Shown here: in pieces, positions 1-64,000 of the stretch
Numbering within the stretch: the stretch's first letter is position 1
How the letters are laid out: every line of letters starts with the position of its first letter
Source: Burkholderiales bacterium
Lineage (GTDB): Bacteria; Pseudomonadota; Gammaproteobacteria; Burkholderiales; SG8-41
NCBI GenBank assembly: GCA_022841375.1
Contig: JALHRQ010000001.1
Location: 186,001 to 250,000, forward strand
Length of the DNA: 64,000 nt
Reading direction: 5' to 3'
Notes under the pieces: model-generated
The model's database searches: none
Seen by the model: only the letters and a program-made list of their open reading frames with translations
Told to the model about the DNA's origin: nothing
Translations under genes and position numbers: made by a program

Positions 1-366
1 CCATATCCGAAAGCACAAGGTCCACCGGCCGGCCATCGAGCCATTTTTCGACTTCCGCGAGCACGGCATCATCGCCGAAGTCGCCCTGAACAAAGCGCAC
101 GCCGGAAACCGGCAGCATTTCCAGCAAATCGACCCCGATCACACGCCCTTCGGGGCCAACCACACGGCCGGCCACCTGCGACCACCCGCCGGGTGCGGAT
201 CCGAGATCGACGACGACCATGCCGGGTTTCAGCAGATTGTCGCGCTCGGCCAGTTGCTGCAGCTTGTAGGCGGCGCGCGAGCGCATGCCCTCCGTCTGTG
301 CCTTTCGCACATACGGATCGTTCACATGCTCGTGCATCCAAGCCTTGCTGGTCTTGTTTTTCGCCA
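1..366 (-). CDS. rlmE: 23S rRNA (uridine-2'-O-) methyltransferase RlmE/FtsJ, C-terminus outside window
   Basis: Reverse-strand translation from ATG at 366: [39 protein letters not shown]...[13 protein letters not shown] (SAM-binding motif typical of RrmJ); divergent from yhbY. Confidence 0.88.
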
Positions 367-423
367 TGCTCAGAACACCGATCTGCAGGCCGCGCATGCA
401 GCACGACCTGTTAAACTGCGCCC

Positions 424-795
424 ATGATTACCCTCAATGCCGCTCAACGCCGCGTACTCAAGGCGCGGGCTCACCCGCTGCATCCCGTCGTGATGATCAG
501 CGATGCCGGCCTGACGCCGTCCGTGCTGCATGAAATCGATGTCAATCTGAAAAGTCATGAGCTGATCAAAATCCGCGTATTTGGCGATGATCGCGCCGCG
601 CGTGCCGCCATGATCGACGACATCAGCACCAAACTGGACGCGGCTCTGGTGCAGCATATCGGAAAAATTCTGGTCATTTACCGGCCGCGCCCTGAAGATA
701 TGCAGGATGCCGGCAAAACCGGGAACAAGAAAACCGGTCGCTCACGAGCCAAAAAAGGGCCGAGACGCACCAAGCGCAGTTTCCAGATGGCATAG
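424..795 (+). CDS. yhbY: CRS1/YhbY-family RNA-binding protein
   Basis: N-terminus [31 protein letters not shown] and [12 protein letters not shown] typical of YhbY. Confidence 0.85.
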
Positions 796-840
796 GTAAG
801 ACGCGAGGCAAGCCGCCGTTTCCGCATTCGCGGCAGAAAC

Positions 841-1299
841 TTACTTCGACCGGCCCAGCAACACGACCAGCGCAGCGCCAAGAAGGCTCTGAATGATGTA
901 GAGCACGCTGGACACCCCATGCCACGCCGCAAAGCGGTCGCGCAGCACCGACTCCATGACCTGCTTGGGCAACGCTTGCTCCTTAAGCGCCGCCATGATC
1001 GGCTGTATACCGAACTCGCCGGCACATACCAGCGCCAGCATCAGCAGCACAATCCAGAATACGCCTTGCCTGAAGGTGCTGCCTCCGTAACGCAACAAGC
1101 GAAACAGCAGCAGATAAATCGCGCAGCCAATGCCGATCCAGGCTATCAGCGAAAACAGTTTCCCGGCAATCAGCCCGGCCAGCGCGCGGTCACCAAGGCG
1201 GGAGAACAGAATGGGGGCTACGATGTAACCGATGCCCCACATCGCGCCAACCCACAGCGTCACTGCAATTGACTGCAGGGCTTCAGCCAAACGCCCCAT
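841..1299 (-). CDS. DUF4149-type membrane protein
   Basis: Hydrophobic ORF abutting greA; conserved-neighbourhood membrane protein. Confidence 0.65.
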   Translation of the reverse strand: MGRLAEALQSIAVTLWVGAMWGIGYIVAPILFSRLGDRALAGLIAGKLFSLIAWIGIGCAIYLLLFRLLRYGGSTFRQGVFWIVLLMLALVCAGEFGIQPIMAALKEQALPKQVMESVLRDRFAAWHGVSSVLYIIQSLLGAALVVLLGRSK

Positions 1300-1778
1300 C
1301 AGACGTAGCGGATCTCGACGATTTCGTATTCGCGCACGCCGCCCGGCGCCTGCACTTCGGCGACATCACCCTCGTATTTTCCGATCAGCGCGCGCGCGAT
1401 CGGCGAGCTGATTGAAATCTTGCCCTGCTTGATGTCGGCCTCGTCGTCGCCGACGATCTGGTATGTCACCTTGCCGCCGGACGTGATGTCTTCGAGCTCG
1501 ACCGTGGCGCCGAAAACGCAGCGGCCATCCGTATCGATGGTCGCCGGGTCGATGATCTGGGCATTGGAGATTTTTGATTCGACTTCGGCGATTCGGCCCT
1601 CAATAAAACTCTGCCGTTCTTTGGCTGCGGAATATTCCGCGTTTTCGGAAAGATCGCCGTGCGAACGCGCCTCGGCAATCGCGGCGATAATCGCCGGACG
1701 CTGCACGGATTTCAATTCATGCAGCTCCGTGCGCAGCAATTCCGCACCGCGAACCGTCAAAGGCGTTTTTGTATTCAT
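1299..1778 (-). CDS. greA: Transcription elongation factor GreA
   Basis: [34 protein letters not shown] motif. Confidence 0.95.
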
Positions 1779-1807
1779 GGGTTAACCCCGGTTATTTCAG
1801 GCAGACG

Positions 1808-4800
1808 TCAGGCAACCAGCCGCTTGTGCAGATTCTGTACTGAATAAACCTGCAACTCTCTTACCTGCGCCATGCCATTGGCTGCAGCGCGCGCACCGGC
1901 GAGCGTCGTGTACAGTGTAACTCGCTGCTGCAAAGCTGCGCGGCGGATCGAGTAGGAATCGCGAATCGCCGAGCGTTTTTCTTCGACCGTGTTGATGATA
2001 AACACGATTTCGCCGTTTTTGATCATGTCAACAATATGCGGCCGGCCTTCGGCAACCTTGTTGACGCGGGTCACCGCCAGGCCGCCGGCTTCCAGCGCCT
2101 TCGCCGTGCCATGGGTGGCCACCAGCGTAAAGCCCATACCGGTCAATACGCGGGCGATATCGAGCACGCGTTCCTTGTCGGCATCCCGGAGGCTGATAAA
2201 TACCTTGCCTGATTTTGGCAGACGCTCGCCCGATCCCAGCTGTGACTTGATGAAGGCCTCGGCAAACGTCTCACCCACGCCCATCACTTCGCCGGTCGAT
2301 TTCATCTCCGGCCCGAGGATGGTGTCCGCGCCCGGGAATTTGATGAACGGGAATACGGCTTCCTTGACGCAATAATACGGCGGCACGATCTCGTGCGTGA
2401 CCTTCTGGTCCGTCAGCGAACGGCCGGCCATGCAGCGCGCGGCAATCTTGGCCAGCGGCAGCCCGGTGGCCTTGGATACAAAAGGCACTGTGCGCGACGC
2501 CCGCGGATTCACTTCCAGCACGTAGACCACGTCGCCTTCCGGGCCGTTCTGGATCGCAAACTGCACATTCATCAGGCCATTAACTTTCAGCGCCTTGGCC
2601 ATCAACACAGTCTGCCGGCGCAGCTCTTCCTGCAGTTCCGCAGACAGCGAGAACGGCGGCAGCGAACATGCCGAGTCGCCGGAATGCACGCCCGCCTGCT
2701 CGATATGTTCCATCACGCCGCCGATGATCACCTCGGTGCCGTCACTGATCGCATCTACGTCCACCTCAATGGCGTCGTTGAGAAAACGATCCAGCAGCAC
2801 CGGCGAATCATTTGACACCTTGATCGCCTCGCGCATGTAACGCTCGAGCTCACTCTGTTCATGTACGATTTCCATCGCGCGGCCACCCAGCACGTAGGAC
2901 GGGCGCACCACCAGCGGATAACCGATCTCGGCCGCCGCGGCGAGCGCCTTCTGCGCGCTGCGCGCAGTGCGGTTGGGCGGCTGCTTCAGCTTCAGCTTGG
3001 TCAGCAGTTTCTGGAAACGTTCGCGGTCTTCGGCAACGTCGATCGAATCCGGAGACGTGCCGATGATGGGCACGCCGTTGGCTTCGAGGTCACGCGCCAG
3101 TTTCAGCGGTGTCTGGCCGCCGAACTGCACGATCACGCCCACCGGTTTTTCCAGGGCAACAATTTCCAGCACGTCTTCCAGCGTCAGCGGCTCGAAATAC
3201 AGCCGGTCCGAGGTGTCGTAATCGGTGGAAACAGTCTCCGGATTGCAGTTGACCATGATGGTCTCGAAACCGTCTTCACGCAGCGCCAGCGCGGCATGCA
3301 CGCAGCAATAGTCGAATTCGATGCCCTGACCGATGCGGTTGGGTCCGCCACCGAGAACCATGATCTTCTTGCGGTCGGTGGGCTGCGCTTCGCAGTCCTC
3401 TTCATAGGTCGAATACAGGTACGCCGTGCTGGTTGAAAACTCGGCCGCGCAGGTATCCACACGTTTGTATACCGGACGCACCCCCAGTGTGTGACGGTGC
3501 GCACGCAAAACATCCTGCTCGACCAGCAGCAACTTGGCCAGGCGGCGGTCGGAAAATCCGGCACGCTTCAGCCTGCGCATGTCGGCAACATCGATATCTT
3601 CCAGCTTGCGGCCGACCAGCATTTTTTCCTGGCGGACGATGTCTTCAATCTGCGCCAGGAACCATGGATCGATATGCGAAAAACCGTTTACTTCGTCGAG
3701 CGTCATGCCGCAGCGGAAGGCATCCGCGACGTAAAAGATGCGTTCCGGACCCGGATCGCCCAGTTCGTTTTCGATGGCGTCGATGTCGGTCGTCTTCTCA
3801 TCGAAACCGTCAACACCGGTTTCCAGGCCGCGCAACGCCTTCTGCATTGATTCCTGGATGGTGCGGCCCATCGCCATCACCTCGCCCACCGACTTCATCT
3901 GCGTGGTCAGGCGGTCATCGGCTTGGGGGAATTTCTCGAACGCGAAGCGCGGAATCTTGGTGACGACATAGTCGATGCTCGGCTCGAACGACGCCGGGGT
4001 CGCGCCGCCGGTGATCTCATTGCGCAATTCGTCCAGCGTGTAGCCAATCGCCAGTTTCGCGGCGACCTTGGCAATCGGAAATCCCGTGGCTTTCGAGGCA
4101 AGCGCCGATGAACGCGACACGCGCGGGTTCATCTCGATGATGACCATTCGCCCGTCTTTGGGATTGATGCCGAACTGCACGTTTGAGCCGCCGGTTTCGA
4201 CCCCGATCTCGCGCAGGCACGCGATCGAGGCGTTGCGCATGATCTGGTATTCCTTGTCAGTCAACGTCTGTGCCGGCGCCACGGTGATCGAGTCACCGGT
4301 ATGCACTCCCATCGGATCAAAATTTTCGATCGAGCAGATGATGATGCAGTTGTCGGCGCGGTCGCGCACGACTTCCATCTCATACTCTTTCCAGCCGATC
4401 ACCGACTCCTCAACCAGCACTTCCTTGGTCGGGCTGGCGTCGAGGCCGCGTTCGATGATGGCGACAAACTCCTCGCGGTTATAGGCGATGCCGCCGCCGG
4501 TGCCGCCCAAGGTGAACGACGGACGGATAATGGTCGGGTAACCGACCATCGCCTGCACCTGCAGCGCCTCTTCCATGCTGTGCGCCAGCGCCGAGCGAGG
4601 GCTGTCGAGCCCGATTTTCGCCATCGCCTTCTTGAATTTTTCGCGGTCTTCGGCCTTGTCAATCGCCTCTTTCGAAGCGCCGATCATCTCGACCTTGTAC
4701 TTTTCGAGCACGCCGTGTTTTGCCAGATCGAGCGCGCAGTTGAGCGCGGTCTGGCCGCCCATGGTCGGCAGAAGCGCATCGGGCCGCTCGACGGCGATTA

Positions 4801-5029
4801 TTTTCTCCACCACCTGCCAGGTCACCGGCTCGATATAGGTCGCATCGGCCATGCCCGGATCGGTCATGATCGTCGCCGGATTGGAATTCACCAGGATGAC
4901 GCGATAGCCTTCTTCGCGAAGCGCCTTGCAGGCCTGGGCGCCGGAATAATCGAACTCGCAGGCCTGGCCGATGATGATCGGGCCGGCACCGATGATGAGA
5001 ACTGATTTGATGTCTGTGCGTTTGGGCAT
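1808..5029 (-). CDS. carB: Carbamoyl-phosphate synthase large subunit
   Basis: 1073 aa; [42 protein letters not shown], duplicated ATP-grasp halves. Confidence 0.98.
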
Positions 5030-5031
5030 TT

Positions 5032-6171
5032 TTACGTCCGCGCCGGGCGCTGCTCCATCAACTTCACGAACTTGTTGAACAGGTAATCCACGTCATGCGG
5101 GCCGGGGCTCGCCTCGGGGTGTCCCTGAAAGCAGAACGCCGGCTTGTCGGTCAGCGCAAAACCCTGCAGGCTGCCGTCAAACAGCGACACATGGGTCACC
5201 CGGGCATTGGCCGGCAGCGTCGCTGCATCCACGGCAAAACCGTGGTTTTGGCTGGTGATCATCACCCGTTTGGTATCGAGGTCCTGCACCGGGTGGTTCG
5301 CGCCGTGATGACCGAATTTCATTTTCAGCGTTTTTGCACCGCAGGCCAGCGCCAACAACTGATGCCCGAGGCAGATGCCGAATACCGGCAGATCGGCAGC
5401 GAGGAATTCACGGATCGCGCGGATCGCATAGTCGCAGGGCTCCGGATCACCGGGGCCGTTGGACAGGAATACCCCGTCGGGATTGAGCTTCATCACATCG
5501 GCGGCGGCAGTCTGCGCCGGCACCACCGTGAGCTTGCAGCCGCGTGACGCCAGCATCCGCAGGATGTTGCGTTTGACACCGAAATCATAGGCGACAACAT
5601 GAAAACGCGTATCGGCGCGCTTGCCATATCCCTCACCCAGTTTCCACTCGGTTTCATCGGTCTCGTAAGGCTGGGTGCAGGACACCACCTTCGCCAGATC
5701 CATGCCGACCAGTCCGGGGAAGGCGCGTGCAGCCTGAAGCGCGGCCTGCTCATCAATCTTGCCGGCCATGATGCAGCCTTCCTGCGCCCCCTTGTCGCGT
5801 AGCAGGCGCGTCAGCTTGCGGGTATCGATATCGGCAATGGCGACAATGTTTTCGCGTTTCAGGTAATCGCTGAGATTCCAGTTTTCGCGGAAATTCGACG
5901 AACGCAGTGGCAGGTCGCGGATCACCAGGCCTGCGGCCTGTACTTTTTCGGACTCGACGTCCTCGGTATTCGCGCCGGTATTGCCGATGTGCGGGTAAGT
6001 CAGGGTAACGATCTGCCGGCAATACGACGGATCGGTAAGGATTTCCTGGTAACCGGTCAGCGCGGTGTTAAACACCACTTCGCCGGCCACGATACCCTCG
6101 GCGCCGATCGCGGAGCCTCGAAATACCGTGCCATCCTTGAGTACGAGAATGGCGGGCGTGCGCGATGACAC
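5032..6171 (-). CDS. carA: Carbamoyl-phosphate synthase small subunit (GTG start)
   Basis: [31 protein letters not shown] glutaminase signature; adjacent to carB. Confidence 0.97.
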
Positions 6172-6341
6172 AACAAGCTCCTGATTTTATTGGGTTTGAT
6201 ACGACAAGCGGGAGGGGTTTGGGCCCGTCCCGCTGTTCTTGGAGTCGGAATTATACGCGAGCGCGGGTGGCCCGACAAACCACGCAGCCACCCTTGCTGC
6301 AAAATCAGCGGCTTGGCGTCGGCCCGCCGCCGACATTCCGC

Positions 6342-7160
6342 CTATTTCAGACCCAGCACGTCCCACATGTCGTAAAGACCCGCCGGTTTATCCATCAGGA
6401 ACTGCGCAGCGCGCAGCGCCCCCTGCGCATAAGTCGAGCGACTGCTGGAGCGATGGGTAATCTCGACGCGCTCGCCGGTCCCCGCAAACAGTACCGTGTG
6501 ATCGCCGACGATATCGCCGCCGCGGATGGTGGCAAAACCAATGCTGCCGGGCTTGCGCTCGCCGGTGTGGCCTTCGCGCGCATAGACCGCACAATCGGAC
6601 AGTTTTTTACCCATCGCGCCGGCCACCACTTCACCCATTTTCAGGGCGGTGCCCGAAGGCGCATCGACCTTGTGTTTGTGGTGCGCTTCGATGATCTCGA
6701 TATCGTGGTCGGGTCCCATTGCCTGCGCCGCCAACGCGATCAATTTCAGCGTGACATTGACGCCGACGCTCATGTTCGGCGCGAAAACGATGCCGATTTC
6801 CCGCGCAGCATCGGCGATCGCCTTTTTGCCGGCGTCGTCAAAACCAGTGGTTCCGATCACCATGTTGACCTTGAGCCGGCGACACATCGCGAGATGCTGC
6901 AACGTGCCTTCGGGGCGGGTGAAGTCAATCAGCACGTCGCAACCGGCCAGCGCCTGCTCGGGCCTGTCACTGATCAGCACACCGCGCGGTGCGCCCACCA
7001 ACTCTCCGGCATCACGCCCTACCTGGGGGCTGCCTGCGACTTCCAGCGCAGCGGCCAGCGCAGCCCCGGCGTCTTGCGTCACCGCTTCCAGCAGCATGCG
7101 CCCCATGCGCCCGCCACTGCCGGCAATCGCTATCCGTGTGGGTTTGCTGGCCATGGTCAT
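6342..7160 (-). CDS. dapB: 4-hydroxy-tetrahydrodipicolinate reductase
   Basis: [18 protein letters not shown] and [23 protein letters not shown] signatures. Confidence 0.96.
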
Positions 7161-7573
7161 TTTTTCTCATCAGCAGGCGGGGCTGCTGCGGGTTTTGCGT
7201 CTACCGGTGCTGCCGCTGGTTTTACCGACGTGGCACTGCCGGCGATGACATCGCCCTCGATGCGCAGCAATTCGTCACCACGGAAAATCGCGGTCACCAC
7301 GCGTTGCTCGGTGAGTTCGCCGGCCTTGTGCATCATGTAAAAATAATCCCACCGGTCGTTGCGAAACGGATCCACGATCAGCGGCGTGCCCAGAGCAAAA
7401 CGTACCTGGCTGCGGGTCATTCCCGGCTTGAGTTTCGCCACCATGTCCTGAGTCACATAATTACCCTGCTGAATGTCGATCTTGTAGGGTTTAAGCGGCA
7501 GCATCGGTGTACTGCTGCAACCCGCCAGCAGCCAAGCCGGTATCGTGAGGAATATCGTAAGGAATATTTTCAT
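7157..7573 (-). CDS. bamE: Outer membrane assembly lipoprotein BamE (SmpA/OmlA)
   Basis: Lipoprotein signal [42 protein letters not shown]. Confidence 0.92.
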
Positions 7574-7683
7574 TTATTGGGGGCGCAATCGGACCATCGG
7601 TTCGAGTTCATTCGTCAATATGCTTTGCTGATATCATAGCCGAGAACCAGCTCGCATGAGCGACCCTTCCCACAGGACGAGCG

Positions 7684-8115
7684 ATGAGTTCTCCGGAACA
7701 CCTGAAAACCATCGGCCTCAAGGCCACACTGCCGCGACTGCGCATCCTCGAACTGTTTGAGAAGAGCCCGGTGCGCCACCTGGCCGCGGAAGATGTCTAT
7801 AAAAAACTGGTTGAGGAAGGAACGGATTCCGGCCTGGCAACCGTCTACCGGGTACTCACCCAGTTCGAGCAGGCCGGACTGCTGGTTCGTCACCATTTCG
7901 AATCCGGCAAAGCCGTCTACGAACTCAACCAGGGCAGCCACCATGACCACCTGGTCTGCCTGCAATGCGGCCACGTCGAAGAGTTCTACGACGCTGAAAT
8001 CGAAAAACGCCAGGAAAAGGTCGCCGAGGAACGGGGCTTCCGCATCAATGACCATTCGCTGCACATCTACGTCGATTGCACCAAGCCCGCCTGCCCGCGC
8101 AAGGGCAATCCCTGA
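7684..8115 (+). CDS. fur: Ferric uptake regulator Fur
   Basis: LKTIGLKATLPRLRILELFE...HHDHLVCLQCGHVEEFYD; divergent from bamE. Confidence 0.94.
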   Translation: MSSPEHLKTIGLKATLPRLRILELFEKSPVRHLAAEDVYKKLVEEGTDSGLATVYRVLTQFEQAGLLVRHHFESGKAVYELNQGSHHDHLVCLQCGHVEEFYDAEIEKRQEKVAEERGFRINDHSLHIYVDCTKPACPRKGNP

Positions 8116-8197
8116 AGCGCGGCATGCGCCGCCCTTCCCCCGCTGACCCCGGCGCGACCTGCATTAATCCGGCCGGGCGGAGCGCATCCGGTTTGCA

Positions 8198-9442
8198 ATG
8201 ATTTCCGTCGACGAACAGTCCTGGTACCGCATCGGCATCGCCCTGGGCATCGGCCTGCTGATCGGCGTTGAGCGTGAACGCCGCAAGGGCCGGGGCCCGG
8301 CGCGCGCTGAAGCAGGCATGCGCACCTTTGCCGTGGTTGCCTTACTTGGCGCCGTCACCATGCTGCTCGGCGGCGAACTGTTGCTGGCTGTCGCCATCTG
8401 CGGCGTTGCCGTCCTCGCGGCCATTGGTTACCACCGCGGCCTCAAAGAAGATCCCGGCATGACTACCGAGGTCGCGCTGCTGCTGACTTTGCTGCTGGGC
8501 GCACTCGCGATGCGCGAACCGCCGCTGGCGGCTGCACTCGGGGCCGGCGTCGCGATCCTGCTCGCCGCGCGAAGCAGGCTGCACCATTTCGCACGGCGTG
8601 TGCTGACAGAGCGTGAATTCAACGATGCACTGATACTGGCGGCAGCAACCCTGGTGGTGCTGCCGCTGATCCCCGACCGTCACATCGGGCCGTTTGAAGC
8701 CATCAACCCGCGCACTACATGGACCATTGTCGTGCTGATGATGGGCATCGGTGCCGCCGGCCACATCGCCCTGCGCGCGCTCGGGCCGCGCTTCGGCCTG
8801 GCCATTGCCGGCTTCGCCTCGGGATTCGTGTCCAGCGCCGCGACGGTCGGCAGCATGGGCACCCGCGCCCGCAATCACCCCGAAATGCTGCGTGCAGCGG
8901 CTTCGGGCGCCGTTCTGTCGACAGTGGCCACTGTCGTGCAAATGGCTGCGCTTCTGGCCGCCACCAGCATGGACATGCTGCGCGCGCTTACAATACCGCT
9001 GGCCGGATTCGGGGTTGTTGCCGTTTGCTACGGTGCGCTGTTCATGTTCCGCAACCCGATGCTGCCCTCCGGCACGCAGCAGGATCCGGGGCGCGCATTC
9101 AGTTTCAGCACGGCGCTGCTGTTCGCGCTGACCATCACCGCAGTGGTATTTGCATCAGCCGCCATTGTCTGGTGGCTGGGAGCGGGCGGCCTGATCCCGG
9201 CCGCAACCGTGACCGGATTTGCCGACGCGCACTCCACCGCCATCTCGGTCGGCTCATTGGTTGCTGCGGAAAAAATCAGCGTGGCCGAAGGTGTGCTGCC
9301 CATCCTGCTCGGCCTGACCACCAACACCATCACCAAAGTGGTGATCGCCATCGCCAATGGCGGCAGCCGTTATGCGATGCAGGTAGTACCGGGATTGTTG
9401 CTCACCATCGGTGCCGCCTGGTTGGGCTGGGCGTTACAATAA
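8198..9442 (+). CDS. MgtC/SapB family membrane protein with DUF4010-like C-terminus
   Basis: GIALGIGLLIGVERERRKG N-terminal MgtC-like motif, multiple TM segments. Confidence 0.78.
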   Translation: MISVDEQSWYRIGIALGIGLLIGVERERRKGRGPARAEAGMRTFAVVALLGAVTMLLGGELLLAVAICGVAVLAAIGYHRGLKEDPGMTTEVALLLTLLLGALAMREPPLAAALGAGVAILLAARSRLHHFARRVLTEREFNDALILAAATLVVLPLIPDRHIGPFEAINPRTTWTIVVLMMGIGAAGHIALRALGPRFGLAIAGFASGFVSSAATVGSMGTRARNHPEMLRAAASGAVLSTVATVVQMAALLAATSMDMLRALTIPLAGFGVVAVCYGALFMFRNPMLPSGTQQDPGRAFSFSTALLFALTITAVVFASAAIVWWLGAGGLIPAATVTGFADAHSTAISVGSLVAAEKISVAEGVLPILLGLTTNTITKVVIAIANGGSRYAMQVVPGLLLTIGAAWLGWALQ

Positions 9443-9463
9443 CTGCATTTATAAGCACTTGTT

Positions 9464-11128
9464 TTAATTAATCTTTTTTCCCAACATCTCAGCGGCATGC
9501 TGGCGTGTGGTGGCGGTGATCTTGACGCCACCGAGCATGCGGGCGATTTCCTCGATGCGCCCCTGATCGTCGAGTGCAAGCACTGCCGACCCCACCTTGC
9601 CGCGCGCCGTCACTTTGCTGACCTGCCACTGACGTTCGGCGGTCGCCGCCACCTGCGGCAGATGGGTGATGCACATCACCTGATGTCGTTCGCCGAGATC
9701 GCGCAGCATGCGACCGACAATTTCGGCAACACGACCGCCGATACCGACATCGACCTCGTCAAAAATCAGCGTCGGCACACGCGCGACACGACTCAGCACG
9801 GTTTGTATCGCCAGCGACAAGCGTGACAATTCGCCGCCGGATGCCGTCTTCGCAATCGGCTGAGCGGTCATGCTCTGATGCGGGGCGACACGGAATTCGA
9901 TCTGCTCAAGACCGTGGGCCGCCGGCGTTTCCAGCGGCTCCAACGCGACTTCGAACACCCCGCCCTGCATCGCCAGATCCTGCATGCCGGCAGTCACCGC
10001 CTCTGCAAGTTTTTTTGCCGCTTTTTTGCGGCCTGCAGAAAGTTTTTTCGCCGCCTCGCGATACGCCGTCTCGGCTTCGGCTTCGCGCCGGCGCAGGGTT
10101 TCCGGATCGCCGCCGGCACCCAGTTCGGCCAAACGCTCGCGGGTATGCGCCGCCAGTTCCGGCAGCGCATCCGCATCCACGCGGTATTTGCGTGCCGCCG
10201 TATGCAGGGCGTCGAGGCGCTGCTCGACTTCGCGCAAACGCTGCGGATCAAGATCGGTGCGTTCGCTGTAATGGCGCAGCGCATTCGCACCTTCCTGCAA
10301 CTGGATTTGCGCGGGCACCAGCGCATCGAGAATTTCCTTCAGCCGCGCATCGTGCTGCAGCAGCGGCTGCAGCCGGGCCAGCACCGCGTTCAACTGGTCC
10401 AGCGCAGCGCCCTCACCCTCGGACAACAACTCCACGCCGGCCTGCGCCGCTTCAATCAAACTGGCCGCATGCGCCAGTCGCGCATGTTCGGCGCCCACCG
10501 CCGCCCACTCGCCGGGCATCAGTTTCAGTGCGTCAAGTTCCTGCGACTGCCATTCCAGGCGCTCACGCTCGGCATTGATCGCCGCGGCATTACCCTCGAA
10601 TGCCAGCCGCTCTTCACGCCGCCGTTGCCAGGTGCGCCACGCCTCAGCAACCAGCTCAGCCTGCGCCTCCAGGCCGCCATAGGCATCCGTCAATGCGCGC
10701 TGTGTTGCGGGACGGCTCAGCGACTGGTGCTGATGTTGGCCATGAATGTCGACCAGGAAGTCGCCGGCCTCGCGCAACTGCGCGGCGGTGGCTGGATGGC
10801 CATTGATAAAACCGCGCGAACGGCCCGATGACTCGACCACACGCCGCAACAGACATATACCGTCATCGCCGGCGAGATCGCTGTCGGCCAGCCATGCGGT
10901 CAACGCACGGTTGCCGTCGGTTTCGAATTCAGCAGTGATGTCGGCGCGCGCAGCACCCTGGCGCACAGCAATCGGATCGGCGCGTTCACCGAGCGCCAGC
11001 GCCAGTGCATCAATCAGGATGGATTTGCCGGCGCCGGTTTCGCCGGTCAGCACTGTAAAGCCGGCGCTAAACTCGAGTTCGAGGCGCTCGACGATCACAA
11101 AATCCGTTATGGTCAGTCGACGCAGCAT
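9464..11128 (-). CDS. recN: DNA repair protein RecN
   Basis: MLRRLTITDFVIVERLELEFSAGFTVLTGETGAGKSILIDALALALG; C-terminal Walker B LIFDEVDVGIGGRVAEIVG. Confidence 0.95.
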   Translation of the reverse strand: MLRRLTITDFVIVERLELEFSAGFTVLTGETGAGKSILIDALALALGERADPIAVRQGAARADITAEFETDGNRALTAWLADSDLAGDDGICLLRRVVESSGRSRGFINGHPATAAQLREAGDFLVDIHGQHQHQSLSRPATQRALTDAYGGLEAQAELVAEAWRTWQRRREERLAFEGNAAAINAERERLEWQSQELDALKLMPGEWAAVGAEHARLAHAASLIEAAQAGVELLSEGEGAALDQLNAVLARLQPLLQHDARLKEILDALVPAQIQLQEGANALRHYSERTDLDPQRLREVEQRLDALHTAARKYRVDADALPELAAHTRERLAELGAGGDPETLRRREAEAETAYREAAKKLSAGRKKAAKKLAEAVTAGMQDLAMQGGVFEVALEPLETPAAHGLEQIEFRVAPHQSMTAQPIAKTASGGELSRLSLAIQTVLSRVARVPTLIFDEVDVGIGGRVAEIVGRMLRDLGERHQVMCITHLPQVAATAERQWQVSKVTARGKVGSAVLALDDQGRIEEIARMLGGVKITATTRQHAAEMLGKKIN

Positions 11129-11160
11129 GACAGTTCAGGGATGGGCGGCAGCTGCAGCGT

Positions 11161-12042
11161 TCAATCGCGGTTCCAGTGCAGCTTTTCGCGGAGCATCGCG
11201 TAATAGCTGTGGCCGACCGGGTGCAGCAGCTTGATCTGATGGGGATAACGGCGGACCACGACACGGTCGCCTTCGCGCAGGTCGAAATGCGAGTGGCTGT
11301 CAAAATGCGCGCGCGGATCGTCCGCACTGCGCACCATGATCTCGACGACACTGTTGGCACTGATCACGATCGGCCGGTTCGACAGCGTGTGCGGCGACAC
11401 CGGCACCAGCGACATCACCGACAGCGACGGGTGCACGATCGGACCGCCGGAAGACAGTGCATACGCGGTGGAACCGGTCGGCGTTGCAACAATCAGTCCG
11501 TCGGAGCGCTGGTTATAGATGAACTGGCCGTCGATACGCACTTCGATGTCGACCAGGCCGCCCTTGAATCCCTTGGCGACTACCACATCATTGAACGCGA
11601 GCACTTCAAACACGCGTTCCTGACCGCCGTTGATGCCGCTCCAGACTTCGGATTCGAACAGCATGCGTTCTTCGGTGACAAACTGGCCGTCGAGAATCGC
11701 GGTAATGGTCTCGAACATGGTGTCGAGCGAGATATCGGTCAGGAACCCGAGCCTTCCCTGGTTGATGCCGACCAGCGCCACATCAAACGGTGCAAATGTG
11801 CGTGCGATGTTGAGCATGGTGCCGTCGCCGCCGATGACGATTGCCAGATCGGCCTCGCTACCCAGTTCTTCCAGCCCCAGTACTTCGTACGGGCAGTTCT
11901 GGATGTGCGCAGCAGTCAGGCGGTCGAGCAACACCTTGACGCCGCGCGTCTCCAGGAAGCGCGCGAGCCGCATCACCGGCTCGGCAACCTCGGGCGTCTT
12001 GTATTTACCGATCAGCGCGACAGTGGGGAATGCAACAGACAT
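11161..12042 (-). CDS. nadK: NAD kinase
   Basis: AIVIGGDGTMLNIAR and PTGSTAYALSSGGPIVHP motifs; start set at MSVAFPTVALIGKY. Confidence 0.94.
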   Translation of the reverse strand: MSVAFPTVALIGKYKTPEVAEPVMRLARFLETRGVKVLLDRLTAAHIQNCPYEVLGLEELGSEADLAIVIGGDGTMLNIARTFAPFDVALVGINQGRLGFLTDISLDTMFETITAILDGQFVTEERMLFESEVWSGINGGQERVFEVLAFNDVVVAKGFKGGLVDIEVRIDGQFIYNQRSDGLIVATPTGSTAYALSSGGPIVHPSLSVMSLVPVSPHTLSNRPIVISANSVVEIMVRSADDPRAHFDSHSHFDLREGDRVVVRRYPHQIKLLHPVGHSYYAMLREKLHWNRD

Positions 12043-12104
12043 GACGGCATTAAACCACAATTCCCGTGCAGCCGGCAGCGCGCAAATTCAATTAAAACAA
12101 TGCA

Positions 12105-12131
12105 TTGGCGCTCACGCCCAAGGAGTGCTGG
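12105..12131 (+). promoter_or_regulatory. CIRCE-like HrcA operator
   Basis: TTGGCGCTC-N9-GAGTGCTGG versus consensus TTAGCACTC-N9-GAGTGCTAA (4 mismatches over 18 arm positions, spacer exactly 9), directly upstream of hrcA. Confidence 0.75.
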
Positions 12132-12161
12132 GCATCGGTGCTTTTTGTGTAAAATGAATTT

Positions 12162-13196
12162 ATGGCTCAAGAATTTCATGCATTAAACGAACGCGCGCAA
12201 CTGCTGCTGAAAACCCTGGTGGAGCGTTATATCGCCGACGGCCAGCCTGTCGGATCACGCGCGCTGTCCAAATACTCGGGCCTTGATCTGTCGCCAGCGA
12301 GCATCCGCAACGTGATGGCAGACCTTGAGGACATGGGTTTCATCGCCAGCCCGCACACCTCCGCCGGCCGCATTCCCACTTCGCGCGGCTACCGCTTTTT
12401 TGTCGATACCCTGCTCACCGTCAAACCGCTGGACCGCATTGAGATCAACCAGCTCGAAGGCCAGCTGCAGGTCAACAACACGCAAAAACTGGTCGCTTCA
12501 GCCTCGCACCTGCTTTCAGATCTGACGCGTTTCGCCGGCGTGGTCGTCACGCCGCGCCGCAGCGGCGGCTTCCGCCACATCGAATTCCTCAGGCTCACCG
12601 AAAAACGCATCCTGCTGATTCTGGTCACCGCAGAAGGCGATGTGCAGAACCGCATCATCCAGACCGACAAGATCTATTCGCCGTCGGAACTGGTCGAGGC
12701 CGCCAACATCCTCAACCAGAACTACGCCGGCTGCAGCTTCGATGAGATCCGCCGCCGCGTCCATGCCGAGTTGAAACAGGTGCAGGAACACATGTCGCAG
12801 TTGATGGCCGCCGCACTGGCCGCCGGCGACCAGGCCGTCAGCGAATCCGCCGAAGACGTGGTGATCTCGGGTGAAATCAACCTGCTCGGCATTGATGACC
12901 TGTCGTCGAACATGACCAAGCTGCGCGACCTGTTCAACCTGTTCGAACACCGCTCCACGCTGCTGCAACTGCTCGACCACTCCAGCCGCGCCCAGGGCGT
13001 GCAGATTTTCATCGGCGGCGAAGCTGGCCTGACGCCTTTGGATGAATGCAGCGTCGTTACCGCGCCTTATGAAGTCGACGGCAAGATCGTCGGCACTGTC
13101 GGCGTCATTGGCCCGACACGCATGGCCTATGAACGTGTGATCCCGATTGTCGATATCACCGCCAAGCTGCTCAGCAGCGCACTGACTCAACGCTGA
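12162..13196 (+). CDS. hrcA: Heat-inducible transcriptional repressor HrcA
   Basis: [56 protein letters not shown]. Confidence 0.96.
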
Positions 13197-13247
13197 GCTT
13201 CAGTCCTGAACGCCGGCCGCTAACTCCCCCCCCGTAACTCTGCACGG

Positions 13248-14348
13248 ATGCATTTGATGGGCCCATTCGCCAAAGAACCGCCATACACACACGGCACCAC
13301 CCCGAAAATCGGCGTGCTGATCATCAATCTGGGTTCTCCCGAATCGGCCACCCCTGCTGCAGTACGCACCTACCTGCGCGAATTCCTGTCCGATCCCTAT
13401 GTCGTCGAAATTCCGCGCCCGGTATGGTGGCTGATCCTCAACCTGTTCGTGTTGACAACCCGGCCCAAGGCCTCCGCCGAACGTTATGCGCAGGTGTGGA
13501 CCAAGGAAGGCTCGCCGTTGAAAGTGCACACCGGGCGCCAGGCCTCGATGCTGCGCGGTTACCTTGGCGAGCGCCTGAAACAGCCACATGTCGTCGACTA
13601 CGCGATGCGCTACGGCAATCCTTCCATCCGCTCAAAACTGGATGCGCTGAAAGCACAGGGTTGCGACCGTATCCTGCTGGTGCCGCTGTATCCGCAGTAT
13701 TCCGCCAGCACCACGGCAACGGTATTCCAGGAAGCCTTTGCTGCCATCGGCGCCCAGCGCAACCAGCCGGCAGTTCGCACCGTCAAACATTTCCACGACG
13801 ACGAGGGATACATCAAAGCCTCGGCACAGGCCATCAATGACTACTGGTTCAAACACGGCCGCGGCGATCATCTGGTGCTGAGTTTCCACGGCGTGCCGCG
13901 GCGCACGCTGGACCTGGGCGACCCCTACCACTGCGAATGTCTGAAAACCGGCCGCCTGATTGCCGAACAGATCGGCCTCAAGGCTGACTTCTACTCAGTC
14001 ACCTTTCAGTCCCGCTTCGGCCGCGCCGAATGGCTTAAACCGTACACCTCGGAAGTGATCAAAGGTCTGGCCAAAAAGAAAATCGGCCGTGTCGACGTCG
14101 CCTGTCCCGGCTTTGTCAGTGACTGTCTGGAAACGCTGGAAGAAATTGCAATTGAAGCCAAAGGTGATTTCCTCACCCACGGCGGCAAGGAACTGCACTA
14201 CATCCCCTGCCTCAACGAACGCGACGACTGGCTGCACGCTTTGACCGACATCACGCTGAAAAACCTGCTCGGCTGGAACAGCACCGCGACCGCGGAAAAC
14301 CTGCAGGCGGCAAAAAATCGCGCATTGCAACTCGGGGCCAAGCAATAA
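13248..14348 (+). CDS. hemH: Ferrochelatase
   Basis: GVLIINLGSPESAT...VLSFHGVPRRTLDLGDPYHCEC...VTFQSRFGRAEWLKPYT. Confidence 0.96.
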   Translation: MHLMGPFAKEPPYTHGTTPKIGVLIINLGSPESATPAAVRTYLREFLSDPYVVEIPRPVWWLILNLFVLTTRPKASAERYAQVWTKEGSPLKVHTGRQASMLRGYLGERLKQPHVVDYAMRYGNPSIRSKLDALKAQGCDRILLVPLYPQYSASTTATVFQEAFAAIGAQRNQPAVRTVKHFHDDEGYIKASAQAINDYWFKHGRGDHLVLSFHGVPRRTLDLGDPYHCECLKTGRLIAEQIGLKADFYSVTFQSRFGRAEWLKPYTSEVIKGLAKKKIGRVDVACPGFVSDCLETLEEIAIEAKGDFLTHGGKELHYIPCLNERDDWLHALTDITLKNLLGWNSTATAENLQAAKNRALQLGAKQ

Positions 14349-14357
14349 CCCTGAAAA

Positions 14358-14381
14358 AAGTATCAAATAAATCAGATACTT
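14358..14381. terminator. AT-rich inverted repeat between convergent hemH and PrpD-family gene
   Basis: AAGTATC-N10-GATACTT flanked by A- and T-rich runs. Confidence 0.45.
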
Positions 14382-14386
14382 AATAA

Positions 14387-15817
14387 TCAGCCGCGGAGCG
14401 ACGCAATCAATGGTTCCATGGTTTTCAAGTTCTCCAGATTTTGCACGTTATCCCGCACCCGTCCGCGGCTTGCCGCATCCAGCCGGTAAGCGGCCAACTG
14501 CTCAAATTTCGCAGTCCGTTGTGCAGCGGTGAGTGGCATTTCCGGTGATCCCGGACGATGCAGCGTTTCCTGTGAGTAACTTCCGGCGGCGGTTGAAACC
14601 GTAACCCGTGTTGCATAACGAAACGCGTTGCCCATCGCGTCAAAGGCAGGGTCAACGGTCACCGTAATGCGGCTCATGAATACAAGGATGTGCGGATCCC
14701 CCAGCTTCGATTCTTCAAACTGCGCCACCATCGCGGCCCGCTCCAGCGCCATGACCGACAACGCAAAAAAAATGTTCATTTGCGCCGAAGCCACGCCCTG
14801 CGGCACGTAAGGCCATGCCACGTGGTCCCGGCAATGCGTAGTGCAGTCAACCTTGATTCGAGCAATGTCGTCGGCCTTGAGACCATGCTCGCGCATGATG
14901 ACATCGAGCAGCGCCAGCGCAGGATGACAGGCACCGGCGGTGGCGTACGGCTTGAAACCCAGTGCAAGGGTCTCCCATTGCGAACCCAAACCCGCGGTCA
15001 ATGCATGGAGTTCCCGGCGGTCGGTCATCGAACTGAAAAAACCGCCGAACGGCGCCTCCAGCACATTGACGATGCCGGTGAAACCGCGGCTTGCCAGCAA
15101 TGCCGCAGTCACGCCGTTTTTTGCGGCCTGACCGGCGTGCAGCCGTTTCACCATGGCGCCTTCCTGCGCCGCCATCAGCCCCGAGGCCATGGAACCGGCG
15201 ATGCCGAAGGCGTGCTGCGTGCGTAGTGCATCCAGCCCCAGCAACCGCGAGGCAGTTGCCGCGGCGACAAACACGCCGCAGACCGCTGCGGAATGAAATC
15301 CGCGCTTGAAAATATTCCCCGCCCCCGCCATGCCCACACGCAACCCGGCCTCGTAACCGGCAACGATGGCCGTAACAAACTCACGGCCCGGCACCGGAGC
15401 ACGCCACTCGGAAAACGCCAGCGCAGTGGCCACTGCAATCGACCCGGCGTGCATCGAGGCACGGGTATGGGCATCGTCCAGTTCGAAAGCATGGCCTGCA
15501 GTGCTGTTGACCAGCACCGCCTGCGTGACCGAAAGGCGCTCGGCACTGCCGACAATGGATGCCTGCGAATTTCCGCCTTCTTCGCGCGCCACATCAGCAA
15601 CAATGCAGGTCCACGGCAGCGTCACGCCGAACAACATGCAGCCCAGTGCATCCAGCACACAGTCCCTGGTTTTTTCCACAACCTCGTGGGGCAGCGCTGC
15701 GTAGCGCAGATCGGCAACATAGGCCGCCAGCGCCGCAGTCGCCCCGGGTAATACCGCTTCCTGGTCTGCGGCTTTCACAGCGCCGATATCCCGGCCTGCT
15801 TGACCACCGGGCGCCAT
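14387..15817 (-). CDS. MmgE/PrpD family protein
   Basis: GCMLFGVTLPW...GHAFELDDAHTRASMHAGS, FKPYATAGACHPALALLDVI typical of PrpD/MmgE. Confidence 0.85.
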   Translation of the reverse strand: MAPGGQAGRDIGAVKAADQEAVLPGATAALAAYVADLRYAALPHEVVEKTRDCVLDALGCMLFGVTLPWTCIVADVAREEGGNSQASIVGSAERLSVTQAVLVNSTAGHAFELDDAHTRASMHAGSIAVATALAFSEWRAPVPGREFVTAIVAGYEAGLRVGMAGAGNIFKRGFHSAAVCGVFVAAATASRLLGLDALRTQHAFGIAGSMASGLMAAQEGAMVKRLHAGQAAKNGVTAALLASRGFTGIVNVLEAPFGGFFSSMTDRRELHALTAGLGSQWETLALGFKPYATAGACHPALALLDVIMREHGLKADDIARIKVDCTTHCRDHVAWPYVPQGVASAQMNIFFALSVMALERAAMVAQFEESKLGDPHILVFMSRITVTVDPAFDAMGNAFRYATRVTVSTAAGSYSQETLHRPGSPEMPLTAAQRTAKFEQLAAYRLDAASRGRVRDNVQNLENLKTMEPLIASLRG

Positions 15818-16779
15818 TTTTTCTGCTCATCCTCAAGGAAACGCAGAAACGCCTGTGGCGTTTCCGGTGACGGCAACGAACTGTCGTGGGCGAGCAAATC
15901 GGCCAGCTGCTGGGATTTCAATTCCTCGATCAGTCCGGCATAGATGCGGTCAAAAACCGGCTTGGGCGTACCCGAACGCACCGCGAGTCCGTTCCAGATC
16001 AAATGTTCGTAGCCGCTCACCCCCGACTCATTGATCGTGGGTGTTCCCGGGAGCAGAGGCCAGCGCTTGGCCGTTGTTACCGCCACCAACCGTAAACGCC
16101 CCGCTTTGATGTGCGGCAGCGACGACGTGGGATTATTGAATGCAACCTGCGTCTCGCCACTCAAAACCGAAGTCGTTGCAAAAGCACTGCCCTTGTACGG
16201 GATGTGCAACAACTTGACCTTGGCCAGCAGATTGAACAGTTCGCCGCCGAGATGAGACCCGCCTCCGGGTCCTGATGACCCGAAGGTGATTTCGCCGGGA
16301 CGCGCTTTCGCCAGCGCCACCAGGTCCATCACCTTGTGCACGGGCAGCGACGGATGGACGATCAGCCCGCCCGGTGAAATACCGATACGGCTCAGCGGCG
16401 CAAAATCGCGCAGGGTGTCGAACGGCAGCTTGGGCTGGAGCAACGGTGCCATGCTGACGTTGGTGCTGAACAGGTACAGCGTATACCCGTCCGCGGGAAG
16501 GCCCAATACCACCTGTGATGCAATGACCGATCCGCCACCCGGCCGGTTGTCGACCACCACCTGCTGCCCGAACCGCTTGCTGAGGCCCGCCGCGACAACC
16601 CGCGCAGCTGCGTCATTGCCACCGCCCGGCGCCAGCGGAACGATCAACCGCAGCGAACGCTCGGGGAAGTTCTGCGACCATGCCGGCTGCACCAGGACGC
16701 AGCAACCCAGAACCGCGCCGGCCGTGAATTTCAGAATGTCAGATCGCACGGCTGCGCCCTCCGTCGACATTGATCGCAC
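15775..16779 (-). CDS. Bug/TctC family tripartite tricarboxylate transporter substrate-binding protein
   Basis: FPERSLRLIVPLAPGGGNDAAARVVAAGLSKRFGQQVVVDNRPGGGSVIASQVV signature. Confidence 0.9.
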   Translation of the reverse strand: MRSMSTEGAAVRSDILKFTAGAVLGCCVLVQPAWSQNFPERSLRLIVPLAPGGGNDAAARVVAAGLSKRFGQQVVVDNRPGGGSVIASQVVLGLPADGYTLYLFSTNVSMAPLLQPKLPFDTLRDFAPLSRIGISPGGLIVHPSLPVHKVMDLVALAKARPGEITFGSSGPGGGSHLGGELFNLLAKVKLLHIPYKGSAFATTSVLSGETQVAFNNPTSSLPHIKAGRLRLVAVTTAKRWPLLPGTPTINESGVSGYEHLIWNGLAVRSGTPKPVFDRIYAGLIEELKSQQLADLLAHDSSLPSPETPQAFLRFLEDEQKKWRPVVKQAGISAL

Positions 16780-17530
16780 AACCGCTGATCATCGCCGCCC
16801 GTGCCGACGCCAGGAACACGGTCAGGTCGGCGACATCCTCGGGTTTGACCACGCGCCCCATCGGCACGTCGGCGGTCAGTTCCTTCTCGGCATCGACGAT
16901 GGAAATATTTTTTTCTTTGGCGCGGATGCTCACCAGTTCGGTCCAGCGACCGGTATCGGTGGAACCCGGGCAAATCGCATTCACGGTAATGCCGGCCGGC
17001 CCGAATTCGTTGGCCATGGCCTTGGTGATGCTCAGTGTGCCGAGATTGATCGGCCCCGACATCACCTGCACGCCGTGCGGTTCGCGTCCGCGGGTACCGG
17101 ACATGTGGATCACCCGGCCTTGGCTGGATTTTTTCAGGTACGGCATGGTTTCGCGGGTCATGCGGATCAGCCCCAGCGGCTTCACGGCAAAATATTCCTC
17201 CCACAGGTGGTCGGGAATGTCCGCGAGGCGGCCACGAAATGCACCGCCGGCACAGTTGACCAGAATATCCACGCTGCCCAGCACTTCGATGGCCTTTGCC
17301 ACCGCAGGCTGTATCGCGGCAGCATCGGCTACATCGAGTTCAACAACCGCAATACGCAAGGCAGGATGTTTCGCGCGCAGTTCGGCGGCCACGGCATTGC
17401 AGCGTGCCATATCGCGACCGAACAAACCGAGGTTTACGCCCTGTGCCGCCAGTGCGATGGCGATTGAACGGCCGATACCGCGACTCGCGCCCGTAATGAA
17501 TGCGGTGCGCCCTGCAAGATTCAGATCCAT
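16739..17530 (-). CDS. SDR family oxidoreductase
   Basis: RTAFITGASRGIGRSIAIALAAQG Rossmann motif, NCAGG; start set at MDLNLAGR. YxxxK tyrosine position not obvious. Confidence 0.85.
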   Translation of the reverse strand: MDLNLAGRTAFITGASRGIGRSIAIALAAQGVNLGLFGRDMARCNAVAAELRAKHPALRIAVVELDVADAAAIQPAVAKAIEVLGSVDILVNCAGGAFRGRLADIPDHLWEEYFAVKPLGLIRMTRETMPYLKKSSQGRVIHMSGTRGREPHGVQVMSGPINLGTLSITKAMANEFGPAGITVNAICPGSTDTGRWTELVSIRAKEKNISIVDAEKELTADVPMGRVVKPEDVADLTVFLASARAAMISGCAINVDGGRSRAI

Positions 17531-17956
17531 TGCTGCTCCTCGAGTTGATGCTGTTGCCCGATTATCGGGTTTGTATTTGTTTGTCCAGCGGCGATGCACC
17601 TTAAGGCCCTGGACTGAATACGCCACGAATATAACAAGCACTCGCGGTTGTGCGTAAAGCTAAAATGTTGATGCACCTCTCCATTTATTTTTATGCCGCC
17701 CGCCAAATGTCCTTAGGCCTGCCGCCTTAGACCCCCCGTTTGCTTTGTTTGCCATGGCTTGATCCGCGCTGTATCACTGCGTTAAAAACACGGCGCCCGG
17801 ATGTGCCCGCAATTTATCGACGGGCTGATACGTAGTGCTCTGCGCTTAACACTGAAATGATTTAGCGCACGGTTCCCGAACTACGGATTCCAACAGGGGC
17901 TTCGACAGGTGTTAATTTTATTAATAAAAACAATAAGTTATAAATTTCATTCAATG

Positions 17957-17986
17957 CCCTTGAAATCCCCAGGGTCAGCCCAACAT
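17957..17986 (+). promoter_or_regulatory. Putative sigma-32-type promoter upstream of grpE
   Basis: CCCTTGAA-N14-CCCAACAT versus CCCTTGAA-N13/15-CCCCATNT. Confidence 0.5.
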
Positions 17987-18023
17987 GCAGTCAGCTCACT
18001 CATAACCACAACGCACAAATGCC

Positions 18024-18569
18024 ATGACGCAGGAATCGCTGGATCAGAAACCCGAAAACACCGCCGAAGCTGCGGCCACCGACGCCAAGCCGGCACCGGA
18101 GGTCATGCCCTCGATCGAGGAAATGCTGCGCAAGGCTGAACTGGATGCGCAGGAACACCACGACGCCTGGCTCCGCGCCAAGGCCGAAACCGAAAACATG
18201 CGCAAGCGAGCGGTGACCGATGTCGCCAACGCGCATAAATACGCCGTCGAAAATTTTGCGGCAGAACTGCTGGCAGTCAGGGACAGCCTCGAAGCCGCGC
18301 TGGCGGTTGAAACCGCCACCGTCGAAACCCTGAAAAGCGGTGCCGAACTGACGCTGAAGCAGCTCTCCTCCGCGTTTGAAAAACACAAGGTCATCGAGGT
18401 CAATCCGGTCGGTGAAAAATTCGATCCGCACCGCCATCAGGCGATCAGCATGGTGCCGGCAGACGCGACGCCGAACACCGTGATCAGCGTGCTGCAGAAG
18501 GGTTACGTGCTCCACGACCGGATTATCCGCCCGGCGATGGTTGTCGTCGCCAAAGCCCCGGACGCTTGA
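18024..18569 (+). CDS. grpE: Nucleotide exchange factor GrpE
   Basis: [46 protein letters not shown]...[40 protein letters not shown]. Confidence 0.95.
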
Positions 18570-18690
18570 AAACCACGCCAACGACCCCAGATTACATAAC
18601 AAGTCAGCCGGCACAGTGATCGGTCAATTATTCAGCGGCATCAATAATTTACCGGTAATCCGGCGCAACAAAATTTACAGCTAAGAGGTA

Positions 18691-20637
<1,947 letters not shown>

Positions 20638-20659
20638 CTGCGTGTGGAGTAAGGCGTGA

Positions 20660-20687
20660 GGGGTGAGGAGAAAAATCTCTTCACCCC
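20660..20687 (+). terminator. Strong hairpin in dnaK-dnaJ intergenic region (attenuator/terminator candidate)
   Basis: GGGGTGAGGAGA-aaaa-TCTCTTCACCCC followed by CCTTTGCTTTTC. Confidence 0.55.
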
Positions 20688-20738
20688 CTTTGCTTTTCTG
20701 CGTCTTACGCCTCCCGCCTAACGCTTCACGAAAAGCAA

Positions 20739-21872
20739 ATGGCAAAAAAAGACTATTACGAAGTGCTCGGTGTGAACCGTGACGTCTCCGAAGACGAGCT
20801 GAAAAAAGCTTACCGCAAGCTCGCGATGAAGTGGCATCCGGACCGCAACCCGGACAACCCCAAGGCGGAAGAGCATTTCAAGGAAGCCAAGGAAGCCTAC
20901 GAGATACTGACCGACGCGCAGAAACGCGCGGCCTATGACCAGTTCGGCCACGCCGGCGTCGACCCCTCGTCGGGCGCCGGTGCAGGCGCCGGGTTCGGCG
21001 GTTTTGGCGACGCCTTCGGCGACATTTTTGGCGACATCTTTGGTGGCGCCGGCGGTGGCGGCGGCGGTCGCGGCCGTTCCACGGTCTACCGTGGCGCCGA
21101 TCTGCGCTACAACCTGGAGATATCGCTGGAAGACGCCGCGCGCGGCACCGAAACGCGCATCCGCATTCCGGCGATGGAAGAATGCGAGACCTGCAAAGGC
21201 ACCGGCGCCAAAGCCGGCACGCAACCGACCTCCTGCACCACCTGCGGCGGACACGGCCAGGTGCGCATGCAGCAGGGATTTTTCTCGATCCAGCAGACCT
21301 GCCCGCGCTGTCATGGCACCGGCAAGATGGTGGCCAACCCCTGCAGCCCCTGCTCCGGCAGTGGCCGCGTCAAGAAACAAAAAACACTGGCAGTAAAAAT
21401 TCCGGCGGGCGTCGACGAAGGCGACCGCATCCGCCTGTCGGGCGAAGGCGAAACCGGTGTCAACGGCGGCCCCTCCGGCGACCTGTATGTGGTCATCCAG
21501 ATCAAGCAGCACAGCGTGTTCACCCGCGATCACAACGACCTGCATTGCGAAATGCCGATCAGCTTTACCACCGCGGCACTGGGCGGCGAAATCGAAATCC
21601 CCACGCTCGACGGCTACGCCAAAATCAAGATCCCTGCGGAAACCCAGAGCGGCAAGGTGTTCCGGCTGCGCGGCAAGGGCATCAAGGGCGTGCGTTCAAC
21701 AACACACGGCGACCTGATGTGCCATGTCGTCGTCGAAACCCCGGTCAGCCTGACCTCGCGCCAGAAAGAACTGCTGCAGGAATTCGAAACCATCAGCAAC
21801 AAGGATTCCGCGCGGCATAATCCCCGCGCAAAATCCTGGATGGATCGGGTCAAGGAGTTTTTTGCCGAGTAA
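20739..21872 (+). CDS. dnaJ: Molecular chaperone DnaJ
   Basis: [38 protein letters not shown]; four CxxCxGxG zinc motifs. Confidence 0.98.
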
Positions 21873-21889
21873 CACTGCGCATCATCCAT

Positions 21890-21920
21890 AAAAAAGCCGG
21901 CGCATGCGCCGGCTTTTTTT
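21890..21920. terminator. Bidirectional intrinsic terminator between convergent dnaJ and tctC-like gene
   Basis: aaaaaaGCCGGCGCATGCGCCGGCttttttt perfect palindrome with A/T tails. Confidence 0.9.
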
Positions 21921-21932
21921 CGCGCGGCCGGT

Positions 21933-22892
21933 TTACTGCTGCTGCAATTTCCCGTCCTGCACGACCTTGGTATATTTGGTGATTTCCGACTTGATGTAAA
22001 TGCCGAACTCGGCGGCGCTGCCACCCAGCGGATCGGCACCCAGCGCGGCGAGGCGCTGCTGCACGTCAGGCAGTTTCAGCGCCTTGTTGATGTCGGTATT
22101 GAGCCGGTTGATTGCAGCCGCCGGCGTTCCCGTCGGCACCACCGCACCATACCAGTTGATCATGTCATAGCCGGCCACACCCGACTCGGCAACGGTGGGC
22201 ACATCGGGCAGTGCCGGGTTGCGCTTCGCACTGGTCACCGCAATGGCGCGCATTTTGCCGGACTTGATGTGCGGCACCGCCACCGGCGCGGTATTAAAGC
22301 CCAGTTGCACTTCACCGGAAATCAGCGCCAGCGCCGACGGCGCGCCGCCCTTGTACGAGACATGGGTCATGCCGGTTTTGGTCATCGCTTTGAACATTTC
22401 GGCAGCGATATGCTCCGGACTGCCTTCGCCCGACGATGCGTAGTTGATCGGCTTGTTTTTAGCCAGCGCGATCACATCGGCGATACTCCTAGGCGCCGAT
22501 GACGGCGGCACCACCACAAACATCGGCACCGACGATACATTGATCAACGGGGAGAAATCGCGCACCAGGTCGTAGCCGAGTTTTTTATACAGCGGCTTGC
22601 TGATTGCATGCGACACCGAAATAAACAGCACCGTATAACCGTCCGGTGTCGCCTTTGATGCAATTTCCGCGGCAAGGTTGGCATTGGCTCCCGGCCGGTT
22701 GTCGACGATGAGCTGCTGGCCCAGGCTGTCGGTCAACTTGGCACCGACAACACGGGCCATGATGTCGGTGCCGCCGCCCGGCGCATAACCCACCAGAAAG
22801 CGGATGGATTTGACCGGATAAGCCTGTGCAGCGACCTGGCCGGCACTCAGAACGACAGCCAGCGCGGAGAACGCTAAGACAGCACGTTTCAT
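21933..22892 (-). CDS. Bug/TctC family substrate-binding protein
   Basis: AYPVKSIRFLVGYAPGGGTDIMARVVGAKLTDSLGQQLIVDNRPGANANLAAEI. Confidence 0.92.
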   Translation of the reverse strand: MKRAVLAFSALAVVLSAGQVAAQAYPVKSIRFLVGYAPGGGTDIMARVVGAKLTDSLGQQLIVDNRPGANANLAAEIASKATPDGYTVLFISVSHAISKPLYKKLGYDLVRDFSPLINVSSVPMFVVVPPSSAPRSIADVIALAKNKPINYASSGEGSPEHIAAEMFKAMTKTGMTHVSYKGGAPSALALISGEVQLGFNTAPVAVPHIKSGKMRAIAVTSAKRNPALPDVPTVAESGVAGYDMINWYGAVVPTGTPAAAINRLNTDINKALKLPDVQQRLAALGADPLGGSAAEFGIYIKSEITKYTKVVQDGKLQQQ

Positions 22893-22927
22893 GACCCCCT
22901 CCCGTTATGGAGTTTTGGAAGTTCAGG

Positions 22928-24007
22928 CTACGCGGCCCGGACCTTGTTGCTGCGCAAATGTTTGACCACGGCCTCGGCAAAACTGCGGGTGTTGCCGCCA
23001 CCGCCGAGGTCGCCGGTGCGCGCCGCGCCATCAGCCAGTGCCACATCGACCGCGACCTGGATCGCCTGATACGCCTGCTGGAACGCCGGCTTGTTGTGAC
23101 GGATACCCAACCATTCGAGCAGCATACCTGCGGAAAGGATCATGCCACTGGGATTTGCGATGCCTTTCCCCGCAATATCCGGCGCCGAGCCGTGGCCGGC
23201 GTTGGCAATGGCGTGGTTGTCGCCGGCGTTGATCGCCGCAGCAAGACCCAATCCGCCCGACAGCGCCACCGCCAGATTCGACAGAATGTCGCCAAACATA
23301 TTGGAAATCAGGATCACGTCGTGACGCTCCGGCCGGGTGTAAATATCGGCGGCCATGGCGTCGATGTCCATTTCGCGCAGCGTGATGTCGGAGTGTGCTT
23401 TCGCCAGCTCGTAAGCGGGCGCCATGAACAGGCCGTCAGTCATCTGCAGCACATGGCGCTTGCCGACCACGGTGACGCGTTTGCTGCGACGCGCGGCGTA
23501 TTCAAAAGCCACCTTTGCAATACGTTCAGATCCCTGACGGGTAATCTTGCGCACCGACAGCGCCACGTCTTCAGTCGGCATGAATTCGCCGTTGCCCATG
23601 AACATCGTGCGGTCGGAATAAAAACCTTCGGTGTTTTCGCGGACGATCAGCACATCCAGCCCGCGCCGCGCATCCGGCATGCCGGCACGGCTGCGCGCCG
23701 GACGCAGATTGGCGTACAGATCAAGGCGCTTGCGAATGGTGCCCGGAATGTTGACACCGCCCTGCGTCAGCGGCGGGTAATCAGTCATGCCGCAGGGACC
23801 GACAATGACGCCGTCGGCATCCATGGCGGCTTGCAACGCCGCGTCAGTCAGCGTCGTGCCGTGTTTGCGATGACTGGCCATGCCGACCTCGATGTCGGTA
23901 AACCGCAGGCCCAGCGAAAACTCGGCGTCAGCCGCCTTCACCACCGCCATCGCCGCAGCGATGATTTCCGGGCCGATGTCATCACCGGCCATGACCACGA
24001 TATTCAT
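22928..24007 (-). CDS. Isocitrate/isopropylmalate/tartrate dehydrogenase family protein
   Basis: MNIVVMAGDDIGPEI..., LDVLIVRENTEGFYSDR, NMFGDILSNLAVALSGGLGLAAAINAGDN...[15 protein letters not shown]. Confidence 0.88.
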   Translation of the reverse strand: MNIVVMAGDDIGPEIIAAAMAVVKAADAEFSLGLRFTDIEVGMASHRKHGTTLTDAALQAAMDADGVIVGPCGMTDYPPLTQGGVNIPGTIRKRLDLYANLRPARSRAGMPDARRGLDVLIVRENTEGFYSDRTMFMGNGEFMPTEDVALSVRKITRQGSERIAKVAFEYAARRSKRVTVVGKRHVLQMTDGLFMAPAYELAKAHSDITLREMDIDAMAADIYTRPERHDVILISNMFGDILSNLAVALSGGLGLAAAINAGDNHAIANAGHGSAPDIAGKGIANPSGMILSAGMLLEWLGIRHNKPAFQQAYQAIQVAVDVALADGAARTGDLGGGGNTRSFAEAVVKHLRSNKVRAA

Positions 24008-24062
24008 GTGTAATCCCGTTTCTTGCTGGCGCAAACTATAACAGTGCGGCTCAGGCCGCGTC

Positions 24063-25214
24063 TCAGGCCGCGTATTTCCTGACGGTTTTCCAGTCGATTT
24101 CAAAACCGAAGCCCGGCAGATCGTTCAGATGCACCATGCCGTCCTTGACCTGCGCGCGTTCGGTGAACAATTCGAACCACAGCGGGTCGCGGTCGGCGTT
24201 GCCATGCGACTCCACGCCGAAGCCCAGCCGCGGGAAGGCCGAGATCAAATGGGCATGCACCTCCGGCACCAGATGCGGCGCAATGCGCACGCCATGTTGT
24301 TCAGCCAGATAACTGACGCGCAGCGATTCGGTGAATCCGGCAAAGCGCGTCGAGTCGAATTGCATGAAACCCAGCGCGCCGCTGGTGATGAAATCACGCG
24401 CGGTGAAACGTGTCATTTCGCGTTCGCCATGGGCCAGCGGAATCACCGTATTTTTGGCCAGCACCACAAAATCGGCAGGCTGCAAATACCAATGCAGCGG
24501 TTCTTCCAGCCAGTAGATGTCGTACGGCTCTACGGCATGCGCGAAACGGATACAGTCCTCGAGGTCGTAGGCCGCATTCATGTCGAGCATCAGATGCACG
24601 TCATTGCCGATCGCCGCACGCGTCAGGCGGATGCGCTCCACTTCCTTTTCGATGCTCAGACCCGCGGTTTTAAGCTTCACTGCCTTGTAGCCGCGCTTGA
24701 CGAAAGCCGCGAGTTCATCGGCACAAACATGCAGCGGCGCATCGAGTTCGTAATAACCGCCGGTGGCATAGGAGAACAAAGGTTTGCCGTCGCCGCCCAG
24801 CAACTTCCACACCGGCACGCCCAGCGCCTTGCCCTTGATGTCCCACAGTGCGCTGTCGATGCCGCCGATCGCCGCCATGATCTGCGGCCGGTCACCGCGC
24901 GACAGCGGCTGCGGCAGGCCGTCGCGCCCGCCCATGCCGGTCGCCCGCGGCGAGGTCAGTGAAAACAGTTTTTCCCACACCGCGATTTGCGCGGTGGCGT
25001 CCATGCCGCGCACCACTTCGCCTAGCAGCTCGACGTATTTGCAGATGTCCTTCAGCGGCGAACCGTGGATCTGGCCGATACCCGTCAGGCCATCATCCGT
25101 TTTGACTTCCACCAGCACCACACTCGAACTGTGCAACTCTTCATGCGCGGTCCACAGCGTGTGTTTGAGTTTGGCGGAAACAGCATGGGCTTTGACGGAA
25201 GCAATGCGGGTCAT
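24063..25214 (-). CDS. Mandelate racemase/muconate lactonizing enzyme (enolase superfamily) protein
   Basis: IGGIDSALWDIKGKALGVPVWKLLGG..., GYKAVKLKTAG, DVHLMLDMNAAY, YWLEEPLHW. Confidence 0.88.
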   Translation of the reverse strand: MTRIASVKAHAVSAKLKHTLWTAHEELHSSSVVLVEVKTDDGLTGIGQIHGSPLKDICKYVELLGEVVRGMDATAQIAVWEKLFSLTSPRATGMGGRDGLPQPLSRGDRPQIMAAIGGIDSALWDIKGKALGVPVWKLLGGDGKPLFSYATGGYYELDAPLHVCADELAAFVKRGYKAVKLKTAGLSIEKEVERIRLTRAAIGNDVHLMLDMNAAYDLEDCIRFAHAVEPYDIYWLEEPLHWYLQPADFVVLAKNTVIPLAHGEREMTRFTARDFITSGALGFMQFDSTRFAGFTESLRVSYLAEQHGVRIAPHLVPEVHAHLISAFPRLGFGVESHGNADRDPLWFELFTERAQVKDGMVHLNDLPGFGFEIDWKTVRKYAA

Positions 25215-25250
25215 TAACAAATCCTTAAATTATCGTTTAAAAACAAATAC

Positions 25251-26504
25251 CTATAAAACAACGCCGACGGCGGCGGCAGTCACCAGCGTGGCCAGTGTGC
25301 CCGACACGATCGAACGCATGCCCAGAGACACGATGTCATCGCGCCGCTCCGGCACCATCGCCGTCAGCCCGCCAAGCATGATGCCGAGACTGCCGAAATT
25401 GGCAAAGCCGCACAACGCGTAAGTCATGATCACCCGGCTGCGCGGCGTCAGTGTTTCCGGCGGCAACTGCGCCAGTTGCAGATAGGCGACGAATTCATTG
25501 AGTACGGTCTTCACGCCCATCAGCGCGCCGGCCGCCTGTGCCTCGGCCCACGGCACCCCCGCCAGCCAGGTCAGCGGCGCCATTACAAAACCCAGCGCCC
25601 GCTCCAGCGACAGTGGCGCGCCGTCCAGCGCCGGCAACAAGGCCAGTCCCAGATTGACCAGCGTCACCAGTGCCACCAGCACAATCAGCAACGCCACAAT
25701 ATTCAGCAGTAATTGCAGGCCATCGACAGTGCCGCGGGTCACCGCATCCATTGCGCTGCGCGCCGGCGACGGCACATCCAATCGCGCCGGCGTCGGGCCG
25801 CCCTGCGGCGGCACCATCAAGGCGGCAACCACAATCGCCGCCGGCGCCGAAATAATCGACGCCGCCAGAATGTGGCCGATGGCATCAGGCACTGCGGGCC
25901 CGAGAATGCTGGCATACAGCACCATCACCGTCCCCGCGACGCCGGCCATGCCGCAGGTCATCACGATGAACAGTTCACCGCGCGACAACCGCGCCAGATA
26001 GGGCCGCACCACCAGCGGCGCCTCGACCATGCCGATAAAAATGTTCGCCGCCGTCGACAGCCCCACCGCGCCGCCGATACCCAGTGTCTTTTCCAGGACT
26101 GCAGACAACACGCGCACCAGCCACGGCAATACCCGCCAGTAAAACAACAGCGCCGACAGCGCACTGACCACCAGCACCAGCGGCAACGCGCGTAGCGCGA
26201 GAATGAAAGTCGATGTTGCGGGTCTGGTTTCGAACGGCAGCGGCGCACCGCCGAGATAACCGAACACCAGACTGGTGCCAGCCTGTGTCGCCCGCTCCAG
26301 CGCGAGCAACAGGTCATTCAGCGCCAGGAAAAACTGCTGCACCGGCGGCACCTTCAGCAACATCGCCGCCAGCAGTAGCGTCAGCGCGACGCCGGGCAGC
26401 ACAATGCGCCAGGGCACCGCGCGGCGGTTTTCGCTGAACGTCCAGGCGATGGCGAGCAACGCGACCAGGCCGAGGGCACTTTGCAGCGCTGGACTCATCA
26501 CCAT
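25251..26504 (-). CDS. NupC-type concentrative nucleoside transporter family protein
   Basis: GTSLVFGYLGGAPLPF, AANIFIGMVEAPLVVRPYLARLSRGELFIVMTCGMAGVAGTVM, GVKTVLNEFVAYLQL, TYALCGFANFGSLGIMLGGL. Confidence 0.88.
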   Translation of the reverse strand: MVMSPALQSALGLVALLAIAWTFSENRRAVPWRIVLPGVALTLLLAAMLLKVPPVQQFFLALNDLLLALERATQAGTSLVFGYLGGAPLPFETRPATSTFILALRALPLVLVVSALSALLFYWRVLPWLVRVLSAVLEKTLGIGGAVGLSTAANIFIGMVEAPLVVRPYLARLSRGELFIVMTCGMAGVAGTVMVLYASILGPAVPDAIGHILAASIISAPAAIVVAALMVPPQGGPTPARLDVPSPARSAMDAVTRGTVDGLQLLLNIVALLIVLVALVTLVNLGLALLPALDGAPLSLERALGFVMAPLTWLAGVPWAEAQAAGALMGVKTVLNEFVAYLQLAQLPPETLTPRSRVIMTYALCGFANFGSLGIMLGGLTAMVPERRDDIVSLGMRSIVSGTLATLVTAAAVGVVL

Positions 26505-27877
26505 CAGCTACGCCGCCAGGTCGTCCCCTTGGCGCTATCCTCCAGCACCACCCCCGCCTCAAGCAGCACTTTGCGAATGTGATCGGCTTCGGCAAAATTC
26601 TTCGCCTTTTTCGCAGCAGCGCGTACAGCGATTTCAGCTTCAATCCGCTCCGGCGTCCATTCACCTTCCTTAGCAGGCCCGCCCTGCAGGAACGCATCGG
26701 GTTCCCGCTGCAGCAAGCCCAGCATCGCAGCCAGCGACTTCAGCAAGGTCGCTGTCGCGACGGACTTCGTGCGATTGAGTTCATTGGCCAAGTCGAACAA
26801 CACTGCCATTGCTTCCGGCGTATTGAAGTCGTCGTCCATTGCCTCGCGGAACGCCACCGCATACGGATCAGTCCAGTCCACCGCACCGGCAACCGCCGGC
26901 ACGCCTTTCAGCGCGGTGTACAAGCGGCTCAGCCCCTGGCGGGCGTCATCGAGATGGGCATCGGAATAATTCAGCGGACTGCGGTACTGGGCGCGAATGA
27001 TGAAAAAGCGCACCACTTCCGCGTCATACTTGGCGAGAATCTCGCGCACGCTGAAAAAATTGCCCAGCGATTTGGACATCTTCTCGTTGTCGACGCGGAC
27101 AAAACCGTTGTGCATCCAGTAATTGACAAAGGTGCAGCCATGCGCGCCCTCAGACTGGGCAATTTCGTTTTCATGGTGCGGGAATTGCAGATCCTGACCG
27201 CCGCCGTGGATATCGAATTGTTTGCCGAGCAGTGCGCCCGACATTACCGAACATTCAATGTGCCAGCCCGGCCGTCCTGCGCCCCACGGCGACTCCCACG
27301 CCGGTTCACCCGGCTTGGCGCGTTTCCACAGGACGAAGTCCAGCGGATCCTGCTTGGCCACATCGACTGCGACACGCTCGCCGGCGCGCAGGTCTTCGAG
27401 CGACTTGCCCGATAGCTTGCCGTAGCCGTCGAACTTGCGCACCGCGTAGTTCACATCGCCGTCACTCGCCTGATAGGCATAACCGCGCTTGTGCAGCACA
27501 CTGATCATGTCGAGCATACCCTGCACATATTCGGTGGCCCGCGGCTCGGCATCGGGTTTTTGCACGCCCAGCGCGGCGGCGTCCTCGTCCATCGCATGGA
27601 TGAAGCGTTCGGTCAGCGCCGCCATCGGCTCATGGTTCTCCTGGGCGCGCTTGATAATCTTGTCATCGATATCGGTAATGTTGCGCACATAAGTCACGTC
27701 ATAGCCCGAAGTGCGCAACCATCGCTGCACCACGTCGAAGATGACCATCACCCGGGCGTGCCCGAGGTGGCAATAGTCATACACTGTCATACCGCAGACG
27801 TACATGCGGACCTTGCCGGGCTCGATGGGTTTGAATTCCTGCTTGTCCCGGGCAAGGGTGTTGTAGATTTTGAGCAT
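26504..27877 (-). CDS. cysS: Cysteinyl-tRNA synthetase
   Basis: [59 protein letters not shown]; start set internal to listed ORF. Confidence 0.97.
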
Positions 27878-28107
27878 TTTGTGCTTGGCGCGCCCCCATG
27901 CGGGGCACTGTTTAAGCGTTCTGCCTGGCCCCTTTTGCGCATCTGCAACGCGGTTCGAGAGCCCCCTCTGCAAGAGAAGGTTGAATTGGCGGTTGTTCTT
28001 GGTAAAATCCAGAAAATTCAAGGACTAAAGCCGTTGCTTAGCTGTTACTTAGCTGTTACTTCTAATATGAACCTTATACCCACAACGACTGTCGGAATAA
28101 TAACACG

Positions 28108-29193
28108 ATGACCCAAAAACTGGCCGCGGCGCGGCTCGCTGCAATCGCCATCTGCCTGTTGCTCGCAACCCCGGTATTCGCCCAAGGCGACGAACTGCAG
28201 GAAGCCCAGCAGTTGCTTAAACAAGGCCAGGTGGATCGCGCCTTGGAGCGTGTTGATCAATATCTGAAAACCAAACCCAAAGATGCGCGCGGCCGCTTCC
28301 TGCGCGGCATCCTGCTCACCGAGCAGAACAAGCCGCAGGAAGCGATCAAGGTATTCACCGAACTGACGCAGGACTACCCCGAGCTGCCGGAGCCGTATAA
28401 CAACCTAGCCGTGCTGCATGCCTCGCAGGGCCAGTACGACAAGGCGCGCGCATCGCTGGAAATGGCAATCCGCACCCATCCCAGTTACGCCACCGCGCAT
28501 GAAAACCTCGGTGACATCTACGCCAAGATGGCCAGCCAGGCCTATGACAAGGCGTTGCAACTGGACAAGGGCAATCAGGGCGCACAGACCAAGCTCAACC
28601 TGATCAAGGATCTGTTCTCGAACAATCAGCGTCCGCCGAAAGTCGCGGTAGCACGCGCGGAACCTGCAACCAAGCCTGCAACTGCACAAACGCCGGCGCC
28701 TGCGCCCGCCGCTGCACCCGCTAAACCGGCGACGCCGGCAGTCGTGGCGCCAGCCGTAGCGGTCGCCGCCAAAGAACCGGCCAAAGCGGATCCGGTAAAA
28801 CCGGCCGTCAAAGAGCCGGCCAAAGAACCCGCAAAAGGCGTCCCGGCGAGCGAAGAAGACGTTGTGCTCAAGTCGGTGGAGCGCTGGGCCCTGGCCTGGT
28901 CGAACAACGATGTCGATGGTTATCTCGCGCGTTATGCCCCCAACTTCAAGACGCCGGATGGCGAATCACGCAAAGCCTGGGAGACGGAACGTCGCGCGCG
29001 CGTCGCCAAGCCGCGCAAAATCGAGGTCAAGGTTGAGGCACCGAAAGTGACGTTCAAGGATGCAAACACGGCGAGTGTCAGCTTCCGCCAGCATTACCGC
29101 TCGAACAGCTTCAAGGCCTCGGCCGGCAAGACGCTGATCCTGATCAAGTCGGGTAGCCAATGGCTGATCCAGCAGGAACTGGTCGGCGGATGA
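28108..29193 (+). CDS. Periplasmic TPR protein with C-terminal NTF2/Cds6-like domain
   Basis: Signal peptide, TPR repeats (PYNNLAVLHASQGQYDKARASLEMAIRTHPSYATAHENLGDIYAKMA), PAK-rich linker, C-terminal SVERWALAWSNNDVDGYLARY...QWLIQQE. Confidence 0.82.
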   Translation: MTQKLAAARLAAIAICLLLATPVFAQGDELQEAQQLLKQGQVDRALERVDQYLKTKPKDARGRFLRGILLTEQNKPQEAIKVFTELTQDYPELPEPYNNLAVLHASQGQYDKARASLEMAIRTHPSYATAHENLGDIYAKMASQAYDKALQLDKGNQGAQTKLNLIKDLFSNNQRPPKVAVARAEPATKPATAQTPAPAPAAAPAKPATPAVVAPAVAVAAKEPAKADPVKPAVKEPAKEPAKGVPASEEDVVLKSVERWALAWSNNDVDGYLARYAPNFKTPDGESRKAWETERRARVAKPRKIEVKVEAPKVTFKDANTASVSFRQHYRSNSFKASAGKTLILIKSGSQWLIQQELVGG

Positions 29194-30458
29194 AACGACC
29201 GCTGCTCGGCTGCGCGCTGGCCACAGCGCTGCTGGCCACTGCGCTGACGCCCTCTTCAACCACGCTTGCGCTGGGCAACCGCCCGCTGTCATCTGTTCCC
29301 GGCGGCTTCATGGGTTCAGGCCTGAACGGCAAGGTGCTCGCCGCGCCGGAAACCATGCTGGCGCAAACGCTGCTCGCGATCACCGGCTCGCGTTTCGATC
29401 TGGCGCTGACCGAGATCGACAAGGTCCTCGAGAATTATCCAAACTTCAGGCTCGCCCATCTGATTCGTGGCGATCTGCTGATGGCTCGTGCGCGTCCGAT
29501 CAGCAGCATCGGCACGGCCTCGGACGCCCCCGCCGATCGCATAGCGGATCTGCGCGCAGAAGCGCTGGCCCGGTTGGTGCGGCATCAGCAGGAACGTCCG
29601 GTGGATAAAGTGCCGCGCTATCTGCTGCAACTGGAACCTGAACAGAAATACGCCTTTGTCGTCGACGCGTCCAAATACACCCTGTATGTTTTTGAAAATG
29701 ACAACGGCAGGCCGCGTTACATCGCCGACTACTACACGACTATCGGTCGCAACGGCACCGAGAAGTTGCGCGAAGGCGACAAAAAAACGCCGTTGGGCGT
29801 CTACCATGTCACCGGCAACCTGCAGCGCGACTACCTGGTCAAGACCTACGGCAACCAGAGCACGCTATACGGAGACGGCGCTTTTCCGCTGAACTATCCC
29901 AATGCCTGGGATCGCCGCCTCGGCCGCAACGGCCACGGCATCTGGCTGCACGGCGTACCACACGACACCTACAGCCGTCCGCCCCAGGCCAGTGACGGCT
30001 GCGTAGCCTTGACCAACGAGGATCTGCTCGCCATTGGCAAACATGTGCAGGTTGGCATCACACCGGTGATCATTTCCCCGAAAGTCGAATGGGTGGAGGC
30101 CGGTACCGGGCAGAAAACGCGGGATGCCTTGCTCCAGTCACTGGAACGCTGGCGCAGCGACTGGGAAACCCGCGACAACGACAAATACCTGCGGCATTAC
30201 TCGGGCAAGTTCTCTGCCGGCAAGCAGGACCTGGCCGACTGGGCACAGCAGAAACGCGGCGTTAATGCCGGCAAGTCCTGGATCAAAGTCAAAGTCGACC
30301 GGGTCAGCATGTTTCTCTACCCGGGCAATGACGATCTCGCCGTGGTGACTTTCGATCAGGATTACGCCAGCAGCAATGTCAGCAACAAGATGCGCAAACG
30401 TCAGTATTGGCAGCGCGAAGGCAACGCCTGGCGCATCGTGTATGAAGGCGCAGCCTGA
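29190..30458 (+). CDS. L,D-transpeptidase (YkuD domain) with C-terminal NTF2/Cds6-like domain
   Basis: HGIWLHGVPHDTYSRPPQASDGCVALTNEDL (HxxN/G..SxGC catalytic motif); ATGA overlap with upstream TPR gene. Confidence 0.9.
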   Translation: MKRPLLGCALATALLATALTPSSTTLALGNRPLSSVPGGFMGSGLNGKVLAAPETMLAQTLLAITGSRFDLALTEIDKVLENYPNFRLAHLIRGDLLMARARPISSIGTASDAPADRIADLRAEALARLVRHQQERPVDKVPRYLLQLEPEQKYAFVVDASKYTLYVFENDNGRPRYIADYYTTIGRNGTEKLREGDKKTPLGVYHVTGNLQRDYLVKTYGNQSTLYGDGAFPLNYPNAWDRRLGRNGHGIWLHGVPHDTYSRPPQASDGCVALTNEDLLAIGKHVQVGITPVIISPKVEWVEAGTGQKTRDALLQSLERWRSDWETRDNDKYLRHYSGKFSAGKQDLADWAQQKRGVNAGKSWIKVKVDRVSMFLYPGNDDLAVVTFDQDYASSNVSNKMRKRQYWQREGNAWRIVYEGAA

Positions 30459-30502
30459 TTCCCTCCCCGTAGTTATAACTTTTTGTTTATATTGGTAAAT
30501 TC

Positions 30503-31093
30503 ATGATCCGCTTATTCGTAATTCTGTTTACCCTGATTGCCGCCACCGCGGCTGGTGCCGCCAACCCGAAAGTCGAATTAAAAACGACCATGGGCAGCGT
30601 CGTTTTCGAACTGTATCCGGAGAACGCGCCGAAGACCGTCGAGAATTTCCTGCAGTACGTGAAGGATGGCTTCTACGACGGCACGGTTTTCCATCGCGTG
30701 ATCCCGGGCTTCATGGTCCAGGGCGGCGGCTTCACAACGAACATGCAGGAAAAAAAGACGCGGCCGATGATCCGCAATGAGGCCGGCAACGGCTTGCGCA
30801 ACGCCACCGGCACGGTAGCCATGGCTCGCACTGCTGACCCGCATTCCGCCACGGCGCAGTTTTTCATCAACGTCGCCGAGAATGATTTTCTCGATTTCAA
30901 ATCCGCGGATGACAAGGGTTACGGCTACACCGTATTCGCCCGCGTGACCTCCGGCATGGATGTGGTCGCCAAAATCGTGCAGGTACCGACGGCTACCGTC
31001 GGCCCGCACCAGAACGTGCCGCGCCAGCCCGTGATCATCGAGCGCGCGCGCCTGCTGCCCGAAGCGCCGGCCAAACCCGCAAAAACCAAATAA
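30503..31093 (+). CDS. Peptidylprolyl isomerase, cyclophilin type, with signal peptide
   Basis: Hydrophobic leader; YDGTVFHRVIPGFMVQGGGFTTNMQEKKTRPMIRNEAGNGLRN. Confidence 0.93.
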   Translation: MIRLFVILFTLIAATAAGAANPKVELKTTMGSVVFELYPENAPKTVENFLQYVKDGFYDGTVFHRVIPGFMVQGGGFTTNMQEKKTRPMIRNEAGNGLRNATGTVAMARTADPHSATAQFFINVAENDFLDFKSADDKGYGYTVFARVTSGMDVVAKIVQVPTATVGPHQNVPRQPVIIERARLLPEAPAKPAKTK

Positions 31094-31118
31094 ACCGCAC
31101 CCCTAGGAACCCGACACC

Positions 31119-31610
31119 ATGATCAAGCTGCATACCAACCACGGCGTCATCTCGCTGGAACTCGACGCCGCCAAAGCACCGGATACCGCCGCCAACTTCA
31201 TCCAGTACGTCAAGGACGGCCATTACAACAACACCGTGTTTCACCGCGTCATCGACGGCTTCATGATTCAGGGCGGCGGCTTCGAGCCCGGCATGAAACA
31301 GAAACCGACGCGCGATCCGGTGCAGAATGAGGCCAACAACGGCCTGAAGAACGACCTCTACACCGTGGCAATGGCACGCACTTCGGCGCCGCACTCGGCC
31401 AGCGCGCAGTTTTTCATCAACGTCGGCAACAATGATTTCCTCAACCACTCGGCGCCGACGCCGCAGGGCTGGGGTTATTGCGTGTTCGGCAAAGTCATCG
31501 ATGGCACCGATGTCGTCGACAAGATCCGCAAGGTAAAAACCGGCAGCAAGGGCATGCATCAGGACGTGCCGGTCGAAGACGTCGTCATCGAAAAAGCCGA
31601 AATCATCTGA
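31119..31610 (+). CDS. ppiB: Peptidylprolyl isomerase B (cytoplasmic cyclophilin)
   Basis: [59 protein letters not shown]. Confidence 0.93.
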
Positions 31611-31639
31611 GTTCGCGGGGCGGCAACGCCCCGCCGCCC

Positions 31640-32359
31640 ATGCATACGCTGTTCATCTCCGATCTGCATCTCGCGCCCGAGCGGCCGCAGATCACCGATC
31701 AATTCCTGCATTTCGTCAGCAACACGGCACCCGGCGCCGCGGCGCTTTATATCCTTGGCGATCTGTTTGAATACTGGGTGGGCGATGACGATCTGGAAGA
31801 CCCGTTGAACGACACCGTTTCCCGCGCGCTGTCCGCGCTGGCTGCCGCCGGCACCCCGGTGTTCCTGATGCGAGGCAACCGCGACGTATTGATAGGCAGG
31901 GAATTCGCCATGCGCTGCCGGGCCACGCTGCTCGAGGACCCGGTGCTGGTGAATCTGCATGGCACGCCAACGCTGCTGACCCACGGCGATGCCTTATGCA
32001 CCGACGACGTCGATTACCAGCGTTTCCGCAGCTATGCCCGCGATCATGAAAATCAGGCGAAATTTCTTGCCCAGCCGCTGGCAGCGCGCCGCGAACAGAT
32101 GCTTGGCCTGCGTGCACAGAGCGAGGCCAGCAAGCAGCAGAAAAGCGAAGCCATCATGGATGTCGCGCCGGCCGCCGTGGCAGAACTGTTGCACAAACAC
32201 GGCTATCCGCGGCTGATCCACGGCCATACCCACCGTCCGGCGCGCCATCTGCATTCTGTCGACGGACACAACTGCGAACGCTGGGTACTCAGTGACTGGT
32301 ACGAAACCGGCGGCTACCTGCGCTGCGATGCCACCGGCTGCTCTGCGCTTGCGGCCTAG
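31640..32359 (+). CDS. lpxH: UDP-2,3-diacylglucosamine diphosphatase
   Basis: MHTLFISDLHLAPERPQIT...ILGDLFEYWVGDDD...MRGNRDVLIG...HGDALCTDD...HGHTHRPARH metallophosphatase motifs. Confidence 0.94.
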   Translation: MHTLFISDLHLAPERPQITDQFLHFVSNTAPGAAALYILGDLFEYWVGDDDLEDPLNDTVSRALSALAAAGTPVFLMRGNRDVLIGREFAMRCRATLLEDPVLVNLHGTPTLLTHGDALCTDDVDYQRFRSYARDHENQAKFLAQPLAARREQMLGLRAQSEASKQQKSEAIMDVAPAAVAELLHKHGYPRLIHGHTHRPARHLHSVDGHNCERWVLSDWYETGGYLRCDATGCSALAA

Positions 32360-33585
32360 CCCGCCAGGGCCTGCGAAAAGTCCGCGATCAGGTCGTCGAT
32401 GTCCTCGATGCCGATCGACAGCCGGATCAGCGAATCGGCAATGCCCATCTCTGCACGCCGCTCCGGCCCCATCTCCCAGTAAATAGTCTGCGCGACCGGA
32501 ATCGCCAGTGTCCGGTTGTCACCGAGATGGCTGGACGAAATCACCAGCTGCAGGCGGTTGAGAAAATCGAGGCAGTCGATGTTGTCGGCCAGCTCGATGC
32601 TCATCAAGGCGCCGTAGGTCCGGAACAACTCGCCGGCCAGCTTGTGCTGCGGATGGTCTTCGAGCCCGGGGTAATAGACCTTGGTGACCTTGGGATGTCT
32701 GGCAAGAAAACGCGCCAGCTGAAGGCAATTGGCGGATGCCCGCTCCATGCGCAGCGCCAGCGTCTCCGCGCCCATCGCCAGCCGGTGCGCCGCTTCAGCG
32801 GCCAGCGTGGCACCGACATCGCGCAGTCCCTTTTTGCGGATCTGCAGGATGCCCCAGTTCGCCGGATTGGCGGTTTTGTAGTTGTCGTAGATGTTCGGGA
32901 ACGACTTCCAGTCGAACAGCCCGGTATCGGTCACCGCACCGCCCAGCGCATTGCCGTGGCCGCCGATGTATTTGGTCAACGAATTGATCACCAGACTGGC
33001 CTGCACCTGTTTCGGTCGGAACAGATAAGGCGAGGTCATCGTATTGTCGACAAAATAGATCAAGCCGCGGCGCGCGCACAACTCGCCGATGCGCGCGAGG
33101 TCAGCGATCTGGGTACGCGGATTGGCGATGGTTTCGACAAACACCATGCGGGTATTGGGCCGCAGCGCCTGTTCCACGTTTTCCACCCGGGTGGCATCGA
33201 CATAACTGATGTCGCAGTCGAATTGCCCCAGGGTTCCGAACAGGCTGTTGGTGTTGCCGAACAGGAACGAGCTCGACACCACATGATCGCCGCCGCGCAG
33301 CAGCGCGATGAAGGCCGAAGCAATGGCCGCCATGCCCGTCGAAAAGCAGGCCGTCGCGATACCGTCCTCCATCTTGCTGATTTTGGATTCCAGCGCCGCC
33401 GTGGTGGGATTGCCCTGCCGGCCATAGGCGTAACCGGGCATTTCGCCCTTGAACACCTTGACCAGGTCTCGCGCATCCGGATAGCCGAAGGCCACCGCCG
33501 TGTGCATCGGCTTGAGCACGGAAAAATGCTCAATCGGTGCTTCCAGATCGGAATGCAGAATCTTCGTGGTAAAGCCGTTTTTCAT
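32356..33585 (-). CDS. metZ: O-succinylhomoserine sulfhydrylase / cystathionine gamma-synthase family PLP enzyme
   Basis: Cys/Met metabolism PLP fold: YAYGRQGNPTTAALESKISKMEDG, VINSLTKYIGGHGNALGG; preceded by SAM-II-like aptamer. Confidence 0.82.
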   Translation of the reverse strand: MKNGFTTKILHSDLEAPIEHFSVLKPMHTAVAFGYPDARDLVKVFKGEMPGYAYGRQGNPTTAALESKISKMEDGIATACFSTGMAAIASAFIALLRGGDHVVSSSFLFGNTNSLFGTLGQFDCDISYVDATRVENVEQALRPNTRMVFVETIANPRTQIADLARIGELCARRGLIYFVDNTMTSPYLFRPKQVQASLVINSLTKYIGGHGNALGGAVTDTGLFDWKSFPNIYDNYKTANPANWGILQIRKKGLRDVGATLAAEAAHRLAMGAETLALRMERASANCLQLARFLARHPKVTKVYYPGLEDHPQHKLAGELFRTYGALMSIELADNIDCLDFLNRLQLVISSSHLGDNRTLAIPVAQTIYWEMGPERRAEMGIADSLIRLSIGIEDIDDLIADFSQALAG

Positions 33586-33601
33586 GGTTGCTCCGTCAAA
33601 T

Positions 33602-33634
33602 AAAAAAACCCGGCCAGCTAGCGCGGACCGGGTT
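33602..33634 (-). terminator. Intrinsic terminator downstream of SAM-II-like aptamer, upstream of metZ
   Basis: Minus strand: AACCCGG-tccgcgctagctgg-CCGGGTTTTTTT. Confidence 0.8.
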
Positions 33635-33639
33635 CTTCC

Positions 33640-33697
33640 GTCGCTTTAGCGGCATTTTTAACGCGCCCGCAAGCTGTTCTTCAAATCGGCGCAACAG
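33640..33697 (-). promoter_or_regulatory. SAM-II (SAM-alpha) riboswitch-like aptamer
   Basis: Minus strand: CUGUUGCGCCGAUUUGAAGAACAGCUUGCGGGCGCGUUAAAAAUGCCGCUAAAGCGAC; P1 GCGCC/GGCGC plus GAUUUG, GCUUGC, GUUAAAAA and GCUAAA as I recall from SAM-II members; next gene is metZ. Confidence 0.85.
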
Positions 33698-33724
33698 AAG
33701 ATTACCGCAGGCCCGCAGCTGGCG

Positions 33725-34372
33725 TCAAACCGGGGGCTTATTGGCAGCCCTTTCCGCCACCAGACCCGCCATGGCCTGCGCCTGCGGGTCATCAAGCTGT
33801 GCCAGACCCTCTGCAACACCGGTGCGGTCTGCTTCGCTGCGATTCTGACTGACCTTCCATTTGCCGACCAGCCGGTTCACCGGTATCTCGACGCCGACAA
33901 TGGCGCCGAGCATGCGATCCAGGTAATCCGCAGGCGCGTCGTTGACGCGCCAGGGTTGCGGCAACGCGGCTTCCTGCTGATCGGTCAACCGCGTCACCAG
34001 CGCCCGCAGCCATTCACGGTCATCACGCACGATCAATGGACCATAAGCATGCACCACAGCGTAATTCCAGGTCGGCACCACCTGCCCGGTTTCGCGCTTG
34101 GACGGGTACCACGACGGCGTCACATAGGCCTGCGGCCCCTGAAAGATTGCCAGCACTTCCTGGCCGCCCGCCTGACGCCATACGGGATTGGCCCGGGCTA
34201 CATGGCCGCGCAGCGTACCGTTGGGCAAGGGTTCCTGATCAATCAGCAGCGGCAGATGGTTGGCGTCAGGCACGCCATCATGAACAGTCACCAAAGTGGC
34301 CAGACGATGACTGCGCATCAGCACATGCATCACGTCGATGCGTTCCTCGCGGAAGGCATCCACCAGATACAT
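33725..34372 (-). CDS. FMN-binding negative transcriptional regulator (PaiB family)
   Basis: MYLVDAFREERIDVMHVLMRSHRLATLVTV...HVARANPVWRQA...FQGPQAYVTPSWYPSKRETGQVVPTWNYAVVHAYG. Confidence 0.9.
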   Translation of the reverse strand: MYLVDAFREERIDVMHVLMRSHRLATLVTVHDGVPDANHLPLLIDQEPLPNGTLRGHVARANPVWRQAGGQEVLAIFQGPQAYVTPSWYPSKRETGQVVPTWNYAVVHAYGPLIVRDDREWLRALVTRLTDQQEAALPQPWRVNDAPADYLDRMLGAIVGVEIPVNRLVGKWKVSQNRSEADRTGVAEGLAQLDDPQAQAMAGLVAERAANKPPV

Positions 34373-34387
34373 CGTGAAAAATCCCGC

Positions 34388-35908
<1,521 letters not shown>

Positions 35909-35919
35909 GGCGCGTTTCC

Positions 35920-36411
35920 TCAGCCGTACTTGATATGTTGCGACAGTGCCGGCGGCAGCCAGCCCTTGACGCCCAGTGCCACCAGTTCAAGCAGCGGGCG
36001 CAACGCCGCTTCGCGCCACACCTGCTGTTTCGGCAGCGATGTGGCGCCCGCGACCAGCGCCAGCACGATCACTACTGCAATCCCGCGCACCACTCCGAAT
36101 ATTGCGCCAAAAACCCGATCTTCAATGCTCAGGCCGGCACTTTTTACCAGCTGTGATACAGCGACCGCGACCAGACTCATGCCCAGCAGCACTGTCAGAA
36201 ACAGCGTGGCGAAACCGGCGAGCCAGCGCAATTCATCACCGGGGATTTCCGCCGGCATCATCGCCGCGAGGTCGCCGCCAAACAGCCGTGCGACGATGAA
36301 AGCAATCGCCCAGGCGGCAAGCGCAAGCAGTTCACGGACAAAACCGCGGATGACACTGAGCAGAACCGAAAAACCGACGATGGCGAGCACCACATAGTCG
36401 ATCAGCGTCAT
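35920..36411 (-). CDS. cvpA: CvpA family protein
   Basis: [41 protein letters not shown]; upstream of purF. Confidence 0.92.
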
Positions 36412-36413
36412 CG

Positions 36414-37124
36414 TTACCGGGGAACAACCTTGCCATCAAGCTGCAGCTTCTGCAGCTGCGGACGCGCCTTCTCTGCGGCTTCACGGCTGTTATAGGGACC
36501 GACACGCACGCGCGTCACCGGCCCTTTCGAGGTCTGCACCACTTCGGTATACGCCTTCATGCCGCCGCCGGCGATTTTGGCCTGCAACTCTTTGGCTTTG
36601 GCGGCGTCCGACAGCGCTGCGACCTGGATGACAAATCCGCCGGTCGCGGTCGCTTTCGGTTTTTCCTTGGTTTCTTTTGCGTTGGCCGCCGGCTCAGCCT
36701 TGGCTGCTGCCTGCGCTTTGGCTTCCGCTTTCGGCTCGGCTTTCTGCTCAGCCTTGGGTTCTGCCTTTATTTCGGGCGGCTTGGCCTCGGGTTTGGCTTC
36801 GGGCTTGGCGACGACCACGGGTTCGGACTTTGCTTCTGGCGCCGGCGCCGCTTTGGGCACGGCAACAGATTCAGATTTGGTTTCCGTTTTGGGCGGCATC
36901 GCCGCGGGATCCGCCGGTTTCAGCGGGGTCGGCGAAGCAGACAGCACGCCGGCATCCGGAGAAGGGATCTGGATATTGATGTTATGACTGACCGGCTTGG
37001 GTTCCGAATCCAGAACCATCGGCAGGACTACGGCCACAGTTGTGACCAGGACGATCGCACCCACCAGACGGCGGCGTGCGCGCTTTTTCAGCTGGAGTTC
37101 TTCGTCGCTAACGTTTCTCGCCAT
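36414..37124 (-). CDS. SPOR domain-containing protein (DedD-like)
   Basis: N-terminal TM, E/K/A/P-rich linker, C-terminal FVIQVAALSDAAKAKELQAKIAGGGMKAYTEVVQTSKGPVTRVRVGPYNSREAAEKA. Confidence 0.9.
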   Translation of the reverse strand: MARNVSDEELQLKKRARRRLVGAIVLVTTVAVVLPMVLDSEPKPVSHNINIQIPSPDAGVLSASPTPLKPADPAAMPPKTETKSESVAVPKAAPAPEAKSEPVVVAKPEAKPEAKPPEIKAEPKAEQKAEPKAEAKAQAAAKAEPAANAKETKEKPKATATGGFVIQVAALSDAAKAKELQAKIAGGGMKAYTEVVQTSKGPVTRVRVGPYNSREAAEKARPQLQKLQLDGKVVPR

Positions 37125-37174
37125 GCTTTGATACGCAGTAAACGAAGTAACTTATTGATTAATAACGATTTTTA

Positions 37175-38455
37175 CTATGGCCGGCGATTGCGGAACGCGG
37201 TCATCGCGGCGGCTACGGTAAGAAACGATCCGAAGGCCAAAATTCTATCATCATCTCTTGCTGTGCGGTACGCACGATCGCAGGCTTCTTCAATGTTTAT
37301 GCACACGGTGACCTCTGCGCTGACACCTGCATCGCGCAGGATTTTCTCCAGTTCAGGGTTGGTCATGCCCCGCGGCCCTTCCAGCGGCGCGACCAGCCAG
37401 TGATCGACATGGCCACGCAACTGGCGCACGACGCCAGCAACATCCTTGTCTTTGAGCATCGAAAATACGGCCAATGTCCGGCGATAACCGGTCATCTGCA
37501 CCAGATTGAGTGTCAGCGCAGCCGCCGCATGCGGATTGTGTGCGACATCCAGAATCACTGCGGGTCGACCCGGCAATACCTGAAACCGTCCGGGATTTTC
37601 GACAGACACCAGGCCGGCCCGGATATCACCGGCACTGACCGGGAGACGCTGGCGTATCGCATCCAACACCGTGATGCAGGCGCTGGCATTGGCCAACTGG
37701 AACGTGCCGCGCAACGCTGGCGGCGGCAGACCGTAACGGTTGCCGCCCGGTCCGCGATAACGCCATTGTTGCTGTTGCGCTTCGTAACCGAAATCGCGGC
37801 CAATCAGCAACAGCTTGGCGCCGATGTTCTCCGCGAAAGTCGTCACCGATGCCGGCGGCTCCGGGTCCGCGCAGACCGCAGGCCGGCCGGCACGGAAAAT
37901 CGGCGCCTTTTCGGCACCAATCGCTTCACGGGTATTACCGAGATACTCCATGTGATCGAGTCCGATGCTCATCAACAGTGCCACATCGGGGTCAAAAACG
38001 TTCACCGCATCAAGACGACCGCCAAGACCGACTTCCAGCACGGCGACATCGACTTTGCGTTCGATAAAAAGCCATACGGCGGCGAGCGTGCCGAACTCGA
38101 AATAGGTCAACTGAACATCAGCCGCTGCACGCGCCGCCTCGACAGCGGCAAAGGCACGAACGAGATCGGCGTCATCCGCATCACGGCCGCCGATGCGCAC
38201 ACGCTCGTTGTAACGAAGCAGATGTGGCGATGTGTAAACGCCGGTGCGATAACCGGCATGGGTCAACATCGATTCGAGAAAACGGCAGGCTGAACCCTTG
38301 CCGTTGGTGCCGCCGACAGTAATCACCGGGAACGACGGTTGAAGACGCAGTTCATCACGGACAATGCTGACCCGCTCCAGCCCCATCGCAATACTCTGCG
38401 GATGCTGGCGTTCGATGTATTCAAGCCAGTCGTACAACGTTGCCGGGTTGGTCAT
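37175..38455 (-). CDS. folC: Bifunctional folylpolyglutamate/dihydrofolate synthase
   Basis: VITVGGTNGKGSACRFLESMLTHAGYRTGVYTSPHLLRYNERVRI; DVAHNPHAA. Confidence 0.95.
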   Translation of the reverse strand: MTNPATLYDWLEYIERQHPQSIAMGLERVSIVRDELRLQPSFPVITVGGTNGKGSACRFLESMLTHAGYRTGVYTSPHLLRYNERVRIGGRDADDADLVRAFAAVEAARAAADVQLTYFEFGTLAAVWLFIERKVDVAVLEVGLGGRLDAVNVFDPDVALLMSIGLDHMEYLGNTREAIGAEKAPIFRAGRPAVCADPEPPASVTTFAENIGAKLLLIGRDFGYEAQQQQWRYRGPGGNRYGLPPPALRGTFQLANASACITVLDAIRQRLPVSAGDIRAGLVSVENPGRFQVLPGRPAVILDVAHNPHAAAALTLNLVQMTGYRRTLAVFSMLKDKDVAGVVRQLRGHVDHWLVAPLEGPRGMTNPELEKILRDAGVSAEVTVCINIEEACDRAYRTARDDDRILAFGSFLTVAAAMTAFRNRRP

Positions 38456-38513
38456 GACTTGCAGGTTCGGGGGTGTTCGGGGCGGTTTGACCCGATGACG
38501 GGCTTCTTGAGAA

Positions 38514-39386
38514 TCAGGACACCGGTCCCGGCTGCTTGAGCAGCAGCGTCAGTAGCCGCGCCAGCGTATCGCGCATCTGCCGGCGATCGACGATCATGTC
38601 GAGCGCACCCTTCTGCATCAGGAATTCGGCGCGCTGGAAGCCTTCAGGCAGGGTTTCACGGACGGTCTGTTCGATCACCCGCGGTCCGGCAAAACCGATC
38701 AGCGCATTGGGCTCCGCAATCACCACGTCGCCGATCATCGCAAAACTCGCAGAAACTCCACCCATCGTCGGATCGGTCAGCACCGAAATGAACGGCAGTC
38801 GCTCGTCGGCCAGTCGCGTCAGCGCGGCGCAGGTCTTGGCCATCTGCATCAATGAGAACAGGCCTTCCTGCATGCGCGCGCCGCCGGTGGCGGTAAAACA
38901 GATGAACGGCAGCCGTTGCTCGACGCAGACCTGCACGCCGCGCACAAAACGCTCGCCGACGACTGAACCCATGGAACCGCCGAGAAATCCGAACTCAAAC
39001 GCCGCGGTGACCACCTGGATTTCCTTGATCGCGCCCTGCATCACCACCAGCGCATCTTCTTCACCGGTGTCATTGCGGGCTGCCGTCAGACGGTCGGAGT
39101 AACGTTTGCTGTCGCGGAATTTAAGGCTGTCCACCGCCGTGACTTCAACGCCGATCTCGTAGCGACCTTCCATGTCGAGCAGCCAGTCGAGGCGTTCGCG
39201 CGCGGACACGCGGTTGTGATGACTGCACTTGGGACAGACAAACAGGTTTTTTTCGAGATCGGTGCGGTAGAGCACGGCTTCGCAGGAATCGCACTTGCTC
39301 CATAGCCCCTCAGGGACCGCTTTTTTTGGCACGCCGGAATCGCGCTTGATGCGCGGCGGCAGCAGTTTTTGCAGCCAGCTGCTCAT
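38514..39386 (-). CDS. accD: Acetyl-CoA carboxylase carboxyltransferase subunit beta
   Basis: [44 protein letters not shown]. Confidence 0.97.
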
Positions 39387-40189
39387 TTCTTCTTGCTGGC
39401 GTCCATCGCCGTCCGTATGTCCGCCATGAACGCACGCACTTTTACGGCCGCATCCGCGGGTGCTGCCTCGATTTCCTGCACCAGCCGGCTGCCGATCACC
39501 ACGGCGTCGGCAACCTGGGCAATGGCGTGCGCCGTTTTGCCGTCGCGGATGCCGAAACCCACGCCCACCGGCAGCCGGGTATAAGTACGAATGTGTTCCA
39601 GTCGTCGCGAAACATCCGCGATGTCGATATTGGCCGCGCCCGTCACCCCTTTCAGCGACACGTAATACAGATAACCGCGTCCCAGCGCTGCAACCTGCTT
39701 GAGCCGCGCATCCGACGTCGTCGGTGAAATCAGGAATACGGTGTCGAGCCCGGCTCGATCCAGCGTGCCCACCAGGGTCTCCGCCTCTTCCGGCGGGTAA
39801 TCAACCACCAGCGCTCCATCCACGCCGGCGGCCTTGGCCACCTTGGCAAAGGCTTCCAGTCCCATGGACTCCACCGGGTTGGCATACCCCATCAGCACCA
39901 CCGGCGTCTCATTGTCAGTCTTGCGGAATTCCGCGACCCAGTTGATCACGTCGTGCAGCGATACGCCGTGCAGCAGCGCGCGTTCGCTGGAACGCTGGAT
40001 CACCGGACCATCGGCCATCGGATCCGAAAAAGGCACGCCGAGCTCGATAACGTCGGCGCCGCCGGCCACCAGCGCATGCATCAGCGGAACGCAGCTGGCG
40101 CGATCGGGATCGCCCGCGGTAAAAAAAGGAATCAGGGCCTTGCGGCCCTCTTTCCTGAGTTTGTCGAATCTGGCTGCAATACGGGACAT
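39383..40189 (-). CDS. trpA: Tryptophan synthase alpha subunit
   Basis: [29 protein letters not shown]...[26 protein letters not shown]. Confidence 0.97.
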
Positions 40190-40218
40190 CGGAATATTTC
40201 TTGTTCTGAAATGGCTGC

Positions 40219-41421
40219 TCAGAACTTCAGCCCGGATTTTTCGGCAACGGTATGCATGTCCTTGTCGCCGCGACCGGACAGGTTGACCAGCAGAATCTGG
40301 TCCTTGCGCATATGCGGCGCCAGTTTAGCCGCATACGCCAGCGCATGACTCGATTCCAGTGCGGGAATGATGCCCTCGAGACGGCACAGCTTGTGGAAAG
40401 CCTCCAGCGCCTCATCATCGGTGACCGCAACATACTCGGCACGACCGATATCCTTCAGCCATGCATGTTCGGGGCCGACGCCGGGATAATCGAGGCCCGC
40501 CGAAATCGAATGCGTCTCGATGATCTGGCCGTTGTCGTCCTGCAGCAAATAGGTGCGGTTGCCGTGAAGCACGCCGGAACGGCCCGCGCACAGTGTTGCC
40601 GAATGTTTGCCGGTTTCCAGGCCGTGACCCGCGGCTTCAACACCGATCAGGCGCACGTTCTCGTATTCAATATAGGGATGAAAAATGCCGATGGCATTGG
40701 AGCCGCCGCCGACACAGGCGAGCACGGCGTCCGGCTGGCGCCCGGTCATCTCCGGCATCTGCTCGCGTGCTTCGAGTCCGATTACCGACTGGAAGTCCCG
40801 CACCATCATCGGATAGGGATGCGGCCCGGCCACCGTGCCGATAATGTAAAAAGTATCCTCGACGTTGGTCACCCAGTCGCGCATCGCTTCATTCAGCGCA
40901 TCTTTAAGTGTCTTTGATCCGGATTCCACCGGCACCACCGTCGCGCCCAGCAATTTCATCCGGTAAACGTTCTGCGCCTGACGTTTGACGTCCTCGGAGC
41001 CCATGTAGACCACGCACTCCATGCCGTAGCGGGCGGCAATGGTCGCCGCGGCCACACCATGCTGGCCTGCGCCGGTTTCAGCGATCACCCGTGGTTTGCC
41101 GAGGTGACGCGCCAGCAGGGCCTGGCCGATTACGTTGTTGATCTTGTGCGCGCCGGTATGGTTCAGGTCTTCGCGTTTCAGGTACACCTGCGCGCCGCCG
41201 AAATGTTCCGACCAGCGACGGGCGTGATAAATCGGGCTCGGGCGGCCGACATAATGTTTGAGTTCGTAGGCAAATTCCGCCTTGAAAGTCGGATCATCTT
41301 TGAAGCGCGCGTACGCCGCTTTCAGATCCTCCAACGCAGAGATCAGGGTTTCGGAAACGAACACGCCGCCATAAGGTCCGAAATGCCCTTTGGCATCCGG
41401 CAAGTCATACACCCGCATCAC
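40219..41421 (-). CDS. trpB: Tryptophan synthase beta subunit
   Basis: [47 protein letters not shown]. Confidence 0.98.
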
Positions 41422-42034
41422 GCACTCCGTTCATGAAAGCTTCAATTTTGGCGGCATCCTTGATGCCTTTTGCCGATTCAACACCGCTGGACACATCCAC
41501 CGCCCACGGTCGCACCGCGCGCACCGCCTCTGCAACGTTCCCGGCATCCAGACCGCCTGACAGCACGATCGGCAGCGGCAAAGACTGCGGAATCAGCGAC
41601 CAGTCAAACGTGGCGCCAGTGCCGCCGCGAACACCCTCAACGTATGCATCGAGCAGCAGACCCCGGGCCGCGCGGAAATCATGGGCATATTGTAACAAAT
41701 CGACCCCCGGCCTCACCCGAACTGCCTTCAGATACGGCACACCGAAAGCCGCGCAATAATCCGGCGTTTCGTCGCCGTGAAACTGCAATAGCTGCAAAGG
41801 CACTGTTGCCAATGTTTCACTTACGACACCGGCGTCGGCATTGACGAACAATCCGACCATCGTCACAAAAGGCGGCAACGCCTCGGCAATTTTGCGCGCC
41901 TGCTCTGCAGCAACGGCGCGCGGGCTGGCATCATAGAACACCAAGCCGATCGCATGCGCGCCAAGCCGCGCAGCAGCGAGTCCGTCCTGGACACGGGTGA
42001 TACCGCAGATTTTGATACGGGTATTCACATTCAT
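41405..42034 (-). CDS. trpF: Phosphoribosylanthranilate isomerase
   Basis: [42 protein letters not shown]; start set at MNVNTRIK. Confidence 0.95.
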
Positions 42035-42035
42035 G

Positions 42036-42833
42036 TCATTCCACCATCGCATGCGCCAGGCGAGGTCCGCGCAAACGCGGCGCCGGCAATCCCCAGCTGT
42101 TGTCATAGTCAACGCGCAACAGATACAGACCCGAGGCATCAAAAGTCGGTGCGGCCTGCGCACGATCACGACCTCGCAGCACCTCCTCCATCCAATGCGG
42201 TGCGTGTTTGCCCTTGCCGATATAGACCAGACTACCGACGATGTTGCGGATCATGTGATGCAGGAACGCGTTCGCCGAAAATTCGAAAATCACGTATGGC
42301 CCGCTGGCAGCGACGGAGACGGCATGCATCGTGCGTACCGGCGACTGCGCCTGGCATTCCGCGGCGCGGAACGCGCTGAAATCATGTTCACCTACAAGGC
42401 AGGCCGCCGCCGCGCGCATGCGCTCGACATCGAGCGGCGCATGAAACCAGCCGACTCTGCCCTGGTCGGCGGCCGGACGCACTGCATCGTTGAGCAACAC
42501 ATACCGGTAAGACCGCACACGCGCTGAAAAGCGGGCATGGAATTCATCGCTGACCGTTTGCGCCCAGGTCACCGCGACCGAAGGCGGCAGCATCGCGTTG
42601 ACACCGCGCACCCAGGCGCTGTCCGGCCGTTCAACGCTGCAGTCGAAATGCACAACCTGGCCCAGCGCATGCACACCTGCATCCGTGCGGCCCGCGCAGA
42701 TGGTACTCACCGGCACACCGGCAATGCTCGCGCACGCCGCTTCCAGCCGGTCCTGCACGGCACAACCGGCGGACTGGGTCTGCCAGCCGCAAAAACCGCT
42801 GCCGTCGTATTCAATACCCAGAGCCAGTCGCAA
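42036..42833 (-). CDS. truA: tRNA pseudouridine(38-40) synthase
   Basis: [16 protein letters not shown]...[19 protein letters not shown]. Confidence 0.96.
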
Positions 42834-42869
42834 GGGTCATGCTCCTACGCGCCATCGCGCGTTGCTGAA

Positions 42870-42902
42870 AAAAGAAACCGCGGCAGGAACGCTGCCGCGG
42901 TT
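42870..42902 (-). terminator. Intrinsic terminator after fimV
   Basis: Minus strand AACCGCGGCAG-cgttc-CTGCCGCGGTT followed by TCTTTTTT. Confidence 0.85.
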
Positions 42903-42925
42903 GATGATCATGCCACGACTGCGGG

Positions 42926-45478
42926 CTAGCCGAGAGAGCTGAGCAGTTTCTGCGCCTGATCCTGCTGTTCGGCATCGCCTTCCTTGATCACTTCCTGCAG
43001 GATTTCACGCGCACCTTCGTTATCGCCCATTTCCTGATAGGCCTTGGCCAGGTCGAATTTCTGCTGGACGTCATACCAGTGGCCGTCCTTGCTTTCGGAT
43101 GGCGCAGTCTGGGTCGACGTATCGTCGAGATTGATATTGAGATCACCGACATCAATCTTGAAATCCAGGCCGGCATCAGCGGCCGGAGCCGTCGGCGCAG
43201 CTGCAGGTTCGGCGGCCGGCACATCCAGCGGCGGCAGGTCGATATTGAAGTCGATTGAATCCGATTCGCTGGCAACAGGCGACACGTCCAGCGCAATATC
43301 GGCAGCAGCCGGCGCCGGTGCATCCAGATTGAAATCAGGCATCATCGGCTCTGACGGCGGCACGCCGGCATCCGCCGCAGCGGCCATCTCCTGCATGCCG
43401 CTCAATTCCGTCGACTGCCCCGCAGAATCGGCATCCAGTGCGATATCAGGCGTTGCAGCAACATCTCCACCCAGATCGAAGTCCAGATCGGTGCCCAGCG
43501 CCGCATCACCGCCCGTCGCAACCGGTGCAATGTCCTTGCCGGCTTCATACAAAGGATTCGCCGGATCCATGGCATATCCGAGGGCAGCCACCTTGACCCA
43601 GTTGTCCCCGGTGCCGCCAGTGAGCGCATTGAGCGAAGCGGCAACACCGCCAAACGATGCAGCATCCTTGCGTGCGGCATAAACCTCGGCAAGCTTGACC
43701 TGTACGTCTTCACGGCCAGGATCGCGCGCCATGGCTTCTTTAAGGATTTCCTCAGCCTGACCATCGCGACCGTAGGCGATATAAACCTCGGCCTCTGCGA
43801 GCGGATCGACATCATCAGCGGCCGGAGTTGCGTCGTTCGTGGCAGCAGACGGTTCAACAACTGATACGGCAGCCGCAGCGGCGGCGGGCAACACCGGTTC
43901 GATGTCATTGTCATCACCGTCTTCGGCACGGGCACGGCGGCGACGCATGGCTGCAAAGCCAAGGCCACCCAGCACCAGCGCAACCAATCCACCGCCGATG
44001 ATCGGCAGGTTGTCCATGACCGTGTCCATCAGCTCCGGCTCAGGCGGGGGAGGCGGCGGTGCAACCGGCTTGGGTGCGGGTTTCGGCGCGGGTTTGACTT
44101 CGACGACAGGCTGGGTTGCCGCCGCAGCACTCGGATCTTTGGCCGCTTCAACAGCAACCGCCTCAGGCTTGGTTGCAGGCGCCGCCACGGGCTTCGCCGG
44201 CTCAACCGGCTTGGCAACTTCCGTTTTAGCGGGTTCCGGCCTGGCTTCCGGTTTTGCTTCAGGTTTGACTTCCGCTTTCGCCGGTTCGGGTTTGGCTTTA
44301 CTGGTTTCGGCCTTCTGTTGCGCGGCCGCCATGCCGGGACTCTTCAGCTCAGCAAGCTTTTTCGTGTCGTTGATGGTCTTTTCGAGCTGCGCAATACGGT
44401 CATTGGCCTCGGCAAGCGCCTTGTTGCGTGCGACCAGTTCCTCCTGCAATGCGCGTGTCTTGGCTTCGCCGGTCAACGCCTTGCCGCCCTTGCCCGGATC
44501 GCCTTTGGACAACTTCACCACATCCTTGGAAGCCGACTCGGCAGGGTCATCAACCTTGGCAGTAATCCGGCCGCTTGCCGTGCTGCCACCTTCCGGCGCA
44601 GTGCCCACCTTGTCAGCCACGCGACCGCTGTAGGCGCGCCAGTCGGCAACCTGCGTACGAATTTCGTTGGCCGCATCGCCCGGGCTGATCGCGGTCAATT
44701 CCTGCGCGTCAGGAACACGCAGAATCTTGCCGGACTTCACCAGATTCATGTTGTTGCGAATAAACGCATCGGGATTGCTGCGATACAAGCCGACCAGCAT
44801 CTGCTCAAGGGAAACACCCTGGGGCTTGAGACTGGCAGCGATTTTGCCCAGGGTTTCACCCTTGCCTATCGGGCCGTATTCCTGCGCTTTTCCACCCGCT
44901 GCAACGGGAGCCGCAGCGGTTCTTGCCGCAGGGGCGGTGATCGGCGCCGCCGCAGGCGCGGCAGGTGCTGCAATCGGCCGGGAAGCCGCGACGGGCGAAG
45001 GCGGCGCAGGCGCTGCTGCAACCGACTGGCCATAGCCCGGGGGATCCAGCAGGGCGGTGTATTCGCGTACCAGCTTGTTGCCGCCACCACTCAATTCAAT
45101 CAGCAGATCAATAAACGGTTCATTAATCGGACGGCTGCCAGCGACCTTGATGAAATACTGCCCGTCGGCGCGCCTCTCAACGCTCAGCTTGAGTCCCGTC
45201 AGGCTGCTGTTGTACTGGAGATTGGATTGCTGATACGCATCAGGGGATGCCAGCCGTGCTACCAGCGATGAGGCTTCGTCTCCACGAACGGAAACCAGAT
45301 CAATTTCCGCATTCAGCGGCTGACCGATGTTTGACTGGACGGTGAGCCGGCCCAAACCCGCTGCATGCGCCAAAACCGGCACCAGCAGCAGCGCCAATAC
45401 CAGTGCTTTGCCTAAAGATAATGTGCGCACCACGGCTCCCGTATCGTTTTTTCTATGGGACAACAAAGTTAGCATCAA
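42926..45478 (-). CDS. fimV: FimV/HubP-family peptidoglycan-binding, pole-associated protein (true start may be GTG near 45430)
   Basis: AAGLGRLTVQSNIGQPLNAEIDLVSV...; LysM-like YGPIGKGETLGKIAASL; A/K/E/P-rich middle; C-terminal FDLAKAYQEMGDNEGAREILQEVIKEGDAEQQDQAQKLLSSL. Confidence 0.93.
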   Translation of the reverse strand: MMLTLLSHRKNDTGAVVRTLSLGKALVLALLLVPVLAHAAGLGRLTVQSNIGQPLNAEIDLVSVRGDEASSLVARLASPDAYQQSNLQYNSSLTGLKLSVERRADGQYFIKVAGSRPINEPFIDLLIELSGGGNKLVREYTALLDPPGYGQSVAAAPAPPSPVAASRPIAAPAAPAAAPITAPAARTAAAPVAAGGKAQEYGPIGKGETLGKIAASLKPQGVSLEQMLVGLYRSNPDAFIRNNMNLVKSGKILRVPDAQELTAISPGDAANEIRTQVADWRAYSGRVADKVGTAPEGGSTASGRITAKVDDPAESASKDVVKLSKGDPGKGGKALTGEAKTRALQEELVARNKALAEANDRIAQLEKTINDTKKLAELKSPGMAAAQQKAETSKAKPEPAKAEVKPEAKPEARPEPAKTEVAKPVEPAKPVAAPATKPEAVAVEAAKDPSAAAATQPVVEVKPAPKPAPKPVAPPPPPPEPELMDTVMDNLPIIGGGLVALVLGGLGFAAMRRRRARAEDGDDNDIEPVLPAAAAAAVSVVEPSAATNDATPAADDVDPLAEAEVYIAYGRDGQAEEILKEAMARDPGREDVQVKLAEVYAARKDAASFGGVAASLNALTGGTGDNWVKVAALGYAMDPANPLYEAGKDIAPVATGGDAALGTDLDFDLGGDVAATPDIALDADSAGQSTELSGMQEMAAAADAGVPPSEPMMPDFNLDAPAPAAADIALDVSPVASESDSIDFNIDLPPLDVPAAEPAAAPTAPAADAGLDFKIDVGDLNINLDDTSTQTAPSESKDGHWYDVQQKFDLAKAYQEMGDNEGAREILQEVIKEGDAEQQDQAQKLLSSLG

Positions 45479-45602
45479 TCAGTTAGCCATGCAAGCTAAC
45501 GCTATGTCGAATGTTGCTGTCCAACCACATATTTATAAAAGGAAATTCCGCATTTCGAACATGCCGAACACCGCCCCGGACAGCCCTGACAAAAACGCCG
45601 AA

Positions 45603-46760
45603 TCAGGCGTTTGCAGCCACTCTGGATACTGTCGCACGCTGCGCCGCACCAGACTCAAGGATGATGCGTAGCATACGCCGCAACGGTTCGGCGGCGCCCC
45701 ATAGCAACTGGTCGCCCACGGTAAAAGCCGACAGGTATTGCCCGCCCATGGGCAGCTTGCGCAGACGCCCCACCGGCACGGTCAGAGTACCGGTCACTGC
45801 GGTGGGCGTCAGTTCGCGCAACGTCGCCTCGCGCTGGTTCGGGATCACCCGCACCCAGTCGTTGGCCTTGGCCAGCAGACTTTCGATTTCCGCCAGCGGC
45901 ACGTCCCGGGTCAGCTTCACCGTCAGCGCCTGGCTGTGACAACGCATCGCGCCGATGCGCACGCAAACGCCATCAATCGGCAAGGGATTTGTTTCGCGGC
46001 CTAGAATCTTGTTGGTCTCGGCCATACCCTTCCATTCTTCCTTGCTTTGACCGTTACCGAGATCCTTGTCGATCCACGGCAACAGACTGCCGGCCAGCGG
46101 GTGGCCGAAGTTGTCGGTCGGCACCGCGCCCTTGCGCAGCGTGTCGGCGACGATACGGTCCAGTTCAAGAATCGCCGAAGACGGGTTGTCGAGCAGCGGT
46201 TTTGCCACCGCATGCACCGCCCCCATCTGCGCAATCAGCTCACGCATGTTGGCGGCACCGGCACCCGAGGCGGCCTGATAGGTCATTGCCGTCACCCACT
46301 CGATCAGGCCGGCCTTGAACAGGCCGCCCATCGCCATCAGCATCAGGCTGACAGTACAGTTGCCGCCGATGTAATTCCTGATGCCTTTGGCCATCGCCGC
46401 GTCGATCACATCGCGGTTAACCGGATCGAGAATGATCACCGCATCGGATTCCATGCGCAGCGCAGAGGCCGCATCAATCCAGTAACCGTCCCAACCTGCC
46501 TGGCGCAGCCTGGAGAAAACCGCGTTGGTGTAATCGCCGCCCTGACAGGAAATCAGGATGTCCATTTGGGACAGGGCGTCGATGCTGTTGGCATCCGCGA
46601 CCACACCGGTATCACGGCCGATATCGGGCCCGCGACCGCCGGCCTGCGAGGTCGAAAAGAACATGGGCGCAATCAGGTCGAAATCGTGCTCGGTGCGCAT
46701 ACGCTCCACCAGAACCGAACCGACCATGCCCCGCCAACCGATGATGCCGACCTTCTTCAT
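45603..46760 (-). CDS. asd: Aspartate-semialdehyde dehydrogenase
   Basis: [39 protein letters not shown]. Confidence 0.97.
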
Positions 46761-46801
46761 AAAAACACCTTAAAAAACAATGAATTGCATTATACCTTGG
46801 A

Positions 46802-47866
46802 TCAGAGTGCGGCAACTACCGCATTACCCATTTCAACCGTCCCGACCTTCTTCGCGCCGGCCTCGTCAATATCCGGGGTGCGGTAACCGGCGGCAAGGAC
46901 GTTCTTCACAGCCGCTTCAATCCGGTAGGCCCATTCGTCCTTATTGAAGGTGTAACGCAGCATCATTGCCGTCGACAGGATGGTGGCCAGCGGATTGGCG
47001 ATATTTTTGCCCGCAATATCCGGCGCCGAACCGTGGATCGGCTCATACAGCCCGCCGCCGCCGGAATTGAGCGACGCCGACGGGAGCATGCCGATCGAAC
47101 CTGTCAGCATCGATGCTTCGTCGGACAGGATATCGCCGAAGATGTTGCCGGTGACGATCACATCAAACTGCTTCGGATTGCGCACCAGCTGCATCGCCGC
47201 GTTATCAACATACATATGAGATAGCGCTACCTCCGGATATTTTTTCGCGACATCGATCACGATCTCGCGCCAGAAGCGGCTGGTCTCCAGCACGTTTTCC
47301 TTGTCCACCGAACACAGCTTCTTGCTGCGTTTCATCGCAGTCTGGAAACCGACTTCGGCAATACGGCGGATTTCCGGCTCCGAATAAAGCATCGTGTCGT
47401 AGCCTTCCTTTTCCCCGCGCGCATTATCGCGGCGGCCGCGCGGCTCGCCGAAATAGATGTCGCCGGTCAGTTCACGGATGATCATCAGGTCGAGACCCGA
47501 CACCACTTCCGGCTTCAAAGTCGAGGCCTGCACCAGTTCCGGATACAGCACCGCCGGACGCAGATTGGCGAACAGACCGAGTTCCTTGCGGATGCGCAGA
47601 ATGCCCTGCTCGGGACGCTGCGCGCGCGGCAGCGCATCATATTTCGGGCCGCCGACCGCGCCACACAGCACGGCATCGGCCTCTTTCGCCAGTTTGAGAG
47701 TCGAGGGTGGCAGCGGATCACCATGCGCATCAAAACCCGCGCCGCCGAACGGCGCCTCTTCGAATTCCATTTTGAGTCCATCTTCGGCGAGGCGGCGCAA
47801 TACTTTCATCGCCTGACCGACGATTTCGGGGCCGATGCCGTCACCGGCGAGGACTGCGATTTTCAT
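46802..47866 (-). CDS. leuB: 3-isopropylmalate dehydrogenase
   Basis: [41 protein letters not shown]. Confidence 0.97.
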
Positions 47867-47908
47867 TTTTGATTCCGGAATACGTAAAAAAGAACAGCGC
47901 GAATCGGC

Positions 47909-48547
47909 TCAACCAAACAGCCAGGGCTGGCGCTCGCGATGTTTGGCTTCGAACGCCTTGATTTCACCGGCATGCGCCAGCGTCAGCCCGATGTCGTCCA
48001 GCCCGTTGAGCATGCAATGTTTGCGATGCTGATCGATGTCGAAGGTGTAGCTCTCGCCCGCCGGAGTCGTCACCGTCTGTTGTTCAAGATCCACCGCCAG
48101 CCGGTATCCTGGATTGGCATCAGTCTCGCTGAACAGCTTGTCGATGATTTTCGGGTCGAGTTTGATCAGCAGCAGACCGTTCTTCAGGCTGTTGTTGTAG
48201 AAAATGTCCGCAAAACTCGGCGCAATGATGGTCTGGATGCCGAACTGCAGCAGCGCCCACGGCGCGTGTTCGCGCGAGGAACCGCAACCGAAGTTCTCGC
48301 GCGCGAGCATCACCGTCGCGCCGATGAAGCGCTGGCGGTTCAGCACAAAATCCGGGTTCAGCGGACGCCCGGCGTTTTCGCGGTCGGGTTCGCCTTTATC
48401 GAGATAGCGCCATTCATCGAACAGGTTGGGGCCAAAGCCCGTGCGCTTGATCGACTTCAGGAACTGCTTGGGGATGATCGCGTCGGTATCGACGTTGGCG
48501 CGATCCAGCGGCGCAACCAAACCCTCCTGGCGGACAAATTTATCCAT
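47909..48547 (-). CDS. leuD: 3-isopropylmalate dehydratase small subunit
   Basis: [48 protein letters not shown]; start set internal to listed ORF. Confidence 0.97.
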
Positions 48548-48548
48548 G

Positions 48549-48668
48549 TTACTTCGTGGATTTCTGGATGGCCTCGCCGGCCTTTTCCACATCCTTGCCG
48601 ACACCTGCCACGGTATTGCAACCCGCCAGCACCAGCACTGCCACCATCAAGGTAATTACGCGTTTCAT
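48549..48668 (-). CDS. Entericidin A/B family small lipoprotein (not in supplied ORF list)
   Basis: Minus-strand translation [39 protein letters not shown]: lipobox LAGC plus [17 protein letters not shown] signature; AGGAGATCC-like SD upstream. Confidence 0.9.
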
Positions 48669-48690
48669 GTGGATCTCCTTTTTCGGTTTA

Positions 48691-50109
48691 TCAGGTTAAT
48701 TCACGAACATCGACAAAATGACCGGTCACGGCTGCGGCTGCCGCCATCGCCGGACTGACCAGATGGGTCCTGCCGCCGGCGCCCTGGCGGCCTTCAAAAT
48801 TGCGGTTCGACGTTGAGGCGCAACGCTCACCCGGGCTCAACTGATCTTCATTCATACCCAGACACATTGAGCAGCCCGGCTCACGCCATTCGAATCCGGC
48901 TTCAATAAAAATCTTGTCCAGCCCTTCCTGCTCGGCCTGCGCCTTCACCTGGCCGGAGCCCGGCACCACCATCGCCAGCATGATGTTGGCCGCGACCTTG
49001 CGGCCCTTGGCCACGGCAGCGGCGGCGCGCAGATCTTCAATGCGCGAATTGGTGCAGGAACCGATAAACACCTTGTCGAGTTTGATATCGCGGATCGGCG
49101 TGTTGGGCTTGAGGTCCATGTAAACCAGCGCCCGCGCATAGCCCTCGCGCTTCACCGGATTGGTTTCCTTCTCCGGGTCCGGCACCTTGCCATCCACCGT
49201 AGTCACCATCTCGGGCGACGTGCCCCAGGTTACCTGCGGCACGATGTCTTCCGCCTTCATCGTGATCACCTTGTCGAACCTGGCATCGGCATCGCTGACC
49301 AGCGTGCGCCAATACGCCGCAGCCTTGTCCCACATCACCCCGGTGGGCGCGAACAGGCGACCCTTGAAGTAATCCACCGTCTTGTCATCAACCGCAACCA
49401 TGCCGGCGCGGGCACCCGCTTCGATCGCCATATTGCACAGGGTCATGCGGCCTTCCATCGACAGGCTGCGGATCGCGCTGCCGGCGAATTCCACTGCGTG
49501 TCCGGTACCACCGGCGGTGCCGATATGGCCGATGATCGCCAGCGCCACATCCTTGCCGGTCACACCGGGGCCGAGTTTGCCCTCGACGACGATCTGCATC
49601 GCCTTCGATTTTTTCATCACCATGCACTGTGTAGCCAGCACATGCTCGACTTCGCTGGTGCCGATGCCGAACGCCAGCGCCGCGCAGGCACCATGCGTGC
49701 TGGTGTGCGAATCGCCGCAGACCACCGTCATGCCCGGCAGCGTTGCGCCGTTTTCCGGCCCGATCACATGCACGATGCCCTGTTTCTTGTCGAGAAACGG
49801 GAAATAGATCTTGGCCTTGAATTCCTTGATGTTCTTGTCCAGCGTCTCGACCTGGATACGCGACACCGGATCGGTGATGCCGTCGAGGCCGCGATCCCAG
49901 TTGCGGGTCGGCGTGTTGTGGTCGGCCGTGGCCACCACAGAATCCACGCGCCACACCGGACGCCCGGCCAGTTTCAGGCCCTCGTAGGCCTGCGGGCTGG
50001 TGACTTCATGCACCAGATGGCGGTCGATGTAGATCAGCGCCGTCCCGTCCGCTTCTTCGCGAACAAGATGACTCTCCCAAAGCTTGTCGTATAAGGTCTT
50101 GCCTGCCAT
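48691..50109 (-). CDS. leuC: 3-isopropylmalate dehydratase large subunit
   Basis: [45 protein letters not shown]. Confidence 0.98.
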
Positions 50110-50221
50110 GAGAATTACCGGTTAAGTGTGTTCAAGCCACTGAAACGACGGATTATCTCACAGGGTCGGCACCCGACCTATGCACAGGTTCACACCGTGA
50201 AAGGCGCGATCACTCCCGTTT

Positions 50222-51358
50222 TCATACATCCTCCAGCCAGCGCCACAACACCGCCGCCGCCAGCAGTCCGCATCCCGCCGCCAGCGTAAAGGTCAGCGCC
50301 GGCCCCAGCCCGCCCCAGGCATAACCGCTGGCGAGACCGCCGACTGTGCCGCCCAGTCCGTAAGCCAGACTGCCGTAAATCGCCTGACCGCGCGCCTGAT
50401 GGCGGCCACGAAACAGTTTGTGCACGACGCCAATTGCCGCCGCATGAAAGGAACCGAAACTCGCCGCATGCAAGGTTTGCGCCGCCAGCAGCAGCACGAT
50501 GCTGTCAGCGCCCCAGCCGATCACCACAAAACGCAAGGCCGCCAACAGCGTGCTGGCGATCAGGATGCTGCGCAACGTGAACGCGCGATACAGCCGCGAC
50601 ATCCAGATGAAAATGCCGATTTCGCAGATCACGCCCAGCGCCCACAGCAATCCAGCCACCGATTTGCTGTAGCCGTGGTCAACCAGATGAATCGTGTAGA
50701 AGGTGTAATACGGTCCGTGCGCCGCAGCCATCAGCGCCGACGCGCCGATCACCGCCAGCACTGCCGGCTTGCGCACGATCTGCCACACCGGCAGATCATC
50801 GCTCTCATCCGGCTCCGGCCTTGCTTCGGCGAGCGTAAACGACAGCAGCAACATGCCCGCCATCAGTCCGGCAATCACCCACAACACGGAACGCGGAGCG
50901 GTCGCGTCAATCAGATAACCGACCGCAACCACCGCGGCGATAAATCCCACCGATCCCCAGACGCGGATGCGTCCATAACGGGCAGTCTCATCACCGAGCT
51001 TCGACAGCGTGGTGGCTTCGACCAGCGGCAAGGCCGCGCTCCAGAAAAACATCATCGCGAACAACACCACAAACAACCACGCGAAACTGTCGCCGGCAAA
51101 CACACCGAGGAAAGCAACCATCCCGGCAGCGCCGGACACCCGCACCACGCCGATGCGCCGCCCGGTGTGATCAGCCAGCCAGCCCCACAGATGCGGCGCG
51201 AGGATGCGCGTCAACTGCGGCAACGCCATCAGCACGCCGATTTCGACGGCACTCATGCCGACCGAAGTCAGATACAGCGCGAAAAACGGCGCGAAGGCGC
51301 CGAGATAGGCGAAGTAGAAAAAGTAGAACGCGGAGAGATTGAGGTGAATCCTGGGCAC
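50222..51358 (-). CDS. MFS transporter (YcaD/HcaT-like)
   Basis: 12-TM ORF: LNLSAFYFFYFAYLGAFAPFFALYLTSVGMSAVEIGVLMALPQLTRILAPHLWGWLADHTGRR. Confidence 0.9.
   Translation of the reverse strand: MPRIHLNLSAFYFFYFAYLGAFAPFFALYLTSVGMSAVEIGVLMALPQLTRILAPHLWGWLADHTGRRIGVVRVSGAAGMVAFLGVFAGDSFAWLFVVLFAMMFFWSAALPLVEATTLSKLGDETARYGRIRVWGSVGFIAAVVAVGYLIDATAPRSVLWVIAGLMAGMLLLSFTLAEARPEPDESDDLPVWQIVRKPAVLAVIGASALMAAAHGPYYTFYTIHLVDHGYSKSVAGLLWALGVICEIGIFIWMSRLYRAFTLRSILIASTLLAALRFVVIGWGADSIVLLLAAQTLHAASFGSFHAAAIGVVHKLFRGRHQARGQAIYGSLAYGLGGTVGGLASGYAWGGLGPALTFTLAAGCGLLAAAVLWRWLEDV
51193..51346. repeat. 154-bp direct repeat, copy A (5' part of intact MFS gene)
   Basis: gcggcgcgaggatgcgcgtcaactg...cggagagattgaggtg reads identically at 54905-55058 by eye. 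Confidence 0.92.
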
Positions 51359-51717
51359 GGGTCACGTCGCGCCACACCGGCACGATTTTAAATGTTTGTT
51401 TTTATTGAATTATATTATTGTCTGCAGGGGTTCAGGGAAACAGTTCACCCTGCCCCGGTATCACCGTTCCGCCCACAGCACCATCACCGCGCGGCCACCC
51501 GCGTGGCAGGGCCTCCCGCCGGAGTCCGACCATCTGCTTGATCTTCGCATGAAAGCGGGAATTGCCCAGCGCCTAGCCCTGATTGACCGCAAGACGGATA
51601 TCGTCTATCGCTTCGCGGTCAAGTTGGGTGCAGAACAGCATGCAGTAAGCCGCTTGTCCAATGCCAGATACGAGGCATGCGGCACCTGATAAAAATCAAC
51701 CTCGCCATGACATGTTT

Positions 51718-51731
51718 TTGATGCATGTCAA
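51718..51731. promoter_or_regulatory. FNR/Anr-like box upstream of nrdD
   Basis: TTGATGCATGTCAA versus TTGAT-N4-ATCAA (9/10). Confidence 0.7.
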
Positions 51732-51767
51732 GATAATCAATAAAATCCCATAAAAAAGTATTGTGCT

Positions 51768-51783
51768 GCACAATATATTGATC
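51768..51783. promoter_or_regulatory. NrdR-like box 1
   Basis: gcaCAATATATTGatc; core CAATATATTG fits CwAtATaTwG at 10/10. Confidence 0.75.
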
Positions 51784-51798
51784 TAATTTGCTCAGCAA

Positions 51799-51814
51799 CT
51801 ACTAGAGATTGTGG
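51799..51814. promoter_or_regulatory. NrdR-like box 2, 31 bp centre-to-centre from box 1
   Basis: ctaCTAGAGATTGtgg; core 8/10 to CwAtATaTwG. Confidence 0.6.
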
Positions 51815-51830
51815 TTTTTTAAGGGGTATC

Positions 51831-53873
51831 ATGATACAGAAATCGTTGTTACATCCTGACCCGGCACTGAAGCTGCCGGCGGAGGTCGTGAAGCGCGATG
51901 GCAGCCTACGGCCATTCGACGCGGTCAATATCCACTCGGCAGTCGTGCGGGCAGGTGCCGCGACTGCAGAATACGGCGGTGAAACCGCGCTGGCACTGAC
52001 GCAGCAGGCGCTGGCAACTCTTGCCAGCCGCCATCGCGCACAACCTCCATCGATAGAACAGATTCAGGACATCGTCGAACAGGCGCTGATTGCCGCCGGT
52101 TTTGTCGGCACTGCGCGCGCCTACATTGCCTATCGCGAACAGCACAAGCGACTGCGCGAAGACCGCAAAACGCTGCTTGATGTCTCCATGTCGGTCAACG
52201 AATACCTCGAACGGCAGGACTGGCGCATCAACGCCAATGCCAATCAGGGCTACTCTCTGGGCGGACTGATCCTCAACGTCGCCGGCAAAGTCACGGCAAA
52301 CTACTGGCTCTCCCACGTCTATCCCCCGGAAGCCGGCACCGCGCACCGTGCCGGCGACATCCACATTCACGATCTCGACATGCTCGCCGGCTATTGCGCC
52401 GGCTGGTCGCTGCGCACTTTTCTCGCCGAGGGCCTGAACGGCGTTCCCGGCAAGGTCGAAGCCGGGCCGCCCAAACATCTGTCGAGCGCGGTCGGCCAGA
52501 TCGTCAATTTCCTGGGCACGCTACAGAACGAGTGGGCCGGCGCCCAAGCGTTCTCCTCGTTCGACACCTACATGGCGCCGTTCATCCGCAAGGACAATCT
52601 GCATTACGACGCGGTGAAGCAGTGCATCCAGGAACTGATCTACAACCTCAACGTGCCATCGCGCTGGGGCACGCAGACGCCGTTCACCAATCTCACTTTC
52701 GACTGGGTATGCCCGGAAGACCTGCGCGGCCAGATACCGATCATCGCGGGCGAGGAAATGCCGTTCACCTACGGTGAATTGCAGACGGAAATGGAAATGA
52801 TCAACCGCGCCTATATCGAGGTGATGATGGCAGGCGACGCCAAGGGGCGAGTGTTCACGTTCCCGATTCCGACCTACAACATGACGCCCGATTTCAACTG
52901 GGAGCACCCGCTTTCCGACCTCCTGTTCGAAATGACCGCCAAATACGGCCTGCCCTATTTCCAAAACTTCATCAACTCTGATCTCAAACCCAACATGGTG
53001 CGCTCGATGTGCTGCCGGCTGCAGCTCGACCTGCGCGAACTCCTGAAACGCGGCAACGGGCTGTTCGGCTCGGCGGAGCAAACGGGATCGGTCGGCGTGG
53101 TGACGTTGAATTGCGCCCGCCTAGGCCACCTGCACAGGGGCGACGAGGCGGCCCTGTTTGCGCGCGTCGACGAATTGACCGGAATCGCGAGGACCAGCCT
53201 CGAAATCAAGCGCAAGGTGATCCAGCGCCACATGGACAACGGGCTGTTTCCCTACACCAAGCGCTACCTCGGCACGCTGCGCAACCATTTCTCGACCATC
53301 GGCGTCAACGGCATCAACGAAATGATCCGCAACTTCACCGGCGATGAACACGACATCACCACCGAATGGGGGCACCGCTTTGCCTGCCGGCTGCTCGACC
53401 ACCTGCGGCAACGCATGGTCGCATTCCAGGAGGAGACCGGGCATATGTACAACCTCGAAGCGACGCCGGCCGAAGGCACCACCTATCGCTTCGCCAAGGA
53501 AGACCGCAGACGCTTCCCCGGCATCCTGCAGGCAGGCACCGGCGACATGCCCTACTACACCAATTCCTCGCAACTGCCGGTCGGCTTCACCGACGATCCG
53601 TTCGAAGCGCTCGAACGCCAGGAGGAACTGCAACGCAAATATACCGGCGGCACCGTGCTGCACCTCTACATGAGCGAGCGCATCAGTTCCATCGCCGCCT
53701 GCAAGACGCTGGTGCGGCGCGCGCTCGAGCGTTTCTCGCAGCCCTATATCACGGTAACGCCGACGTTTTCGATCTGCCCCCGGCACGGCTATCTGGCGGG
53801 CGAATACAAATTCTGCCCGAAATGCGACGAGGAACTCATCATCAAAAAACGCCAGGAACTTCAAGCCGCCTGA
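51831..53873 (+). CDS. nrdD: Anaerobic (class III) ribonucleoside-triphosphate reductase, catalytic body lacking the C-terminal glycyl-radical loop
   Basis: N-terminal ATP-cone (AEVVKRDGSLRPFDAVNIHSAVVRA); central GNGLFGSAEQTGSVGVVTLNCARLGHL; ends at zinc ribbon TFSICPRHGYLAGEYKFCPKCDEELIIKKRQELQAA with no RVxGY motif. Confidence 0.95.
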   Translation: MIQKSLLHPDPALKLPAEVVKRDGSLRPFDAVNIHSAVVRAGAATAEYGGETALALTQQALATLASRHRAQPPSIEQIQDIVEQALIAAGFVGTARAYIAYREQHKRLREDRKTLLDVSMSVNEYLERQDWRINANANQGYSLGGLILNVAGKVTANYWLSHVYPPEAGTAHRAGDIHIHDLDMLAGYCAGWSLRTFLAEGLNGVPGKVEAGPPKHLSSAVGQIVNFLGTLQNEWAGAQAFSSFDTYMAPFIRKDNLHYDAVKQCIQELIYNLNVPSRWGTQTPFTNLTFDWVCPEDLRGQIPIIAGEEMPFTYGELQTEMEMINRAYIEVMMAGDAKGRVFTFPIPTYNMTPDFNWEHPLSDLLFEMTAKYGLPYFQNFINSDLKPNMVRSMCCRLQLDLRELLKRGNGLFGSAEQTGSVGVVTLNCARLGHLHRGDEAALFARVDELTGIARTSLEIKRKVIQRHMDNGLFPYTKRYLGTLRNHFSTIGVNGINEMIRNFTGDEHDITTEWGHRFACRLLDHLRQRMVAFQEETGHMYNLEATPAEGTTYRFAKEDRRRFPGILQAGTGDMPYYTNSSQLPVGFTDDPFEALERQEELQRKYTGGTVLHLYMSERISSIAACKTLVRRALERFSQPYITVTPTFSICPRHGYLAGEYKFCPKCDEELIIKKRQELQAA

Positions 53874-53897
53874 ATCCCAACCAAGGAGAGAACCAGC

Positions 53898-54089
53898 ATG
53901 AACGACATGACCCAAGTACAACCAGTTGAAAATACTATATTTTTACGTGACGAGGAACGCCAGCCGTGCGAAATCTGGACGCGCGTGATGGGCTACCACC
54001 GGCCGGTGGCTTCGTTCAACATCGGCAAGAAAGGCGAGCATCATGAGCGCAGGTTTTTTGAGGAGCGCAAGGCGCCCCTTGCGACCTGA
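53898..54089 (+). CDS. Separate glycyl-radical domain of class III RNR (NrdD C-terminus)
   Basis: 63 aa: ...ERQPCEIWTRVMGYHRPVASFNIGKKGEHHERRFFEERK; RVMGY resembles the glycyl-radical loop RVCGY/RTCGY; own SD AAGGAGAG before ATG. Confidence 0.85.
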   Translation: MNDMTQVQPVENTIFLRDEERQPCEIWTRVMGYHRPVASFNIGKKGEHHERRFFEERKAPLAT

Positions 54090-54792
54090 CCCGGAGTGCA
54101 ATCTGCGCGTCGGCGGACTGACCGCGCTGTCGACCACCGATTATCCCGGGCGCCTGGCGGCGGTGATCTTCTGCCAGGGCTGTCCGTGGCGCTGCGCTTA
54201 TTGTCACAACCCCCACCTGCTGCCGCGACACAGCGAACGAGCGCTTTCGTGGCACGCGGTCAACGCACTTCTTGAACGGCGGCGCGGCCTGCTGGATGCG
54301 GTGGTATTCAGCGGCGGCGAGCCGACGCTGCATACCGGACTGCCGGCGGCGATACGCGCGGCGAAAGACATGGGATTCGCAGTCGGCCTGCACACCGCCG
54401 GCATTCATCCGCGCCGTCTGCGCGACGTGCTGCCCATGCTGGATTGGGTCGCCATGGACATTAAAGCGCCATTTGATGACTACCCCCGCATTACCGGCGT
54501 TGCCGGCAGCGGAGAGCGGGCGCTTGAAAGTATGTTGCAGATCATCGCGAGCGGCGTAGCTCACGAGTTTCGCACCACCGTGCATCCGGATCTGCTTACG
54601 CGCGACGCCATTCTCGATATCGCCAGCACCCTGCAGTTTCACGGCGCGCGATGCTACGCGCTTCAGGAATTCCGGGCACAGGGATGCACTCCGGACAGGC
54701 TGAAGACTGGGGCGCCCGCGCAACACATTGATGCCGCACTGGCGCACACCGTTTCATCACGCTTTGAAACGTTCGAGGTACGCCACTCATAG
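54043..54792 (+). CDS. nrdG: Anaerobic RNR activating radical SAM protein (NrdG type)
   Basis: VFCQGCPWRCAYCHNPHLLPR cysteine cluster; FSGGEPTLHTGL; TTDYPGRLAAVIF. Confidence 0.92.
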   Translation: MSAGFLRSARRPLRPDPECNLRVGGLTALSTTDYPGRLAAVIFCQGCPWRCAYCHNPHLLPRHSERALSWHAVNALLERRRGLLDAVVFSGGEPTLHTGLPAAIRAAKDMGFAVGLHTAGIHPRRLRDVLPMLDWVAMDIKAPFDDYPRITGVAGSGERALESMLQIIASGVAHEFRTTVHPDLLTRDAILDIASTLQFHGARCYALQEFRAQGCTPDRLKTGAPAQHIDAALAHTVSSRFETFEVRHS

Positions 54793-55083
54793 AGCCACGT
54801 TAGCGTAGCGCTCCTGAAAAAACATCGCCAGCAGCACGACGGACAACCAGGCAAAACTGTCGCCGGCAAAAACACCGAGGAAGGCCAGCGTGCCCGCCGC
54901 ACCGGCGGCGCGAGGATGCGCGTCAACTGCGGCAACGCCATCAGCACGCCGATTTCGACGGCACTCATGCCGACCGAAGTCAGATACAGCGCGAAAAACG
55001 GCGCGAAGGCGCCGAGATAGGCGAAGTAGAAAAAGTAGAACGCGGAGAGATTGAGGTGGATCGGCCGAGCCACGGTGCGGCAC
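54790..55083 (-). pseudogene. Truncated, internally deleted duplicate of the MFS transporter 5' end
   Basis: Translates LNLSAFYFFYFAYLGAFAPFFALYLTSVGMSAVEIGVLMALPQLTRILAPP...LAFLGVFAGDSFAWL then ends; ~50 bp missing relative to 51137-51192. Confidence 0.85.
54905..55058. repeat. 154-bp direct repeat, copy B (MFS remnant)
   Basis: Same sequence as 51193-51346; offset 3712 bp. Confidence 0.92.
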
Positions 55084-55122
55084 CGCGCAGGACTGCGCGC
55101 GGTATCCAATAAGTATTTGTTT

Positions 55123-55149
55123 TTAAACGACTTTTATATGGTCGTTTAA
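55123..55149. terminator. AT-rich 9-bp-arm inverted repeat overlapping the aroC stop codon
   Basis: TTAAACGAC-ttttatatg-GTCGTTTAA. Confidence 0.5.
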
Positions 55150-56309
55150 GCCTCGTCCGGATCCGGATTTTCCGCAGCCGCAGCAGCCCGCAGCTGCTCG
55201 ATCACCGACAGCGGCGCCTGCGCAGCGATCACTGGCGTGCCGGTGTTGACATCGGCGTTCTGCGCACGATGGCGCAGCGCGTGATCCATCAGCGTCAGCG
55301 CCAGCATCGCTTCGCAGATCGGCGTCGCGCGGATGCCGACGCACGGGTCGTGACGACCATGCGTTTCGATCATCGCGGCATTGCCCGCGGTGTCGATGGT
55401 GTGGCGCGCAAGGCGGATGCTGGAGGTCGGCTTCACCGCGACATTGACGATGAGGTCCTGTCCGGTCGAGATACCGCCGAGCACACCGCCGGAATTGTTG
55501 CTGACAAAACCCTGCGGCGTCATTTCATCCGAGTGTTCGGTGCCGCGCTGGCTGATCGATGCGAAGCCGGCGCCGATCTCCACACCCTTCACCGCGTTGA
55601 TGCTCATCATGTTCCAGGCAATGTCGGCGTCGAGCTTGCCGTACACCGGCTCGCCCAGCCCCACCGGCACGCCGGTGGCGATGGTGGTGATTTTTGCACC
55701 GACCGAATCGCCCGACTTGCGCAGCTTGTCCATGAAAGTTTCGAGCTCGTCGACGATCTGCGCATTCGGCGCGAAAAAGGGATTGTTGCCGACCTCATCC
55801 CAGGTGACGAACGGAATCTCGACCGGGCCGAGTTGCGACATATAGCCGCGGATCACCGTGCCATATTTTTCATGCAGCCATTTTTTGGCGATCGCACCGG
55901 CGGCCACGCGTACCGCGGTTTCGCGCGCGGACTGACGCCCGCCGCCGCGGTAATCGCGAATGCCGTATTTCTGCCAGTAGGTGTAATCGGCATGGCCCGG
56001 GCGGAACAGTTCCTTGATCTTGCCGTAGTCCTTGCTGCGCTGGTCGGTGTTGCGGATCAGCAGGCCGATCGGTGTACCCGTGGTTTTACCCTCGAACACG
56101 CCGGAGAGGATTTCCACTTTGTCTTCCTCGCGGCGCTGCGTGACGTGGCGCGAGGTGCCGGGTTTGCGGCGGTCGAGTTCGAGCTGGATGTCGGCTTCGC
56201 TCAGCGCCAGTCCCGGCGGGCAGCCGTCGACCACGCAGCCGATCGCCGGCCCGTGGGATTCACCAAAGGAAGTGACACAGAACAGGGTACCCAGCGTGCT
56301 GCCCGACAT
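55146..56309 (-). CDS. aroC: Chorismate synthase
   Basis: [58 protein letters not shown]. Confidence 0.98.
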
Positions 56310-56389
56310 GACGTAAAAACTCCATTAAAATCAAGCACGAAGTTTAACATAGCCATCACCGCCCCCGACGGGGTCAAAAGAGTCAGCGC

Positions 56390-56590
56390 ATGAGCGACAA
56401 ACCCGATCCCGACAAAACCGATCCTGAAAAGATCAAGGGCCCCGGCGGCATGAACATGCGTGAACTGCATGAGCTGGTGAAAAAAAGCCACGCGCGGGAC
56501 CAGATCAGCCGCGGCCCCAATGCGCTGAAGCAGCCGCAGAACCGCTGGCAGAGACTGGTGCGTTATGTCTGGGATAAAAAACGGGGCTAA
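56390..56590 (+). CDS. Small hypothetical protein (66 aa)
   Basis: MSDKPDPDKTDPEKIKGPGGMNMRELHELVKKSHARDQISRGPNALKQPQNRWQRLVRYVWDKKRG; basic C-terminus, plausible start, fits the gap between aroC and the M17 gene. Confidence 0.5.
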   Translation: MSDKPDPDKTDPEKIKGPGGMNMRELHELVKKSHARDQISRGPNALKQPQNRWQRLVRYVWDKKRG

Positions 56591-56612
56591 AAGCGGGGGT
56601 TAAGAACGACGC

Positions 56613-58070
56613 TTAATCCGGTTCATAGCCGGCGAGGAAGAGCTTGCCCCAGGCCACGCCGAAACCGGTGCAGTCCGTCACCACCGCACCCAGGCCGCCC
56701 TTGCAGCCGTGCGCCGACAGGTCCATGTGTATCCACGGCGTGTTGTCGGTGAAGCGCTGCAGCAGCCGCGCGGCAAGAATGTGGTCGGCCTCGCCGTCCA
56801 GCGTGCACTGCTTGACGTCGGCCACCGTGCTGTCGAGCGCGCTGTCGTAATCCTCATCCATCGGGAATGCGCATAGCCTTTCGCCGGACGCGACACCCGC
56901 CTGGAGCGCAAACTGCGCGAGCTCATCGCTGGTCGCAAAAATGCCGCTGTAACGGCTGCCCAGCGCGACATGCATCGAACCGGTCAGCGTGGCGAAATCC
57001 ACCATCACATCGGGCTTCGCGCGCGCCGCCAGCGTCAGCGTGTCCGCCAGTACCATGCGGCCCTCGGCATCGGTGTGGACGACTTCAATCGTGGTGCCGT
57101 TCAGCGCAGTGACGATATCGTTCTGCTTGTAGGCGCGCGGGCTGATGTGGTTCTGCGCCAGCGCCAGCCAGCAGTCGATATTGACCTTCAGTTTCGCCGC
57201 GGTTGCCGCGACGAGTATGCCCAGCGCCACCGCGGAACCGTTCATGTCTTCGTGCATACCGTTCATGTAACGCGCCGGCTTCAGATTGTGGCCGCCGGTA
57301 TCGAAGCAGATGCCCTTGCCCACCAGCGCCACGGTTTTGGTCGCGCCGCGCGGCCGATAACGCAGGCGCACGATCGCCGCATCCGCCTCGTCGCTGCCCT
57401 GCGCCACCGCGCAGAACGCGCCGGCGCCCATGCGTTTCAACTTTTTGAAATCATATTCCTCGCGCGTCCAGCCCTGCGACTTCGCCAGCGCGGCCAAGCG
57501 TTTACGATAAGCGCCCGGCGTCAGATCATTCGGCGGCAGCACGGTCAGTTCGCGGCACAGCACATTACCTTCCGCCAATGCACGCGCCTGTGCAAAACCA
57601 TCGGCCGGCCGATGGCCATAGAGCTCGATCACTTTTAACGGTTTCGCATCAGGCTTTTTCTTGCGCCGGGGCAAGGCAATGCCGTTGACCCAGGCCACGT
57701 AAACCGCGCGCTCGGCGAGCGCCCGCCGGGTCGATGCCGCACCGCTGACCAGGATCATCAGTGTTTCGGGTTGTTCGGCCAGCAACGACCCGACCGCCTT
57801 GCGCAGCAGCGTGTGTTGTTTGAACGCCGACTGCGTTACATCCGGTGTTACCCATGACACCAGCATGCCATCCGCGGTTTCCGCGGTGACAGCCCCCTTG
57901 ACCAGATCTGCCATTTTCTTGTGACGGCGCGCCAGGGTTTTTGTCAGCACTTCGTGCAGCGGCAATGTCGGCAACGCGATGCCGGCGGGCGCGACGATCA
58001 GCAGATGGCCGGTTTTTTTCAAGTCACCGGCGGCGGGCGATTCGGAACGGGCATGCAGCTTGGCAAGCAT
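56613..58070 (-). CDS. Leucyl aminopeptidase family (M17) protein
   Basis: LVGKGICFDTGGHNLKP and TIEVVHTDAEGRMVLADTLTLAARAKPDVMVDFATLTGSMHVALG. Confidence 0.92.
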   Translation of the reverse strand: MLAKLHARSESPAAGDLKKTGHLLIVAPAGIALPTLPLHEVLTKTLARRHKKMADLVKGAVTAETADGMLVSWVTPDVTQSAFKQHTLLRKAVGSLLAEQPETLMILVSGAASTRRALAERAVYVAWVNGIALPRRKKKPDAKPLKVIELYGHRPADGFAQARALAEGNVLCRELTVLPPNDLTPGAYRKRLAALAKSQGWTREEYDFKKLKRMGAGAFCAVAQGSDEADAAIVRLRYRPRGATKTVALVGKGICFDTGGHNLKPARYMNGMHEDMNGSAVALGILVAATAAKLKVNIDCWLALAQNHISPRAYKQNDIVTALNGTTIEVVHTDAEGRMVLADTLTLAARAKPDVMVDFATLTGSMHVALGSRYSGIFATSDELAQFALQAGVASGERLCAFPMDEDYDSALDSTVADVKQCTLDGEADHILAARLLQRFTDNTPWIHMDLSAHGCKGGLGAVVTDCTGFGVAWGKLFLAGYEPD

Positions 58071-58168
58071 CACGGAAATCCAATATTTGAATAGCCGTTG
58101 ATTATAGCGGCGACTGCCGCACGGCCTGCTAAAATCGCCGCCATATTCTCCACTGACCACCGCCATCC

Positions 58169-58963
58169 ATGCGCCCCTACCACGACCTCCTGCGCCACGT
58201 GCTCGAAACGGGCACCCGCAAATCCGACCGCACCGGCACCGGCACGCTGTCGGTGTTCGGCGCACAGTTGCGCTTCGACTTGAGCGCCGGCTTCCCGCTG
58301 ATGACCACCAAGAAGGTGCACCTGAAGTCGATCATCCACGAACTGCTGTGGTTTCTGCAGGGCGACACCAACGTCAAATACCTGAAGGACCACGGCGTCT
58401 CGATCTGGAATGAATGGGCCAAACCGGATGGCGACCTCGGTCCGGTCTATGGTTATCAATGGCGCTCGTGGCCCGCAGCCAACGGCAGCCACATCGACCA
58501 GATCAGCCAGGTATTGCAGCAACTGAAGAGCAACCCCGATTCGCGCCGGATGATCGTCTCGGCGTGGAATGTCGCCGACCTCGACCGGATGGCGCTGATG
58601 CCCTGCCACGCGTTTTTCCAGTTTTATGTCGCCGATGGCAAACTGTCGTGCCAGCTCTACCAGCGCAGCGCCGACATGTTCCTCGGTGTGCCGTTCAACA
58701 TCGCCTCATACGCGCTGCTGACACAGATGATCGCGCAGGTGTGCGGATTGAAGCTCGGCGATTTTGTGCACACCTTCGGCGACACACACATCTACCTGAA
58801 TCACATGGACCAGGTGAAGGAACAGTTGTCGCGCGAACCGCGGCCGCTGCCGGTGATGAAACTCAACCCGGCGGTCAAAGACCTGTTCGCGTTCCAATAC
58901 GAAGACTTCACCCTGGAAAACTACGATCCGCATCCGGCCATCAAAGCGCCGGTGGCGGTGTAA
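58169..58963 (+). CDS. thyA: Thymidylate synthase
   Basis: [76 protein letters not shown]. Confidence 0.98.
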
Positions 58964-58966
58964 GGC

Positions 58967-59476
58967 ATGAACGCGCCAGCCAAACCGCGGCTGTCGATGA
59001 TCGTCGCCATGGCCCGCAACCGGGTCATCGGCGCCAATGGCAAGATTCCCTGGCATCTGCCCAATGAACTGCAGTTGTTCAAATCAGTAACCATGGGCCA
59101 CCACATCATCATGGGCCGCAAGACCTATGAATCGATCAATCGCCTGCTCCCCGGCCGCACCACGGTGATCGTTACGCGGCAGCGCGATTACACGATACCC
59201 GGCGCAAAAATCGCGCACACGCTGGAAGACGCCATCTCACAGTGTGCCGGCGACAGCGAAATCTTTATCATCGGCGGCGGCGAACTCTACCGCGCGGCAA
59301 TGCCGCTGGCCGACCGCCTCTACCTGACCGTGGTCGACGCCGAACCCGCCGGCGACACGCAGATGCCTGAATTCAACGCGGCGCAATGGCGCCTGCACAG
59401 CACCGAGCAGTTTCGCAGGGACGAACGCCATGCCTACGATTACCGCTTCGAGGTGCATGACCGTGTGGCGGCCTAG
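58967..59476 (+). CDS. folA: Dihydrofolate reductase
   Basis: LSMIVAMARNRVIGANGKIPWHLPNELQLFKSVTMGHHIIMGRKTYESI. Confidence 0.97.
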   Translation: MNAPAKPRLSMIVAMARNRVIGANGKIPWHLPNELQLFKSVTMGHHIIMGRKTYESINRLLPGRTTVIVTRQRDYTIPGAKIAHTLEDAISQCAGDSEIFIIGGGELYRAAMPLADRLYLTVVDAEPAGDTQMPEFNAAQWRLHSTEQFRRDERHAYDYRFEVHDRVAA

Positions 59477-60128
59477 CCTCGCGGCACTGCTGTTCACCGT
59501 CGCGGCCTGCGGCGCTCAGGCTGCGACCAGCAACATCACCATCGAGGACCTGACGCAACGCGCCGAAGCCGGCGACCGCACGGCGATGCACGCGTTGGCC
59601 GAGAGTTATTACGCCGGGCGCGAAGGCGCCGAACAGGATTTCGTCCGCGCCGCCGACTGGTACCGCCGGCTGGCGAAAATGGGCGACGCACGCGCGCAGA
59701 CCAGCCTCGGCCTGATGTATGCGCGCGGTTACGGCGTCACCAAAAATCTTGCGGAGGCGCACCGCTGGTGGAACTTTGCCGCCATACAAAATGATCCCGG
59801 CGCGCAGTACAACCTCGGGCTGACTTACGTCCGCGGTGAAGGCGTCGCCGTCGATTACGAGCGCGCGGTGCGCTGGTTCCGCGAAGCGTCGCGCCGCGGC
59901 CATGTCCAGGCCCAGCACAACCTCGGCATGCTGTACCACGAGGGCAAGGGTGTGGCGAAAGATGCGCGCCAGGCTTATTACTGGGTGCGCGTCGCCGCGC
60001 TGCAGGGCGATACCGTCGCCGCCGACACGCTGCCAAAAATCAGCGAGGGCATGACCGTCGCACAGATTGCCGAAGCCGAGGCGCAGGCGGCGGCGTGGGT
60101 GGCCAGCGCGCGCAAAGTCCTGCAGTAA
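59457..60128 (+). CDS. Exported Sel1-repeat (SLR/TPR-like) protein
   Basis: Signal peptide then repeats GDARAQTSLGLMYARGYGVTKNLAEAHRWWNFAA, GAQYNLGLTYVRGEGVAVDYERAVRWFREAS, VQAQHNLGMLYHEGKGVAKDARQAYYWVRVAA. Confidence 0.93.
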   Translation: MTVWRPSLAALLFTVAACGAQAATSNITIEDLTQRAEAGDRTAMHALAESYYAGREGAEQDFVRAADWYRRLAKMGDARAQTSLGLMYARGYGVTKNLAEAHRWWNFAAIQNDPGAQYNLGLTYVRGEGVAVDYERAVRWFREASRRGHVQAQHNLGMLYHEGKGVAKDARQAYYWVRVAALQGDTVAADTLPKISEGMTVAQIAEAEAQAAAWVASARKVLQ

Positions 60129-60150
60129 ACCCGTCGGCACTACGCAAAAA

Positions 60151-60177
60151 ATAACGGACCGTCCAGCGGCCCGTTAT
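60151..60177. terminator. Hairpin between convergent Sel1 gene and giant repeat protein
   Basis: ATAACGG-a-CCG-tccag-CGG-c-CCGTTAT followed by a T-rich tract. Confidence 0.65.
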
Positions 60178-60196
60178 AAGTAATTGTTTTTATTTA

Positions 60197-63100
60197 TTAT
60201 TTTTTCATTACCGCGATACCGGAGATTGTAACCGGCCCCGATGGTCCTACTTTGTCATGCAGCGAGTACGCAATACCCGCTGCTGTCGCACCATTGGTGA
60301 AACCGCCAAGCACCTGGCCTGCAGTCGTCGTCGATGAGCCCGCACGCGTCACCGCGAGATCCCCGCCGCCTCCTTGCAGCGACTTCTCGGCAAAGAACAC
60401 CGACTTCTGGATGATCGGCAGGTTGCTCGCCGTCGCCGTCCAACTGCCGCTGCCCGGCGTACTGGCATTGATCGCAAGGTTGGTGACCTTCTGGTTCAGG
60501 AAATCGACATTCAAAGTTACCGCACCTAATGTTCCGACATCCGCCACAGACTGTCCCGGCGTAAACGCTGTCGGTGAAGTGCCGCCGATCAAGGTGTAGT
60601 TGGCGGTACCCGTGGTCGGTATGGTCACCGGGCCGGCCTGGGCGCTGGTGATCAGGTAATGCCAGTTCTGCGCGGTGAGGTCAAAAGTCGCCGGTACCGT
60701 GCCGCCCGGCGGCGCCGAAGCGCCATTGGCGCTGCCACGGTCGCCGACATTGACCACACCACCACCCCAGCGCCCCCAGCGCACGCCGGTAGCGGCGTCA
60801 TAGCCGGTTTCCAGCGCCACTGCAGTGGCCGCAGTGCGACCGTTGGTCACCGTCGGTCCGCCACCCGTCGCGTCAGCAAACGCATAACGCACCGGTAACT
60901 GCGACTCGGAATTGCACGTCGATCCCGGGAAACAGGAATTCCAGACCATCGGCTGGCGGTCATCGAATTTGATCAGCGCACCCTGCGGATTTGCCGGCGC
61001 CACCGTAGACGAGTTGACGAACTGCGTGCGATCGCTGGACACAGCCATCATGTCCGCTTGGTAATTCGCCCACTCGTTTACCAGTTCGGTGGCTCCGGTG
61101 CCGTCGCGCGTCACCGCACCTATCGTCGGATTCATGCCTTTCGCCAGCAACATCATCCGGTAATCCATCAGCACACTGGGCTTGAAGGTCGAACCATCCG
61201 CCGGTGTCGTGGTATATGCGGGGTTGCCGAACACCAGCGTGCCGGTGGCGCGCTCAGTCAGCCCGTTGAAGGCGAAAGCCAGCCCGGCACCGCCGAGGAT
61301 GCCGTCACCGCTGGCTGGCGCCGGGGCGGTGGTGTTCATCAGCAGACCGTTCAGCGAACCGAAGGTATTGGTCGGACTGCCATTGAACGTCAGGGAATTG
61401 AAATTGTGCCGGAACGCGCCATTGCTCGACGCCCAGAAGAACGCGCCGTCATCCAGGGAGACCCCATTCGCTGTCGCAGCAAATGTGCCGCCGCTGACAA
61501 TCGCGTTGATCGAAGAATTGACGGTCTGCGCATTGAAGTTCACTTGCAGCGTGCCGGTGACAGAACCCGGGACGCCAGCCTGGTTGGTGACATATCCGCC
61601 CAGTTGGGTATAGCCCACGGGCACCGTGACATTAGATCCGTCCACCGCGGCCACCATCGCACTGCCGGCGTACCACGGGAACAGTGCCGGGCCGCGTAGC
61701 CAGTGGAAGGCATCGAGGGGCACGCGTCCTGCAAACGATCCGTTCCAGTCCTGGCCCGAAAGCGTAGGCTGAAATACATAGCCATGCGAGATACCCTGTG
61801 CTGAGGCATTGACTGCACCGGTACCCGGCGATGTGAGCGTGATGCTATCTTCCTCGAACACGCTGGAAATGAGCGTCGGATTACCCGAACCGTCGATGGC
61901 ATAGCCCGGTGGTATCAGCGCGCTCGAACCCCATAACGTGGCACTGCCGGGTGAATCATAGGAATACGACCGCATCTCGTTGAATGAGCCGTTGAAAAAA
62001 GTATAGGCGCTCAAGATCACCGCATCGCCCGGCGGATTCGGTCCCGGCGACAGCACGCTGAACTGCGCCGGATTGGAGCGCGGCGTGACGTAGGTCGAAC
62101 CGACAGCGGCGGTCGGATCGCGGCCGAACGCGACATAACCGTTGGTGTATTCCTCGTAAGTACGGCCGGCGCTCGCGGCCGCCGCGGCATTGGCATAATT
62201 CGTATTGAAGGTATAACGATAATAAGCCCCCTCAACGAGACCTGCAGTGCCGGCGGCTTGCTCGCCGGCAAAAGCGCCGCGTACGCGACCGCCATAGCTC
62301 TGGCTGGGTGCGCACCCCGGACCAAAACAACTGACACTCAGCGCATCGGATGTGCTGACATTGAAACCGCCGTTGCTGATAGGCGCCTCGTCGGCTCTGG
62401 CGTTGAACAGCAAACCACCCGCAGTCGGCATGCTGACACTCAGGCCCAGGCTGACCAGCGAGCGGTCAAAATCGACCGCCAGACGTGCGCGCTCGAGCAC
62501 GCCGACATTGCCGAAATTGTCGGTCGGGCTGGTCGCCGCCACTTTGCTGTAGTTGTGGGTGCCGGTGACGCCGGTAAAACCACCGGTTGGCACACCCTGA
62601 CGGATCAGCCAGTGCGCGCTGCCGAGGATCGGATCGAGATAGGCATCGCCGGTCAGGGTATCCAGCACGTTGATGGCGCCGCCCTGCCAGCGGCCGAGGC
62701 GGATGATCGGATCGGCATAACCGGTGGGCGTGTATTCGTAATGTTCCGCCGCCACCGACCCCGACGCGCCGAACGACACCTGCGCGTTGGCCAGCGGTGT
62801 CGGCACGCGAAAATTGGTCGTAGTCGCTGCGACATCGTCACCGCGGTCGAACACCACGTAACTGGTATCGAAAATGCGCACCAGATTGCCGGCCGCATCG
62901 AACATCACATTGTTACTGGTTCGGGGTCCGTTATAAACAAAGCCGGGGTTGGCCGTAAGCCCGCTGACAGTGTCGCGAATGCTGCCGAAATAAACCCCGC
63001 CAGTGGGTATGCCGCCGATTCCGCCCGTCGAATATAAAACTTCGTTACGCACATTGGCGCTGCCATTGAAATTACTTAGCACACCCGTTGCAGGTGCCGC

Positions 63101-64000
63101 CGCAGAATTCAGCACTGCCACACCGTGAATGTAATCAGCATCCAGCCCGTTGTCGGTCATTACACCCGGCGCAGGAACAAAACCGTAAGACAGCCCCACG
63201 CCGGTACCGACCGCCCCTGTTGCCGTACCGCCAAAAGTCCCTCCAACTTCACCCACATAGCCACCGGGCGCGCAATTCGCACCCGTGCAACTGATAACAC
63301 CGGGGGCTTCGAAAAATAATCCTCCGACGCTGCCGTCGCGCATCAATGGGACGTTGGGGGTGGAAGCCGTGATGTTGAGATCACGCGCACTGATGTTGAC
63401 CACATCGGCTGTGCTGAATCCCAGGTTGAGCGCAGCGCTCGCGGTCTGGGCGCTGAAGTTTGCAGCCACGCTCGCCGAATTAAGTGTTCCAACGTTGCCG
63501 AAGGAATCCGTCGGTCGCGTCGCCGCCGTGAGCGCATAGTTGGCGGTACCGGTCACCGTCTGCACGTTATTGACCGGGCCGTAAAAATTGGAAAGCGTGG
63601 ATGAATTTCCCGGCATCAATCCGATCAGCCAGTGCGCACTGGCAGGACCTAACAGACGCGTAAACGGCCCAACCACGTTCGCATTGTCATCAACGACAAT
63701 CTGTCCACCCTGGATGCGGCCCAAGTAAACCGTATTGTCAGGCGCCTTGAAAAGGTCGAGGGCCAAACCGCCGCTGAATTTCACGTTGGCATCGTCGATG
63801 TTGTCAGTCGGTCCCGGCCCTTCAAATGAGGTGTTGCGCATTTCAACCAGACTCTTGTTGCCATCCAGCACGTAATTGGTATTTGACACGGGTGCGATCG
63901 AACCCATGAAGGAGCGAATCGTGCCTGCGGATGGCGCCTGGCTAGAGGCCATATGGCCGAAGTTGGCGCTGGCCACCGCCGGGTTGTTGTACTGCGCCTG
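60197..64000 (-). CDS. Large repeat-containing surface/secreted-type protein, N-terminus outside window
   Basis: Open minus-strand frame of >1259 aa; low Cys, G/A/N/T-rich, internally repeated modules (HWLI..., GTxNYxLxxxTxPTDxFGNVGTL, CxGxxCxP..GxFxGxxAxGxGxxYxF). Confidence 0.8.
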   Translation of the reverse strand, partial: QAQYNNPAVASANFGHMASSQAPSAGTIRSFMGSIAPVSNTNYVLDGNKSLVEMRNTSFEGPGPTDNIDDANVKFSGGLALDLFKAPDNTVYLGRIQGGQIVVDDNANVVGPFTRLLGPASAHWLIGLMPGNSSTLSNFYGPVNNVQTVTGTANYALTAATRPTDSFGNVGTLNSASVAANFSAQTASAALNLGFSTADVVNISARDLNITASTPNVPLMRDGSVGGLFFEAPGVISCTGANCAPGGYVGEVGGTFGGTATGAVGTGVGLSYGFVPAPGVMTDNGLDADYIHGVAVLNSAAAPATGVLSNFNGSANVRNEVLYSTGGIGGIPTGGVYFGSIRDTVSGLTANPGFVYNGPRTSNNVMFDAAGNLVRIFDTSYVVFDRGDDVAATTTNFRVPTPLANAQVSFGASGSVAAEHYEYTPTGYADPIIRLGRWQGGAINVLDTLTGDAYLDPILGSAHWLIRQGVPTGGFTGVTGTHNYSKVAATSPTDNFGNVGVLERARLAVDFDRSLVSLGLSVSMPTAGGLLFNARADEAPISNGGFNVSTSDALSVSCFGPGCAPSQSYGGRVRGAFAGEQAAGTAGLVEGAYYRYTFNTNYANAAAAASAGRTYEEYTNGYVAFGRDPTAAVGSTYVTPRSNPAQFSVLSPGPNPPGDAVILSAYTFFNGSFNEMRSYSYDSPGSATLWGSSALIPPGYAIDGSGNPTLISSVFEEDSITLTSPGTGAVNASAQGISHGYVFQPTLSGQDWNGSFAGRVPLDAFHWLRGPALFPWYAGSAMVAAVDGSNVTVPVGYTQLGGYVTNQAGVPGSVTGTLQVNFNAQTVNSSINAIVSGGTFAATANGVSLDDGAFFWASSNGAFRHNFNSLTFNGSPTNTFGSLNGLLMNTTAPAPASGDGILGGAGLAFAFNGLTERATGTLVFGNPAYTTTPADGSTFKPSVLMDYRMMLLAKGMNPTIGAVTRDGTGATELVNEWANYQADMMAVSSDRTQFVNSSTVAPANPQGALIKFDDRQPMVWNSCFPGSTCNSESQLPVRYAFADATGGGPTVTNGRTAATAVALETGYDAATGVRWGRWGGGVVNVGDRGSANGASAPPGGTVPATFDLTAQNWHYLITSAQAGPVTIPTTGTANYTLIGGTSPTAFTPGQSVADVGTLGAVTLNVDFLNQKVTNLAINASTPGSGSWTATASNLPIIQKSVFFAEKSLQGGGGDLAVTRAGSSTTTAGQVLGGFTNGATAAGIAYSLHDKVGPSGPVTISGIAVMKK

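Follow-up and report, generated by a model that had tools for sequence, protein, structure and literature searches.

The closest described systems to the locus reported here are Slam1-TbpB and HrpB-HrpC/hemophilin (T11SS 1B), in which an outer-membrane protein (OMP) with a TPR domain and a SlipAM barrel is encoded next to its cargo, and the cargo is built of handle and barrel lobes that end at the C-terminus (PMC9090332, PMC8406197). TbpB crosses the outer membrane unfolded, carried by Slam with the help of Skp, and a C-terminal motif has been proposed as the signal (PMC9090332). Known cargo of the type 11 secretion system (T11SS), which includes TbpB and hemophilin (PMC9090332, PMC8406197), has one or two barrels, apart from a few multi-barrel proteins of Sphingomonas and Psychrobacter (PMC12282271). 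The T11SS network was divided into ten clusters; the nine outside cluster 1 contain no characterized protein, and unknown cargo is expected there (PMC8406197). The FecR domain is unmentioned in the main text of the T11SS papers compared, and a search of open-access papers (subscription papers and supplements lay outside it) found none treating FecR and T11SS together. An exported FecR-domain protein has been described in the Burkholderia CHASE2-LysM/FecR BiofilmReg operon, where a LysM and FecR protein accompanies a CHASE2 kinase and the main text has no outer membrane or TPR gene (PMC5192318).

The locus analyzed here shares with Slam1-TbpB and HrpB-HrpC/hemophilin the type of OMP, the adjacent gene, and the handle and barrel lobes reaching the C-terminus. 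The product of the adjacent gene, a giant protein, has no canonical lipobox, as in the soluble T11SS 1B class. In contrast to those systems, it adds an N-terminal FecR domain, a heptad stalk, and four lobes; no TonB-dependent receptor was recognized beside the pair, which also falls below the Pfam cut-offs for TbpB_B_D and TPR_Slam. The multi-TbpBBD surface proteins of Sphingomonas and Psychrobacter likewise have several barrel lobes in tandem behind a repetitive N-terminal region, beside a T11SS OMP, although the repeats described for them are of the Pro/Thr type, unlike those of the present protein (PMC12282271). With the BiofilmReg operon, the locus has in common the exported FecR-domain protein, and CHASE2 genes adjoin some members of the present family. 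We consider it probable that the two genes form a Slam-type (T11SS-like) export pair, in which the giant protein is a cargo combining FecR with tandem TbpB-like lobes.

Organization of the giant gene and its product

The window, that is, the whole stretch of 64,000 nucleotides that was analyzed (contig 1, positions 186001–250000, of a 4.08-Mb genome), contains the 3′ part of the giant gene, the frame of which stays open beyond the window end (Table 1). The complete protein of 2,281 amino acids consists of a signal peptide, a FecR domain, a Pro/Ala/Lys-rich linker, Ala/Thr-rich heptads, and four lobes, in this order. The signal peptide, recognized by inspection, is of the Sec type (residues about 1–25, MKSLHILRIVAAVLAMFLSCGSVWA-NIG). 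The FecR domain occupies residues 59–143 (PF04773; 32.9 bits, cut-off 24); a Pfam scan of the undivided protein gave no match, and the domain appeared once the protein had been cut into pieces. The stalk (residues 371–1010, about 640 amino acids) is Ala/Thr-rich, proline-free from residue 573, and has a strong seven-residue periodicity (z = 16 against shuffles). It is 70% identical to the stalk of the closest relative and was seen in no other relative among those inspected at full sequence; most family members are 450–1,000 amino acids long and without a stalk.

Table 1. Coordinates of the giant gene and its features. A window position equals the L002 position plus 57999.
Feature	Position	Strand	Residues	Basis or remark
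FecR-stalk-lobes gene, whole	L002:2198-9043	minus		rest beyond the window
FecR-stalk-lobes gene, 3′ part	window 60197..64000	minus	1015-2281 + stop	
Lobe 1	63110..63763	minus	1094-1311	HMM
Cys pair CTGANC, lobe 1	63272..63289	minus	1252-1257	
Lobe 2	62177..62725	minus	1440-1622	HMM + AlphaFold model
Cys pair CFGPGC, lobe 2	62312..62329	minus	1572-1577	
Lobe 3	61229..61822	minus	1741-1938	HMM
Lobe 4, C-terminal	60200..60826	minus	2073-2281	HMM + AlphaFold model

Four diverged C-terminal lobes

A lobe HMM was built only from the C-terminal domains of four distant relatives, leaving out the giant protein and its near relatives. It found four modules, at residues 1100–1288 (53 bits), 1447–1602 (49), 1819–1939 (22), and 2070–2276 (96), while 1,000 shuffles of the region reached at most 2.2 bits. 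Each lobe is composed of a variable N-terminal part and a barrel with the signature GRW...HWL...GTANY...GxFxG, and the barrel of lobe 4 reaches the C-terminus of the protein. Modules 1–3 are diverged repeats, 24–27% identical to module 4 in the module alignment. The least conserved of the four with respect to the closest relative is lobe 1 (51% identity), and lobe 3, which has the lowest profile score, is without a Cys pair. In addition to the pairs of lobes 1 and 2, a third Cys pair (residues 2037/2043) stands between modules 3 and 4.

The first-pass annotation of the window had described an exported-looking frame of more than 1,259 amino acids with at least four diverged tandem modules, two of them with Cys pairs, and had likened the end module to a domain of FecR-associated proteins. 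The giant open frame stood, its full length lying far beyond that figure; the four modules and the two Cys-bearing ones were recovered, the quoted motifs occur at the positions given for them, the signal peptide agrees with export, and FecR proved to be the N-terminal domain of the same protein.

After iteration over 54 ORFs of relatives that encode FecR or lobes, the lobe profile settled at 74 matches, 69 of them strong full-length lobes. A close Cys pair was present in 49 of these 69 lobes, against 4.9 expected, and such pairs would fit a disulfide hairpin in an exported domain. The number of lobes per protein was 0 in 13 proteins, 1 in 24, 2 in 9, 3 in 3, and 4 in 4, with some proteins cut by contig ends or carrying possible lobes beyond the reach of the profile.

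AlphaFold models were built from 12-sequence alignments for positions 60200–61210 (lobe 4) and 62123–62995 (lobe 2). Both have a handle and an eight-stranded barrel at the C-terminus; the barrel was confident in lobe 4 (71–96 in 10-residue blocks) and of fair confidence in lobe 2, and the N-terminal parts, including the handle, were poor. In Foldseek searches of the PDB, TbpB took ranks 1–4 with the lobe 4 model (E 1.3e-4 to 5.8e-3) and TbpB/LbpB took ranks 1–17 with the lobe 2 model (E from 3.7e-4), in line with the beta-barrel-like repeated fold that had been expected from the letters. The whole-model TM-scores of lobes 2 and 4 were low (0.3–0.4), at least partly because of the poorly modeled N-terminal parts.

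When the profile of the 69 lobes was compared with 177,635 PDB sequences, hemophilin came first (0.0016), followed by a related hemophore (0.0039). Pfam TbpB_B_D had no match in the four lobes of the giant protein itself, and among the family lobes it reached E ≤ 0.5 in 3 of 69, the best (0.005) being below the cut-off. The lobe HMM matched a lipoprotein at L075, which adjoins a canonical Slam and passes Pfam FHBP_C and TbpB_B_D, and a protein at L073 that passes TbpB_B_D, both with values near 1e-8 (search space 2,000); the TbpB_B_D-passing proteins found by this HMM adjoin a bona fide Slam or a related OMP. When hhalign was used to compare the lobe profile with two single TbpB_B_D proteins, which the HMM search finds near 1e-8, the matches were weak, with probabilities of 64.7% and 1.4%. 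The predicted fold is TbpB-like, and several weak, agreeing lines suggest that single lobes are homologous to TbpB.

A phylogenetic tree of the 69 lobes (FastTree only, with poorly resolved deep branches) placed each of the four lobes nearest to the same-position lobe of the closest relative, which likewise has four lobes. Lobes 1, 2, and 3 clustered with their positional counterparts in L017, and the final lobes of related proteins clustered together; the nearest relative lay inside the same protein for 8 of the 47 lobes from multi-lobe proteins. The lobes group by position across proteins, and the duplications are therefore older than these lineages. In the tree, the lobes are ancient and tied to their place in the protein, and each place has remained distinct, as the two TbpB lobes have. 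This grouping does not support the evolving modules of the first-pass annotation, if a changing array is meant by them. A recent tandem expansion was considered as well; it was ruled out by the tree and by the absence of DNA-level tandem repeats in the lobes.

The upstream outer-membrane protein

The OMP gene lies 71 bp upstream of the giant gene, on the same strand. The first-pass annotation had proposed extension upstream in search of secretion genes and missed this one because it is outside the window. Its product of 457 amino acids has an N-terminal TPR domain (TPR_19, 44.9 bits) and a SlipAM match that covers the full barrel (23.2 bits against the Pfam cut-off of 22), with the TPR_Slam match remaining below cut-off (20.2 against 35.2). 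It is the sole SlipAM gene in the host genome. SlipAM was detected in 34 of the 48 related OMPs, with a best value of 2e-23. The profile of the OMP family was also aligned to a canonical Slam, itself a 290-bit match to PF04575; the alignment spans 353 columns (E 2e-24). Judged by these alignments, the OMP is a homologue of Slam, the T11SS translocon. A Slam-type exporter encoded directly upstream explains the architecture better than the matrix protein suggested earlier.

Pairing of the OMP and FecR genes

The OMP profile was found in 80 of 250 genomes from the order, the lobe profile in 49, and both in 47; the lobe profile thus occurred in 47 of the 80 genomes with the OMP against 2 of the 170 without it (p 1e-26). 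The OMP gene was upstream of 51 of 56 lobe ORFs, on the same strand. Each of the 50 OMP genes in the order-level loci that were read had a FecR gene within 600 bp (20 of these loci were picked for having no lobe found, and the order-level OMP count includes one gene, split by a frameshift, twice), and in 48 cases it was the next gene downstream on the same strand. Phylum-wide, FecR was within 600 bp in 12 of 20 loci picked from the OMP matches; the loci without a nearby FecR include canonical Slams and large lobe proteins devoid of FecR. At L061 and L062, for instance, a Slam-type OMP is followed by proteins of 1,020 and 1,206 amino acids with three such lobes, in which no FecR domain was found. 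Conversely, barrel-less FecR partners with Pro-/Gly-rich or short tails stand beside the same type of OMP at L050, L052, L064, L067, and L071. FecR partners without a recognizable barrel thus exist, so the barrel is not what every such OMP recognizes.

The OMP-FecR pairing occurs across Proteobacteria and supplies a likely cargo for a secretion system about which little is understood. With the OMP present in 80 of the 250 genomes and FecR beside it at every order-level locus read, a large testable set of candidate T11SS cargo is available, and the natural gradation of this cargo from 0 to 4 lobes is useful for finding what the translocon reads. Through the pairing, a domain known for inward signaling, FecR, becomes connected with an outward secretion route.

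Proposed export and alternative explanations

In the proposed Slam-type export pair, the OMP would form an outer-membrane barrel with a periplasmic TPR domain, and the giant protein, its probable cargo, would reach the periplasm by the Sec-type signal peptide. The C-terminal TbpB-like lobe or lobes would be recognized by the OMP and threaded through unfolded; by analogy with Slam-TbpB, the recognition point would be the last lobe, where the protein ends. The lobes would then fold outside the cell, and the FecR end may follow on the Ala/Thr-rich heptad stalk, or stay. Since a canonical lipobox is absent, the giant protein probably either leaves the cell or stays attached to the envelope through its FecR end. 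Each of the four lobes is taken to be specialized for binding, as the two TbpB lobes are. They resemble heme- and transferrin-binding proteins, so that a binding role is the default guess, although ligand residues were not recognized in them; a surface role of the protein is plausible.

FecR is constant while the lobes come and go, which leaves room for recognition through FecR. Accordingly, the FecR domain rather than the barrel could be the partner of the OMP, serving as a periplasmic adaptor or anchor, or as a signal to a CHASE2 sensor, with the lobes as an optional displayed passenger. The unbroken FecR pairing in the order with a varying number of lobes and the barrel-less FecR partners agree with this, as do CHASE2 cyclases or kinases adjoining the pair in 6 of 8 neighbors tested (picked as likely candidates) and a LysM-like sequence seen by eye ahead of FecR in the L060 cargo. 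However, canonical Slams and L061, L062, L073, and L075 have barrel cargo without FecR, so the OMP family overall appears to work through barrels, and no CHASE2 gene was seen beside the locus studied; we regard recognition through FecR as somewhat unlikely.

It is unlikely that the giant protein is a surface adhesin or matrix protein, reaching out and sticking by its stalk and repeats, to which the exporter is incidental. Its size, heptad stalk, and four lobes would suit such a role, as would a weak N-terminal match to the Leptospira adhesin Lsa33 and the GT41 glycosyltransferase genes that adjoin the pair at L024, L025, L039, and L043; the GT41 enzyme HMW1C modifies a two-partner-secreted adhesin. 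However, the lobes look like the ligand-binding TbpB and hemophilin, the stalk was seen only in this protein and one relative, N-glycosylation sequons are not enriched, and the variation of the lobes in the tree is unlike that of adhesin repeats.

We also envisage, as quite an unlikely case, a Slam-assembled trans-envelope receptor with the lobes and stalk outside and FecR in the periplasm, where ligand binding would be reported inward via FecR and, in some lineages, to the CHASE2 cyclase or kinase of an adjacent gene. Such a receptor, if true, would represent a second route for signaling across the outer membrane, unlike FecA-FecR.

It is very doubtful that the OMP is an exopolysaccharide-type TPR porin (EpsL/BcsC/PgaA-like) with the FecR protein as an unsecreted periplasmic accessory: the OMP weakly matches the EpsL and BcsC models and BBP2_2 occurs in 10 of the 48 related OMPs, but the prevalence of SlipAM in the family, its full-barrel match in the host OMP, and the canonical Slam alignment speak against a porin, and no polysaccharide genes were present among the neighbors examined at the locus. 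A classical FecR anti-sigma regulator, which the PF04773 match would allow, or an autotransporter is extremely improbable, as the signal peptide directly precedes FecR with no N-terminal cytoplasmic part, no sigma factor gene was seen among the locus neighbors by inspection, the C-terminal pieces contain no autotransporter domain (Pfam), and the model of the C-terminus looks like a soluble lobe of TbpB.

Gene neighborhoods

CHASE2 cyclase or histidine-kinase genes were located no more than a few kb from the OMP-FecR pair at L034, L040, L063, L064, L067, and L072, and more were present in other genomes of the order. CHASE2 occurs in 173 of the 250 genomes, which is too common for co-occurrence to mean much, so that adjacency alone counts; the host genome has two CHASE2 genes, one of them on contig 22. 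The GT41 genes mentioned above are of the TPR/GT41 (OGT-like) type and lie close downstream of the FecR cargo gene, an arrangement that recalls HMW1C and its adhesin. The GT41 and CHASE2 neighbors point to surface glycoprotein or signaling roles in those lineages.

Thymidylate synthase and dihydrofolate reductase genes (window 58169–59476, from ORF reading) are located close to the pair, as well as at L055 and partly at L060; co-occurrence of T11SS loci with one-carbon genes has been reported (PMC12282271). At L012, a 2,726-amino-acid protein with Ig, cadherin, and PKD repeats is encoded directly downstream of the pair (L012:10579-18759). Elsewhere in the window, a partial copy of the start of an MFS-like transporter gene (50222–51358) was detected at 54808–55062, downstream of an NrdG-like gene; it is a duplication remnant, 95.5% identical over 179 bp and 82.5% over 80 bp. 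Two 270-bp stretches (30623–30892 and 31173–31442) are 72% alike and in direct orientation.
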